Assembly (NCBI GenBank): GCA_903904875.1
Contig: CAIVEC010000025.1
Span: 1 to 63,513, forward strand
Direction: 5' to 3'
Length of the DNA: 63,513 bases
Source of the DNA: an uncultured bacterium
GTDB taxonomy: Bacteria; Patescibacteriota; Gracilibacteria; Absconditabacterales; Absconditicoccaceae
The notes under the pieces were generated by a model, which had not been told where the DNA came from, ran no database searches, and saw nothing but the letters and a program-made list of their open reading frames with translations. Made by a program: the position numbers and the translations under genes. Positions 1-63,513 of this stretch are shown one piece after another (position 1 is the stretch's first letter; each line of letters opens with the position of its first letter).

Positions 1-777
1 AATAAAAGAAAATTATCAAAAAGAAAAGATCCAGAATCTAATGTAGAATATTTTTTTGAATCATGATATGCAGCACAAGGAATTATAGAATATTTGATTA
101 ATATCATAGATCCAAATTTTGAGGAACGACAAAAGGCAAATCCAGAAAAGAGTTATCTCGATTTCGAAATCCATCTTGATAAGATGGGAAAATCTGGAGC
201 TTTGTTTGATTTTGTAAAATTGCAGAGTGTGAACAATAATTACCTCTCCAGAATTTCTACCGACCAGCTCTATGATCAGAGCTTAGCTTGGGCTTTGAAA
301 TATAGGCCTGAATTAGCAAAACTCATACAGACTGATGTTCCATACGTAAAGGCTGCGATGAACATAGAAAGACACACCGAAAAGGATCCAAAGAGATTCA
401 CAACCTACGCTGATGTGGAAACGCAATTAAGATTCTTCTTCGACGACGAACGAACCAAGTTGCAAGCAACTAAACCAGCGTTACCAGAAATATGCACAGC
501 TGAAGTCATGAAACCATTTGTCGATGAGTATAGCAAAGCGTTGAATTTAAGCATGTCCGTAGAAGAGCGATTCGCTCAGTTGAAAGAAGTCTGAAAAAAA
601 TATGGTTTTGCGTGAAATAATGCAGAATTCAAAGAATGAGGATATATTTGAAAGATAGGTGATTTAGCTATGTTTCTCAGGATTCAACTCTGCTGCGCAG
701 CTCAGACGCCTGACTTATATTCCGTCATGCAAGTGATGGGGAAGGAGAGAGTTATGAAGAGACTGTCAGTAATGTAA
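1..777 (+). CDS. gltX: glutamyl-tRNA synthetase, C-terminal part
   Basis: The 5' end lies outside the window; 258 residues remain. Glutamyl-tRNA synthetase charges tRNA-Glu in the cytoplasm. The visible part starts near the end of the catalytic domain and includes the region around GKSGALFDFVKL, which corresponds to the segment after the KMSK-like loop. It continues through the anticodon-binding helices (RFFFDDERTKLQATKPALPE) to the typical ending TPDLYSVMQVMGKERVMKRL. Several TGA codons (for example at 64, 592, 613, 637 and 649) are read as glycine and the frame closes at TAA 775-777. With the standard code the conserved C-terminus would be lost. Confidence 0.88.
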
Positions 778-861
778 TTTCTAATATATTTTTTTCAAAA
801 ATATATAATTTCGACCTCATGAAAACATTCAATACTTTCGTGTTTTCATTGGGTCTCAATT

Positions 862-889
862 AAAAAAACCCGATCGGAATACCGACAGG
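862..889 (-). terminator. intrinsic terminator of ncRNA A
   Basis: On the minus strand CCTGTCGG-TATT-CCGATCGG forms an eight-pair stem with one mismatch, followed by seven T residues. It closes the shorter minus-strand unit. Confidence 0.75.
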
Positions 890-1284
890 TTAGTTTTCTG
901 CTAATGATTTTTTTGGGAGCAGAAGATACCCATTGTTGTTCAAATTACTACTAAGGAGAACAACATACCTCGAATGATCTTGAGAGCGATCATCTTGCGT
1001 GACTTTTATTAGCTCAGTCTAAGCTAAACGGTCCTGTATAATTTCTTTCCACTCAGAAAGAGGTATTATAGTACCGTCCTTGAGGACTACGTAAGTAGTC
1101 TGTCCGATTTTTTTGTATCCGATCATATACCAAAGATTTTAAAGGTTAATACTCATTGAATACTATATTTAGTTTTTATTTAACATGATTGGTGGCAGTG
1201 GAGGATCTGAATAACATCTGTATTCTAGTATCCTCAGCACATGCCTCTATGTGTATAGAGTTATAACAATACTTTGGTATAACG
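865..1284 (-). ncRNA. candidate structured RNA A (about 420 nt)
   Basis: The unit runs from a TTGACT/TATAAT promoter to the terminator at 862-889. The 5' domain is closed by a perfect ten-pair stem (TATACCAAAG with CTTTGGTATA) that holds inner hairpins (CTCTA/TAGAG, GAGGAT/ATCCTC, GAATA/TATTC). The 3' strand of the closing stem abuts the ATG of a 35-codon ORF. Downstream are hairpins TTAGCT/AGCTAA and GATGATC/GATCATT, then the motif CGAGGTATGTTGTTC with partner GAACAAC, which is shared with RNA B. No tmRNA, RNase P or SRP signature was found. It could be a trans-acting RNA or a leader controlling the small ORF. Confidence 0.55.
1019..1126 (-). CDS. possible 35-residue protein inside ncRNA A
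   Basis: ATG at 1126 to TAG at 1019-1021. The peptide starts MIGYKKIGQTTYVVLKDG and ends EWKEIIQDRLA: a strand-rich half and a helical half, plausible for a small folded protein. There is no clear Shine-Dalgarno, but the ATG directly follows the 3' strand of the leader's closing stem, so opening that stem could control initiation. It is not a family I recognise and could be fortuitous. Confidence 0.35.
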   Translation of the reverse strand: MIGYKKIGQTTYVVLKDGTIIPLSEWKEIIQDRLA

Positions 1285-1290
1285 ATTGTG

Positions 1291-1318
1291 ATTATATATA
1301 AAAAATAGAAGAAGTCAA
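1291..1318 (-). promoter_or_regulatory. promoter of ncRNA A
   Basis: On the minus strand, -35 TTGACT at 1318-1313 and -10 TATAAT at 1296-1291 with a 16-base spacer. It has the same spacing and nearly the same sequence as the ncRNA B promoter. Confidence 0.65.
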
Positions 1319-1336
1319 TATAGTATATGGGAAATA

Positions 1337-1357
1337 TGTTGTAGGAAAACTACAACA
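1337..1357. promoter_or_regulatory. TGTTGTAG/CTACAACA palindrome upstream of promoter A
   Basis: Perfect eight-base inverted repeat with a five-base centre, lying 18 bases upstream of the -35 box. The same arrangement recurs at 2346, 6890, 14045 and 16679. Confidence 0.6.
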
Positions 1358-1440
1358 GGCAGAGAGTGGGCCTATTCTGAGAGATTATGAAAAATAATTA
1401 TGAGATGAAATATTTTTTTAAAGGAGAAATTTTTTAATAA

Positions 1441-1473
1441 AAAAAACGCCAACCAAGATATACTTAGTCGGCG
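1441..1473 (-). terminator. intrinsic terminator of ncRNA B
   Basis: On the minus strand CGCCGACTAAG and CTTGGTTGGCG pair over eleven positions, including G-T pairs, around a TATAT loop, followed by a T-run. It is one of the strongest terminators in the window. Confidence 0.8.
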
Positions 1474-2292
1474 GTGGAAAAACCATACAAAAAGGGGGTA
1501 AGCCAGAGATTGAATCAATGTATAATCATAACGCTCCGCAGCTTCACGATTTTCATATCATCGCTCGCTGGAATATCTTTTTTGCGGAACCATATCATAC
1601 GAGGTCTATACCCTCTAAGAGCTAACCACATTATCGCTTCATAAGTAAAAAATTAATTTACTCATAAGGCTTGGTTAAAATGATATGGTATTATACGATA
1701 GCTTAGTCCTCTGAGGTCTAGACCTCTTCGTGGACTTACAGCTATAAGATATTCAAGACGTATAACTCCTTTTTGATGGTTCTTCGTTAGGTGTTGTTCA
1801 ATTATCAAGGGAACAACGTACCTCGGATGTTTTTTTACTCTAGTTCATCAACTAGGTCGCTTACTCAAGACGTTTTTCTGTTTTCTGTCTTTTTTAGCGG
1901 AGGAACGGGAATCTCGGCTTGGATCCAAGGTAAATTACTAAATACATGTGGCTTTTAGCTTACACGCGGTAATTTACATAAAGAAAGTCCTTTCGGTTGC
2001 TCTCTTGCTTGGCAGTGTTTCTTGTAAATCATAGTTTGGCAATTTTACCATGATTCAGCATGTATTAACACACAAATATACACGCAGCGATTAATGACTC
2101 TTCCCCATCGGGAAGGTTTCCCCTTGGTAAAGCTACCTTGAATATTGCGATTCGATTAAGTAACTTTGCTTTACCTCTTTGGCTGGATTTTTTTTAATAG
2201 AGAGAGGTGTAGGATATGATAAACAATAGTTTTCTATAATCCTTAGCATCCTGTCTCTGGTAGCTATGTAAAATTAAGATATTTTATCATAG
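1445..2292 (-). ncRNA. candidate large structured RNA B (about 850 nt)
   Basis: It runs from the promoter at 2300-2327 to the terminator at 1441-1473. Stems visible on the minus strand include AGAGA/TCTCT with AGGAT/ATCCT, GGTAAAGC/GCTTTACC, CTTCCC/GGGGAAG, AATCAT/ATGATT, GTAAATTAC/GTAATTTAC, CTAGTT/GAACTAG, GTTGTTC/GAACAAC, TAGCT-AGTCC with GGACT-AGCTA, the GAGGTCTAGACCTC palindrome and ACCATATCAT/ATGATATGGT. No ORF of useful length is present. The CGAGGTACGTTGTTC motif matches RNA A. It does not fit tmRNA, RNase P RNA, SRP RNA or a group II intron by the motifs I can check. Its function is unknown. Confidence 0.6.
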
Positions 2293-2299
2293 TGAAATT

Positions 2300-2327
2300 A
2301 TTATATATAAAAGTATATAAAAGTCAA
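2300..2327 (-). promoter_or_regulatory. promoter of ncRNA B
   Basis: On the minus strand, -35 TTGACT and -10 TATAAT with a 16-base AT-rich spacer. Confidence 0.7.
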
Positions 2328-2345
2328 TGAAGCATAGGCAAAACC

Positions 2346-2366
2346 TGTTGTAATATTTTTACAACA
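2346..2366. promoter_or_regulatory. TGTTGTAA/TTACAACA palindrome upstream of promoter B
   Basis: Perfect eight-base inverted repeat with a TATTT centre, placed upstream of the ncRNA B -35 box in the same geometry as at promoter A. Confidence 0.6.
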
Positions 2367-2421
2367 AGCTGATAATAAGCTTGTTTTCTACGATTGTTGA
2401 AAAAAACCACCACCTCGAAAT

Positions 2422-2450
2422 TTGCATTTTTTTGCCATTACGGATATAAT
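2422..2450 (+). promoter_or_regulatory. promoter of the acetyltransferase gene
   Basis: TTGCAT at 2422-2427, 17-base spacer and TATAAT at 2445-2450. Transcription would start near 2457, about 30 bases before the ATG, with no Shine-Dalgarno. Confidence 0.6.
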
Positions 2451-2485
2451 TATATCATGAGCAAACTTTATATTATTGTCTTCTC

Positions 2486-3025
2486 ATGAACAAAATGAAT
2501 CCAAAAGAATTACAGGAAAAAACATCTAACGATATCATTAGAAAAGTGACTATTGATGATATTCCTGAAATGGCTCGTATCAATGTAGAATGTTGGAAAC
2601 ATAATTACAAAGGTATTGTCGCTCAAGATGTTTTAGATGATATGTCCGTTGAAAAACACATCAAAAGACGGACTGAAAATTTCGAAGAAATGCAAAAAGA
2701 TAAGGTGTTTTATATCAAAGAAACTGACGGTAAGCTGGTTGGATTTATAAGTTGAGGTTTAAATGATGATCCAGAAGCACCTTATGACAATGAGATCACC
2801 GGACTTTATGTTGATACAAATCAGCAAGGTAAAAAAATAGGGAAAGAATTATTCGAAAAGATATTAGAAGATGAATTATTCAAACATTGTAATTCCTTTT
2901 ATCTCCGAACATTGAAAGATAATCTTCAATCCAATCATTTTTATCAAAAGATGTGAGGCAAAAAATTCGGTACAAAAAAACATAAAACTTGAGCAATACT
3001 TGTCGGTTACTATCGACAGAAGTAA
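2486..3025 (+). CDS. GNAT-family N-acetyltransferase
   Basis: 179 residues, the usual size of a single-domain GNAT enzyme that moves an acetyl group from acetyl-CoA to an amine. The order is typical: N-terminal IRKVTIDDIPEMARINVECW, a central beta-bulge region (EITGLYVD) and the acetyl-CoA loop TNQQGKKIGKELFEKIL, which corresponds to the Q/RxxGxG/A motif. The C-terminal part (SNHFYQKMGGKKFGTKKHK) is also standard. TGA codons at 2753, 2954 and 2990 encode glycine. Without them the protein would lose its CoA-binding half. The substrate cannot be predicted. Confidence 0.85.
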
Positions 3026-3068
3026 ATTGTTTCATCGCTTTGGCGTTTTATCGTTTCATCGTATTATT

Positions 3069-3812
3069 ATGGACGCAAACTTACTTATCACCCTCCAAAA
3101 TTACGGGCTTTCCGAAAAGGAAGCGAGAGTATATCTCACCGTTTTGGAATTGGGGACTTCTATCGCCAGCACTATCGCGAGACGCGCAGAACTCAATAGG
3201 GTGACGGTGTATACCATTCTCGAAGATTTAAAGAGAGATGGAATCGTTAATGAAACAACCAAAGAAGGCGTGAAATATTACAGTGTCATCAGTCCTGATA
3301 TCCTTTTGAAACAGCTGGAACAGAAATATGAAAGCTTCAAGGAAAAAGTACCGGAGCTTTTGGCTATGGCTGAAAAATTTGGAAATAAGATAAAGGTACA
3401 ATTTTTCGAATGAGTGGAATGAATCGTAAAGATGTATGGTGATCTTTTGGTATCCAATAAAGAAGCAATCCATTCGTTTCTCTGATTGGAAGAGATGCAA
3501 CCAGCACTAAGTAAACGTCTTTTTGGAAATTTTGTTCCACAGAGAATTAAGTTAAAGATTCCAGCAAAAGTCATTGTGAGTAATCATGAAGCAAATAAAA
3601 ATTATAAATCCATGGATAAAAAATCACTTAAAGAGACGCATATTATCAAATCAGATATATTTTCTCTCAATGGAGAAATAAATATTTATGGAGAAAATAA
3701 GGTCATGATAGCGATGTTTAATGATAAAGAGATGTCGGGAATCATCATCCATAGTAAAAGCATGCATGATAGTCTCAAAAGTATTTTTAATTTAGTTTGG
3801 AAAATAAAGTAA
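3069..3812 (+). CDS. TrmB-like winged-helix transcriptional regulator
   Basis: 247 residues. The N-terminal 75 residues are a TrmB/MarR-type winged helix: LQNYGLSEKEARVYLTVLELG, then IARRAELNRVTVYTILEDL as the recognition region and DGIVNETTKEGVKYY as the wing. A coiled linker (LLKQLEQKYESFKEKVPEL) follows, then a C-terminal domain of about 120 residues with no clear sugar-binding signature. The gene follows the acetyltransferase by 43 bases and precedes the EgtD-like gene by 4, so it may regulate this cluster. TGA at 3411, 3423 and 3483 encodes glycine. The start at 3069 is chosen because the wHTH fold begins just after it. Confidence 0.8.
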
Positions 3813-3816
3813 ATCG

Positions 3817-6800
3817 ATGGTGAAAATGGGAAAACTCATAGATAAGATAACATGAAGAAAAGAAAATAAATGAGTTTCTTATAAGCTTTTCAAAACCAAA
3901 AAAAATTACACGATAAAATTAGGAAATACATTGAATTATACATGGCTGCCAACAGAAGAATACGAAATGTTCTTGATAGACGGAAGATATCCGAATAAAG
4001 GATTAGAATCCTTTTTCACATATTTCAAAGATCATACAAAGGATGAAAATATGAAAGAAAAAATAACTATGGAAGAGTTTGAAAAATATTTCGAAGAAAT
4101 GATGAAGATATATACAACGAAAATCATCAATGTTTTCTTGGAAAACAAAGATACTACCAAAACATATGAAAGCTTCCATGTATATCTTTTAAGGGAAAAA
4201 TCGTTTATTATAGATGTAATGTCGAATGTAAAAATAAAAAATATGTATGAAAAATTATATCAAGAATATCTCAAATCACACAATAAAAATAAGTTTGGAT
4301 TGGAATTTAAAAATATTGATGAACAATTGGGGAAAATGGCTTCATGGAATGGTATATGAGATGGTAGTTTTCTTTATAGTCGGAGCACTACAGAAAGCAG
4401 TGGTATAGAAAAATATAACAATGCTGTTGAAAATAAGACATATGAGGATAATAAGCCAACAGAAAATATATTGTACGAATCTGTTTTGTCAGAAAAAAAT
4501 ATAGAATATGCATATACGGTCATCAATAAATCTAAAACGATTGTGGAAATATGACCAGGAGGAGTCGCTAAATTATTAGATAACTTAAAAATGCTGTGTT
4601 GAGATAGAGAACAATTGGAACGGTTCTTAAAAAATAAGAAAATAAAATTGTTGGATGTGGCCGCAGAATGATATATGTGAATAAAAAATCAATTGAATGA
4701 AATAGTTAATAATATAGCAGAAGGTGTAGAAGGGAACATGACGGATTCGGAGAGTCTTGCTTATCAGAGCAATCAGTCTTGTTATTTTATGTTTGGTGGT
4801 ACTATAGGTAATTTTACGCTAGATGAAATTGAAAAAATATTAGGAAATATGAAATCAAAAGATCCATTGAGGAGTTCTTATGTCTTTATGACATATTTTA
4901 CGGCGCCCGATAAGGAGAAACTCACAGAAGAAGAATATAAAAATGCTATTGCAAGGTTAGAGGCGATGTATGGAGGTTGAGACAAAAACAATCCTCAATA
5001 TAATCCTGCTATGGAAGATTTTATATTGTCATGATTTGAAGCATTGGGTATAGAGAGATATACTACGAATGAAAAAAATGAAAAAATACCACAAATTGAA
5101 TATGTAGTAGAATATGAGGAATCAGATGGATATAGGCCAGCAAGGATAAAATTATGAGCTAAAGTGCTTAGCGATATCAATATAAAAACACCGACAGGAA
5201 AAATATTTAGCAAAAGAGCCGGAGAATATATTCGAGGAGTGCAATCATCTAGATTTACAGAAGAGGAATTCAAACAATTAGCTAAAAAATCATGATACGA
5301 TATGCCTATCGGAGTAGATGATAATTGAGTCGGAGTGGCGGTGCTCAAAAGTAAGATATGAATCAATGATACATATAAAAAACCAAGGAATATTCTATGA
5401 TCACTGCTTATATGAGGACTGCTTTTATGATGATGATTGCTGACCAAAAATATCCTGCATCAAAGAGAAATAGAAAAACAACAGGAGAAAATGGATACGG
5501 AGTTCGCTAGTAAACAGAAAATGTCCTTCCATGGTGATGCGGGACATGGCTATTATGAACTTACTACGACTGCAGAAAAGATAGAGTATATAAACAAATT
5601 GATTGATGCCTTATTTGAAAATATTTCTATACGTTATAATCTAAAGACAGGTGAAGACGAAATAAAAGATATCATCAGATCATATATAAAAGACGAAGAA
5701 ATACTTGGAAAATTTGCGAATACAGATAATTACAATTATAATATATTTGATATAAGTGATGCTTTCGTAAAGAAATACTACAGCGATGTTCTTATAAAAA
5801 AAGACATAGATAAAATGCCGTACAATCATCTCAAAGATTATGAGACGTATTTCAAAGAGCTTATTACCAATACGAATATGGCAAATGAAGATGTAATGCA
5901 AATATATAAAGGGCCTAATGGGGTAGCATCTCAAAATAAATATCTGATGTCTCCTACGAATATTTCCATATATTTCGATATCCAACTGCAATGCATAAAA
6001 AGCTGAATGAAAAGGGAATTAATCGAAGAAAAAGAAAGGTCAGTTGAATGAGAGAGTGATCTCAGTATTAAGTCGCATTTTAGCCAGAGAACTAACGTTG
6101 AATCGTATTCTGTCAAAGACGGTTATTTGTATGTCAAAAGATGGAGAGAAAATCCATATAATTATGTCATAGCGACTACTCAAAATGGTGAGGAAAGAAA
6201 AAATATAGATGTTAAGGTCATAGCGTATGATTATTTTTATCAGAATAGGCCTATCATTCATGAAGTGTATAAAAAATTCGGCGCCATATATCGGGATATG
6301 TCTTCAGATCATGATCGGGAAAAATATCAGACCTATCGATGGAAAAAAGACTCCGTGAAGATGATGATCACCAAGGATCTATTGCAGACATGATTGTTGG
6401 ACCAAATATCTCCCGATAACGAGAGAGCGATTTTGATGTATTTGCAAGGATTCGTACAAAGGAATGCTTCGTTTCTCGAAAAAGAATGAATTTCAAAGAT
6501 TCCTTATGATGCATATCAAAAAGAACATGGAGAGGCATTTGAAAATACCAGCAAGGCAAATGAAAACAATATTCCAAACATCATCGAATATGATAATAGA
6601 CGAGAAGATTATAAATTCCATTATATAGGAAAATATTATACCCAGAAGGGAATTGAATATGATTTGGGTGAAGTAATTATTGATTGAAAAAAATATCTCT
6701 ATGCGAGAAATGTTAAAGAAGATAAGGATGAATATCATACAGAAGAAGGAATAGATATCATACAATTGAATTACTATCTGACTCGCGGAAAAGAGGTGGC

Positions 6801-6837
6801 GAAAGATTACAATGATCTTAAGAAAAAGACTCAATAA
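3817..6837 (+). CDS. membrane protein with EgtD-like methyltransferase domain
   Basis: 1006 residues, far larger than EgtD (about 320). Residues 1-215 are charged and unrecognised. Roughly 220-515 resembles the EgtD/SAM-dependent histidine N-methyltransferase fold: a glycine-rich SAM loop (IVEIGPGGVAKLL), an acidic strand (KLLDVAAEGY), the family hallmark FGGTIGNFTLDEIEKIL near 325, and a terminal FTEEEFKQLAKKSGYDMPIG that matches the end of EgtD. A glycine- and leucine-rich membrane segment (SLLIGGLLLGGGLL, about 527-542) follows, then about 460 polar residues of unknown fold. The SAM loop and the acidic residue differ from active enzymes, so catalysis is uncertain. About 20 TGA codons are read through. 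It may form an operon with the TrmB regulator. Confidence 0.65.
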
Positions 6838-6866
6838 TTTTCTGATTTTACAAACAATAATAATAG

Positions 6867-6891
6867 GGCTTTTTTAGCTCTTTTTTCGTGT
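6867..6891 (+). terminator. intrinsic terminator after the EgtD-like gene
   Basis: GGGCT-TTTTT-AGCTC hairpin followed by six T residues, immediately before the palindrome-promoter module. Confidence 0.6.
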
Positions 6892-6965
6892 TGTTGTAAC
6901 TTTCCGACAACAGTATTTGCTAGGTAGGGATTGATATTTATATACTTTTATATAAAACACCAAAT
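6890..6965 (+). promoter_or_regulatory. palindrome-promoter module, copy 1
   Basis: A palindrome (TTGTTGTAACTTTCCG then ACAACAG) is followed by a conserved TTTGCTAGGTAGG stretch and a -35 TTGATA at 6931-6936, with an AT-rich -10 about 16 bases on. Near-identical copies occur at 14045 and 16679. It drives the small-protein run starting at 7002. Confidence 0.65.
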
Positions 6966-7001
6966 GTCAATATAAAATATTTTATATGCTTCTTGAAAGT
7001 T

Positions 7002-7178
7002 ATGACTGATACTTCACCAATACCAAATAAAAATTCTGAAGAGAAGATAACTCTAGATAGTACTAAACAAAATATTTCAAACAAAAAAATATATTTTGAT
7101 TCTGACGGAACCGAAATCAAGATCGGCTACGACGATCAGATCGGCGTCGGATTCATCGAGATCATAGACAACCACTAA
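7002..7178 (+). CDS. small acidic protein of unknown function
   Basis: 58 residues, MTDTSPIPNKNSEEK at the N-terminus and SDGTEIKIGYDDQIGVGF near the C-terminus, no cysteine, no membrane segment and no internal TGA. It is the first gene after the module at 6890. The next gene starts 23 bases later with the similar opening MTDIRN. Size and position would also fit the precursor of a modified peptide for the radical SAM enzyme at 11509, but no leader or core motif supports this. Confidence 0.45.
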   Translation: MTDTSPIPNKNSEEKITLDSTKQNISNKKIYFDSDGTEIKIGYDDQIGVGFIEIIDNH

Positions 7179-7201
7179 TTTTATTAATTAATTATAAAAA
7201 A

Positions 7202-8071
7202 ATGACTGATATTAGAAATCAACAAACAGAATTCTTTAAGAAAATGGAGACTAAGATCATAGAAAGCGCTACTGATAAGATAAGAAATGCAATAGAGGAA
7301 ACATTCACCAAACAGTGATATTCTACAGAAGGCATTATAGGGCTTATCGATACATGATATGGTGAATACATAGCGAGCAATCTTGATCCATTTGTCCGTT
7401 TGGAAACCGGTTGTCGGAAAGGGGGCATAGATTGAATAAAAATCATGGATGCATTGATCCATCATGGATTCGGCGAACAGGTGACACATCATATAGGTCG
7501 ACTATGAAATGATATAACTCTAGAGAAAAGAAAGTGACTGTTCAGTAGTTTGATCAAGTCGGAACAAGGAAAGGTTTTTTTAGAGAACATAGATAGTTTG
7601 TATGAAGAGGAACATAAGGATATCGTAGATATGTTGTTATCTACTGAGTCCTCTTGGATTGGTCGTGAGGGTGAAGACTGTTATGATCAATGACAAACAC
7701 CGCTGATTTTTGAATATTTTGAGAAGCTTGCATGAATGGATAAAGCAAAAACATTGATGCATCTGCTTAAAAAATGACAGTTCAAAGCGTTCAAATACAG
7801 TAAGGAGATATCGCAACAGCTTCCCAGCCTATGCTTTGGAACGTTGATTACCGATATCATAAGTGAATTTAAAATCGGACGGATGGATAGATGCCGGCCT
7901 TTGTTCCAGTGAGAATTGGATGAAGAGGATCGTAAGGATATCTTATCCTACCTTATTACAGAACATGATGATGAATACGATTTGTATGCATACAAAAACA
8001 TAGAAAAATTCTGAGCATCATATGAACAAGTGACTCAGATGATCGAGGAAAGAGATAATAAAGTTCAGTAA
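7202..8071 (+). CDS. hypothetical soluble protein
   Basis: 289 residues, mostly helical by composition, no signal peptide and no recognised motif. Eleven TGA codons in the coding span are read as glycine, which marks it as native to this lineage. It contains pairs such as GRMDRCRPLFQGELDEEDRKDILSYL without a known family signature. It lies in a same-direction run with the genes at 7002 and 8102-10543. Confidence 0.6.
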
Positions 8072-8101
8072 ATATTTTTATATTTTTTTCAAAAAATTAC
8101 C

Positions 8102-8605
8102 ATGAAAAAACTTAATCAACTACGTTCTACTCCAGGGAATACTAATCAACAAGTTAATAATTTTACTGAGCTCAACTTCAAGGAAGTGAATATCTGAGGG
8201 AATAAGATTGCATGGACTTTTTTTAAGGTAGACTTGGACGAGGAATATTGACAACTCTGATCAAAAGAGCATCCTGAATATTTCTACATCAGGACAGAAA
8301 GCGGTAATATCTACAAGATATTCAGAAAAGATTATAAATATCTTCAAGAGTTATGCAAAATGGATGCATGCACGCATATCATGAATACATTCCCTACGGA
8401 TCGGTGTATTTACAATCCACAGACCAAAACGGTAGTCGGTTTGGAAAATCCTATTATAAAATGCGGGGAATCTTTTGCTTATGCACCGAAATGCAACACG
8501 TCAAAAGTCCAGGAAATTGTAGGTATTTCCAGTAGTCAATGAGGAGAATCTACAGCTTCTTTACAGTCAACTCTAGAACAAGATTTTATCAAAAAAATGC
8601 AATAA
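8102..8605 (+). CDS. hypothetical cysteine-containing protein
   Basis: 167 residues. The middle holds KVDLDEEYGQLG and a segment with spaced cysteines (LCKMDACTHIM, TDRCIYNP, IIKCGESFAYAPKC). The N-terminal 20 residues are polar, so there is no signal peptide. The upstream sequence TATTTTTTTCAAAAAATTAC before the ATG is repeated almost exactly before the next gene, so the two share a duplicated 5' leader. No family recognised. Confidence 0.55.
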
Positions 8606-8631
8606 ATTTTATATTTTTTCAAAAAATTACC

Positions 8632-9729
8632 ATGAAAAAACCAAAAAATCTACCAGATTCTGCTCCAGAAAGTGGAGAAAAAAAACAAGCATCTACTACC
8701 CATGAATTAGTCGGTGAATTATCTCTATCATCAAAAAAAGAAACAAAATTAGAATTTGCTATACCAGTAGCTCCAGGTGTTGATAGTGCTTATTTTGATT
8801 GATGTGGTGATACTATATGAGATACAGGATTGGAATATACTGCATTGGAAAGAACTCTGCTCCCTGGAATATACAGAAACAATATTTGGGAAAGCGTTAG
8901 TACTATGGAAGAAGACACATGTATGATTTCTATCACCTACTATGATCAGAATTTATATACGGTGGCAATATTAGATAATGGTGATTGGGATCAAGAAGAA
9001 TATCCAGCTTCCCGTTATCCTGATGAGATGAAGAACCTTCTTGCTCAGGTGGCGGAAAAATGGGATGTATCGTTCCCTTTGATAGATGAAGATTGCAAAG
9101 ATAGCAGGATTATCATCAATAAGGAACAATTAGATGAATTTCTCGCGGATCTAAAAATAGATTCCACTGAAGTGTTTAAAAATAAAAGTGAAAAAGCCGT
9201 TGATACAACAGAAAGCGGATTTATGAAAACAGAAGATGGATATGAAATCAAAAATATATTCCCGACAGACTTTGCTGATTATTGAACATTCACCAAAGAA
9301 CATATTTCATTGGAAAACGCTGATAATGGAGATGATATATATCTCTCATGTCTTATGCAAAATATTGAATGAAAAAACATTACTAATGCTGGTTTGGAAA
9401 AACTAATAGAAAGCATGAATCTCATATATTTACCAGAAAATAAAATACAGGTAAAGATACAACCAACGCTTAAAAATGATTTCGGTTGGATGACCGTAAA
9501 GATGTGACGGACTGAACATAATGAATATAGTAATTTAATAAAATTTTTACAGAATAATCTCCGTAAACAATATACCATCGCCAAAAAATGGAATATCGAT
9601 ATGCCACTGGTTTCCTGATGTAAATTAGAGTCTTATCTGCCACATTCTATCACGTTAGATCAATCTAAGCTGCAAGACTTTATGAAAGATCTTGGTATCG
9701 ACGAAAAAACTGTTGTATTGCCTAAGTAA
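8632..9729 (+). CDS. hypothetical protein with internal duplication
   Basis: 365 residues. Two segments align to each other: LLAQVAEKWDVSFPLIDEDC...LDEFLADLKID (about 140-185) and LRKQYTIAKKWNIDMPLVSGC...LQDFMKDLGID (about 310-358). They share a KW-[DN]-[VI] core, a cysteine about 12 residues later and an ending F-x-[AK]-D-L-x-I-D. This indicates a tandem domain duplication. The N-terminal 30 residues are Pro/Ser/Lys rich. The family is unknown. Confidence 0.6.
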
Positions 9730-9748
9730 GCATTTTTATATTCAAAAT

Positions 9749-10477
9749 ATGACAATGGAAACAAACAAAGAGCTACAGACTTTAGAAGGTGCAAAGAGCT
9801 TCGTAAAAAACCTCTCGGATGGATGTAGAAAGAATCTGATAGAGGTAATTGAGAATAAAGAAATTCTTAATGATAAAAAAGTTTTTAAAGAAAAAAAAGT
9901 TATTCTCTGTCCTTTTCCAGATCATAAACATTACACAGAGCTTTGGGAATCTCTTGGTCCAAAATGCCAAAAAGAGATGAAAGAAAACATCAGAATAACA
10001 GCAGATGGTAAAATAGAAATCATCAAAATGAAAAAAAAATTCTCAATACTTACAGCACAGCATGATGGTATTGATATTTTCACTTGATCTCATGTAGATA
10101 AAAATAGAAGAACAGGACACAACTGACTGACTTATTTGACAGGTCGAGCAGCAAAACAAGAATGTAAAAAACAAAACAAAAAGCTTCTTAACGATAGGAC
10201 AGAAGTGGAAGAATTCATTAATTACTTTCCATGAGACAACACCAAAGAAAGAATATACCATTTTGTAAGGTTATTTGATTTAGGAGGGGCCGGTTATTGG
10301 AGTCCACATAATAAGAGATGGCACCCTTGCGGAAGTGTCGAGATAACAGAGTTGTCAAGAGTAATTGACTTTACGATGTGTATAGAGTGAAGAAGATTAC
10401 TCATTGATAGTGCAGATGTAAATCTTTGCGATCCATCATTTCCTTCTCCTTTTGTCGTGTACGAGCCTACCCCGTAA
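9749..10477 (+). CDS. hypothetical protein
   Basis: 242 residues with a basic first half (KKNLIEVIENKE, KKVFKEKKVILCPFPDHKHY) and a C-terminal half holding HFVRLFDLGGAGYWSPHNKR and the ending FPSPFVVYEPTP. TGA at 10085, 10124, 10231 and 10388 encodes glycine. No recognised domain; the pattern CPFPDHKHY with HPCG could in principle bind metal. Part of the 7.0-11.5 kb run. Confidence 0.55.
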
Positions 10478-10542
10478 TTTTTCCATGGGAGACTACTAAA
10501 CAAGACATCTAAAATAATTTTTACCTACTTACCTACATTACC

Positions 10543-11451
10543 ATGACCAATGCACCAACCACATCACCAGAACTACTGAAATCCATAGATGTTGTCTATG
10601 AAAGAATGAATAATGTCAAAAATCAAAAAAATGAACTATTTGAACTATTGAATAATATGGATGAATTTTCAAAAATTTTATGAATGATGAAAAATTGAGA
10701 AATCGTAACAAAAGAAACTTGTCAAAAGCTTGAGGAGATGATTAAGTTGCGTGGAATTTCATCAAAACTACACGATCGAGAAACGAAATCAAATGAGGAG
10801 TGCATAAAAGAAAGTATGGATTTGACCCAATTTATACTCAATTATCCTTATGCGCTTGATGCAGAAAATTTTGAGATGTTCGGTGATTGAAAAGACAATC
10901 TTTTTAAAACTGAGAAGTATAACTACTATGGCTTGGTGCAAAAACTTCCGAATGAAATAAATATAATTGATAATCCTATGTATGATGAGCCTATTCGTTT
11001 TGTAGATAAGAAAAATTGAATTGTTGTGAAAAAATACAGGAATAGAGAATATTTGGCGCATTTATGAAAAAATGAAAAAGGCGAATATGATTTAATAAGA
11101 CTGCTTATGCCAAAAGATGATTATCTTATCATAAAAGATTTTGATCATGATGATATAGCTTTTGTAGCAGATAAGGTATGATGAGTAAAAAAATGGTGAT
11201 TGATAAAGAAAGTTCATCCTTATGAAGGTAAAATAGAAATACATAATTTGGTTTTCCCTGAAGTAGAACAAGACCCAGATAAAATTGGAGACCTAGGTAA
11301 AATGGAATTTGATGAATATAATGCTTGTGGAGCTATAATTCATGGTATAGGAAAGGTAATTCTTAGGAAAAAATTTTATAAAGGGGAATGCGACACAATA
11401 AGCGCGTTCAGAAAATGACGCAGGGGAGAAGAGATAAAGCTGCGAGGGTAG
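10543..11451 (+). CDS. hypothetical protein
   Basis: 302 residues. The N-terminal 80 residues look like a coiled or helical bundle (VYERMNNVKNQKNELFELLNN). The C-terminal half repeats a YDEPIRF/YEGKIEI/EYNACGAII strand pattern, as in a beta-rich domain. Nine TGA codons encode glycine. It precedes the radical SAM gene by 57 bases in the same direction. No family recognised. Confidence 0.55.
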
Positions 11452-11508
11452 AAAACTAAATAAAAATATCACATAAAAATTATATTTATTCACTCACATA
11501 TATTCCAA

Positions 11509-12831
11509 ATGGCGGATTTTCAAGAAAACGGATTGCCAAAGATACCAGAGGTATTCAATAACGACTATCCGGAAAATTACAAGTTACGACCTCAAACTTT
11601 CGCGCTTACGAGAGAAGAATTGAAGGAGACATTGGAAGATGGGACTCCGAAACTTTTGACGATGGATATAAATATCTGTGAAGATGGATACGTAGAGGCT
11701 GTTAATAGAGGATTGGACAGAAGGGACAAACAGGAATTAAATAAAAGAGCGGAAGAATTATATGATTGCGATATAGGCTGTGAACACTGTTTTGATTGCA
11801 AGACCAAAACGAATAATCCGCTCATGAAAACTGAAGAAGTTTTTGCCATGCTGTTAGAAGCTAAAAAACTTGGATTGAAAATGGTAAAGTTTCTTGGTCC
11901 CGGCGAGTTATTGCATAATCCTAGACTGTTTGAAATCTTGGATTTTCTGAAAGACAATGATATCAGGATAGGAATTTTCACCAAAGGGCTGATTTGCGGT
12001 AAAACATGATATTCCCAGGAGAAATTCGGTATGGAAACCAAAGAGTTTTGTAAAAAATTATATTCTTACCCAAACGTATCACTGCTTTTCAACATCACTT
12101 CAACAGATAAAAAAACAGAATTGAAAAGAATCAATTCCAAGAAAAATCCTGATTTGTTTGAAATAAGGAATAAAGGATTCGAAAATTTAGCGAACGTATG
12201 ATTCAATAAGGATATATCCAATCAGAGGCTAACGCTTGTCTGTAATCCTGTATTGAATGATAATATATCCGAAGTAGAAGAAATATACGAACGAGCGATC
12301 AAAAGAAATATTCCGATAATAGTCGCTCCGACCATGGTAAGCGGGAAATGATTGGATCAGAAGGAAGTGAAAGACGAAAATTTCAAGACAGAAAAATTAG
12401 TCAATCTCTATGCGAAAATTTATGTAATGCTGATCAGAAACAGATTAACGACGCTTGAAAAGATCAAAAAAGATTGAGTCTCGCCGTATGCAGGAATCCC
12501 ATGCAACCAATTTTTGGGCGGATTTATGCAGAGAAAAGACGGTAAATTACAAGCTTGTCCTGGCAACGAAACCGGTCCCTATGTATACACGGAAGATCTA
12601 AGACGTTCATGACCTTTACTAGAGCAATGGAAGAATTCTCTGAATTATATTTTGAGACAGAAAGCGTTAGAAAAATGAGATGATATGCCGCTTACGAATC
12701 CTTGCTATGCTAAACAAGAATTACTGGATTTCCCCGACGATAAAACTCCGATACAAAAAGGATGCGGCTCCATCCCTGATAATTTTGAACATAGAGTTTT
12801 AAAAAAGATTAATGAGTTTTTGATGGGGTAA
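11509..12831 (+). CDS. radical SAM protein with C-terminal cysteines
   Basis: 440 residues. The radical SAM cluster motif is CDIGCEHC (Cx3Cx2C) at about 87-94, followed by a glycine-rich GPGELL strand that fits the SAM-binding GGEP-type motif. The C-terminal 120 residues carry cysteines (IPCNQF, LQACPGNE, TNPCYAKQ, KGCGSIP) that suggest an auxiliary Fe-S or SPASM/twitch-like domain. About 85 residues precede the cluster, which is unusual. Such enzymes often modify peptides, so the small proteins upstream are candidate substrates by inference only. TGA at 12007, 12200, 12350, 12476, 12611 and 12677 encodes glycine. Confidence 0.78.
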
Positions 12832-12905
12832 ATGATGTAATTACCAAAGAATAACAAGCTAAATAAAAATTCTAACATATTAAATAAAAACTAAAAAATA
12901 AAAAA

Positions 12906-13421
12906 ATGAAAACAAAAATTCTACTGAGCATTACGATGCTCGCGATGGTCATTAACAGTTATGCCGAAACCCGAATAACGGTTTCGCTGGAAAAATTGCA
13001 GTATGCGATAGATAATCCTGGTACGCCACTTATTGTCAGCACAATAAAACATATTGAGCGTTCGCCAGATTGGCTTTGGGAGACGAGCTATACAACGAAC
13101 AGAGTAATTGTGTATAAAAACCACAAACTTTCACGGCTATTTGATCAGAACACTCAACCATCTACTTCATTCTGTTGGATGGGATTGATATTTTTTATTG
13201 CAGGCACAATATCCGCATTTCTGTCCAGATATATCAAGCATCTTCTTGCAACATTATGTTTGGGCATAGCAATCATGAATTGGTGCTGGATCTTTATTCT
13301 CAATGAAAATATATATTGGTGGCTTCCAATTCTGGTACTTGTTGTCTTTGTTGCAGTAGGAAAGTTAGGACATTGCTTAAATCAACGAAAAAACAAAAAA
13401 ACCAAGGAGGAAAAATTATGA
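12906..13421 (+). CDS. small exported membrane protein, UGA-free, ending in TGA
   Basis: 171 residues with a signal peptide (MKTKILLSITMLAMVINSYA) and two or three membrane segments (FCWMGLIFFIAGTISAFL, LATLCLGIAIMNWCWIFIL, WWLPILVLVVFVAVG). No in-frame TGA before residue 171, although neighbouring native genes use it often. Its only TGA (13419-13421) overlaps the next ATG in an ATGA junction, the normal stop arrangement in a standard-code genome. If UGA is glycine here, the frame continues four codons to TAA at 13431-13433. The A-rich start context differs from native genes. Probably acquired. Function unknown. Confidence 0.6.
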   Translation: MKTKILLSITMLAMVINSYAETRITVSLEKLQYAIDNPGTPLIVSTIKHIERSPDWLWETSYTTNRVIVYKNHKLSRLFDQNTQPSTSFCWMGLIFFIAGTISAFLSRYIKHLLATLCLGIAIMNWCWIFILNENIYWWLPILVLVVFVAVGKLGHCLNQRKNKKTKEEKL

Positions 13422-13981
13422 AAACATTTTTAAGCAATATTTGGTATTGGATAATTCAAGCTGGCTGTGTGGTTATTATATTTTTATGCATCGCTACTCC
13501 TATGTATCTCATAATCGGAGCATTATTTTTTGGCGAACCAGGCAAGACAGAAACGATTATTCTCAATACAGAAAAATGCGGTATCGTATTCACTACAAGA
13601 TGCGATATCAGTCATGCTACTTGCAAAATATTCCCTGCATTTATGAATTCTGGGGGCGGAATTATGGGTAAACCATATATCACAGAAATAAAGAATGTAG
13701 GTAAGGAACAAGTGAAGATAGCGTTTTTTGATAGACAATTTAATGAAGGAGATCCAATATCTATAACACTTAGTTCTTGGTCTCATACGTCATTGTCTAC
13801 GCTTATGCTATCACCAGGCGAATCTCTTGTGCTGGATAATGTTTCCGTGCCACAACCAGGGGATGATACAGAATCCTTGATGTACGTTTTGCAACACAGT
13901 AACGATCCATATGCATCTATATATCGTAAAGGCACAGTCACTGATATTTTACTGGAAGAATTTCTCAAAAAACTTTATTAA
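13418..13981 (+). CDS. small membrane-anchored protein, UGA-free
   Basis: 187 residues from the ATG at 13418, which sits behind a strong AAGGAGGAAAAATT site. One N-terminal membrane anchor (IIQAGCVVIIFLCIATPMYL) is followed by an extracytoplasmic domain with cysteines in EKCGIVF, TTRCDIS and ATCKIF. Glycines use GGN codons only. The gene overlaps the previous frame by four bases, implying translational coupling. No family recognised. Confidence 0.6.
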   Translation: MKTFLSNIWYWIIQAGCVVIIFLCIATPMYLIIGALFFGEPGKTETIILNTEKCGIVFTTRCDISHATCKIFPAFMNSGGGIMGKPYITEIKNVGKEQVKIAFFDRQFNEGDPISITLSSWSHTSLSTLMLSPGESLVLDNVSVPQPGDDTESLMYVLQHSNDPYASIYRKGTVTDILLEEFLKKLY

Positions 13982-13989
13982 AAAAATCT

Positions 13990-14041
13990 AAGGAGGAAAA
14001 ATAATCATAGCTGTCTGGGTATTTCTCAGACAGCTTTTTTA
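13990..14041 (+). terminator. orphan ribosome binding site and strong terminator
   Basis: AAGGAGGAAAAATAATCAT has the block's Shine-Dalgarno but no start codon follows. AGCTGTCTG, GGTATTTCT loop, CAGACAGCT and six T residues come next. It looks like a remnant of a lost gene between two conserved flanks. Confidence 0.7.
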
Positions 14042-14044
14042 TAC

Positions 14045-14110
14045 CTGTTGTAACTTTCCGACAACAGTTTTTGCTAGGTAGGCATTGATATTTTTCTACA
14101 TATCATTAAA
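14045..14110 (+). promoter_or_regulatory. palindrome-promoter module, copy 2
   Basis: CTGTTGT, nine-base loop, ACAACAG, then TTTGCTAGGTAGG and -35 TTGATA at 14085-14090. It directly follows a terminator, as do the other two copies, and precedes the beta-barrel gene. Confidence 0.65.
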
Positions 14111-14162
14111 AAAGAAAATGTCAAGAAATAAAAATTATAAACCCTCAAAAAAACAAAAATAT

Positions 14163-15032
14163 ATGAAAACTATGAGATCATTAACAATCGTTATTATGAT
14201 GGTATTCATCTGCCTCACGATCACAGCAAAAGCACAGATTGAAAACATTAAATTGACCGCTGATAGCACTGTAACTATAGATAAAGTCTATGCAGGGATA
14301 TTGAGCGGAACACAGTTTAGTACTGATAGTCTGTATGCTTCTACCTTTGCTAACATGCGCTTCGGTGCAATGGCGACATATCAACCTACGAAGTGGTTTG
14401 CAGTAAAAACCTGGGCAATATATCAGGCTGAAACGAAAACTACACCGTGGCATATGCAGCAGTTCTGGTTCAAATTCACACCGACCAAGAAGCTGAGCCT
14501 AGAGATAGGCAATATGGCCACGCTGCCTACAGAACAACGTCCACATCCAGTTTCCGGTAACGGGCAGTTTGAAACCTTCTCTGAAGGACAGATTGTAGGC
14601 ATGGCGTTGAATGCTAAGCTCAAGTACGCTTTTACAAACGATTTCAAAGCAGGAGCAGGCATTGCAATCCGTAAGGATAAGCCTGAGTACAGTGGGATGC
14701 TGAGCTACAAAATAGTGAAGCTTTCCAGCTGGTACAGCCAATACGATAAAAAGATTGGCGCTGCAGTGAATATCAATGTTGCAAGAGTGTACGACACATT
14801 CGTCTGGAAACAGGATCAGATAGTATCGAATATCTTCTGTCTGAAAATCCTGAAAAAAGCTAATGTGAGCCTCTATGCCGATACCGGATATGACCTAGCA
14901 GCCAAGAAATTGGTTCGCGGTGAAGGAGGACTTTTGAAGAATTTCGAGTCCAAATACATCAAGGGATTATTCGGTCTAGGATACCAACACGAAACGCATA
15001 CGATAAATGGATATTTGTTTGTCCATGTCTAA
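14163..15032 (+). CDS. outer-membrane-like beta-barrel protein, UGA-free
   Basis: 289 residues. The start at 14163 gives a clean signal peptide (MKTMRSLTIVIMMVFICLTI, cleavage after AKA); an ATG at 14118 is possible. The mature part alternates polar and aromatic residues in the style of a beta-barrel (MRFGAMATYQPTKWFAVKTW, FWFKFTPTKKLSLEIGNM, GLFGLGYQHETHTINGYLF), similar in appearance to Bacteroidetes outer-membrane proteins. No TGA codons. CPR bacteria are not known to have an outer membrane, so this gene is out of place and is probably a transfer. The hairpin after it closes the transcript. Confidence 0.6.
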   Translation: MKTMRSLTIVIMMVFICLTITAKAQIENIKLTADSTVTIDKVYAGILSGTQFSTDSLYASTFANMRFGAMATYQPTKWFAVKTWAIYQAETKTTPWHMQQFWFKFTPTKKLSLEIGNMATLPTEQRPHPVSGNGQFETFSEGQIVGMALNAKLKYAFTNDFKAGAGIAIRKDKPEYSGMLSYKIVKLSSWYSQYDKKIGAAVNINVARVYDTFVWKQDQIVSNIFCLKILKKANVSLYADTGYDLAAKKLVRGEGGLLKNFESKYIKGLFGLGYQHETHTINGYLFVHV

Positions 15033-15050
15033 GTCCTGCGGATAATATCG

Positions 15051-15078
15051 GACCCAGGGTATTTCTCTGGGTCTTTTT
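15051..15078 (+). terminator. intrinsic terminator after the beta-barrel gene
   Basis: GACCCAG, GGTATTTCT-like loop, CTGGGTC and five T residues. The loop matches the terminators at 14009 and 16645. Confidence 0.8.
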
Positions 15079-15119
15079 ATAACAAAAAATTTAATAAAAA
15101 AAATAAAGGAGGAAAAATT

Positions 15120-15956
15120 ATGAACTCACAAACAGAAATTTATAAACAACAGATCGAGCAGATGGCCAAGGGCCAGATAACGCTCGACCCCACCAGGACA
15201 CTGCTTCTGGTGGTGGATATGGTCAATGATGGATGCTCGGAATTGGGGTCATTCAAAAAAATGATGAACGCCGATATCTCGATGTTCCAGGCTATAGAAC
15301 CCAATATCATCGCGCTCATGCGCGCATGCAAAGCTGCAGGCATCCCTCGCATCTGCGTGCAATCCATCTACGACTTCGCGTATATCTCACCGGCTATGCG
15401 GCAACGCTTTGAAGCGATGGGAATTCAGGATGGAATGATTGCTCCGAAAGGACAATGGGGTTCCAAGATTATTGATACGCTGATGGCTGAAGACCCGGAA
15501 TATGTTCTGGTGAAATCGCATTATTCAGCATTTGCTAAGGGACGGACATTGATGTATAAAGTTGGTGGTGAAAAACGTAAATTAGAAGAATATTTACAAC
15601 TTCCAGTTGAGTATGACAAAGAAGCGCAAGCAAATAAAGAAAGGATTTTAAATGAGTATTTCCAAGATGCTAAAATAAATCCCATATGTACTGATAGACT
15701 TATTACTTTGGATAGATTTATGTGTCATAGAAATACCATCATCATCACCGGTGGTTCCACTCACGTCTGCGAAGATGCGGCCGTATCGGGCGCATCAGAG
15801 CGCGGGTATCATGTCATCGAATCAATCGATGCCGTAGCCTCTGAAGACCATGATAAACATTATGCATATCTGCATAATCACGGCATCTTCAAGTCACAGC
15901 TGACAACTACTGCCAGACTTATTGAAGCAATAAGGAAAATTAAAACAAACAAATAG
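15120..15956 (+). CDS. isochorismatase-like cysteine hydrolase, UGA-free
   Basis: 278 residues. Family features: TLLLVVDMVNDGCSELGSF (catalytic Asp in the first strand), a conserved lysine in YVLVKSHYSAF and the nucleophile region GGSTHVCEDAAVSGASERGY with the cysteine at the usual place. These enzymes hydrolyse amides or vinyl ethers (nicotinamidase, isochorismatase, N-carbamoylsarcosine amidase); the substrate is not predictable. An insertion around KVGGEKRKLEEYLQLPVEYDK lengthens it. It has an AAGGAGGAAAAATT site and no TGA codons. Base composition is richer in GC at both ends than in the middle, possibly a mosaic. Confidence 0.8.
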   Translation: MNSQTEIYKQQIEQMAKGQITLDPTRTLLLVVDMVNDGCSELGSFKKMMNADISMFQAIEPNIIALMRACKAAGIPRICVQSIYDFAYISPAMRQRFEAMGIQDGMIAPKGQWGSKIIDTLMAEDPEYVLVKSHYSAFAKGRTLMYKVGGEKRKLEEYLQLPVEYDKEAQANKERILNEYFQDAKINPICTDRLITLDRFMCHRNTIIITGGSTHVCEDAAVSGASERGYHVIESIDAVASEDHDKHYAYLHNHGIFKSQLTTTARLIEAIRKIKTNK

Positions 15957-15971
15957 AAAGGAGGAAAAATT

Positions 15972-16214
15972 ATGAAAACTAAAATGTTAATCGTGTTTGT
16001 TCTGCTCTTATCATTCGCGTTGTCTTCATGTGAACCATATAATGAAGACAATGCTAAAACGTTGATAATGGCAAGAGTGCCTAAGTGTGTGAATATTACT
16101 ATGGTAGTATCTGGCAACTGTGATTATTACGCCGCAGTTGATAGCGCATATAACATACATTCTTTCAAAATTAATTCATTTGGTGAAGTAGAAGAGTTGA
16201 ATACAAAAAAATAA
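15972..16214 (+). CDS. small lipoprotein, UGA-free
   Basis: 80 residues with a lipoprotein signal: MKTKMLIVFVLLLSFALSSC, the lipobox LSSC placing the lipid-bearing cysteine at residue 20. The mature part is about 60 residues with no known domain. It has the same AAGGAGGAAAAATT site and lies 15 bases after the hydrolase. Confidence 0.65.
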   Translation: MKTKMLIVFVLLLSFALSSCEPYNEDNAKTLIMARVPKCVNITMVVSGNCDYYAAVDSAYNIHSFKINSFGEVEELNTKK

Positions 16215-16226
16215 GGAGGAAAAATT

Positions 16227-16634
16227 ATGAATACTATATCAGAAAAAAAGAAATCCTTGAAAAAGGAAATCGAAAGAGTGAGTAAGCTCCTCAATAAACA
16301 GCATCAGGTTAATTTCATTATCTCCTGGAATAGGAAGCGGAAAGATAATCTGGTCCATATCAAATATATCGAACGGCTCAAAGAAAGGGGTCAGTGTATA
16401 TTGGTCGGTATGATATATTTCACTATCATCGGCAAAGATAAGATCTTGATGGGACAGACCATGTTGCTTCTGGATATGAAAGGTAAGGAAATCTCATGTA
16501 CAAACTTTTTTATCAAGAAAAAGACGGTTGTGGAACTTTCTTATACTTGGGAAAATGGAATGAAATTACTGGGTATGTCCATCACGGAATGCATCGATGA
16601 TGAGAATAAATTCCTCGCTGTACGAACCATCTAA
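16227..16634 (+). CDS. hypothetical protein, UGA-free
   Basis: 135 residues, a basic N-terminal helix (SEKKKSLKKEIERVSKLLN) followed by a beta-rich part (GQCILVGMIYFTIIGKDKIL). AAGGAGGAAAAATT directly precedes the ATG. No recognised family. Last gene of the first UGA-free run. Confidence 0.55.
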   Translation: MNTISEKKKSLKKEIERVSKLLNKQHQVNFIISWNRKRKDNLVHIKYIERLKERGQCILVGMIYFTIIGKDKILMGQTMLLLDMKGKEISCTNFFIKKKTVVELSYTWENGMKLLGMSITECIDDENKFLAVRTI

Positions 16635-16644
16635 AAAAATATTG

Positions 16645-16675
16645 GACTCAGAGTATTTCTCTGGGTCTTTTTTTA
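16645..16675 (+). terminator. intrinsic terminator
   Basis: GACTCAG-AGTATTTCT-CTGGGTC followed by a T-run; same loop family as at 14009 and 15051. Confidence 0.8.
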
Positions 16676-16678
16676 TAT

Positions 16679-16746
16679 CTGTTGTAACTTTCCGACAACA
16701 GTATTTACTAGGTAAGAATTGACATTTTATGAATTTTGGTTATATA
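16679..16746 (+). promoter_or_regulatory. palindrome-promoter module, copy 3
   Basis: CTGTTGT, nine-base loop, ACAACAG, then -35 TTGACA at 16719-16724 and -10 TATATA at 16741-16746 with a 16-base spacer. It precedes the native gene at 16782. Confidence 0.7.
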
Positions 16747-16781
16747 AGGTAATACTATCTTTATATAATAATACTATTCTC

Positions 16782-17405
16782 ATGGAAGAATATCCGATTA
16801 TTCAGAAAATCAGAGACGGAATGGATGAACTCTTTCTCTGATCAGAAGATAAGCTAAAACCCAATACCAAGGATTTGTTTGTAAATTTGTGAATAGATTG
16901 ATTCGCAGAGATATATCTGAAGTCCAAAAAATATGGATTTGCTGTCTCCAATAAGATATTGCAGGACCTTGTCAAATTATCTTTCGTAGTGTATGGTAAT
17001 TTGGATAAATTACCTCTGCAAAAGAAGGTGATATTACCAGAAAAAAGCTGATCGTATAAATTTATTGTAACCTCATTACCACATCCGTTTATGCGTGAAG
17101 CATCTCAGCCTGAGTTCCAGAAAGAAGATACTAACGTTCTTTTTATGATTTCTACATGAGACAGCATGCATGCAAAGATTGCAGAGAAATTGTGATTACA
17201 ATGAAATGTGGCAAATGTTAATATTCTTTGATGAGCACGAGTGGATGTGGATCATGACAAGAAAACACTCAATATCCGTGATGATTCCTGAAGTTATTGA
17301 TCCTGTTCAAATCAGTTTGTAGAGCGGATGCTTGAAGACTATGCAAAGCAATGATATGCGATAACCATCGATATGAAACATCAAATAGAGTTTTTTCCAA
17401 AATAA
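16782..17405 (+). CDS. hypothetical native protein, weak PHPT/janus resemblance
   Basis: 207 residues with about 17 in-frame TGA codons, so it belongs to the host code, unlike the genes on both sides. The C-terminal part (NVNILGGARVDVDHDKKTLNIRDDSGSYG...) recalls the janus/phosphohistidine phosphatase fold, in which a glycine-rich strand is followed by a basic strand and an S-x-[YF]-G turn. The similarity is weak, the catalytic histidine is not evident and I do not assign an activity. Confidence 0.5.
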
Positions 17406-17462
17406 TATCTCAAGTATATTATGAATAAAATTATTAAAATAAAAAAATAAGGAGGAAAAAAT

Positions 17463-17714
17463 ATGGAAATAATAGTATTTTTGATAGCGTTTGTAGTAAC
17501 AATTCTTGTACATCTGCCTTACGATTTTGCGTGTTATAAAAAAATGAAATCAGAGGAGAGAGCGAGAAGAAAGACTATTGTACGAATATCCGATATGCTG
17601 ATAATTATTGTGGCGATTGTTTTGAGCATGTATACCTCATCAATCTATATTCCAGTCATAATCGGTATAGTGTGCGGATTATTCATACGATTTATAATGC
17701 TACGTTCAAAGTAG
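17463..17714 (+). CDS. small membrane protein, UGA-free
   Basis: 83 residues with three hydrophobic segments (VFLIAFVVTILVHLPYDF, DMLIIIVAIVLSMYTSS, PVIIGIVCGLFIRFIML). AAGGAGGAAAAAAT precedes the ATG, linking it to the acquired block at 12906-16634 despite the native gene between. A strong terminator follows. Confidence 0.6.
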   Translation: MEIIVFLIAFVVTILVHLPYDFACYKKMKSEERARRKTIVRISDMLIIIVAIVLSMYTSSIYIPVIIGIVCGLFIRFIMLRSK

Positions 17715-17729
17715 AGACTACAACTACGA

Positions 17730-17757
17730 CCGTCCGGGTTTTCCGGGCGGTTTTTTT
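17730..17757 (+). terminator. intrinsic terminator
   Basis: CCGTCCGG, short loop, CCGGGCGG and seven T residues. Confidence 0.85.
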
Positions 17758-17760
17758 ATA

Positions 17761-17782
17761 AAAAAACCCCGATGTGTCGGGG
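17761..17782 (-). terminator. intrinsic terminator of clpP
   Basis: On the minus strand CCCCGA-CACA-TCGGGG followed by a T-run. It is convergent with the terminator at 17730. Confidence 0.85.
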
Positions 17783-17820
17783 CCTATATATTTTTTATAC
17801 TAAGTTCTAAAATTTACGCT

Positions 17821-18396
17821 CTAATGAATGATTTTATCAATAATTCCATACTTCAACGCTTCTTCAGCGTTCATCCATTTATTTCTTTCCATATCATTGG
17901 CTACGGTTTCAATTTTTTGACCTGTATGTTTAGCCATGAGCTCGATGAACATATTTTTCACTTTCAAAATCTCTTCTGCCTGGATGACGATATCGCTTGC
18001 TTGACCTTCAGCGCCTCCGAGCGGTTGGTGGATCATTATTTTGCTGTGAGGGAGCGAATATCTTTTTCCTTTAGCGCCGCCTGCAAGAATAACTGATCCC
18101 ATAGAAGCGGCTAGTCCTACGCAAACGGTAGAGACATCACATTTCACATATTGCATGACGTCGTAGATAGCCATTCATGAATAGACATCTCCGCCTGGAG
18201 TATTGATATACATGATGATATCTTTGTCAGGATCTTTCTTTTCCAGAAAAAGGAGCTGAGCGACGATGCTATTCACCATACCTGCTTGAACCGGCTCTCC
18301 GACGAAGATAATCCTGTCTTCAAGCAATCTGGAATAGATATCATAAGCTCTTTCACCTCATTTAACTTTTTCGATAACGCTAGGTATCAATGTCAT
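17821..18396 (-). CDS. clpP: ATP-dependent Clp protease proteolytic subunit
   Basis: 191 residues, the normal ClpP length. ClpP forms the two-ring serine protease chamber used with Clp ATPases. Catalytic residues are visible: the serine in [11 protein letters not shown], the histidine in [15 protein letters not shown] and the aspartate in the C-terminal third. The N-terminal part reads [23 protein letters not shown] and [19 protein letters not shown] at two positions, including the glycine of YSGMA, is translated. The start at 18396 fits the family start MTLIPSVIE. No Clp ATPase is in the window. Confidence 0.93.
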
Positions 18397-18463
18397 TTTT
18401 ACTATATTACAATTTAAAGGATTTTGTCTCAGATAGTTTCAGGTTGCTCCAGATAGCCTCATA

Positions 18464-18517
18464 TTGTTGTAATATTACCACAACCTGTAACAATCTGTAA
18501 CGTTCGCCTAAGCGAAC
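18464..18517. promoter_or_regulatory. candidate operators in the clpP upstream region
   Basis: Two inverted repeats lie upstream of clpP: an imperfect TTGTTGTAATATTACCACAA element (18464-18484), related to the palindrome found at other promoters, and GTTCGC-CTAA-GCGAAC (18502-18517). Around them short phrases such as CAATCTGTAAC and CAATCTGTGAC repeat. No regulator is known. Confidence 0.4.
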
Positions 18518-18692
18518 TTGTGGCAATCTGTGACTTAAAGTAATCAAATTATACGCCAAAATAAGTCGATTTGCAAATTAGCATGTACAATTTAGTTATT
18601 TTAACAACCAAAATCAACTTGAATTTATATAATAAAAGTTTAAAAAATTGAGTAATCTAGCTTATTGTCTTTACTTTTTCATAAAAAGTGAC

Positions 18693-20240
18693 ATGAAAAA
18701 TTTTTCAAGAATTGTAGGGATTTCGACAATCTGTGCTTTTCTGTTTCTTGGGTTTGCGACCAAAGCATCCACAGGAGAGACGACCACAGGTACGACAATA
18801 GCATATACAGGATCATTACTTACCTATCTCACTACCCAAAAGAGCAGTATCAGCTCATCATTGACCACGACCTATACTAAACTCTATGCTGCATTCGCCA
18901 AAACCTGACTCAATATCCTCAAAAGTGTCGATTATCAGAGTTTGGTTTGTCTCGGAGCGATTAAAAGTGATTCATTGTTATCTCAGCTTCAGAAAGATAA
19001 AACAGCTTTGACTATATCGTTCCAAAAAGATTTTATCGATCTAGAAAACCAGATTTGAGCATTGGAAGATAAAAAGGATTTACAGGACGATGATAATGTG
19101 AATGTCTTTGATGCAGGGACTACCTACGAAAGCGAAAAAGCCAGGCTTAAAGATCTAATCGATGCCAAAATCAAACTCTACAAAGAGTTTATCACCACTT
19201 TTGAATCCGATTATACGACCAAAAATACTAATTTTCTTTCAACATTTCTACAGTATAGCGTCGCCAACAAGGATTTGGTTAAAGGTATTCAAGATAAAAT
19301 GGCTAAGGTACAAAGTGTGCTTGATGCATTCAGTGGAGTAGAAACTACGGTCAATAAAATCAATGCAAAAGTTACAGGATTGGATGATCTGATCAAAAAA
19401 ATGGAAGATACTAAACTCAAAGGATTGAATGGTTTAGATAAAACACTTCAACCGCTTATCGCTGCCAATATCAAAACATATAAAAGACTTCAGAATTTAT
19501 CCGACGAATTGACTAAACAAAAAATGTACGTGGTAGGTGAATATCAGCTAGACTTCGATGAATATTTGACCAATAATCTTCAGAGCCGATACAATCGTAG
19601 CCAATTTCTTGCACTCAAAGACGAGGTGAATAGTTTCAAGGCAAAATTTTATACTACGACCAATCAACTGAATTGTTCAAGCATTTTATCCGCAACCGAC
19701 ATATGAACCGCATTGTCAGGTAAAATTGCTACGATGAAAGCGTTAGTCGATTCGTGATTGGCAAAGATAGAAAGTGGGGGAATAAGTACGACGTTCAAAG
19801 ATCAGTTATATAGTGGTTTCCAATCATTATATATCCAAAAATTCAAACAAAGATATGCTGAATATATCACCTATCTCAAAGAGTATATCAAGGGAGCATT
19901 AAGGAATTTTGTAGCTACTCTCAATCCGACAACGACTACAACGACAATAACAACGGGAACAACAACGACTACATCGACAGAAAAGCTTTCGACGGTAGTC
20001 TTCACTAAACCGTTCACGAGCAATCAATATAGTCCTGACATCAAAGCGTTGCAAAATCTTCTCACAACAATACAACTTTATAGCTGAGCGATCGACGGCA
20101 TCTACAATAAAGCGACCAAAAACGCCGTCTACCAATTCCAGTTAAGTAAATGATTGCTCGTAGGATATGAAAAAAGACCAGCAACATGGTGATGGATGGG
20201 ACCTGCGACTAGAGCAGCGCTCAATAATCTGACAAAATAA
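18693..20240 (+). CDS. exported protein with C-terminal peptidoglycan-binding domain
   Basis: 515 residues. A signal peptide (FSRIVGISTICAFLFLGFATKA) leads into a long helical or coiled region (about 50-390) rich in K, D and L. A threonine-rich linker (LNPTTTTTTITTGTTTTTS, about 409-428) follows, then a PG_binding_1-type domain: SPDIKALQNLLTTIQLYSGAIDG, NAVYQFQLSKGLLVG and GPATRAALNNL. The layout suggests a wall-attached protein with a projecting coiled region. TGA at several sites is glycine. A second protein with this domain is at 40283. Confidence 0.75.
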
Positions 20241-20266
20241 GTAATTTAATTCTTAAATAATTTAGC

Positions 20267-21073
20267 ATGGCAAAACAAAAAAAGAAAGCTCCAGGCAGGC
20301 CAAAAAAGGAATTCGTCTCCAAAAAACCAAAGACCAAGATTAAATCCTGACCGGGAAGACCAAGAAAAGATCAGAAACATCATGCAACTACCACTCACGT
20401 TCCACCTGTTGTCGCGTGATTCGTAGCGAAATCCGTCGATGATTCCAAAAAAAAAGATATGATTATCCTGTTGTTGTTTCTCTTATCATTTATCTTGTTC
20501 GTCGTTTCGTTGTATTTCACCTTTATGAGAGACAAAGCCAGTAATCTTTCCCAATCAGATATCGCTGAAATAGCGAACGTAGAAACGGGGAATATTGATT
20601 ACAGTACATCAACCGGGCAAGTACAAGAAACAACAACTACAACTACGAATACCGTCCAGCCAACGGTGCAAAATCTTACTCCTGAACAACAGGTCATCAT
20701 AGATTTTTATCAAGCAGTAAATTCAATAGATACGGTTACCATCCACACTATGGCAGATGCTCATCTCAAACAGTCTAATGTATTTACGACATATTACAGC
20801 AGAAACCGGTTGTCTAAATTTTCTGCAGTTATTCTTGCCCCAAAAATTGTCGTAACCAACATCAAAGAAGAAGTTACCAGTTCTACTAATCCGAATATCA
20901 AAAATTTCTCCTATACGCTTGAATACACGCTCGCAAGCAACCAACAGAAATTCACTGAAGAGCGATCCACCGTGCTGATCAAAAAAGGCGATGTACGGAC
21001 AATCTGAAAGTTGATGTGTGAAACCAAAGGCTGTTCAACGATGCCGTTCTTCAATCCGGATAAATATAAATAA
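20267..21073 (+). CDS. membrane protein with AT-hook-like basic N-terminus
   Basis: 268 residues. Residues 1-45 contain two AT-hook-like cores (PGRPKKE and GPGRPRKD), so the cytoplasmic tail may touch DNA. One membrane segment follows (IILLLFLLSFILFVVSLYFTF, about 65-86), then a Thr/Gln linker (VQETTTTTTNTVQPTV) and an extracytoplasmic domain (EQQVIIDFYQAVNSIDTVTI...) that resembles NTF2-like or DUF4878-type folds. Same direction as the preceding peptidoglycan-binding protein, 26 bases downstream. Function unknown. Confidence 0.6.
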
Positions 21074-21213
21074 ATATAACTAATAGTGAAAAGTGAAGAG
21101 TGAAAAATGAAAGAACTGTTGTAATATGAACTATTGTATATTACTATAGTTTATAAATAGGCAATTCATTCACTTTTAGTTTTTCGTTTTTAGTTTTTCA
21201 CTGGTTTTGAAGT
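21074..21213. repeat. quasi-repeat intergenic element upstream of miaA
   Basis: The left arm is a slipped repeat of GTGAAAAGTGAAGAGTGAAA; the right arm is the approximate complement (TTTTAGTTTTTCGTTTTTAG). The centre holds ACTATTGTATATTACTATAG before TTTATAA. Elements of the same plan but different arm sequence occur at 26596, 46164 and 54947. Confidence 0.5.
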
Positions 21214-22170
21214 ATGGAAATAGCAGACATAGTTTTAGAAGTGAAAAAAGAAATAGAATCCTTCCGCAAAAAAAATCCTGATGGAGTCGTTATTATTTGG
21301 TGAGCGACAGCCACAGGGAAAAGCAAATTATCAATCTTACTCTCAGAATATTTTGACGAAGAAATTATCTCTGCAGACAGCAGACAGATTTTCAGATATA
21401 TGGATATCGGAACGGATAAAGTGCCGAATGATATTCTCAAAAAAATTCCTCATCATCAGATAAATATAGTAAATCCGGATGAAACCTATACTTCAGGTCA
21501 ACGAAAGAATGACGTCTATAAAATAATTCCTGACATTCTTGCACGTAAAAGACTCCCGATGATCGTGGGAGGCACCTGACTCTATATTGATACGGTGTAC
21601 AAAAATTTTTCCATGCCGGACATTCCGCCTGATATAAAATTGAGAGACGAATTATTTGCGAAAGAAGAAAAAGAACCGTGAATTCTTCACAAAGAATTAA
21701 TGAAATTAGACCCCGAAGAGGCAAGTAAACTGCATCCGAAATCTACGAGATACATCGTTCGTGCATTGGAGATATATTACAAAAGCGGACAGAAAAAGAC
21801 CGATACCTTCATCTCACAGCCGCCGCAACGACCATTATTGATGCTATGACTCCGGCGTGAAAAGGAAGATACGAACAAGAAAATCAATGCAAGAGTGAGA
21901 GAGATGATGAAGTGATGATTAGTTGAAGAAGTGAAATGATTGCTCAAAAAGTGATACACTAAAAATTTGCAATCCATGCAATGAATCGGCTACAAAGAAG
22001 TGATTGAATTCCTTGAAGGAAAATATGATTATGATGAGATGGAAGATCGTATCAAGATAACCACACATCAGTTAGCGAAAAAACAGCGCAGCCGATTTCG
22101 TCGCTATATCGCTGAAGGACTGCAAAGTCCTAGGACGAATGTGACGTATAAAGTACGGAAATTATCATAA
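21214..22170 (+). CDS. miaA: tRNA dimethylallyltransferase
   Basis: 318 residues, usual length. MiaA prenylates A37 of tRNAs that read U-starting codons. Seen: P-loop GATATGKS at 29-37 (family usually GPTASGKS), the substrate strand EIISADSRQIFRYMDIGTDK, IVGGTGLYIDTVY, and the C-terminal IGYKEVIEFLEG...THQLAKKQRSRFRR. About 10 TGA codons encode glycines including those of WGATATG, GTGLY and GIGYKE. It follows a quasi-repeat intergenic element. Confidence 0.93.
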
Positions 22171-22178
22171 TGAAATAA

Positions 22179-22811
22179 TTATTTTCTGATTAGTTTTTTA
22201 TATCAATTATCCATCAAATATTTTTGCATGGATTTTTTTGTTGTGTTTCATGCTAAGAATCATTTGTAGAGCAGATACGGACGATTCCAGAAAAATGGCA
22301 GATTCTTGTATATGAAATCCTTGAGAGAAAGTAGATTTGTCCTTTCTTTGATTGAGAGTTTTAGGAGTTCTGGAAAAGGTTCTACGAAACTAGTTTTTGC
22401 TATATGGATTTGAAAATTGAATTTTGTCTTTAAATTTTCATCAGCATAATAATGCATCTCTATCAAAAAGAATGTATCATTATCTCCTGCTTTGATAAGC
22501 TTTTCTTTTTTCACTTGGAATCATTTGTATTCATCAAAGAAATTCTTTACGATCATGCTTTTGAATAATTTATTTTTTGCCATCGTTTTCGAAAAATAAT
22601 CCATTTTTTCAAGAAAGCTTTTTCTTGGATTCTTTGAAACAATCCAGATATCGATATCGCTTTCTCAAGCCAAGGCTAATCAATATTTGATGCTACCTGT
22701 AATATCCATTTTTTCGTCTTTTTTGATTATTTTCTTGAATCATAATTCTATAAGTTTTTTGAGAACATCTTTTTTAAAGTTATCAGCGGCTTGTAGTAAT
22801 GGTTTTTGCAT
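22179..22811 (-). CDS. nucleotidyltransferase-fold protein
   Basis: 210 residues. The minimal nucleotidyltransferase signature is present: GSIKYGLALAGESDIDIWIV, i.e. GS...G then DxD, as in KNTase or MNT-like enzymes. The rest is helical without a further motif. It starts 30 bases after the end of the CCA-adding gene in the same direction. Substrate unknown; such genes are often toxin-antitoxin antitoxins or small-molecule modifiers, but no HEPN partner is seen. Confidence 0.65.
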
Positions 22812-22841
22812 AGAAAGGCTGTTTAGATAAAAAGTATAATA

Positions 22842-24608
22842 TTATTTAATATGTTTCATCTGGGTTCACAAGAATGCGAAAATCTCTTTTTTCGTGTTCC
22901 TTTTTTTGATGTCATTGATGACTCGCGCCAGCGTTTTTTTCAATAAGATTCAGATAGTTGGTCAAGGCTTGAGTTTGAATTGTCTGATAATGTCCGAACC
23001 GTTGACGGCGAGCTGTTTCATTGTGAATTGTCATTCCTGCTTCTGGAGTTTTTTCAGAATGGTTCTGAGTTTTTCGATATCGGAAATATTAGAGCTATTC
23101 TGCAGAGGATTATATTGTCCTAATCTGTCAGCCATCGTGATATCCAAGATATTCATTGCTTGTTCATACCCAGCTTCACTAAAAAACGTTCTTACTTTTT
23201 TTTCAACATTTTCTTCTTTGGTGAACAACATTTCTTCTGGCTTGTGATGGTTGGCGATATATCGTGCGATAGTACTAATTTCTTTACTGGAAAATCCGAG
23301 CGCTTGAAAATCTTTTTTCGCATATTCGGGTGAACTTCTTCTGTGATTGAGTGGTCCGGCGAGGATAGCTCTAATTTCTTCTTTACTGAGATTGTCCGCA
23401 TAAGCGCCGAATTGTACGACCTTACCGACATCGTGATACAGCATCGCTAATCTTACCAATGGATCTTTGTTTATTTTCTGTAATTCAAACAAGGTCAGGA
23501 GTGTATGAACATATACATCAAAAGGATGATATCTTATGGGCTGTTCGATATTTTTTGTTGCATACAGTGCAGGGAAGAGATGTTCCAATATTTTCGCTTC
23601 ATCGAGCAATGCTATGAAACTGAATGGATTACCTACGGTAAACGCTTTCATTATTTCCTCTTTGATTCTCTCTTTCGCGACATTTTTCACTAATGCATGA
23701 TTCTTTTTGACGCTGATCCACGTCTCTTTTTGGAAGTCGAAAGTCATCTGCTGTTCCTCGCTTCTGTTTCCTGCCTGGTCGATTGACTTTTCTCACTTCT
23801 TTTTTAGTTTTTCGTTGAGCACGGTTGCAAATCTTATAGCTCTGATGATCCTCAAGGCATCTTCCGTGAATCTCTTGTCCGGATCGCCGACAGCTTTCAA
23901 TCTCTTGTGGATGCTATCGTGGATTCACTTGTGCGGATCTATTAAAATTCTCAACTGCTTGCTCACCTCGGCTTTTTTGCCGAGTGTGAAAACGACTGCT
24001 GATTTCAGCATGGTCTTTGCATGGTCCGCATCGAATTTTCCTTCAGCGAATAATTTCGCGATATGCTTATGGTCTTGGATGATGAGCAAGGCTAAATCTT
24101 TGATATAGAGGTATCCATGATCGTCGAGTCTCTTGAGGAAAGTTTCATCGTCAGAATATTTATGTATGTTTTTTTTGTCGATGAGTGAAGTATATTCTGT
24201 TTTATACGGTACATTTGTATAGTACATGCAGTTGATGGTAAAATCCCTTCTCTGGGAATCCAACAGCAGATCATTGCTTCGGGTGATGATATCAGGATGA
24301 CGAGAATCCGTATAATCGCTTTCCGTTCTCAATGGTGTCAATTCGTATTTCATCGGATCTTTTATCAAGGTCATCGTTCAGAATTTCTCCGTCATGAAGT
24401 AGGACATTCATTTCTTATCAATCAATTTATCGATCTTTTTCGGATCGCCAGCCATCGTGAAATCGATATCCGTAGGCTTTTTCTCCAATCACAAAAGCGG
24501 ATCTCTGACGCATCATCCTACTAAGAAAAGAATATGTTTGTCTTTGATCTTTTTCTGCAACAATGCAATGTGCGCATCCAGATTCTTGAGATAGTCGAAA
24601 AATAGCAT
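22842..24608 (-). CDS. cca: CCA-adding tRNA nucleotidyltransferase with HD domain
   Basis: 588 residues. It adds or repairs the 3' CCA of tRNAs, which are not encoded with CCA here (see tRNA-Lys). The head domain holds FLVGGCVRDPLLG and TDIDFTM (about 29-58), then RRDFTINCMYY and the neck EDALRIIRAIRFAT. An HD domain follows (RYHPFDVYVHTLLTL, MLYHDVGKV, NHRRSSPEYAKK, IANHHKPEEM). The C-terminal extension is basic. TGA codons, including both glycines in GGCVRD and LLG, are read through. Longer than E. coli Cca. Confidence 0.9.
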
Positions 24609-24717
24609 AGGAACAAAAAGAAATAAACTAGGGAAACTATACTTATTTTAGCCCAAACTTTCAATTGCTTTTTCGCTTGATTTTTTTATATACTTTGGAC
24701 CACAAAAACTTTGGTAT

Positions 24718-24895
24718 GGGTGCGTAGCTCAACCCTGCTAAAGCAGGGAGCTGCTTCAGCAGCTTTGGCTAGACTAAACTTGATCAATCGTAAATTACAA
24801 AAACATGGGTGCGTAGCTCAACCCTGCTAAAGCAGGGAGCTGCTTCAGCAGCTTTGGCTAGACTAAACTTGATCAATCGTAAATTACAAAAACAT
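24718..24895 (+). repeat. two 89-bp tandem units, each opening with a tRNA-Lys 5' fragment
   Basis: Identical units start at 24718 and 24807 with period 89; the true tRNA starts at 24896 in the same phase. Each unit begins with the first 15 bases of the tRNA (GGGTGCGTAGCTCAA) and then carries two hairpins, CCCTGC-TAAA-GCAGGG and AGCTGC-TTCA-GCAGCT. The D-loop text TTGGCTAGA resumes after them, and a unique tail (CTAAACTTGATCAATCG...) completes the unit. The hairpin pair is thus an insertion in the D-loop. The units cannot fold as full tRNAs. Confidence 0.8.
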
Positions 24896-24969
24896 GGGTG
24901 CGTAGCTCAATTGGCTAGAGCAGGTCCCTCTTAAGGACAAGGTTCGGGGTTCGATTCCCCGCGCGCCTA
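24896..24969 (+). tRNA. tRNA-Lys (CTT)
   Basis: Acceptor GGGTGCG pairs with CGCGCCT, the D-arm is GCTC/GAGC, the anticodon loop is CTCTTAA with anticodon CTT, and the T-arm is CGGGG-TTCGATT-CCCCG. The discriminator is A. CCA is not encoded. One anticodon-stem pair (27-43) is mismatched. Confidence 0.88.
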
Positions 24970-25107
24970 AATGAATATATAAGAGAAGGAGAAAATCATT
25001 TTCTCTTTTTTTTGTTCTCTAGTTTAGTACACTACAATAGTTCATAATAAGACAAAACCAACATTATTCATTATCAATTGTTAATTTTTAATTTGCGAAG
25101 CAGAAAT

Positions 25108-26595
25108 ATGCGTTTTTATGATGAAGTGACGATAAGCGTGCAGTCCGGAAAGTGAGGCGATGGAACGGTTACCTGAAGAAGAGAGGCAGGAGTCGCTTTT
25201 TGATGACCATCAGGAGGAAACGGCGGTAAAGGATGATCAGTCATCTTGCAGGCAGCCAAAGACGAAAACACATTGCAGACCTATAGATACAAATCCGTCT
25301 TCAAAGCCGCTCCCGGCGAACCAGGAAAATCCAAAGATCAATACGGATCAAACGCGGAAAATCTTATTCTCCAGGTTCCCGTGTGAACGCTTATAAGAGA
25401 CAAACAGACGGATGAAATACTTTACACGTTCACCAAAGACGGAGAACAACGGACGGCGGTGGAAGGAGGTGAAGGAGGAGTCGGGAATATCCATTTCAAG
25501 GATGCTGTCCATCAGTATCCGACTTTTTGTCTGCTCGGAGAACCCGGCAACAAAAAAGAGATCGTGCTCGAATTGCAATTGCTCGCTGACGTGGCATTGA
25601 TCGGGACGCCGAGCGTGGGAAAAACCAGTGTCATCAATAGCATCTCAAATACCAAAGCCAAAGTCGCTGACTATCCATTCACGACATTGATACCGAATTT
25701 AGGCTCTGTCACCGTCCAGAAGACTCATTTCAATGTCATAGATATTCCAGGTCTCATCAAAGGTTCTGCAGAGGGCAAAGGATTGTGAAATGCATTCCTT
25801 CGTCATATTCTCAAGGCGAGAATCTTTTGTTTGATCGGCGATATCTCCAGATACGATAAATGAATTACTGAAATACCTGAATTGCTTGATGAAATCTGCA
25901 CCTATACGCGCACCAAATTCAGCAAAAATCCGAACGCGGTGGAAATCCAGATCAGAGAAGATAAGGGAATGATTACCTTGTTTATCTACGAGGAAGGAAA
26001 ACTTGTCATTGAAAAAAGGATGATGTTCCTCATCAATAAATACGATCTCGTCAACGATCCGGAGATTTTGAAAGAATACAAAACACAACTATGAAAACAG
26101 ATTTTAGACTTCTTCAAAAAAGAAAAGATCTGAACCAAGATCACGAAAAAATTGATTGACGAATATACCTTCACTATCTCCGCTGCGACCCATTTCGGCA
26201 TTGATGATCGATTGAAAAAGGTAGTCGACGTACTGAAAAAAACCGATGTGCAGGAAGTCTATCATGTGGAAAATATCCCGCATGAACAGATAAAACATAT
26301 GAGTGAGTATATCAAGAATATCAGCGAGCAGGAAAAAGAATTCTTGGTCAGTGAAAATTATATTTCATCAGGCGACGCTCAATATATCAACGTCCGGGAA
26401 ATCTATAACGAGGAATTCGCTAAATTTGTCCGGCAGTTGCCACGATGAAATGATGAATGAGAAGCGCGATTCTGGAAACAGATGGGACAGAAATGATTTC
26501 TGGAAGAGTTCGAGAACAGAGGAATCCAGAAAGGCGACATCTTCAAAGTGTTGAGTCCGTACAACGGACAGAGTCCTAAGTATATACAATACTAA
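25108..26595 (+). CDS. obg: Obg-family GTPase
   Basis: 495 residues, somewhat longer than typical ObgE/CgtA. Obg assists 50S assembly and stress signalling. The N-terminal glycine-rich Obg fold shows VQSGKGGDGTVTG, EAGVAFGGPSGGNGGKGG and the cap SVIL. The G domain has G1 GTPSVGKTS (about 164-172; family usually GxPNxGKS), G3 DIPGLI with AEGKGLGNAFLRHI, G4 NKYD and G5 SA. TGA codons fall at Obg-fold glycines. A C-terminal stretch (about 360-495) is extended and unlike the OCT domain. Confidence 0.9.
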
Positions 26596-26733
26596 AAAAC
26601 TAATGAATAATGAATAGTGAAAAATGAATAATGTATGATTTTGTTTGGTCATGGACTATTGTGTATTACAATAGTTTATAAAAGTAGAATTCCATCATTT
26701 TTCATTATTAATTTTTAATTTTTCATTAAAAAA
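26596..26733. repeat. quasi-repeat intergenic element upstream of rlmH
   Basis: Left arm AATGAATAATGAATAGTGAA, centre ACTATTGTGTATTACAATAG with TTTATAA, right arm TTTTTCATTATTAATTTTTA. The centre is a palindrome with a promoter-like TTTATAA next to it, as at 21118. Confidence 0.5.
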
Positions 26734-27174
26734 ATGTTCACCATCCTCAGTATCTCAGACTCCGATAAGCATCGAGAAAAAGTGGTCGACGAGTATTCCA
26801 AACGCTTGGGAAAGTCAGTGAAGATTATTAATATCAAGCCGAGCAAGAACGGGACCACTCAGCAGATCATCGCCAAAGATACGGAGAACATGATTGTTCA
26901 GCTCAAGAAGTTTTCTGATGTATTGAAGATATTGTTGAGCAAAGAGGGGAAATCGTTGGATACGATGCAGTTCGCTGCTTTGTGCAAGAACAAGGATATC
27001 GTGTTCATTATCGGCGGACCGTACGGGTTCGACGAACCGACATTGACCCCCTATATAGATAGTAAACTTTCTTTCGGTTCCATCACCTTACCCCATGGCT
27101 TGGCGAAAGTCACCTTATTGGAACAATTATATAGGATTTCCACCATCCGGCAGGGGAAAAGTTACCATTATTAA
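26734..27174 (+). CDS. rlmH: 23S rRNA pseudouridine-1915 N3-methyltransferase
   Basis: 146 residues, close to the 155 typical of RlmH (SPOUT family). The C-terminal knot motif is clear: IVFIIGGPYGFDEP, LSFGSITLPHGLAKVTLLEQLYR and the ending GKSYHY. It methylates the pseudouridine at position 1915 in helix 69. No TGA codons, but the gene is short and glycine-poor. Confidence 0.92.
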   Translation: MFTILSISDSDKHREKVVDEYSKRLGKSVKIINIKPSKNGTTQQIIAKDTENMIVQLKKFSDVLKILLSKEGKSLDTMQFAALCKNKDIVFIIGGPYGFDEPTLTPYIDSKLSFGSITLPHGLAKVTLLEQLYRISTIRQGKSYHY

Positions 27175-27175
27175 G

Positions 27176-27246
27176 AGTCATTTCGACCAAAAGGGAGAAA
27201 TCCTAGTGATAAAGCGTAGGTTTCTCGGCTACGCCTCGAAATGACT
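27176..27246. repeat. 71-bp imperfect hairpin element
   Basis: AGTCATTTCG at one end pairs with CGAAATGACT at the other, with an inner stem GAGAAATCCTA/TAGGTTTCTC. It resembles a small intergenic palindromic (MITE or REP-like) unit after rlmH. Confidence 0.55.
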
Positions 27247-27285
27247 ATCCACTGGGCGGAAGGACCTAGTTTTTTATTAAAAGAT

Positions 27286-27313
27286 TTGACATTTAATAGT
27301 AAATATATATAAG
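27286..27313 (+). promoter_or_regulatory. promoter of the lectin-fold protein
   Basis: TTGACA, 16-base spacer, TATAAG, 32 bases before the ATG at 27345. Confidence 0.6.
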
Positions 27314-27344
27314 AATAGCGATTTATTTCGCTTAAGACCATACT

Positions 27345-28055
27345 ATGAATAGACCGAACATCCTTTCCAATGAACTTGATCAAGTGCCTAAGACAGGGAA
27401 TTGGTATCGTGAAGAATTAAATAAATCGAATTTGAAAGAACAGATTCTGGATGCATTGCAGAAGTGATATCAGTACTTACTCAATAAACCGAACATGACT
27501 CCAAAAGACAAAGCGAATATGGAAAAATCCATCAAATTTCTCGTAGACAAAAAGATGGATACTTCAGAAAATCTAAAGAAACTTGAAGCAATCAATTATG
27601 GTTCAAATTATATAGAGATCGGAGGAGTTAAACGAGCAAGAGAAAATCTTAAAGCAGAACCTAATAACAAGGACATATTCAAACATGGAGATGAGGTATA
27701 TTTCAAATTCGACACATTGAAGGAACAAAATAAACTGCTTGCTAACCAAGGAATGGAAATCCCATGAGAAGATAATTTTGTTAAAGCATTAGAAGCATTA
27801 CCATGAGATTACTCAGAAAACAACTGGGACTGATACGCAGGAGCTAATATTCTATGAACTATATTAGATTTATCAATGTCTGGTTGTTGTAGTGATGGCG
27901 GTAAGCTCATTAATGAAGGTAGGTATGGCTTTGTTTGGTCGTCTTCTGAGATAAATAGTATTAATGCGAGACACTTCATATTCAATGAAGATGAAGGTAA
28001 ACTCTATTGGTTTGATAGGAACTGCGCTCTTGCCGTTCGTCCTGTCCTTAAGTAA
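27345..28055 (+). CDS. protein with C-terminal FISUMP/C-type-lectin-like fold
   Basis: 236 residues, no signal peptide. The first 130 residues are helical and polar. The C-terminal part has the typical frame of formylglycine-generating-like or Fib_succ_major domains: GRYGFVWSSSEINSINARHF, then LYWFDRNCALAVRPVLK at the end. The WSSSE...A...F...VRPV pattern is the scaffold used by many diversity-generating retroelement (DGR) target proteins, in which residues around those anchors vary. No reverse transcriptase or template repeat was seen in this window. TGA at several sites is glycine. Role unknown; possible ligand binding. Confidence 0.65.
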
Positions 28056-28079
28056 TCCTTCTATGAATACAAATTATAA

Positions 28080-28107
28080 AAAAAATCCGCCTAGGCGGAT
28101 TTTTTTG
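28080..28107. terminator. bidirectional intrinsic terminator
   Basis: AAAATCCGCC-TA-GGCGGATTTT with A- and T-tracts on both sides. Confidence 0.8.
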
Positions 28108-28122
28108 TTATCTGCAATTCTT

Positions 28123-28150
28123 TTGCAATTTAGTCCCTAATTGCTATATT
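28123..28150 (+). promoter_or_regulatory. pnp promoter
   Basis: TTGCAA, 16-base spacer, TATATT. The predicted start near 28157 places the long hairpin exactly at the 5' end of the transcript. Confidence 0.6.
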
Positions 28151-28158
28151 TCCAGCTG

Positions 28159-28270
28159 AAAGAAAACTGAGAATTAGAAAGACAGATTAAAACAACTAAC
28201 AGTTAACAACTAACAACTAAAAACTGTAGGCTATTGGCTGTTTTAATCTGTCTAATTACATGTATTTTCT
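28159..28270 (+). promoter_or_regulatory. long 5' hairpin in the pnp leader
   Basis: AGACAGATTAAAACA (28180-28194) pairs perfectly with TGTTTTAATCTGTCT (28239-28253). The stem extends through AATTAG/CTAATT with a three-base bulge and an outer GAAAGAAAA/TTTTCTTTC. The loop holds slipped AACTAACAGTTAACAAC repeats. In E. coli a 5' pnp hairpin cleaved by RNase III mediates PNPase autoregulation; the same logic is inferred here. Confidence 0.55.
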
Positions 28271-28300
28271 TTCGTGATTTTATTTTCATTATTTTTTCTC

Positions 28301-30433
28301 ATGCCAGTTAAAAAAAAGGAGTTTGATCTCCACACGCAATCCTTCGATCGAGAAGGCAAAAAACTCTCGTTCGAGACCGGAAAACTTGCAGTCCAAGCAG
28401 ACTGCTCACTTCAGATCCAATTCGGAGATGATGTACTTTTGTGTTCTACCGTTATGGAAAAGAATCCAAGACCAGATTCAGATTTTTTACCGTTGATGAT
28501 CGACTTCAGAGAAAGTTTTTCTGCTGCAGGAAGACTCTGATGAGCTGCCTATAGAAGAAGAGAAGGCAGACCTTCTGATCAATCAATTCTCTACTGCAGA
28601 TTAAGCGATAGGGCGCTCAGACCTATGTTCCCAAAAGGCATGATCAATGACCTGGTTATCACTATCACGCCATTATCATTAGACCAGGAATTCGATCTCG
28701 GCGTTTCAACCATCATAGGATCATCAATGTCTATCATGGCTGCCGGCATTCCATTTGACGGGCCCGTAGGCGCAGCGCAGATAGGATATATCGACGGGAA
28801 GTTCGTAGTCAATCCGACGAGACCGGAATCAGAAAAAAGTCTTTTCCTCTTATTAGTCGCAGGAAAGAAATGATCCATCAATATGATCGAAGCTGAAGCG
28901 AACGAAGTTCCAGCAGATCTGCTCAAAGAAGCGTTTGAAATCGGACAGAAAGCTATCGATCAGTCATGCGAATTCCAAGCGAAATTCCTCAAAACGCTTA
29001 AACCTGAACTCAAAGAGATCGTCTACAATAAACCATCAGAAGAGCTTATCGCGTACATCAATCATATCCTTACCAAGGATAAATTGAAAGTACTTACCGG
29101 CAATACCAAAGTGCCGTTCAACGATGTTTCTTCTGCTTTAGAAAAAGAAGTGTTGGAGCTTTGCAAAGAAAAAATCGCTGATGCAGAACAAACGGATTTC
29201 ACAGAAATGAAAGTGAAGATGTGAGTATTCAATGTCATCAAATATTTTCTCCGTCATCGTACATTAGATACAGGAAAAAGGATCGATGACAGGGACCAGA
29301 AAGATATCAGGCCTATTTACTGCGAAGCAGGCGTATTGCCGAGAGTTCACGGGTCAGGATTATTCCGAAGAGGTGATACGCAAGTATTGACTACCGTTAC
29401 TTTAGGATGACCAAAAGAATATCTGATTCTCGATGACATGGAAAATAATGGCGTACATCAGAGATATTTCCATCACTACAATTTCCCTCCATTCAGCGTC
29501 GGAGAAGCGAAAGGTACGAGAGGGCCAGGAAGAAGAGAGATCGGACACGGAAGACTGGCTGAAAAAGCGTTGGAAAAATTGCTTCCTTCGATGGAAGAAT
29601 TCCCCTATACCATCAGAGCCGTTTCTGACTGTTTAGGTTCGGGATGATCTACGTCTATGGGATCTGTCTGCGGATCAACATTATCACTTATGGATGCTGG
29701 AGTGCCGTTGAAAAAACCAGTTGCGGGTATCGCGATGGGATTGATGACCGATCATGATGACAAAGATAATATCACGAAATATATCGTATTGAATGACTTG
29801 ATGGCGACAGAAGATTTCACGGGAGACATGGATTTCAAAGTCGCAGGAACCAGAGACGGAGTGACAGCAATCCAACTAGATACGAAATTGAAATGAATAA
29901 CCATGGATATCATCCATGAAACTATTGATAGAGCGATCGAAGGATACAACGAAATCATGGATGTGATGCTGAAGACAATCGATAAGCCAAGAGCTACCGT
30001 AGGAGAATACGCACCGAAGATCAGGATAATCAAGATCAAGCCTGAGAAGGTCAGGGAAGTCATCGGAAAAGGCGGCGATGTGATCAACGGTATCATCGAA
30101 AAGAATCCAGGCGTGAAGATAGATTTTGAAGACGATGGAACATGTTATATCGGTCACAGGGATCAGACAGTGATAGATAAGGTGGAAGCAATTATCTTAG
30201 AGATAGCAGCCGACCTTGAAGTAGGACAGGAGTTTGATGCGAAGATCAAAAGGATAGAAGATTACGGATTGTTCGTAGAGCTTCCGAAAAAGAAGATGGG
30301 ACTCTGTCATATCTCCAACCTCGGTGCAAGATATACGACACCGCTTACCGCGCATTTCAAGCTCGGTCAGGTCATCAAAGTGAAGATCAAAGGTATCGAT
30401 CCTGACGGTAAAGTGGCAGTGATAAAAGTGTAA
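28301..30433 (+). CDS. pnp: polyribonucleotide nucleotidyltransferase
   Basis: 710 residues, full PNPase length. It degrades RNA 3' to 5' with phosphate. Order: first RNase PH domain ([20 protein letters not shown]), helical linker, second RNase PH domain ([75 protein letters not shown]), KH domain ([15 protein letters not shown]) and S1 domain ([21 protein letters not shown] ... GLCHISNL). TGA codons encode conserved glycines. The start follows the long leader hairpin by about 30 bases. Confidence 0.95.
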
Positions 30434-30521
30434 CACGCAAAATATTTCTCTTGAAATTATGTTTTAAAAGATAATATAGAGCGTCTAAAAAAAATTTAAT
30501 CATATATAAAAAAACAAAACG

Positions 30522-31070
30522 ATGAAAAAAATCAAAAATTGGCATGTATATGTCATTACATTTCTGATAGTTCTTGTACTTGGGTATCAAGCGTTAGGAT
30601 GATTTACGGATCTGAAGATCAAGGAACAGGAACTCAGCGGGTACACAGTCGCATATGTCTCTTTTTCGGGAAGCATGCTTGCCTATCATCGCCATGTAGA
30701 TAAAGTCGAAAACGAATTGGAGTCAAAGAATATCAAGGGCATCTGAGAGATGAGCATTTATTATAATCTCTATACGGATAAAAGATCGGGGAACAAAACG
30801 AATGACGCCGGCATTGTTGTCGATCCTCAGGATATAGCGAAGCTCGATAAAGACTCTTCCGTCTACAAGATCATGACCATCTCCGCAGGCAAGAAAATGG
30901 TGATAAACTTTCCATACAAATGAGCGTTTTCGTGTATGGTAGGGCATATAAGATGAACCAAAGCGATGCACGAATATCTGAAATTGCACAATAATGAATA
31001 TGCAACCGTGATAGAACTCTACAATACTCAGGATAATATCATTTACTATATCACTGAATTGCAAAAATAA
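30522..31070 (+). CDS. membrane-anchored GyrI-like domain protein (paralogue 1)
   Basis: 182 residues: an N-terminal membrane anchor (VYVITFLIVLVLGYQALGGF), then a domain with ELSGYTVAYVSFSGSMLAYH, MSIYYNLYTD and a C-terminal AYHEYLK-type strand, resembling the GyrI/SOUL-like small-molecule binding fold. The next gene is a paralogue. The first has a shorter, more divergent core. Function unknown. Confidence 0.55.
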
Positions 31071-31094
31071 TCTTTTACTCTCTATTCTTTATCC

Positions 31095-31646
31095 ATGAAA
31101 TTTCTCAAAAACTTTCTGATATTTGTCATCATCCTTATTCTTTTAGCGCTTGTCAACCGATGGTATCTTGGCGGATTCACTAAGCTGGAAGCCAAAGAAC
31201 AACCAATGGGTCCATATACGATAGCATACACCAACTATGTAGGTGTATACAGTAAGATATGACCGTCAATGACCAAAGTATATGACATTCTTTCTGGTGC
31301 AGGGATAACTTCTGCAACCGGTGTCGGTATTTATTATGATGATCCTGCTGTTGTTTCATGAGCTAACCTCAGGAGCGATATAGGAGCAGTTATTGCTTCA
31401 CAGGATGTCGGTAAATTAGTCAGTAACAAGGATATCAAAATCACCACCATCCCTCCAAAAACCAGGATAGTGGTCGAGTTTCCGCTCAAAAACAGTTTAT
31501 CATATATGATAGGGGCGATGAAAGTCTATCCGGTGATAGCGAAATATATGAAAGAGAAATGATATACTAATGAGGTTCCTATGGTAGAATTGTACGATAT
31601 GGTGGCTAAAAAGATCTATTATATGGCTGATATAATGGTTCAATAA
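31095..31646 (+). CDS. membrane-anchored GyrI-like domain protein (paralogue 2)
   Basis: 183 residues with a membrane anchor (FLIFVIILILLALVNRWYL) and a better-conserved GyrI-like core: EQPMGPYTIAYTNYVGVYSKIG, GIYYDDPAVVSGANLRSDIG, VVEFPLKNSLSYMIGAMKVYP. The layout is that of the TEX264-like branch of the family. It lies 24 bases after paralogue 1 and probably shares its transcript. Confidence 0.65.
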
Positions 31647-31647
31647 C

Positions 31648-31686
31648 CAAATAATTCCAAGAAAACGAAGGAATTATTTGTTTATT
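31648..31686 (+). terminator. intrinsic terminator
   Basis: CAAATAATTCC and GGAATTATTTG form an eleven-pair stem, followed by TTTATT. Confidence 0.65.
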
Positions 31687-31798
31687 GACCATATTTTCTT
31701 CAATCAAAAACACAAAAAAATGTATTTTTGAAGGAGAAAATACTAAATAAACCATAAGTAAACCATAAGTAAACAATATTTTCATAATTTGTACAGTC

Positions 31799-31828
31799 AA
31801 AAGACGCTCAAAATGCGTCTTTTTCTCT
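31799..31828 (+). terminator. second terminator downstream of the GyrI-like pair
   Basis: AAAAGACGC-TCAAAAT-GCGTCTTTTT. Between this and 31686 lie a GAAGGAG site and two copies of AAACCATAAGT with no credible ORF, perhaps a very short transcript. Confidence 0.7.
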
Positions 31829-31835
31829 ATTTTTT

Positions 31836-31864
31836 TTGCAAAAAAGCAGGGGAGCGGATATAAT
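31836..31864 (+). promoter_or_regulatory. promoter of the 31899 gene
   Basis: TTGCAA, 17-base spacer, TATAAT. Because this promoter lies over the upstream TTG, the start at ATG 31899 is preferred. Confidence 0.65.
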
Positions 31865-31898
31865 TAGTTACGAACACCCTTTAGCCTTCGTCTTCGCT

Positions 31899-32771
31899 AT
31901 GTACGAACTTTTAAAACATGAATATGATAATAGTTTGGAAAACAATCATTCTGATAAACAGGATGAGATTGCTGATGTACTCAAAAAACAGGAAGATGAA
32001 GAAGAAAATCAAGAATATATGGAAAAACACAATATTGATGTACTTATAAGATTAGCGCAATATTATTATGGAACTGATGGAGTAGCGGATTATAGCAGCT
32101 ATACCTGAAAAGAACCAGAAGTTTGGAATGCGGCATATCTCTATACGTTGATCAAATATGAAGGACAAAATTTATTAGTTCATATAGGAACCTGAGAATT
32201 TAATACGGAAGTATTTACGAGAAGAAACATACCTAAACTTACATGATTTTCTCATGGCCCATTGAAATTATTTGTAGTGAGTGCATGAGCAAGAGCAAAT
32301 GATAAAGATAGTGAACCAGAAATATTCCTTAATAACCACGCACTGATTTATTCTCCCAAATGAGGACAGGCTGAATTGCGTATAAGTCATAAACAAAGAG
32401 AAAAAGCTATCAATTATCGAGATAACATCGGTATTATAAATTATCAAGATGCTCTTTTGGCATTAAAAAATGCGGAAATCCATAAAGCGTTTCCACTCGA
32501 GAAATCGCTTGAAAAAGAAAAGTCCTTTGAAAAATTTGTTGAAAAAATGGAAGAACTCAAAAAATTTACGCCTGAGGAATTACAAAAACGAACTAATAAA
32601 AAAGAAGGATATAGGCGAGAAGATGATCATGATAAAGAATTTAATAGAAAGACGCTTACCTGTCTCTGGCGTTTAAGCGATGGAAATATCAAAAATATGT
32701 ATAAATTGATCAAATCATTTGATGTTTTTCAAAAAGCATTCACTAAACCATTACATAAAAAAGACAAATAA
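31899..32771 (+). CDS. hypothetical protein
   Basis: 290 residues, charged and largely helical, with a coiled segment (DEIADVLKKQEDEEENQEYMEK) and a lysine/glutamate-rich C-terminal third (LEKSLEKEKSFEKFVEKMEELKKF). The middle holds NAAYLYTLIKYEGQNLLVHIG and GPLKLFVVSAGARAND. TGA codons at 32106, 32196, 32244, 32286 and 32361 encode glycine. No recognised domain. Confidence 0.55.
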
Positions 32772-32797
32772 CTTTTAATTCATGATGTATATTTCCT

Positions 32798-33736
32798 ATG
32801 AACCTTACTCCTATCAAGACCGTTGCTGACGATATCAAAAGCATCAAAATCCAGTGAGCCACGAATATCGCCAAAGCAGGAATCGATATCCTGGCCAAAG
32901 AGATCCAAAGACAGAGTTTCAAATCAGCTAAAGAGTTTGATACGTTTCTGAAACAAGCGATCGTGATTCTCAAGCAAGCAAGAGCTACTGAACCGATGTT
33001 GTTCAACGGACTTAAATATTGCTTAGCAAGCTACAAGGATTTGTTAAAAAAGAAATCCGACCTTAAAACTATTACCACTAAATTATTTCAGACTTGTAAA
33101 ACATATATTTGAGATATAGAAAGAGAACAAGCGTTGAGACCGTTGATTTGAGCGAAGCTGATCAAGAAGAACACAAACATCATGACGCATTGCCATAGCG
33201 GTTCAGTAATTAAACTTCTTACGACAGCGCACCAGCAAGGCAAGAATATCCATGTCTACAATACCGAGACGAGGCCGCTGTATCAGTGAAGAAGGACTTC
33301 ACAAGAGCTTGTCAAAGCGGGAGTGCCGGATACCATGATCACTGACGATTCAGCACCGTTTTTCGTAGATAATCTGTATGAATCGGATATCACTATCGAT
33401 ATGGTGATTATCGGTTCTGATGCCATCAAGATGGATGGAAGCGTGTATAATAAAGTGGGAAGCTTTGCTATCGCATTAGCGGCTTGGCATTCCAAGATTC
33501 CCGTGTATGTGGTAGGAAGTCTGACGAAAATAGATACGGAAAATACCGTAAAGATAGAACAAAGGCCTGGCAAAGAACTACGGCCAGAAGCTCCGAAATG
33601 ACTTGATATTCTCAATTACGCATTTGATAAGGTCCCTGCCAAATTCATCACCGGAATCATCACGGAATATGGTGTCATCAAGCCCAAAGATATCAAGAAA
33701 ACGGTGAAGAAAAATTATCCGTGGATGGTTAAGTAG
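32798..33736 (+). CDS. ribose-1,5-bisphosphate isomerase (eIF2B/MtnA family)
   Basis: 312 residues. In the archaeal-type AMP pathway this enzyme turns ribose-1,5-bisphosphate into ribulose-1,5-bisphosphate. The catalytic cysteine region reads MTHCHSGSVIKLL (about 128-140) and the catalytic aspartate sits in IIGSDAIKMDGSVYNKVGSF (about 204-224). These match R15P isomerase better than MtnA because of context: RuBisCO and AMP phosphorylase lie 0.9 and 2.7 kb downstream on the same strand. A basic C-terminal tail ends the protein. TGA sits at several glycines. Confidence 0.85.
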
Positions 33737-33802
33737 CTCGAATTTGCCAGATAATAAAAAATAAGTATAATTACATAGTATTTTATCTTTAACATTACTA
33801 TC

Positions 33803-34621
33803 ATGAATAACCCAACTAATCCAGAAAATATCTTGGCTAAGGCAAGAGACATCAAAAAAAAGATTGATGTACAAAAATTAAGTGCTTCACCAGAGCTATT
33901 AAGCGTGTTGGATATTTTTGTAGATCTTAATCCAGATAAAGTAATTAACCAGATCAAGTCACTTAAAACAAAATATCCTAAGCTATATGATGAATATCTA
34001 AACTTATTACAACAAGAATCAGAGGATGATATAGAGATTAAATGATGAAATGAAAAAAAAACAACAGCTGAAACTGTAAAAACACATAAATACATTGAAT
34101 GATTGGGTAATCTCAAGATAACTTATACATGATCATTGGAACTTCTGGATCCAATCAGTGGTAAATCATCAATCAGGGAGACATCGTTAATGGTACAACA
34201 ATCCGATGGAAAGAAAGAGATAGAAACATGAAAACTGGTTAAATATTTACATGGTATTGATAACTCAAAATATACATCCATAAATATACATGGTGATGAA
34301 TATGTTACTCTCTATACCAATGGGTATGATGTCAAAACAGGAGAAAAAATATCTGCAGATAATGCGATAGGGCAGATTCATTTTCAAAAGACAGGAAAAA
34401 AAATAACCGTCTCTACATACGGAGATGTTCGGTTGAATTTTTCTGAAAACAAACTCAATTATATCCCTAATGCATACGTTAATTTTACCCTTAACCGGAA
34501 TCAAGATACGATGAATACATTCAAGAAACTCTTAACCGATATCTGATTTATGACGGACGAAAATATAGAAATAGTTGCCTCTTCTACTCAACTCTTAAAT
34601 AGTAATTATGATAGAAGATAA
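33803..34621 (+). CDS. hypothetical protein between pathway genes
   Basis: 272 residues. The first 75 residues are helical (ILAKARDIKKKIDVQKLSAS, DKVINQIKSLKTKYPKLYDEYL), then beta-rich stretches (YTSINIHGDEYVTLYTNGYD, ITVSTYGDVRLNFSENK). It lies between the isomerase and RuBisCO on the same strand. No known member of the AMP pathway looks like this, so I assign no role. Confidence 0.5.
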
Positions 34622-34652
34622 ATGTAATTTTATACTTTAAACATAAACAAAT

Positions 34653-36113
34653 ATGGACATCAAAGAACTCTTAGCTACGCTCAATCCTCACCAAGCAGCA
34701 TATGTAAACTTAGATTTACCCGATCCGCAGAACGGTGAATACATGCTCTGCGTATTTCATTTACTCCCTGGCGGTAAACTTAATATGCTCCAGGCGGCTT
34801 GTGAAGTATCGGCTGAATCATCTACGGGAACGAATTTCGCCGTGAAGACGGAAACACCGTTTTCTCGTGAAATGAATTCACTCGTCTACAAAGTAGATCT
34901 CGAAAAGAACTTAGTCCGGATAGCGTATCCGCGAAGACTCCGAGATAGAGGAGGAAATATCCAAAATATATTCACCTATATTGCAGGAAATATTTTCTGA
35001 ATGAAAGAGATCAACGCATTGAAATTACTCGACGTACGATTTCCGCCAGCGATGCTTGAACAATATGACGGACCAAGCTATACGTTGGATGATATGAGAA
35101 AATATTTAAACGTCTATGACAGACCGATTTTGTGAACAATCGTAAAACCTAAAATGTGATTAACCTCAGCTGAATACGCTGAAGTGGCCTATGACTTCCG
35201 AGTGGGAGGCGGCGATTTCGTAAAGAACGACGAACCGCAGGCAGACCAGGATTTCTGTCCGTATGACAAGATGGTAAAACACGTAGCTGAAGCCATGGCC
35301 AAAGCCGTGAAAGAGACAGGGCATAAAAAAGTGCATTCATTCAATGTCTCGGCAGCGGATTATGATACGATGATAAAAAGATGCGAGATGATCAGAAATT
35401 CATGAATGGAAAAGTGATCATATGCTTTCCTTATCGACGGAACAACCGCAGGACGGATGGCGGTACAGACATTGAGAAGAAAATATCCTGACGTCTTTAT
35501 TCACTTCCATAGAGCAGGACATGGAGCGTTCACCAGACCAGAAAATCCTATCGGATTCACCGTATTGGTGCTTTCAAAATTTGCGAGATTGGCTGGCACT
35601 TCATGAATTCACACGGGAACGGCTTGAGTAGGAAAGATGGCTGGTACACCCGATGAAGATGTCACCTCAGCACATAATATTCTTCAATTGGTCGCTGACG
35701 GACATTTTTTCCATCAATCACGAGGAGTTATTCCGGAAACTGATGATAATTTCGTCAAAGATATCCAACAAGATATCACACATCATACCGTTTTGCAGGA
35801 TGATAGCCGAAGAGGAATCAAAAAATGCTGCCCTATTATTTCAGGAGGGCTTAATCCGACGCTTTTGAAACCGTTTATTGACGTGATGTGAAATATAGAC
35901 TTTATTACTACGATGGGAGCAGGAGTTCATGCACACCCCGGTGGCACACAAAAAGGCGCTGCTGCGTTAATACAAGCGTGCGAGGCATACAAAGAATGAA
36001 TTGATATCCATGAATATGCAAAAACCCACGAGGAATTGGCTCAGGCGATAATGTTCTTTGAAAAAAAAGATAACAAGCCCACAAGACATGCCGAAAGAGC
36101 GGAAAGCAATTAA
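34653..36113 (+). CDS. rbcL: ribulose-bisphosphate carboxylase large subunit, form II/III-like
   Basis: 486 residues. It fixes CO2 onto RuBP, giving two 3-phosphoglycerates. Active-site elements: IVKPKMGLT (about 162-170), the carbamylated-lysine motif GGGDFVKNDE (about 185-194), HFHRAGHGAF, loop 6 HTGTAGVGKMAG with its lysine (about 320-331), and SGGLNP and TTMGAGVHAHPGGTQKG at the end. The overall pattern fits form II/III enzymes known from CPR bacteria and archaea. No small-subunit gene is present, as expected. Many glycines are TGA. Confidence 0.92.
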
Positions 36114-36152
36114 ATTCTAAATTCTGCATTTTTAATTCTGGATTCTTATATC

Positions 36153-36461
36153 ATGATCATCAATCTCACATACATCTTCTTTATCCTAGTATGAATATAC
36201 TTCGGTATAGTCACTTACGTCGAAACCAGAAAATGGGAAGTGTTTATAGTTATGGGGATTTTTATAGTTTCTTTCGCACTTGAAATGGATTGGTTGAATG
36301 CTGCAAGTTATAAGTTGGATGTTAATGATTTCCTATGGACAAGCAGAGATATTATCTGGACATTGATCATGATACGGATCTTCCAATATATCAGAAAGTA
36401 CTTCCCGTATCAAAATTCATCTCCACCAAAGAAAAAATTAAGCAAAAAAACAAAAAAATAG
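36153..36461 (+). CDS. small membrane protein
   Basis: 102 residues, three hydrophobic segments (LTYIFFILVGIYFGIV, FIVMGIFIVSFAL, IIWTLIMIRIFQYI) and a basic tail (KKKLSKKTKK). TGA at 36192 encodes glycine. It sits between RuBisCO and AMP phosphorylase. A pathway role is not supported. Confidence 0.55.
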
Positions 36462-36483
36462 ATTTTATTCATAAATTATAATA

Positions 36484-38007
36484 ATGAAAAAAACAAAAAC
36501 AGCAAACAAAGCGATGTTTACGGCAAGAACTAAGATTGTAGATATCCACGAAGGAGAAGAATTGACTGTTTTGATCAACGAACAGGACGCTTGGGAACAT
36601 GGAATTACGAGCATGGATAAAGTATCTATCATTTATGACAGTAAAGAGTTTGTTTTTGATGTGAGCCTAAGTTCTCATTTTGTACAGCGTGGAGAAATAG
36701 GGATATACGAAGAAGTGAAAGAAAAATATAAAATAAAAAGCGGACAGCTTGTGACGGTTGCATTCACCCAAAACACTTCAGAATCTCTGGACGCGCTCAA
36801 GAAATGATTGACCGGCAAAAGGCTGAATCAAAAAGAGATTTTCGCAATCATGAAAGATATTTCAAATAACAGATTCACTGATATCCTGACTACGTACTTT
36901 TCTGCGATGGGATTTTTCTTCCCTTCCAAAGACGAGGATCTCTATCGGATGGCCAAAGCCATGGCGGAAACAGGTGAAATGCTTCATTTCCCAGGTGTAG
37001 TCGCTGATAAGCATTGTATGGGAGGAGTGCCAGGAAACGAAACAACCATGATCATGATACCATTGCTTACGTCGTTAGGAATCAAAATGCCGAAGACATT
37101 TTCAAAAGCCATTACCACACCTGCAGCAACCGGTGAATGCGTAAGCGTACTGATGGATATTTCGTTCAGCAAAAAAGAGATAGAATACTTAGTCAAAAAA
37201 AATAACTGCTGTTTAGTTCGAGGATGATGATTAGATTTAGCGCCGGCTGATGAAAAATTAATTAAAGTTGCATACCCGCTTTCTATGCAATCCTATTCAA
37301 GAACCATCGTCAGTATTATGGCAAAGAAATATGCTATGGGAATCAATCATTCATTGATCGACATTCCTGTTTGACCAAGCGCTAAAGTGCCTGATATGAA
37401 AACAGCAAAACGATTGAAACAGAAATACGAATACGTCGGAAAGAAACTCGGCATGAAAGTGCATGTAGAGATAACTCCGGCATTGCAGCCTATCGGTGCA
37501 GGTGTGGGAGCAGTATTGCAAGTAAGAGAAGTACTGAGAGTATTACAACAGCATCCAAATAGACCTTTAGATCTTGAAAAAAAAGCAGTATATTTAGCTT
37601 CAAAAATCATCGAGCTCGTCGGCATGGCAAAAGGCAAAGATGCTGAGAAATTAGCCTACGGACAACTCATTTCAGGCAAGGCACGAGCTATGATGCAAAA
37701 AATAATTTCAGCACAGCATGGCGATCCCAAAGTAAAATCTGAAAAATTGAAATTAGCAAAAATACAAAAAGATATCGTAGCGGAAAAATCAGGGAAAGTG
37801 AAAGAGATCGATATGAAAGTGGTGAATATTGCTGCGAGAACATTGGGTTCTCCATTGGATTTGCAGGCAGGATTATATTTGCACAAGAAACTCGGTGACG
37901 CCGTGAAGAAAGGCGAACTTATTTACACGATGTACGCCAACGACGAAAGTAAGATCAAATTAGCAAAAGAATTTCTGGACGAGAAAAAGATGTATGTAAT
38001 CGCTTAA
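36484..38007 (+). CDS. deoA: AMP phosphorylase
   Basis: 507 residues, the long archaeal form of the thymidine-phosphorylase family with an extra N-terminal domain of about 90 residues. It cleaves AMP with phosphate to adenine and ribose-1,5-bisphosphate, feeding the isomerase at 32798. Motifs: FPGVVADKHCMGGVPGNETTMI (phosphate-binding region), ITTPAATGECVSVLMD, DLAPADEKLIKV and VDIPVGPSAKVPDMKTA-like segments. The C-terminal domain carries a lysine-rich insertion (KVKSEKLKLAKIQKDIV). TGA codons are at glycines. Confidence 0.9.
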
Positions 38008-38102
38008 ACGCGATAAGGGAGCAGGGAGCAAGGAGCAAAAAAAATAATAACCTGTAACCTGCAACTTGTAACTTGTAACCGTTTTATTTAATAAACAAGT
38101 CT
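38008..38102. repeat. slipped intergenic repeat
   Basis: GGGAGCAGGGAGCAAGGAGC is followed by AACCTGTAACCTGCAACTTG and TAACTTGTAACC. A close relative is at 50321-50400. Confidence 0.5.
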
Positions 38103-39107
38103 ATGACGAATATTGTAATGACTATGGGACCAGCAACGAATAGCGAAACACAGCTCATCAGATGCTATGAAAATGGCATTAGAATATTGAGGTTCAATTT
38201 TCCTCATTACACACAAGAGACAACAAAAAGAGATGTAGCCGTTGCACATACAGTAGAACAAAAAGTCGGAGGAAAATTCCAATTGCTTCTCGATACGGAA
38301 GGACCAGAAATCAGGACAGGATATTTGGAAACACCTATCAGCTATACTGCTTGAGAGCTGTTTAAGATTTACACCGATGAGAGCAAACGCGATCCTAAAT
38401 GACTGTTTTGTGATTATAAATCGTTGATTGATGATGTGAAGATAGGAGGGATCGTGAAAATAGATGCGGGATTGCTCGAAGCTGAAGTCGTAGAAAAATG
38501 ATCAGGATATATAAGTGTCAAAGCGTTGAATAATTTCATAGTCGGATCCAGAAGACATCTTAACCTGCCAGGCATCCACTACAATTTGCCCGGTATCACC
38601 GAAAGGGATAAAGAGAATGTTCTGTTCGCTATCAAAGAAAAATTCGACTATATCGCGTTGAGTTTTACGAGAACAAAAGCTGATGTCATAGAGCTCAGGA
38701 ATTTCCTCAAAGCGAACGGCGGAGAACAGATCAAAATCATTGCCAAGATAGAAAATCAGGAATGAGTGGATAATGTTAATGCTATTATCGATGCAAGCGA
38801 TATGATAATGGTCGCTAGGGGAGACCTAGGGACTGAATTACCTGTAGAGATGATTCCTATCCATCAGATGAATATCGTCAAAGCGTGCAAGATAAAAAAT
38901 ACTCCCGTGATAGTGGCGACACAGATGCTGGAATCGATGATTTCCAATCCGGTGCCTACGAGAGCGGAAGTGAGCGATATCTTTTACGCCGTCCGTGAAT
39001 GAGCGGAATTCATTATGCTGTCATGAGAAACAGCAATCGGTAAGTATCCGATTGAATGCATCAAAGTGATGAACAAAGTAATTATTGAAGCAGAAAAATA
39101 TAGATAA
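38103..39107 (+). CDS. pyk: pyruvate kinase, short form
   Basis: 334 residues against about 470 in most species. It transfers phosphate from phosphoenolpyruvate to ADP. Seen: N-terminal TNIVMTMGPATNS, RILRFNFPH (RxNxSH region with N), DTEGPEIRTG, then LPGITERDKENVLFAI, DYIALSFTRT, IKIIAKIENQEGVDN, MVARGDLGTELP and VIVATQMLESMISNPVPTRAEVSDI. It ends at GETAIGKYPIECIKVMNKVI, so the C-terminal allosteric domain is missing. Catalytic lysine and metal ligands appear intact. Lower glycolysis would be completed by this step. Confidence 0.9.
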
Positions 39108-39138
39108 TTAGTATGTATTTTATCTCATTGAAAAATAT

Positions 39139-40020
39139 ATGAAGAAAAAAGATATAGAACATCAAAATATTGATTTTCATAAACCAGATACAACATCTCC
39201 ATTACAGATGAACGATCTTTTTGGGGTGTTTGAAAATTTAGATAAACAAAAAGTCACTGATTATGTCATTAAACAAGTGATTAATCATAAGGTTTCTATG
39301 TTGACGTTTTGAAAACAAGGTGAAATCTTTAAAGTGGCTTTACCCTATGAATGATGAAAAAAATATTTTCTTGTAGCAAAAAAGAAAAAAGATGTGTCTG
39401 ATGAAAAATATGATCTAAGAAAAGAGTTTCATTTACAGCAATTTGTATATGAGTCAGTTAGTCATCCTCATATAAAAGTTCCTGAACTTTTTGGATATCA
39501 GGAATTACCGGATGGTGAACAATTTATTGTAATGGAATTTATCCCTGGCCAAACGCTCTATACCTTATTGCTCAATAAGGTGACTGAAAAAAATAAGCCC
39601 GAACGAGCACCAGCCAAGAATGATAGAGAGGCAGATAAAAATATCGTAAAAATTTTTGGTCTAGAAACAGCTAAATATATGCTTTCAAAAATAGAGACCA
39701 CGCCGTACATTTACAGCAAGACCAAATCAATGAAATTATTTACTCAAGAACAAGCAAAAAATATAAAAAAGCATCTAACAGAGTTTTTGGATGACATGCA
39801 CAAAAAATGAGTATATCATAGGGATTTGTGAGGTAGTCTAAGAAATATCATGCTATGTCCTGACGGAAAGATATATATCATAGATTTTTGAAAAGCTGTC
39901 AGAAAACACGCAATAAAAAATGAAAAAGAGGCATATACAGAAATTACAGAACATGGTATCAATGAATATGTGTCTGATGAGTGAATTTTGGATATTATAG
40001 ATACATATACAGAGAAATAA
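39139..40020 (+). CDS. protein kinase-fold protein
   Basis: 293 residues with the C-lobe of a eukaryotic-like kinase: FLDDMHKKGVYHRDLGGSLRNIML (HRDL about 226 with the metal-binding asparagine), then IYIIDFGKAV (DFG). The N-lobe has a glycine-rich strand (MLTFGKQGEIFKVALP) and a lysine in LVAKKKK, then an acidic hinge (FIVMEFIPGQTL). It resembles small RIO/Bud32-like or lipopolysaccharide-kinase-like proteins. Substrate unknown. TGA is glycine at seven sites. Confidence 0.78.
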
Positions 40021-40206
40021 TTAGTCTTTATACCATTCTTTCAATCTTTCGTAAAGATCAAGGATATGAGCGTATGCTTCCAGTCAGATTTTTTTTAATT
40101 TTTCAAAAACATTTGTCCGAAAATCGTTGAGATATGATCATCAGATAACGAAATCCACAAGCCGATTGTTTAAGTCATGTTCTATCTTTCTTATTCCTTT
40201 TAACAT
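40021..40206 (-). CDS. small helical protein
   Basis: 61 residues from ATG 40206 (a GTG at 40215 is possible), ending directly at the stop of the kinase gene on the other strand. Sequence is helical (IRKIEHDLNNRLVDFVIGGS, AYAHILDLYERLKEWYKD) and three TGA codons give glycines, which supports real coding. Too short for a family call. Confidence 0.5.
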
Positions 40207-40282
40207 TCGTTGCACATGAATAAATATATCTCCACTATAAAAAAAACCTTGTAATTATCAAACTAAAAAACATATTTCATCT

Positions 40283-41428
40283 ATGAAAAAACGATTGTTA
40301 TGAATAGTTATCTGTTCTTGATTGCTAAGTGCTGTATGAGCATTCGATTTTTCCGGTTGCGAAGAAAGAGGCTTCACGGTGACTGCGTATTACTCACCGG
40401 AAAGCGGTCAGGTATTCTATTATAAACCGACATTCCAGGAAGAAGTGACCTTAAATGGCGAATGACATGTCGGCGCTTCAGGCAAAGAAGTGTTCAACGG
40501 CATGCTTGCATGACCTGCGACTTATACTTTCGGATCAATCATTTATTTTCCAGGACTTGGTGTGTGAGAGATCGCTGATAGAGGAGGAGCTATCGTACTT
40601 TCGTGAGAGAGAGGACAAAATTATGATCGTATCGATGTCTGGATGGGAAGAGGAGAGGAAGGACTCATCAGAGCACTCACCTTCGGCAAGAAAAACATGA
40701 CCTGATATTTCTGTGATAGCTCAATAGTCAAGACTTCACCTAAGAATTCACTCATACGATGAAATGTTCCGGTGCTCAAGAATTTTTTCGATGTAGCGAT
40801 ACGGATCCAACAGCTTGATGAAGGAAGAAATGATATCCGGACACGGACACTACAAAAATATTTAGTTAAACTTTGATACTTAAATAAAAAATACCGGAAT
40901 TGAAACTATGAAAGCCATACGAAAAAAGCGCTCTGCAATTACCAAGTCGCGAAAAAAATCATTTCCGCCAAAAGTCCTGACTGCGGAACGTTCGGCAGCA
41001 TGACGAGATATACGATGAAGCTGGATGTACAAAGTAAATGATTATTACCCGCTAATTTGTACGAGATAGGAACATTCGTATCCATCATAGACTTAGCGAA
41101 ATATTACAACGGCAAGCCTTCAACGGTTTCATCAACGGCATCGACTTCGAGCTCGACAAGCATAGTTTCCAAACCGAAGATATTTCTCTTCTACAGAGCG
41201 TACACGAAGTGACAGCAGAGTTCGGAGATAAAGATTCTTCAAAATTTTTTACAGTGACAATGATTGTATAGTTGAAAAGTTGACGGTATATATAGTAAGG
41301 TAACCATGAATTCTGTTTACGACTTCCAGAAAAAATATTCACTGATTTCCGACACCGATCCATTGACCTTGAGAGGATTCCTCGGCCCCAAGACCAGAGC
41401 GAAGATCAACGAATTGAGACAGAAATAA
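40283..41428 (+). CDS. 3D-domain cell-wall protein with two peptidoglycan-binding domains
   Basis: 381 residues with an N-terminal signal peptide (RLLGIVICSGLLSAVGAFDF). Residues about 25-135 form a 3D/RlpA-like double-psi barrel: TAYYSPESG, GEIADRGGAI and RIDVWMGRGEEGL, where the three conserved aspartates give the domain its name. Two PG_binding_1-like domains follow (about 189-245 and 314-381), the second reading IKILQNFLQGQGLYSGKVDGIYS and GPKTRAKINEL. Likely a wall-bound lytic or stabilising protein. TGA is read as glycine at about 17 sites. Confidence 0.75.
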
Positions 41429-41500
41429 TAGTTGACTTTTGATAGGAAATAACAATAGTCGTTACATAAAAAAAAATAGCAAAATAAAAAAAACAAATAT

Positions 41501-42016
41501 ATGATTTACTTAGCAAAAACAGAAAACAAACCGAATGATATCCGGACATTTCTTCGAAAAAAGAAAAGTTGGGAAAGATATTTGGTGCTGGTGATTGCCA
41601 GTACGGAAGACCAGATGCTTATAGGGAAACAGATCACACGTTCCAAACTCGGTGAATATGTGAATTGGCTTCTGGCTACGCCTGACGAACTCAGGGAACT
41701 GATGAAAATCTACAAAAAACGTCAAAAAGAATTCGGTGAACTCTTTCTGATGGAGCTTACCATGACCGGGAATAAGGGTGATATATTCTTATCGGCCCAT
41801 AATTGGCAGATGCTGGGAATCGATCATCCGACAAGGACTGATCCTTTTGATGAGATATTCGCAGAAGTGGTGAATGATATAGTCGACCAGGCACTCTATA
41901 ATTATAACAAGGAATCCAAAATCATAAGAGCAAAATTAGATCAGTTGTTCTGTGACCTTATGGCGACCGGCATGTTTCAGATGCAGCCCGACCCAAAAAA
42001 AGTGATGGGCAATTAA
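41501..42016 (+). CDS. hypothetical protein
   Basis: 171 residues, no TGA, no signal peptide. Contains RTFLRKKKSWERYLVLVIAS, ATPDELRELMKIYKKRQKEF and a C-terminal helical stretch. A terminator follows directly. No recognised family. Confidence 0.6.
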   Translation: MIYLAKTENKPNDIRTFLRKKKSWERYLVLVIASTEDQMLIGKQITRSKLGEYVNWLLATPDELRELMKIYKKRQKEFGELFLMELTMTGNKGDIFLSAHNWQMLGIDHPTRTDPFDEIFAEVVNDIVDQALYNYNKESKIIRAKLDQLFCDLMATGMFQMQPDPKKVMGN

Positions 42017-42021
42017 AGTTT

Positions 42022-42047
42022 ATCCCCGTATTCGGGGATTTTTTTTA
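42022..42047 (+). terminator. intrinsic terminator
   Basis: ATCCCCG-TATT-CGGGGAT and eight T residues. Confidence 0.85.
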
Positions 42048-42094
42048 TCATAATATAAGGATAATTTTCCCTTGCAATCATACTCTGATTTCCT

Positions 42095-42210
42095 ATAACA
42101 TCGACTGAAATACCAAAGACAGTAGGTTGCTTTTAGCATAAAACACCAATTCCTACCTAGGTTCACATACAAACACTATTTTTTGTATAAGAGCCTCGAA
42201 AGAGTCTTTT
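42095..42210 (+). promoter_or_regulatory. ribosomal protein L10 leader
   Basis: The segment AAAGACAGTAGG, a variable hairpin region and TTCCTACCTAGGTT match the L10(L12)4-binding leader found upstream of rplJ in many bacteria. A short hairpin, GAGCCTCGAAAGAGTC, with a T-run follows before rplJ and could act as an attenuator. Confidence 0.6.
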
Positions 42211-42237
42211 TTGATTTAAAATGTAAAAATTCTAGTC

Positions 42238-42933
42238 ATGACAATCACCAAAGCGAAAAAAGATGAGCTCTTAGCAAAATATACCAAAGATCTAAGTGGT
42301 GCAAAAACTGCCGTTATCGTACAACAAAAGGGGATACCGGTAAATATTGCCAATAAGATCAGAATGGAGATCAAAACGAATGACGGAGAGATGAATATCA
42401 TCAAAAAAAGGATTTTCCTCAGAGCGCTCAAAGACGCAGGACTCGAAGATGTCAAAGTAGAGACATTGGAAGGACCGGTATTTGCATTGTATTCGCATGA
42501 AAATGAATTCGGACCGCTCAAAGTCATCAATAAATATCTGAAGGAGTTCAAAAAAGAAAATAAAGGATCAGCATTCTCATTTATAGGATGATGGTTTGAA
42601 AAGAAACGGCAAGGTCATGATTATGTTGATGAACTAGCTAATGTTCCTACAAAAGAAGAATTGATCGCTAAACTTTGCTACTTATTCAACTATCCATTAC
42701 AATCATTCGCTTGCGTTTTGAGCGAGATTGCAAAGAAAAACGGTGGAGTAGAAGAGGTCAAGGAAGCTACAGTCACGCAAGGCGGGGAAAAAAAACCAGA
42801 AGCTAAAGTAGAAGAAGTTAAAGCTGAAGTTAAAACTGAAGAAGTAAAAGAAAAAGTTAAGGAAGCTACAGTCCCACAAAGTGGGGAGCCTAAGTCAGAA
42901 GAGCCAAAAGCCGAAGAAACTCCAGCCGCATAA
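42238..42933 (+). CDS. rplJ: 50S ribosomal protein L10 with acidic tail
   Basis: 231 residues against about 165 normally. The L10 core is clear: KAKKDELLAKYTKDLSGAKT, MNIIKKRIFLRALKDAG, LEGPVFALYSHE. The C-terminal 65 residues are a low-complexity Lys/Glu/Ala tail with a repeated VKEATV-x-Q-x-GE unit, absent from ordinary L10. L10 anchors the L7/L12 stalk; rplL follows 53 bases on. Controlled by the leader upstream. Confidence 0.88.
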
Positions 42934-42986
42934 ATTAGTTATTACCTAGTTGTAATATATTCTTTATATCATAATTGTTTCAAGAG

Positions 42987-43370
42987 ATGGAACTTACAAA
43001 GAATGCACAGAAGATAATGGATCTCGTCAAAGAGATGGGTGCAGTAGAACTAAACCAATTAGTGAAAGGATTGGAAGAAGAATTTGGCGTAAGCGCAGCT
43101 GCTATGGTAGTCGCTGGTGGAGCCGCTGGTTGAGCTGCCGCAGAAACTGGTGGACAAGCAGATGTTGTTAATATCGAATTGACTGATATCGGACAACAGA
43201 AGATCGGAGTTATCAAGGTAGTTAAAGAACTTCTTGGACTCGGACTTAAAGAAGCTAAAGACTTAGTCGAAAAGGCACCTACTATTGTCAAAGAAAAAGT
43301 TAAGTTCGAAGAGGCAGAAGGCATCAAGGCTAAATTGGAAGCTGAAGGAGCAACCGTTTCTTACAAGTAG
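42987..43370 (+). CDS. rplL: 50S ribosomal protein L7/L12
   Basis: 127 residues, normal length. N-terminal dimerisation segment ([32 protein letters not shown]), glycine/alanine hinge ([16 protein letters not shown], one glycine from TGA), and the C-terminal factor-binding domain ([27 protein letters not shown]). Multiple copies form the stalk that recruits translation factors. Confidence 0.95.
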
Positions 43371-43444
43371 AAACTAGGTAAGAACCTGATTTTTCGGGTT
43401 TATACACCCAAGTTCTAACTTTATTTTATCAAACAGCTAAAATT

Positions 43445-44110
43445 ATGAGTATATCTGTAAACGATGTAATCGAGGCACAAGCTCATATTGGTACGCTCAA
43501 GAGCGAAGCTCACCCAAAGACCAACAAATATCGGGCTGGGGTAGTGAACAATATAGCGGTGATCAATCCTGAAATCATCATAGAGCAGATCGAAAACGCA
43601 CGCAAGAAAATTCAGAAAGCCAAAGCTGACGGAAAAGAGATTTTGGTCGTTTCTGAAAAGAAGATGTATGCGGACGAACTTGAAAAGCTCGGTGAAAAGT
43701 ACGGATTCAATTACCTCAATTACAAACTTCCTTCTGGATTTTTGACGAATTTCGATACGCTCAAGAAGAGGATAGAATCTATGAATACCATGGCTCGTTT
43801 TATTGATACGGAAAATTATCTTTCATTGACCAAAAAAGAGCAATTGGTATACAAGAGAAAACTTGTAAGAGTGTTGAAAATCTACAAAGGAGTAAAAAAT
43901 CTTACTAAGAAGCCAGAATTGATAATCGTACTTGACGGTCAGATGATGGATAACTTCATCAATGAAATAACAAAAACTCCTGATATCCAGAATATCATCA
44001 TCGCAGGGACGAATTTCTCTAGACGATGGCCGGAAGATAGTATTATCCTTGCTAATATGTGAAGTCACAAGAGCGTAGATTTTATACTAAACAGCATGTT
44101 TAGTGTTTAG
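43445..44110 (+). CDS. rpsB: 30S ribosomal protein S2
   Basis: 221 residues, a little short for S2. It carries QAHIGTLKSEAHPKTNKYR at the start, INPEIIIEQIENARKKI, then IVVSEKKMYADEL, the loop YKLPSGFLTNFDTLKKRI (family: GGTLTNFxT) and a C-terminal PDIQNIIIAGTNFSRRW. The normally conserved WxxGxLTN is altered. One TGA (44060-44062) near the end. tsf lies downstream after one small gene. Confidence 0.85.
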
Positions 44111-44156
44111 CTAATTTTCACGCAAGAATTGCACAGAGCAATTTATCTTCTCTTCA

Positions 44157-44723
44157 ATGCATATGGAAGAAATATTACAGTCCAGCACAGCTGGACAAAC
44201 CCCAGAAATAGCTACTCCCGTGACTCTTGAACCTTCCAAAGAGGTCTATGTCCCTAGTAGCACAGAGAAAAAGAGAGCAGTGATGATGTATCTCTTGATA
44301 GGAATCATCATCGTAGCATTCAATAATCAGAAAAAAAGCGATTTTGAAAATTTCCACCTCAAACAATCCATAGGATGGTGGGCAGTATTTCTTCTTCTCG
44401 TCGTAGTTACCTCCATATTCATGTTCATTCCGCTGATAAAATATCTTCCTATATTCGTAGTGATCATCATGGTCGCTTTCTTGGTTATCTTTATCAAACG
44501 CGCTCGAGACGGTAAATATACTATCTCTACTCAAAATAAATTGGCGATATTTGTAGGTTTGGGAGAATGGCTTATGACGCTCTTTGAAGTCAAACAAGGA
44601 GAAAAAATCCCGGAAATCCAACCTGAAGTTACACCAGAAATTAAAAAAGCAGAAGAAATCAAACCTGAAGGTATACCAGAAACCAAACCAGAAGAAGAAA
44701 AAACTCCAGATATCAAAAATTAA
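44157..44723 (+). CDS. small membrane protein (DUF4870-like)
   Basis: 188 residues. Membrane segments at AVMMYLLIGIIIVAF, WWAVFLLLVVVTSIFMFIPL and YLPIFVVIIMVAFLVIF surround a FHLKQSIGWW turn, the layout of DUF4870/Tic20-like proteins. The C-terminal 40 residues are a Pro/Glu/Lys repeat (IPEIQPEVTPEIKKAEEIKPE). It sits between rpsB and tsf, not its usual place. Confidence 0.6.
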   Translation: MHMEEILQSSTAGQTPEIATPVTLEPSKEVYVPSSTEKKRAVMMYLLIGIIIVAFNNQKKSDFENFHLKQSIGWWAVFLLLVVVTSIFMFIPLIKYLPIFVVIIMVAFLVIFIKRARDGKYTISTQNKLAIFVGLGEWLMTLFEVKQGEKIPEIQPEVTPEIKKAEEIKPEGIPETKPEEEKTPDIKN

Positions 44724-44769
44724 TATATACTGAATCTATCACATTTATCTTGTATTATCACCATATATC

Positions 44770-45570
44770 ATGTCAAATATCGAATTACTCAAACAATTGA
44801 GAGAGCTGACATTCGCTCCGATCAAGGATTGTAAGGAAGCTTTAGCTGAAGCAGGTGATGACCTAGAGAAAGCACAGGAAATACTCAAGAAGAAAGGTAT
44901 CGCGAAAGCAGGAAGCAGAGCAGAAAGGGAAACTAAAGAATGAATCGTCAAAATCGTGGAAATAAACGAAAAAACAGTCGGACTCAAACTCTTGTGTGAG
45001 ACAGATTTCGTAGCGAAAAACGAAAATTTTCAAGCATTGTTCGATTCCGTTCTCGATAAAATCGCTCAAGGTTCCAAGGAAATCACTGCATTAGAGGATC
45101 TTGATCCTGCAGTAGCGGAAACTGTTGAAAACGAAGTGAAGGAATTCATGGGAAAAACAGGCGAGAATATGAAAATCGGTGGTGTCCTGGTTACCAAAAA
45201 AAAGGCATATATTTATAACCATCCAGGAAACAAAGTCGCTTCACTTATTTTCTTCGAAGGAGGAAATGATGAGATAGCAAAAGAGCTTGCATTGCAGGTG
45301 ACTGCTATGAATCCAACTTTTGTCTCATTCGATCAGGTGGATGCAAACGAAACGGCTAAGATGAAAGAGGAATTCACCGCAGAGCTCAAAACTGCCGGCA
45401 AACCGGAAGCGATGATCGCTCAGATCGTTGATGGTAAAATCAAGAAAGCATTGGCTGATACTGTCCTTCTGGAACAAGAGTATATCAGAGATGGTGCAAA
45501 AAAAGTCAAAGACATATTGCCAGCTGATATGAAAGTCATCGCATTCGTCAGAATGGCTATCGGATCGTAA
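44770..45570 (+). CDS. tsf: elongation factor Ts
   Basis: 266 residues. EF-Ts exchanges GDP for GTP on EF-Tu. Motifs: [20 protein letters not shown] (N-terminal UBA region), [14 protein letters not shown] (the family signature, usually VNCETDFVARN), [15 protein letters not shown] and [14 protein letters not shown]. One TGA (44941) supplies glycine in KEGIVKIVEI. Normal length. Confidence 0.92.
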
Positions 45571-45596
45571 TTTTTACTACCTTACATAAAAGAATA

Positions 45597-46163
45597 ATGC
45601 AAAAGTATGATGTAGTGTTGTTGGTTGACGCATCGTTGTCAGAGACTAACCGCAAAGAAGTGGTTTCTGAATTCGAGAAACTCATCAAAAAGGGTATCGT
45701 CGAACAGGATGATATGGGGCTCCAACAAATGGCGTACAATTTAGGCAATAAGGCTTGAAATGACAAGGCATATGTGTATTCATATTATATTCAGGCAGAA
45801 GCTGAAGATTTAGTTGTAATAAAAAAGAATTTGTTGTATAATAAAGCCATCAAGAGATATTTCATTTTCAAGATGGAGAAGACGGATGAATTTGTAACCT
45901 TTGCAAAAGTAAATGATGAACTCAAAACTATCATAGACACATGGGATCCTAAAAAGCTTTGACAGAAAGTGAACTTTTTTGCAGACAAGAAAAATGCAAA
46001 ATATATCAATCGAAAATCAGTAGCAATGCTCAAAAAATATATCACCAGATTCGGTGATATCAAGCCAAGAGAATATACTCATAATTCAGTATCAACTCAG
46101 AAGAAACTCAAGACAGCAATCCTTAGAGCCAGAGAACTCGGATTCGTAGCGTATAAAAAATAA
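45597..46163 (+). CDS. rpsF-rpsR: fused ribosomal proteins S6 and S18
   Basis: 188 residues in a single frame under table 25. The N-terminal 120 residues are S6 (MQKYDVVLLVDASLSETNRK, KKNLLYNKAIKRYFIFKMEK). The C-terminal 65 are S18 (NFFADKKNAKYINRKSVAML, ITRFGDIKPREYTHNSVSTQ, QKKLKTAILRARELGFVAY). The two parts join at a TGA (45960-45962), which would end S6 in a standard-code genome; S18 would then begin at the GTG at 45969. S6 and S18 form a heterodimer on the 30S platform, so a fusion is structurally plausible. Genes encoding them as one protein are unusual. Confidence 0.85.
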
Positions 46164-46273
46164 TAATTCTAAGTTTTAAGTGCTAAGTTTTAAATAAAAA
46201 GAATACCATAACTTAACACTTAACATTTAGCACTTAGCATAAGTTGAAATTTATACCTTAACAATATAAGAAA
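46164..46273. repeat. quasi-repeat intergenic element upstream of rpmH
   Basis: Left arm TTCTAAGTTTTAAGTGCTAA, short centre, and right arm ACTTAACACTTAACATTTAG, which is its approximate complement. The twin is at 54947, and half-elements are at 62142. Confidence 0.5.
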
Positions 46274-46429
46274 ATGGCTAGTAAATTAAGAAGGGTGAGA
46301 AAATATTCTCGAACCAAAAGAATAACTAAACATGGATTCAGGGAAAGGATGGAGACTGCATGATGAAGAGCATTGCTGAGCAGAAGAAGAAGAAAGGGAA
46401 GAAAACAATTAGCTGTTCAAAGACCGTAA
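46274..46429 (+). CDS. rpmH: 50S ribosomal protein L34
   Basis: 51 residues. The family core is KHGFRERMETAGGRALLSRRRRKGRKQL (GFRxRM...GGRxxLxxRRxKGRxxL). Both glycines of AGGR are TGA, so with the standard code the gene would be split and easily missed. Here it lies before rpoB rather than near the origin region. Confidence 0.92.
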
Positions 46430-46470
46430 GCCGGTTTTTGAATGTTTTTGTTTTAAATGTGAATTTTTTT

Positions 46471-46499
46471 TTGACTATCCCACGCATAGATCATATTCA
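46471..46499 (+). promoter_or_regulatory. rpoB promoter
   Basis: TTGACT, 17-base spacer, TATTCA, 30 bases before the rpoB ATG. Confidence 0.55.
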
Positions 46500-46528
46500 T
46501 TGTTTATTTTCTTATCACAGATACCCCT

Positions 46529-50320
<3,792 letters not shown>

Positions 50321-50437
50321 TTAAATAAATTGGGAGCAGGGAGCAGGTTTCAGGAAACAAAAGACAATAACCTGTAACCTTCAACTTGTAACCTGTAACC
50401 GAGTTTAGTCATTTATTTTCTTACTAAGGATTTTAGT
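50321..50437. repeat. slipped intergenic repeat between rpoB and rpoC
   Basis: GGGAGCAGGGAGCAGG, then AACCTGTAACCTTCAACTTG and TAACCTGTAACC. Same family as 38008-38102. Confidence 0.5.
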
Positions 50438-53400
50438 ATGAACAAAACAAGATTTGAAGGATTGATTGTAAGACTCGCTTCTGTGGAAGATATAGAAAAA
50501 TGGTCACATGGAGTAGTGGATAATCCAGATACGGTCAATTATAGGACAGGAAAACCTAAACAAGGAGGGTTATTTTGCGAATCTATTTTCTGACCGGTAA
50601 AAAACTACGAATGTAGCTGCGGAAAGTACAAGTGAGTGAGATATAAGGGAATCGTCTGTGAAAGATGTTGAGTGGAAGTGACAACTTCTAGAGTCAGAAG
50701 ATCAAGAATGTGACATATTGAATTAGCAGTTCCCGTACTTCATGCATGGTACAAGGCAAGTCCGTCAGGATGAGTGAACCAATTGCTCGGCCTTTCTTCC
50801 AATGAAATCGACAAGATATTGAGTTTCGTAAAATATGTCATGGTCCAGAAAATCGATAAGGACTTTGAAAAGAAGGTCAAAGAAAAGATCAAAGAAGATT
50901 TTGACGCTAAGATCAAGGAACTTGAACAATTGTACAAGGATGAAGTAGCAAAAGAAAAAGAGAATCCAAAGAAGATGAAGGAATTGGAAAAATTATTTAA
51001 TGATAATAAAGATTCTCTAGAAAAAGAATTCAATAGAATCAAATCCATCATTTCTGACTTGCAAGTCGGATCAACCATCTTCGAAAACGATTTCAGGAAT
51101 ATTTTTGCGAGATTTTCCAATATGATTGTGTTCCAATCAGGTCCTGAAGCTATTTTGAGAATGTTACAGCAAATCGATGTAGAAAAGGATATCAAGAAAA
51201 CCATCCAGACATTCAAAAATACGAAATCAGAGGAACAGAGGAAAAAGCTTATTTCATTGATCAAATTGCTGATCAACCTGCATGTCTCTGGAGTGAAACC
51301 GGAGAATATGGTCATCAGGAAATTACCCGTCATTCCGCCTGATCTCAGACCAGTAGTGCAATTAGAATGAGGAAAATTCGCATCATCGGACGTTAATCTG
51401 TTCTACAGACGCGTACTGATGAGAAATATCAGATTGAAAAAAATGATCCAAGTGGGAATGCCTGATGTTGTCAAGAAAAACGAGATCAGACTCTTGCAGG
51501 AATCAGTGAACAATCTTCTCGTAGGAGAAAAAGCCGGCGCTGCCGGAAGCAGCGGTGCAGGTATCAAAGTTTTCAAATCATTGTCAGATATGCTTTCCGG
51601 TAAAGAGGGTATCTTCAGAAAGAACTTGCTCGGAAAGAGAGTGGATTACTCAGGAAGATCAATCATCACGGTAGGTCCTGAGCTTAAACTTGACGAATGC
51701 GGATTGCCGATTTATATCGCGGTCAAAATGTTCACACCGTTTATCATCGGAAAACTCATCGAGAAAAAAATCGTATATACGCCTAAACAAGCTGAAAAGC
51801 TTATCAAGGAAGAATCGCCGTTAGCATTAAAATTCCTCGAAGAAGTAATCAAGGACAAATGGGTGCTGCTTAATCGTGCGCCGACATTGCATAGACTTTC
51901 TATCGAAGCGTTCAAGATCATTCTGATGCCTGGAAAGACGATAAGAATCCATCCATTGGTGTGTCCTTCATTCAACGCCGATTTCGATGGAGATCAGATG
52001 GCAATCCATTTGCCGATTTCCGATGAAGCACAAAAAGAAGCGAGAGAGCTTATTGCAGCTGATAAGAACATCTTGAAGCCGTGATCATGAGAACCGACTA
52101 TCGCGCACTCACAAGATATGGTGCTCGGTGTATATTATTTGACGGATTTTTACGATCCAAGGACTCCGAAATTTACGACAGAAGAAGAATGGACAAAAAA
52201 ACCGATAAAAGGAATATTTCCTGATATAGAGACCGTACTCAATAGTTACGCTAACGGAGAGATTTTCGTAAAAGATAAGATTATCCTGAATTATAATAAG
52301 GAACCGATCGAGACCATGGTAGGAAGAGTGATTTTTAATTCCGTATTACCTGAAAAGATCAGATTCATCAATAATAAACTCAAAAATAAGGATCTCAAAA
52401 AATTATTGAGCAGGATCTTCGATGAATATGATATGCAGACGACAGTATACGTAGCTGATGATATCAAGGATCTTGGATTCAAATATGCGACCTTGGGAGC
52501 AACTTCAGTCAATATCCTTGATATGAAGGTGCCGAAAGAAAAAGAAGAAGAACTTAAAAATGGAGATAATAAAGCGAACGAAGTCTATAAATATTTTTTC
52601 AAATGATTCTTTTCTGAAGAAGAGAAACACAGGTTTATCGTCAAAATATGGACTGATATCAAGAAAAAAATTGAAGAAAGTTTGAAATGAATCACCACAC
52701 CAGGACAAGATCTCTATACGATGGTGGATTCATGAGCGAGAGGTTCACAGACACATATGACGCAGATTGCAGGTATGAAAGGTCTGGTTGTCAATCCAAA
52801 AGGGGAGATTATCGAACTTCCGATCAAAAATTCATATGTAGAGGGACTCAGACCTATCGAATACTTCATCTCTGCGCATGCATGAAGAAAAGGAAAAGCT
52901 GATACGGCCTTGAGAACTGCAGAATCAGGATATCTTACGAGAAAACTGTGTGATGCATCACAGGAAGTGATCATCAGAGAACATGATTGTGGAACAGATA
53001 AATACGTCACTTACACTAAACAGGAATCTGAACTCAAAGGAGATAATTTTTACAATATCATCAGCGGTAGGATACTTGCTGAAGATATCCTTGATAAGAA
53101 AAAGAATGTCATCTTGAGTAAGGATGATCTATTGGATAAAGAAAACGTACAACTCATCCAAGAGATGAATATAGAAGAAATAAAAGTAAGGACTCCGCTT
53201 ATTTGTCATAGCATCAGCGGAATCTGTCAGAAATGTTATGGAACCGATCTTTCCACGAGAAGGATGGTGGAAATAGGAGTGCCGGTAGGAATCATCGCTG
53301 CGCAATCCATCGGAGAACCGTCAACACAGTTGACCTTGAGTACTTTCCATGAAGGATGAGTCGCAAAATGAGGAGATGCTACAACGCTAGGTATCGATAG

Positions 53401-54259
53401 GGTAAAACAATTATTTGAAGTAAGAGATCCGAAAACGCCTGCAATCATTGCACCGTTTGACGGAAAAGTTTCTTTCTATGAAGCGAATAAAGTAAGATAT
53501 GTGAAAGTGGTTTCTGAATATCAGAAAAAGACCTACCTGCTCAAGAGCTGATACAAGGTGGATGTTAAAAAATGAGAAGAACTCAAAAAATGATGAGTCT
53601 TTGCATCCAAAGGGAAAAGCAAGCTCAAAATCAAAGAAGCTGGAAAAGTGTTAGAGATCAAAGCGGATCATATCATACTCGGAATCCAGGAAGAATATAT
53701 CAAATCTTTGACATGACTCAACGCTATCAAAAAAGACGGAGAAGAGGTGTTCAAGGGAGAAATACTTACCAACGGCGCATTAGCTATCAAGGAATATAAG
53801 GATATCGTAGGCGATCTTGAAGCGCAGAAATATATCATCAAGGAAATCAAGAAAGTATATGGATCTCAAGGACAGGACCTTAATGACAAGCATATCGAAG
53901 TGGTCGTGAAACAATTATTCTCCAAAGTCTTTATCGAAGATTCTGGAAATAGCAGTTTCATCCCGGGAACCTATGCTAAATACGAAGAATTTATCAAAAT
54001 AAACAAAGAACTAGAGGCTGAAGGAAGAAAAGCAGCGAAGGGAAGAAGATTGGCTCTCGGATTGACCAGTATCGCCAAAGAAACCGATTCATGGCTCTCT
54101 GCTGCATCATTTCAGGAAACTATCAGAGTTATGGTAGCTTCATCTCTCAAGGGATCTATCGATAAGCTAGCTGATCTTAAATCAAACGTCATCATCGGAA
54201 GACTCTTGCCAGTAGGTGAAATTTACAGAAAAAGTCATGGAATAGATATCCAAGAATAG
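50438..54259 (+). CDS. rpoC: RNA polymerase subunit beta prime
   Basis: 1273 residues. N-terminal zinc site [20 protein letters not shown] (about 59-78), a long coiled clamp ([20 protein letters not shown]), [20 protein letters not shown], the catalytic loop [14 protein letters not shown] (about 513-526), the second zinc site [14 protein letters not shown] and the trigger-loop region [20 protein letters not shown]. It ends at TAG 54257-54259 after [23 protein letters not shown] codons fill many glycines. Confidence 0.95.
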
Positions 54260-54404
54260 TTCTCGACCGCCAATTCCGTAGTATACGGATTGGATGTGAG
54301 AGAAATACTTACCAAAAGTAATGCTTGAAAACACTATCCAAATCGCTATACAAAAGCACACTGAATTTAAAAATATTTTTTTTAGTTGTTAGTTATGTTT
54401 TACA

Positions 54405-54677
54405 ATGGCACACAAAAAGGCCGGAGGATCGGCAAAAAACCTTAGAGATTCGAAACCAAAGTATCGTTGAGTGAAGGTTTTCGGAGGACAGAAAGCTGTC
54501 GCAGGCAATATCATCATCAGACAGAAATGATCTAAATATGAATGAGGAAAAAATACCTATACCGGTAGCGATTTCACCATTCACGCAAAAGTAGATGGTA
54601 CCGTCGTTTTCAAACAGAAGAAAGTAGGAAGATTCGACGGAAGGAAATATCTCAAGACCATAGTGGATATTAAGTAA
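54405..54677 (+). CDS. rpmA: 50S ribosomal protein L27
   Basis: 90 residues, normal. [29 protein letters not shown] opens the typical L27 sequence, followed by AGNIIIRQKGSKYEGGKNTY and a beta-barrel end. TGA at 54465, 54528 and 54543 gives conserved glycines. The N-terminus starts directly at A-H-K-K, with no cleavable extension. Confidence 0.95.
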
Positions 54678-54715
54678 TATCGTACAAGCTATTTTAACAT
54701 TATAATCGGATACTA

Positions 54716-54946
54716 ATGACAATCGGACCAAAAAAGAAGATTTCCCAAGCGAAAGGACGCCAGAGGCATTCTACCCGGGAAGGATTAAATATCAAAAGGA
54801 TGGTGGACACCTACCAGATCGGCATATGCAAGAACTGCGGAGCTAAGAAGCTTTCTCACAGGGTTTGTCCTGTTTGCGGATATTACAAAGGGAAACAAAT
54901 ATTGACGATCAAAAGCAAAAGCAAAGAGAAAGTAGTGGATGCATAG
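54716..54946 (+). CDS. rpmF: 50S ribosomal protein L32
   Basis: 76 residues. The zinc ribbon [18 protein letters not shown] and its following YYKGKQIL are intact, and [18 protein letters not shown] matches the L32 N-terminus. Short basic tail. Confidence 0.9.
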
Positions 54947-55077
54947 ACCATAATGCTAAGTGTTAAATGCTAAGTGCTAAATATTGAAAAAATAAAATAC
55001 CAATACTTAAAACTTAGAACTTAAAATTTAGCATTCGAATGAAATGAAGTCGATCTTTAGTTCCTTTACCCTCCCAC
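54947..55077. repeat. quasi-repeat intergenic element upstream of nusB
   Basis: Left arm CTAAGTGTTAAATGCTAAGT, centre ATTGAAAAAATAAAATACC, right arm CTTAAAACTTAGAACTTAAA. Same plan as at 46164. Confidence 0.5.
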
Positions 55078-55626
55078 ATGAATATAAAACAGAGAATCAA
55101 TGCGAGAAAAATAGTACTTTCCTATTTGTATCAGCATTGTTTTTTTGTTAATCTGCTTTTGCAGGATAAGGTGCTTACGGAATCGTTGTTCATCGATTAT
55201 ATATTCAAGACGGATACCGGGATGTATGATGAGGAAAAGGAAAAACTCAAAGAACAGATAAAAACTCATTTGACGATATATACACTAGAAGATTTCAAAG
55301 AATTTGTTGACTGTTTCTTCGATGAACGATTGACTGAGGATATCGATTTTGATTACATTTCTAAAGTTGGAATTCATTTCACAAAATATATCGATGAAAT
55401 ACTCCAGAAGGTGAATAGCTACGCACAGACCTTCGAATACAGACAGATGGATCCCTTGGATCAAGCTATATTCTTATTAGGCTACACCGAACGGAAAGAA
55501 TTGGATACTCCGAAGGAAGTATTGCTGAATGAAATGATAGAGCTTGCGAAGCGCTATTCAGACGAATGAGCACCTAAGCTTATCAACGGCATCATGCATA
55601 AAATAATCAACGACGAAGTAAAATAA
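55078..55626 (+). CDS. nusB: transcription antitermination protein NusB
   Basis: 182 residues. N-terminal RINARKIVLSYLYQHCF and the conserved C-terminal half: FEYRQMDPLDQAIFLLGYTE, RKELDTPKEVLLNEMIELAKRYSDEGAPKLINGIM, both diagnostic for NusB. The central insertion (about 45-95) is longer than usual. TGA at 55567 gives the glycine of SDEGAPK. NusB acts with S10 in rRNA antitermination. Confidence 0.9.
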
Positions 55627-55648
55627 TTAGATAGGAAAAATATGTAAG

Positions 55649-55674
55649 ATGTATCTTCGGATACATTTTTTTTG
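55649..55674 (+). terminator. intrinsic terminator of nusB
   Basis: ATGTATC-TTCG-GATACAT with eight T residues. Confidence 0.85.
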
Positions 55675-55680
55675 AAATAA

Positions 55681-55708
55681 AAAAAAATCGCCCGTAAAAA
55701 ACGGGCGA
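55681..55708 (-). terminator. intrinsic terminator of pyrF
   Basis: On the minus strand TCGCCCGT-TTTTT-ACGGGCGA followed by a T-run. Confidence 0.8.
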
Positions 55709-55729
55709 AATAATATTGTGAAAAGTTTG

Positions 55730-56569
55730 TTATATCAACAATCCTTTTTCGATGAGAAGATTATTCATCGGTTGCTGATATTTATCGTAAGCGATTTTAG
55801 CTGCAGCTTTTGCGAAGTTTTCGTCATTGCCGGCATAAATGATTTCACGTGAAGAATTTACGATTAATCCGCATGAATCATTCATACCGTATTTAGCGAC
55901 TTCTTCGAGGCTGCCTCCCTGTGCTCCTACACCAGGAACCAAAAGGAAATGGTCGGATACGATTTTACGGATTTCTTCTAATTTTTCAGCACGTGTCGCA
56001 CCGACAACATACATCATATTTTCCTTATTGCCCCAGTTCTGGGATTTGATAAGAACTTCCTGATAGAGCCTATTTCCTTCATCGACATTTATGATATGCT
56101 GGAAGTCGTCTGCACCTTTGTTTGATGTGAGAGCCAATAGTATCACCCATTTATCAGGGAATTCCAGGAATGGCTTCACGGAATCTTCTCCCATATATGG
56201 TGCAACCGTAATGGCATCAAAGGGCAGATTTTTCAGATATGCTTCCGCATACATTTTGGATGTGTTTCCGATATCACCGCGTTTTGCATCAGCGATAAGG
56301 AAGATTTCAGGATATCTTTCTTTGATGTAATGTGCTGTCTTTTCCAATGATGCCCATCCCTTGGTGCCATAGATTTCATAGAATGCCAGATTCGGCTTGT
56401 AGGCGATGGCGAGATGCTCCGTCGCATCCACGATTTGTTTATTGAATTCAAACTGCGGATCTTCTGTCTCCAGTAAATATGGAGGGATCTTTTTGAGATC
56501 GGTATCCAGACCGATGCAGAGGAACGATCCTTTTTCCTTGATTTGTCCAAATAATTCTGCTTTGTTCAT
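55730..56569 (-). CDS. pyrF: orotidine 5'-phosphate decarboxylase, type 2, UGA-free
   Basis: 279 residues from the ATG at 56569, which has AAGGAG eight to ten bases upstream. It decarboxylates OMP to UMP. Motifs: [56 protein letters not shown] (catalytic lysine), [13 protein letters not shown] and GVGAQGG. The length and YKPNLAFYE pattern are those of the type 2 enzyme common in Bacteroidetes and actinobacteria. No TGA codon for about 20 glycines. Confidence 0.92.
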
Positions 56570-56600
56570 AATTTTTTTACTCCTTTTTTTTGTTAATAAT

Positions 56601-57293
56601 TTATTTTTCTTTTTCAATTTTTGGGAAGCCATGTTTATCTCCCCAGCCGAAAGGATCTTGATTCCATTCTTGTAAAATTTTCAATTGTCCTGGTTTCAGA
56701 TAATTCTCCTCTTGTGCTACCTCCAATAAAGTAGGATAGGTCAAAAGAGAGATAACTTTGCAGGGTGGTTGCATATCATCAAATAACTTTTGTGCTACAG
56801 GAAATCCGTAGTTAAAGATTGATAATATACATTCTACGTTACCATTCGCTTTTCTGGCAGCTTCTACGGCTTTGGCAGAGCTTGCACCGGTGGAAATTAA
56901 ATCTTCAACCACAACGACATGTAAACCTTCATAATCTTTGTTAGAATCCTTTCCTTCAATCTGATTTTTTAACCCATGATCTTTGGGTTCGTTCCTAATA
57001 TACGACATGGGAAGGTTTAAGAAATAACTTAGTATAGCAGCCCATGGGATGCCTGCAGTAGAAGTTCCGGCAAGATTGTCAGTTTTTATACCATGTGCAT
57101 TTGTTATGAGGTCAAAATATTTGACTATCATTCTCTTATGATCAGGGTAATCAAGAAACCGACGATTGTCGTTGTAGATCGGCATTTGAAATCCTGATGC
57201 CCAGATAAACGGCTTTTCCCCATTGATTTTAAGCGCTCCAATTTGAAGCCCTGCTAAGGCAACTGCATGTTGCCATTTTTCGAGTTGTTTCAT
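56601..57293 (-). CDS. pyrE: orotate phosphoribosyltransferase, UGA-free
   Basis: 230 residues. It joins orotate to PRPP to give OMP. Motifs: [53 protein letters not shown] and the PRPP loop [18 protein letters not shown]. It lies 31 bases upstream of pyrF in an operon. No TGA codons. With pyrF it completes UMP synthesis from orotate. The earlier pathway genes are not in the window. Confidence 0.92.
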
Positions 57294-57387
57294 ACGTTTT
57301 TTATTTTAATTTATATTATTTGACTTTTTATTTTTATGTGATGTTTATAGGAAGTAATGCATGAAAATCAAGTCAATTCTTAATATA

Positions 57388-57412
57388 AAATCCCCACATA
57401 TCCTGCGGGGAT
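57388..57412 (-). terminator. terminator of the beta-helix surface gene
   Basis: On the minus strand ATCCCC-GCAGGATATGT-GGGGAT followed by TTTTAT. Confidence 0.65.
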
Positions 57413-57440
57413 TCGTTGATGTAAAATCAGATTTATTTTT

Positions 57441-60400
57441 TTATTTTTTATTATTGCTACTGATGAAATATTGGATATCTGCGAGGGTAGAGAAGTATCT
57501 CACCTTCATAAGCTTATACGACATGTATCATCTGTCCGTCTTGTAGATGGTATAGTCTTTTCCGTTCGGTGCCATATAAGTCTGTGGAGTGAAATTCGTA
57601 TCTACTTGATGGCTTCGGATCTCTTGTGGCAGATTTTTACTATCGATATAACTGCTAAGCGCACTGTTGGTGCTAAAGTATTTGGTTACTGCGAAGTCGG
57701 TGGAAGTATATCACTGGCTATCAGAGGTGATAATATATACTTTTCCGTTTGGAGCGATATGTTTGCTTGGATCAGTATTGCTGAATATCCATGATGAAAC
57801 TCCATAGGTATTGATATGACAATCTCCAGGGTTTTTTGAATCTATATATCTGGTAAGTGAATCATGGTTTGCAAAGTAGGTTATTACCTTAAATGTCGGA
57901 GAGGTATATGCCGTTCTTACATTATCGAAACTTATTGGATATTCCTTACAGTTTGGCGCAATCCGAGTGCCGGTAGTTACTGTTCCGCTTAGATTCGTAC
58001 CGAGTTCTGAATTGATAAGATCTTCCAGATATTGGAGATTACAATCGTTGGAGAAATCAATTTCATCATTAAGCATACTTTGCATGGTATTAAGAAACTC
58101 ATCGAATTTATTTTCATCTCCTGAATAATTCTGCACTAAGCTGTCATAGATGGTCTGGATAGTGGTCTTGTCATCATCGGATAACGTACATGCATTGTTT
58201 GATTCTTCTTTGGTAGTTACGCTAAATTCGAGTTCTCTGTTTGCTATGGTGAGCAGTGAAGAAACAGTCTTATCATATCTATTGCTTGATCTTACGGTGA
58301 CATAGAGATCATCTCCGTTTTGTACAAAAGTACCGGTACCTTTATCGGTTCCGTTTTTGTAGAGAGTTCCATTTCCATCGACTGAAGCCCAAATGGACAA
58401 TCAAGGTTTGATACCCTCAAGGGTGATCTCTTCTGAGTCATAGTCGGTTCTGAGATTAGCATTTGTTTTTTCATTGAAATCCCAGCTATCGAATTCTACA
58501 GCTTTGAAAGATCAAGTATTACTTCGTGATCACGTATTTCCATCTCTATCTCTAGCTTGGAGCCTCCAATAATAGGTATCATTGGTTACATCGAAATCAC
58601 TATCCGGTGAACCCATCGTTCCCGTAACGGTTTCTATGAATCAGGTATTGATAATATCCATGAAGTTACTGTCATCGGAGATTTCATATATATAGCCTTC
58701 TAATCCTGAACCTGTATCTGTACTTGCCGTCCATTGAAATGTTACAAAGAATAATTCTTCGCCACTCAGTGGATATGTGATAGTTGGGATGCTTGGAGGA
58801 GTTACATCAAATCATTTAGTCATGATAGTGAATGCACCTGTTCATAGACCTATGGTTACTATTCCGGTAACCGTTTGTGATAATCCTGAACTGCTTTGTG
58901 CGATAGCTTTTATCTGGTTTCCATTATATACGAATCATGTTGTTCCTGAACTTACAAGCGTACCTCATGAATATATTTCCAATCGTCCGGAAGTGGTGAG
59001 AGGACTGAAGATAATAGATGCGGTAACTCCGGTTTCGATACCAGCGACAGTGACGGTGCTTCCGGTAAAGGTGTTTACGGGTATACTCGTGAGATTAGCA
59101 AAAGCGAATGATCATGTCGTAGGGGTTTGACTGTAATCTCTTGTCTTGATCGTAAAGATGGAGGGAGTAAGAGCTGTTCCTATAGTGATTGATCCTGTTA
59201 TAGTTTCATTGTATCATGATTTGGTAAGCAATTTGATCTGTACAGTATCTCAATTGTTCACCATACCGGTTGCTGTACCGCTCATAGCCGATAGAGTGGT
59301 TCAACTGATGATAAGATATCCTGAAGTAGTGAGAGGATCAAAAGATAATGTAGCGAGTACCGGGATATTCACTGTTCCAGCAGTATATACTTCTGTAGTA
59401 TACCAGCTGTTCAATTGTGCTGAACCGCTTCATAGAAAGTTTACACCTTCTGGTGTAGTATCCCAGATAGCGAAAAGTTCAGCGATATATTTTGTTGGGT
59501 CATATTGTGATGGAATTTGTACAAGCGCATTTCCGCTATCATATCTGACAGGGACTTTTTGTTTGTACATATTGAGTCAGAACATATAGTTTACATAGGT
59601 ATCATATGGTGATTGAAATGCAGCATTAAATCATGTATTGGTACAATTATCACTGAGAAGCGTCGTTGTTGTCCCGGAAAGTGTTGGATTAGTAGCATAA
59701 AGACATGATGCAATGTTAGTACCTGTAGATATTGTTCCTCCATATGGAAAGAGTCCGGCAGAGCCGGGAGCCAGATAACTATCATTGCCGCTTGTTCCAT
59801 CAAAATCTGATCAGTTGCCAGACAATTTCAATTCTCCATAATATTTATTACCCATGGAACTATAAAGCGTTCTGATACCTATAGCATTATTATATACTCT
59901 TACATCGTTGAGCATATTGCCGGAAGAATTTTTGAAATAGATTCCGGCAGTGCTGTTGTTGTAGATAGCAGCTCTATTGAGAATATTCTCTTGAGTAGTA
60001 AGATCTCAGAATACTCCGATACCGTTGTTATACGATTGAAAGTTGTTCATGGTGTTCCTGCTTGAACCGTTGGCAAACCGGATCCCATAGGTGCCATTGT
60101 TATAAATCTGAGTATTGTTGATGACATTATAGTTGGAAGCGTAGTAGAGATACATACCCGCAATACCATTATTGAAGAGCTGAGAATTTATGATAGTGTT
60201 GTTATGTGATAATAATCCGAGGTAAATTCCATATTGTGAATTGTTATATACTTGGACATTATTGAAGGTATTATTATTACTAGCTCCATCAAATTCTATA
60301 GCTGTTGGAACTTGATTATTTGGAATCATGATATTTCAAAATACAATATATGTTCCATCCATTTTGATGTTATCTATGATGATATTGCGTTTGTTGTTTG

Positions 60401-62141
60401 CATAAAACATACTATTATTAGCAACTGTTTTGGTGAATATCGTATTATCAGCACCTATCAACGCTATACAATTACCATTGAAGACGAAAGCATTACCTGT
60501 AGCCATGGATTTATATTCACCACCGGTAAGGATATAGATAGTATGATCTTCAAATTTATTGTTTGTAGCATTAAATGTACCACCGGTAAGTGTTTTCACC
60601 TGGAAGGCAGAAAGTGAACATCAATTAGTCTGCCGGTTTTGGGTATAAATAGATCCTGATCAGAAATACTGATTGACCAATAATTGCTGAGTGGCTGATA
60701 AACTAGATTCTGGTTCGGCGATATATCTCGTCGTAATATAATCAGCTCCATCGTTACCGTATTCTGTCAAAGTGCTAGAATTATACCATACTGGTATAAT
60801 CTGTTTAAGTATATTTCCTCAGAAAATATATCTGATAGGTTGTTTAGTTACGTCAAATCATTGTACACCTGTCAAAACACTTCGATTAGTTCCACTAAGC
60901 AACCATTTTCCGCTTCCGTTTTGCGGATTAGTTACTCGGTCATAATCCATAGCGATAGTCGCTTCATCTAGTTGTCCATCAGTCCATGAAGGGATAGAAG
61001 AACTAATTCATTGCGATAAAACATTTGTTCATCCTGTATTATTAGAGTTAGCAAAAAATTGTAATGTTGAATAGTATTTTATATCAGGATGTCCTGAATA
61101 TGATATAATTCAATAATTATTGTTATAGATTTTTGTGTTATTGAGATTATATGTATGAGTAAAATCATGTGTTCAATCAGTAGTACTCCAACAGTTATCT
61201 GTATATATACCTTGATTGTTATCATATATAATAGAATTATTTATACTATTATTAAAATCTATAGTTGAACAACCTGACAAAAGAAAACAAATTGAAAGTA
61301 CACAACCAAAAGGAGGACCTGCATAATAACCTAATCTTATTCAATGAGTATTATTATAAATCTGTGAGTTATTTATTGATATATTGTAATTTTGATTGAG
61401 ATATATTCATTCAGAATTATTAAAGAATTGTGAGTTATTTATTGTCGTATTGCTATACGGATACGCTCATACAGTATTATTATAAAAACGTGAATTGTAG
61501 AGAGAAATATTATTGGTAGCTCACATATATATTCCATATCCTGTATTTTGATAAGCATCAATATTATTAAGTGTTATATCAGAGGATCAACTTAATTGTA
61601 TTCCCATGGATGTTGAAATTTGTCCATTAAATTTGATATTATCAATAATGATATTGCTGGAACTCAATATGGCAGCTATATTGCTTCATGCTTCCTTGAT
61701 GATAACATCACCTGTACCTATTATTGCTGAACAAGATTTTGAATCGAATGATATAGGGCTTGTAAGGGTGTACGTTCCTGGATTAAGGATATATATAGTA
61801 TTTGAATTTCCTGCTCATCCTGAAAAGCTTGAAGGCAACACTTGTACATTCATAGGTACACAACTAGATGACCATAATCTGGTATATGCTGTATCACCAG
61901 GATTTCCATTACCAAACAGTGCATACGTGATATTTCCGCTAGAAGGATGCTGATCCCGGAAATCCGACGTGATGAATCCTCACCATTGCCGGCTTGCAGA
62001 AGTCGGCGTTAAGATATGTGATGCGCCTCGCAACATTCAAACAATGGCTAATGCAAAAATCACAAAAGCATGATGCAGATTCTGATGAAAATGATCAAAG
62101 AGCTGATCGGGATACCTGAGGTGATGGAATGGTGACTTCAT
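57441..62141 (-). CDS. giant surface protein: beta-helix, FN3-like domains, triple C-terminal repeat
   Basis: 1566 residues in one open frame from ATG 62141 to TAA 57441-57443; I checked every codon of this frame for TAA and TAG and found none. The N-terminus has a hydrophobic segment (AFVIFALAIVGML). Then come many right-handed beta-helix (NosD/PbH1) turns, for example NNTIYNN-, GIYL- and NTMNNFQSYNNGIGVF-type repeats (about 60-800). Beta-sandwich or FN3-like segments follow. A helical patch (about 1320-1370) precedes three C-terminal repeats with APNCKEY, APNGKVY and APNGKDY cores. Dozens of TGA codons encode glycine. Probably a cell-surface adhesin or polysaccharide-binding protein. Confidence 0.75.
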
Positions 62142-62244
62142 AACTAAAATGTTAAGTGTTAAATGTTAAGTGCTAAGTTCTAAGTGCTAAAATCTAAGTT
62201 TTAATTTTTGGATTCTGTATTCTGAATTTTGAATTCTGCATTCA
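62142..62244. repeat. slipped repeats between the two surface genes
   Basis: AAATGTTAAGTGCTAAGTTC and TAAGTGCTAAAATCTAAG, then TTCTGTATTCTGAATTTTGA, which resembles the element at 36114-36152. Confidence 0.45.
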
Positions 62245-63513
62245 CTACCGTCTGCTTGGATTATTCCGGTTGATGTAGTTCTTGAGGTCGGAGAGCGTTT
62301 CGTAATATTTCACTTTCATGAGCTTGTATGACATAAATCATCTGTCAGTCTTATAAATCTTATATTCCTTGCCATTTGGCGCAGCGTAGACGACTGGAAT
62401 AAACATAGTATCTACGGTATGTGTCCGGATCTCTTTTGCAGGGTTTCTGATATCGATGTATCTGGTGATAGTCTCTAATGAATCGAAGTACTTCGCAGTA
62501 GCGAATTCTGTAGCTGAGAAGCCGCCATATTGTCCTATGAGGTGATAGATTTTTCCATTTGGAGCGGTATGTTTCATAGGATCAGAAGTATTAGCTGTTC
62601 GTAAATTATCTCCATAGGTGTTGATATGACAATCTCCAGGGTTGTAATAATCAAGATGCCTGATAAGTGATTCACGATTTACAAAGTAATATCTAATAGC
62701 CATCTCAGGAGCATAATATGCTTCTTGATCAGTATCGTATCCTATGCTATATTCCTTGCAATTCGGTGTGATATGGTTGCTGGTGTCGACGCCTTCAGAT
62801 CCATAATCATCTTCAATCAATGAAAGTAGGTAATCCAAGGTACAGCTATTGCTGAGATCTGACTCATCTTGCACCATGCTTTGGAACGTATTTAAGAAGT
62901 CAGAATAGAGAGAGAGGTTATCGTTGTATTGATCTTTGATATCTGCATAGATGTTTTCTATGGTAAGTTTCTCTGCAGCAGTAAGTGAACAATTATTTTT
63001 CTTGGTAGTGACAGAGAATGTTCCGGTAAGTCCAAGGATATGAAGTTCTGAAGTGACGGTAGTATCATATTCATCACTAGAGATAAGTTCTATATAAAGC
63101 GTATCTGCTGACGTTACCATACCCGTAGTTCAATTGCCGCCTGTACTGTTGTTGAGGAAGAGCATTCACTTGGAGATAGTTACCAACGTAGGTCCGGTTA
63201 ATCCAAGAATATAAATTGGATCTGATCTATATACCGTATTGAGGTTTATATTTCTCAACCGGATGGTTGGCGTGACAATGACTACACCGCTACCTCCACC
63301 ACAATATTGCTGTGAAGTAGTGAAGTTGATACTATTAGAATATGCAGATATGTTGCCTACGATATCTACGGCTGATATTTTCATATAGTAAGTTCCAAGA
63401 GGAAGTAATGAGAGAGTAATATTAACTGAAGTGCCTGTAGTGGTTCAGCTTAAGACCATACCAGTTACCATTCCACTATTGTTATAGACTTCATATTTGT
63501 AGTTCAATAGTGA
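62245..63513 (-). CDS. large surface protein, C-terminal part (paralogue)
   Basis: The 5' end lies beyond the window; 422 residues are visible. An FN3-like domain comes first (LNYKYEVYNNSGMVTGMVLS, GTYYMKISAVDIVGNISAYS), then a beta-rich part and a helical patch (LTAAEKLTIENIYADIKDQY). Three C-terminal repeats carry TPNCKEYSIGY, TAPNGKIYHLI and AAPNGKEYKIY, each followed by a YF or YY strand and a YI-x3-N helix. The last 250 residues align throughout with the neighbouring surface protein. Same strand and about 100 bases upstream of it, so they are a tandem duplication. Confidence 0.75.

Follow-up and report, generated by a model that had tools for sequence, protein, structure and literature searches.

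Introduction

Ribosomal proteins bS6 and bS18 are products of neighbouring genes, rpsF and rpsR, in Escherichia coli and Bacillus subtilis. The two proteins heterodimerize before binding the complex of rRNA and S15, and in E. coli the S6:S18 complex represses its own mRNA (PMC4647458).

A search of the open-licence PMC literature found no report of an S6-S18 or rpsF-rpsR fusion. To our knowledge, it is unusual for two core ribosomal proteins to be fused. A code in which UGA specifies glycine (NCBI table 25) was reportedly described by Campbell et al. in 2013 in SR1 and Gracilibacteria.

The locus described here lies in a 63,513-nt stretch of DNA from an uncultured bacterium of the Absconditicoccaceae (hereafter the window). 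As in E. coli and B. subtilis, bS6 and bS18 are encoded next to each other, and both domains score above their Pfam cut-offs; here, however, they form one chain, with neither ssb nor priB between the genes and no rpsF leader. Very probably, this is a natural bS6-bS18 fusion that went to fixation in a branch of the Absconditabacteria (candidate division SR1), where UGA was glycine beforehand, and that arose in several steps.

Results

The fusion gene and its surroundings

The features of the locus are as follows (window coordinates, all on the forward strand).

44770 to 45570, forward: tsf (EF-Ts), the upstream neighbour, ending 26 bases before rpsF
45597 to 46163, forward: rpsF-rpsR fusion gene, code 25 frame of 188 codons plus a TAA stop, with orthologues in relatives
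45597 to 45959, forward: S6 part, residues 1-121; PF01250 at 3-92, predicted helix at 102-115, tail ending in DTWDPKKL
45756 to 45758, forward: second in-frame TGA, Gly54, inside S6; relatives' codons TGA 11, GGA 8, GGT 3
45960 to 45962, forward: junction codon TGA, Gly122; TGA 11, GGA 7, GGT 9, GGG 1 in the 28 intact fusions of the main group
45963 to 46160, forward: S18 part, residues 123-188; Pfam PF01084 at 134-183
45969 to 45971, forward: in-frame GTG, the sole possible start within 8 codons of the seam, three codons past it
46274 to 46429, forward: rpmH (L34), the downstream neighbour, with two adjoining in-frame TGA codons
46529 to 50320, forward: rpoB, with 14 in-frame TGA codons, which served as the tree marker

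Read with code 25, the segment from 45597 to 46163 runs uninterrupted from ATG to TAA, and the translation around the seam is DTWDPKKL, then Gly122 (TGA), then QKVNFFADKK. The in-frame fusion with a UGA junction codon that had been predicted at these coordinates is thus borne out by a single frame with two Pfam domains: S6 (PF01250, E = 5e-10, 39.9 bits; cut-off 27) and S18 (PF01084, E = 7e-12, 45.7 bits; cut-off 21). Scores fall below the cut-offs of the NCBIfam models, namely TIGR00166, the stricter bS6 equivalog (35.5; cut-off 42.9), and, slightly, TIGR00165 for bS18 (38.6; cut-off 38.75). An AlphaFold model of the fusion has a mean pLDDT of 88.5 and a pTM of 0.83, and is weakest near the seam (pLDDT 70-76 at residues 111-130). 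The best Foldseek matches are S6 chains (E down to 5.5e-8), in keeping with the ferredoxin-like S6 fold; these matches cover the S6 half only, so that S6:S18 packing lies outside their reach. From the model, packing of the S6 and S18 domains against each other within the fused chain is plausible.

Since the gap between tsf and rpsF measures 26 bases, it has no room for an rpsF leader; an Rfam search of this gap gave no match, and a leader upstream of the fusion gene was rejected. An L10 leader (RF00557) was found by Rfam elsewhere in the window, at 42095-42221, above the gathering score. Repeats of the ACTTAAC/ACTTAGC type occur at 46174-46232, 54954-54974 and 62150-62177 (9 matches against 0.5 expected), and form a hairpin past the fusion gene (z = -3.0).

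An ordinary glycine codon at the seam

None of the 49 genomes that make up our sample of the order contains RF2 above the prfB cut-off, and in the window's genome the release factor has a PAT motif of RF1 type. In-frame TGA codons (1-76) are present in the rpoB gene of every family member in which this gene could be read. A tRNA with anticodon UCA was found in G006, a genome of the same genus; its G1:C72, C2:G71 and G3:C70 pairs and its U73 fit the published criteria for a glycine tRNA (PMC8629427). No tRNA-Gly(UCA) was found in the window's own assembly, which is 87% complete and also lacks, for example, Ala and Tyr tRNAs. The locus shares with the table 25 code of SR1 and Gracilibacteria (PMC8629427) the use of TGA at conserved glycines and the absence of RF2, and the genus has a candidate tRNA-Gly(UCA). 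This code accounts for how the seam codon is read, but not for the fusion of the genes.

The earlier proposal that UGA is read as glycine is therefore upheld, by the lack of RF2 and by Gly122 in 28 of 28 fusions; a UGA acting as a functional stop here was rejected on these grounds and on the selection across the seam described below. A special status of the junction TGA was likewise discarded, as TGA occupies the seam in 11 of 28 sequences and Gly54 in 11 of 22, and makes up 25% of all glycine codons in the fusion gene. By these codon comparisons, the junction UGA is an ordinary glycine codon, one of several synonymous ones.

Other observations touch on the genetic code. Reassignment of CGA/CGG to Trp has been reported in Absconditabacteria (PMC8629427). 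In the fusion and its relatives, CGA occurs in columns otherwise occupied by TGG (residue 116, 5 CGA versus 13 TGG; residue 139, 11 versus 19), a codon pattern fitting the reported reassignment; Arg139 of the window is probably Trp in reality. The window's genome also has an odd 72-base tRNA-like gene (C17:5789-5860; L206 1090-1161), called as Leu(taa), with C33 and acceptor-stem mismatches. Three members of family f22 (L122, L125, L162) have 0, 4 and 46 in-frame TGA codons in rpoB, and code use within this family may differ or be in transition. A partial rpoB with 74 in-frame TGA codons in G059 (L164, family f12) falls on the tree amid families devoid of in-frame TGA; this may be a separate reassignment or a misplaced long branch. 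The G059 genome gave no match to S18.

The seam is conserved

The locus could be read in 47 of the 49 genomes; the remaining two yielded no match to S6-S18 and have their rpoB at the end of a contig. The readable loci comprise 30 single-frame fusions, 16 pairs of separate genes and one fusion gene (G047, L078) that is frameshifted just upstream of the seam, probably through an assembly error and possibly through a recent break. Within the main group, none of the 28 intact fusions lacks Gly122. Residues 113-131 have a pN/pS of 0.16 in a comparison of seven sequences from the window's genus, similar to the S6 part (0.18) and the S18 part (0.23). As far as sequence comparison can tell, these data show protein-level selection acting on the seam, and the invariant glycine and the low pN/pS argue that the fused frame is no chance product.

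Gene order across the family

As seen on the rpoB trees, genera with ssb between rpsF and rpsR, genera with the two genes adjacent and genera with the genes fused form successive branches; the trees rest on one gene, and some of their early branches are weakly supported. The early-branching genera g16, g12, g3 and g13 have the order rpsF-ssb-rpsR, with ssb between the two genes in G002, G026, G027, G030 and G031. The same order is found in the nearest code 25 groups, that is, in f14 and in the members of f22 and f24 that have in-frame TGA codons. The original prediction had called for a survey of rpsF and rpsR in relatives, and had named TAA between the genes in the same layout as a finding against it. 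Such a survey found seven genera (g4, g8, g18, g5, g9, g2 and g14) in which nothing but a short spacer parts rpsR from an rpsF that ends in TAA or TAG; the spacer measures 37-62 nt in the nearest split genera. Most f1 genomes without ssb between rpsF and rpsR have ssb elsewhere, and thus the intervening copy that was lost was probably a spare.

The main fused branch (support 98-99) includes g17, g11, g21, g6, g19, g22, g20 and the window's genus, g1. Its earliest-branching genus, g17, has TGA at the seam. Genus g15 (G029) has a main-group seam, but lacks rpoB and is therefore off the tree; G004 is likewise unplaced. Fusions also occur outside the main fused branch, in genera g7 and g10, whose seams differ from that of the main group. 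A single monophyletic fusion was rejected, since the AU test against one clade of all fused genomes gave p = 2.5e-6. Given the different seams of g7 and g10, fusions have been gained more than once, or gained once and then undone.

Boundaries in the nearest split genera (g5, g9, g2, g14) coincide with the seam: in the numbering of the fusion, the last S6 residue falls at 121-124 and the first S18 residue at 120-122. This match indicates that two complete proteins were joined with practically no added linker. The idea that the UGA sits at the former rpsF stop thus stands as to place, the seam being the site where S6 stops and S18 starts; it fails as to codon, the stop of the nearest split genera being TAA or TAG.

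In-frame TGA codons in rpoB of all family members with a readable gene place the reassignment before both the loss of ssb and the fusion. With ssb following rpsF at the time when UGA was reassigned, reassignment was unable to join S6 to S18. Taken at the level of sequence, the comparative layout and the rpoB tree show a stepwise order. On this scheme, UGA would already have meant glycine in an ancestor with the rpsF-ssb-rpsR layout; loss of ssb would then have brought rpsF, still ending in TAA or TAG, up to rpsR with a short spacer between them; and loss of the spacer would finally have let full-length S6 run directly into full-length S18.

An independent fusion in family f39

Another family of Patescibacteria, f39 (L239, L251-L256), also encodes S6 and S18 in a single frame, in 5 of 6 genomes (about 200 aa); in a full-length example, both Pfam domains score above cut-off. 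While the order of S6 and then S18 is the same as in the Absconditabacteria, the f39 fusion differs in its longer, unrelated linker and in its standard code: the gene contains no TGA, TGA serves as stop in neighbouring ORFs, and RF2 is above cut-off in 5 of 6 genomes. By these sequence features the f39 fusion is of separate origin. Its presence on the standard code indicates that reassignment was not needed for fusing this pair.

Alternative explanations

According to the original prediction, rpsF may once have ended in UGA, and the change of this codon to glycine would have joined the two neighbours in one step. Of the 28 main-group fusions, 11 do have TGA at the seam, the earliest-branching g17 included, but ssb still separated the genes once UGA was glycine, split relatives carry TAA or TAG, and standard-code f39 is fused as well. 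In addition, among families of the class whose rpoB has no in-frame TGA, rpsF closes with TAA at 9 and with TAG at 3 of 12 loci, and with TGA at none. A one-step origin is thus hardly credible. A later role for the stop codon is unlikely, yet less so: after the loss of ssb and of most of the spacer, a change of the rpsF TAA to TGA, now glycine, would have completed the fusion. Such a change is a single transition, neutral in the standard code and a stop loss under code 25, and the end of S6 in the nearest split genera falls at the very same position. The likelihood reconstruction of the seam codon at the root of the main branch leans the same way, with TGA at 0.51-0.55, but GGA is close behind (0.33-0.35) and parsimony is tied at 9 steps each. 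Moreover, Gly54, which has no boundary history, looks alike, and its TGA posterior (0.61-0.66) is higher than that of the seam, so that the seam TGA is no distinctive relic. The 37-62 nt spacer would also have to be deleted, and one deletion could do all; the seams of g7, g10 and f39 lack TGA. We accordingly doubt, to a marginally greater degree, that the seam codon is a relic of a TAA-to-TGA stop loss, with reassignment easing the fusion without being its direct cause.

Other alternatives concern the product. That the whole chain is translated and then cut into S6 and S18 would accord with the low confidence of the model around the seam; the linkers of the independent fusions are unrelated, however, and the two proteins function as a heterodimer in any case (PMC4647458), and we regard cleavage as quite improbable. 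Still less probable is translation from an internal start at the seam, yielding free S18 as an additional or the main form of the protein. The window has the in-frame GTG at 45969, genus g20 has an ATG with an AAAGG-like stretch upstream, and g10 retains an ATG at the seam. Against this, no ATG, GTG or TTG lies 8 codons or less from the seam in 18 of the 28 main-group sequences, such codons being scattered in the others, and the position of the window's GTG is mostly GTA, GTT, GTC, CTC or ATT in relatives, so the start is not conserved. As to an artefact of assembly or frame, for which the frameshifted G047 gene might be invoked, its likelihood is negligible: independent assemblies of 30 genomes preserve the frame, among them the complete genome RAAC1_SR1_1 (CP006913.1).

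Discussion

The stepwise fusion that we favour most likely works, on our analysis, as a pre-tethered S6:S18 pair of fixed 1:1 stoichiometry. The product would enter the 30S platform as a covalent pair in that ratio, and the fused chain would replace the heterodimer that other bacteria form ahead of binding to the rRNA-S15 complex. Being one chain, it would make separate start, stop and leader signals unnecessary.

Annotation with table 11, and pipelines for marker genes, would cut the fusion gene twice and lose S18. The locus also provides a clean case against taking an in-frame UGA at a gene boundary for the fossil of a stop codon. The fusion is recurrent and apparently undescribed: the same ribosomal pair has been joined more than once in the reduced genomes of Patescibacteria, on two genetic codes, which suggests that an obligate S6:S18 pair can be hard-wired.
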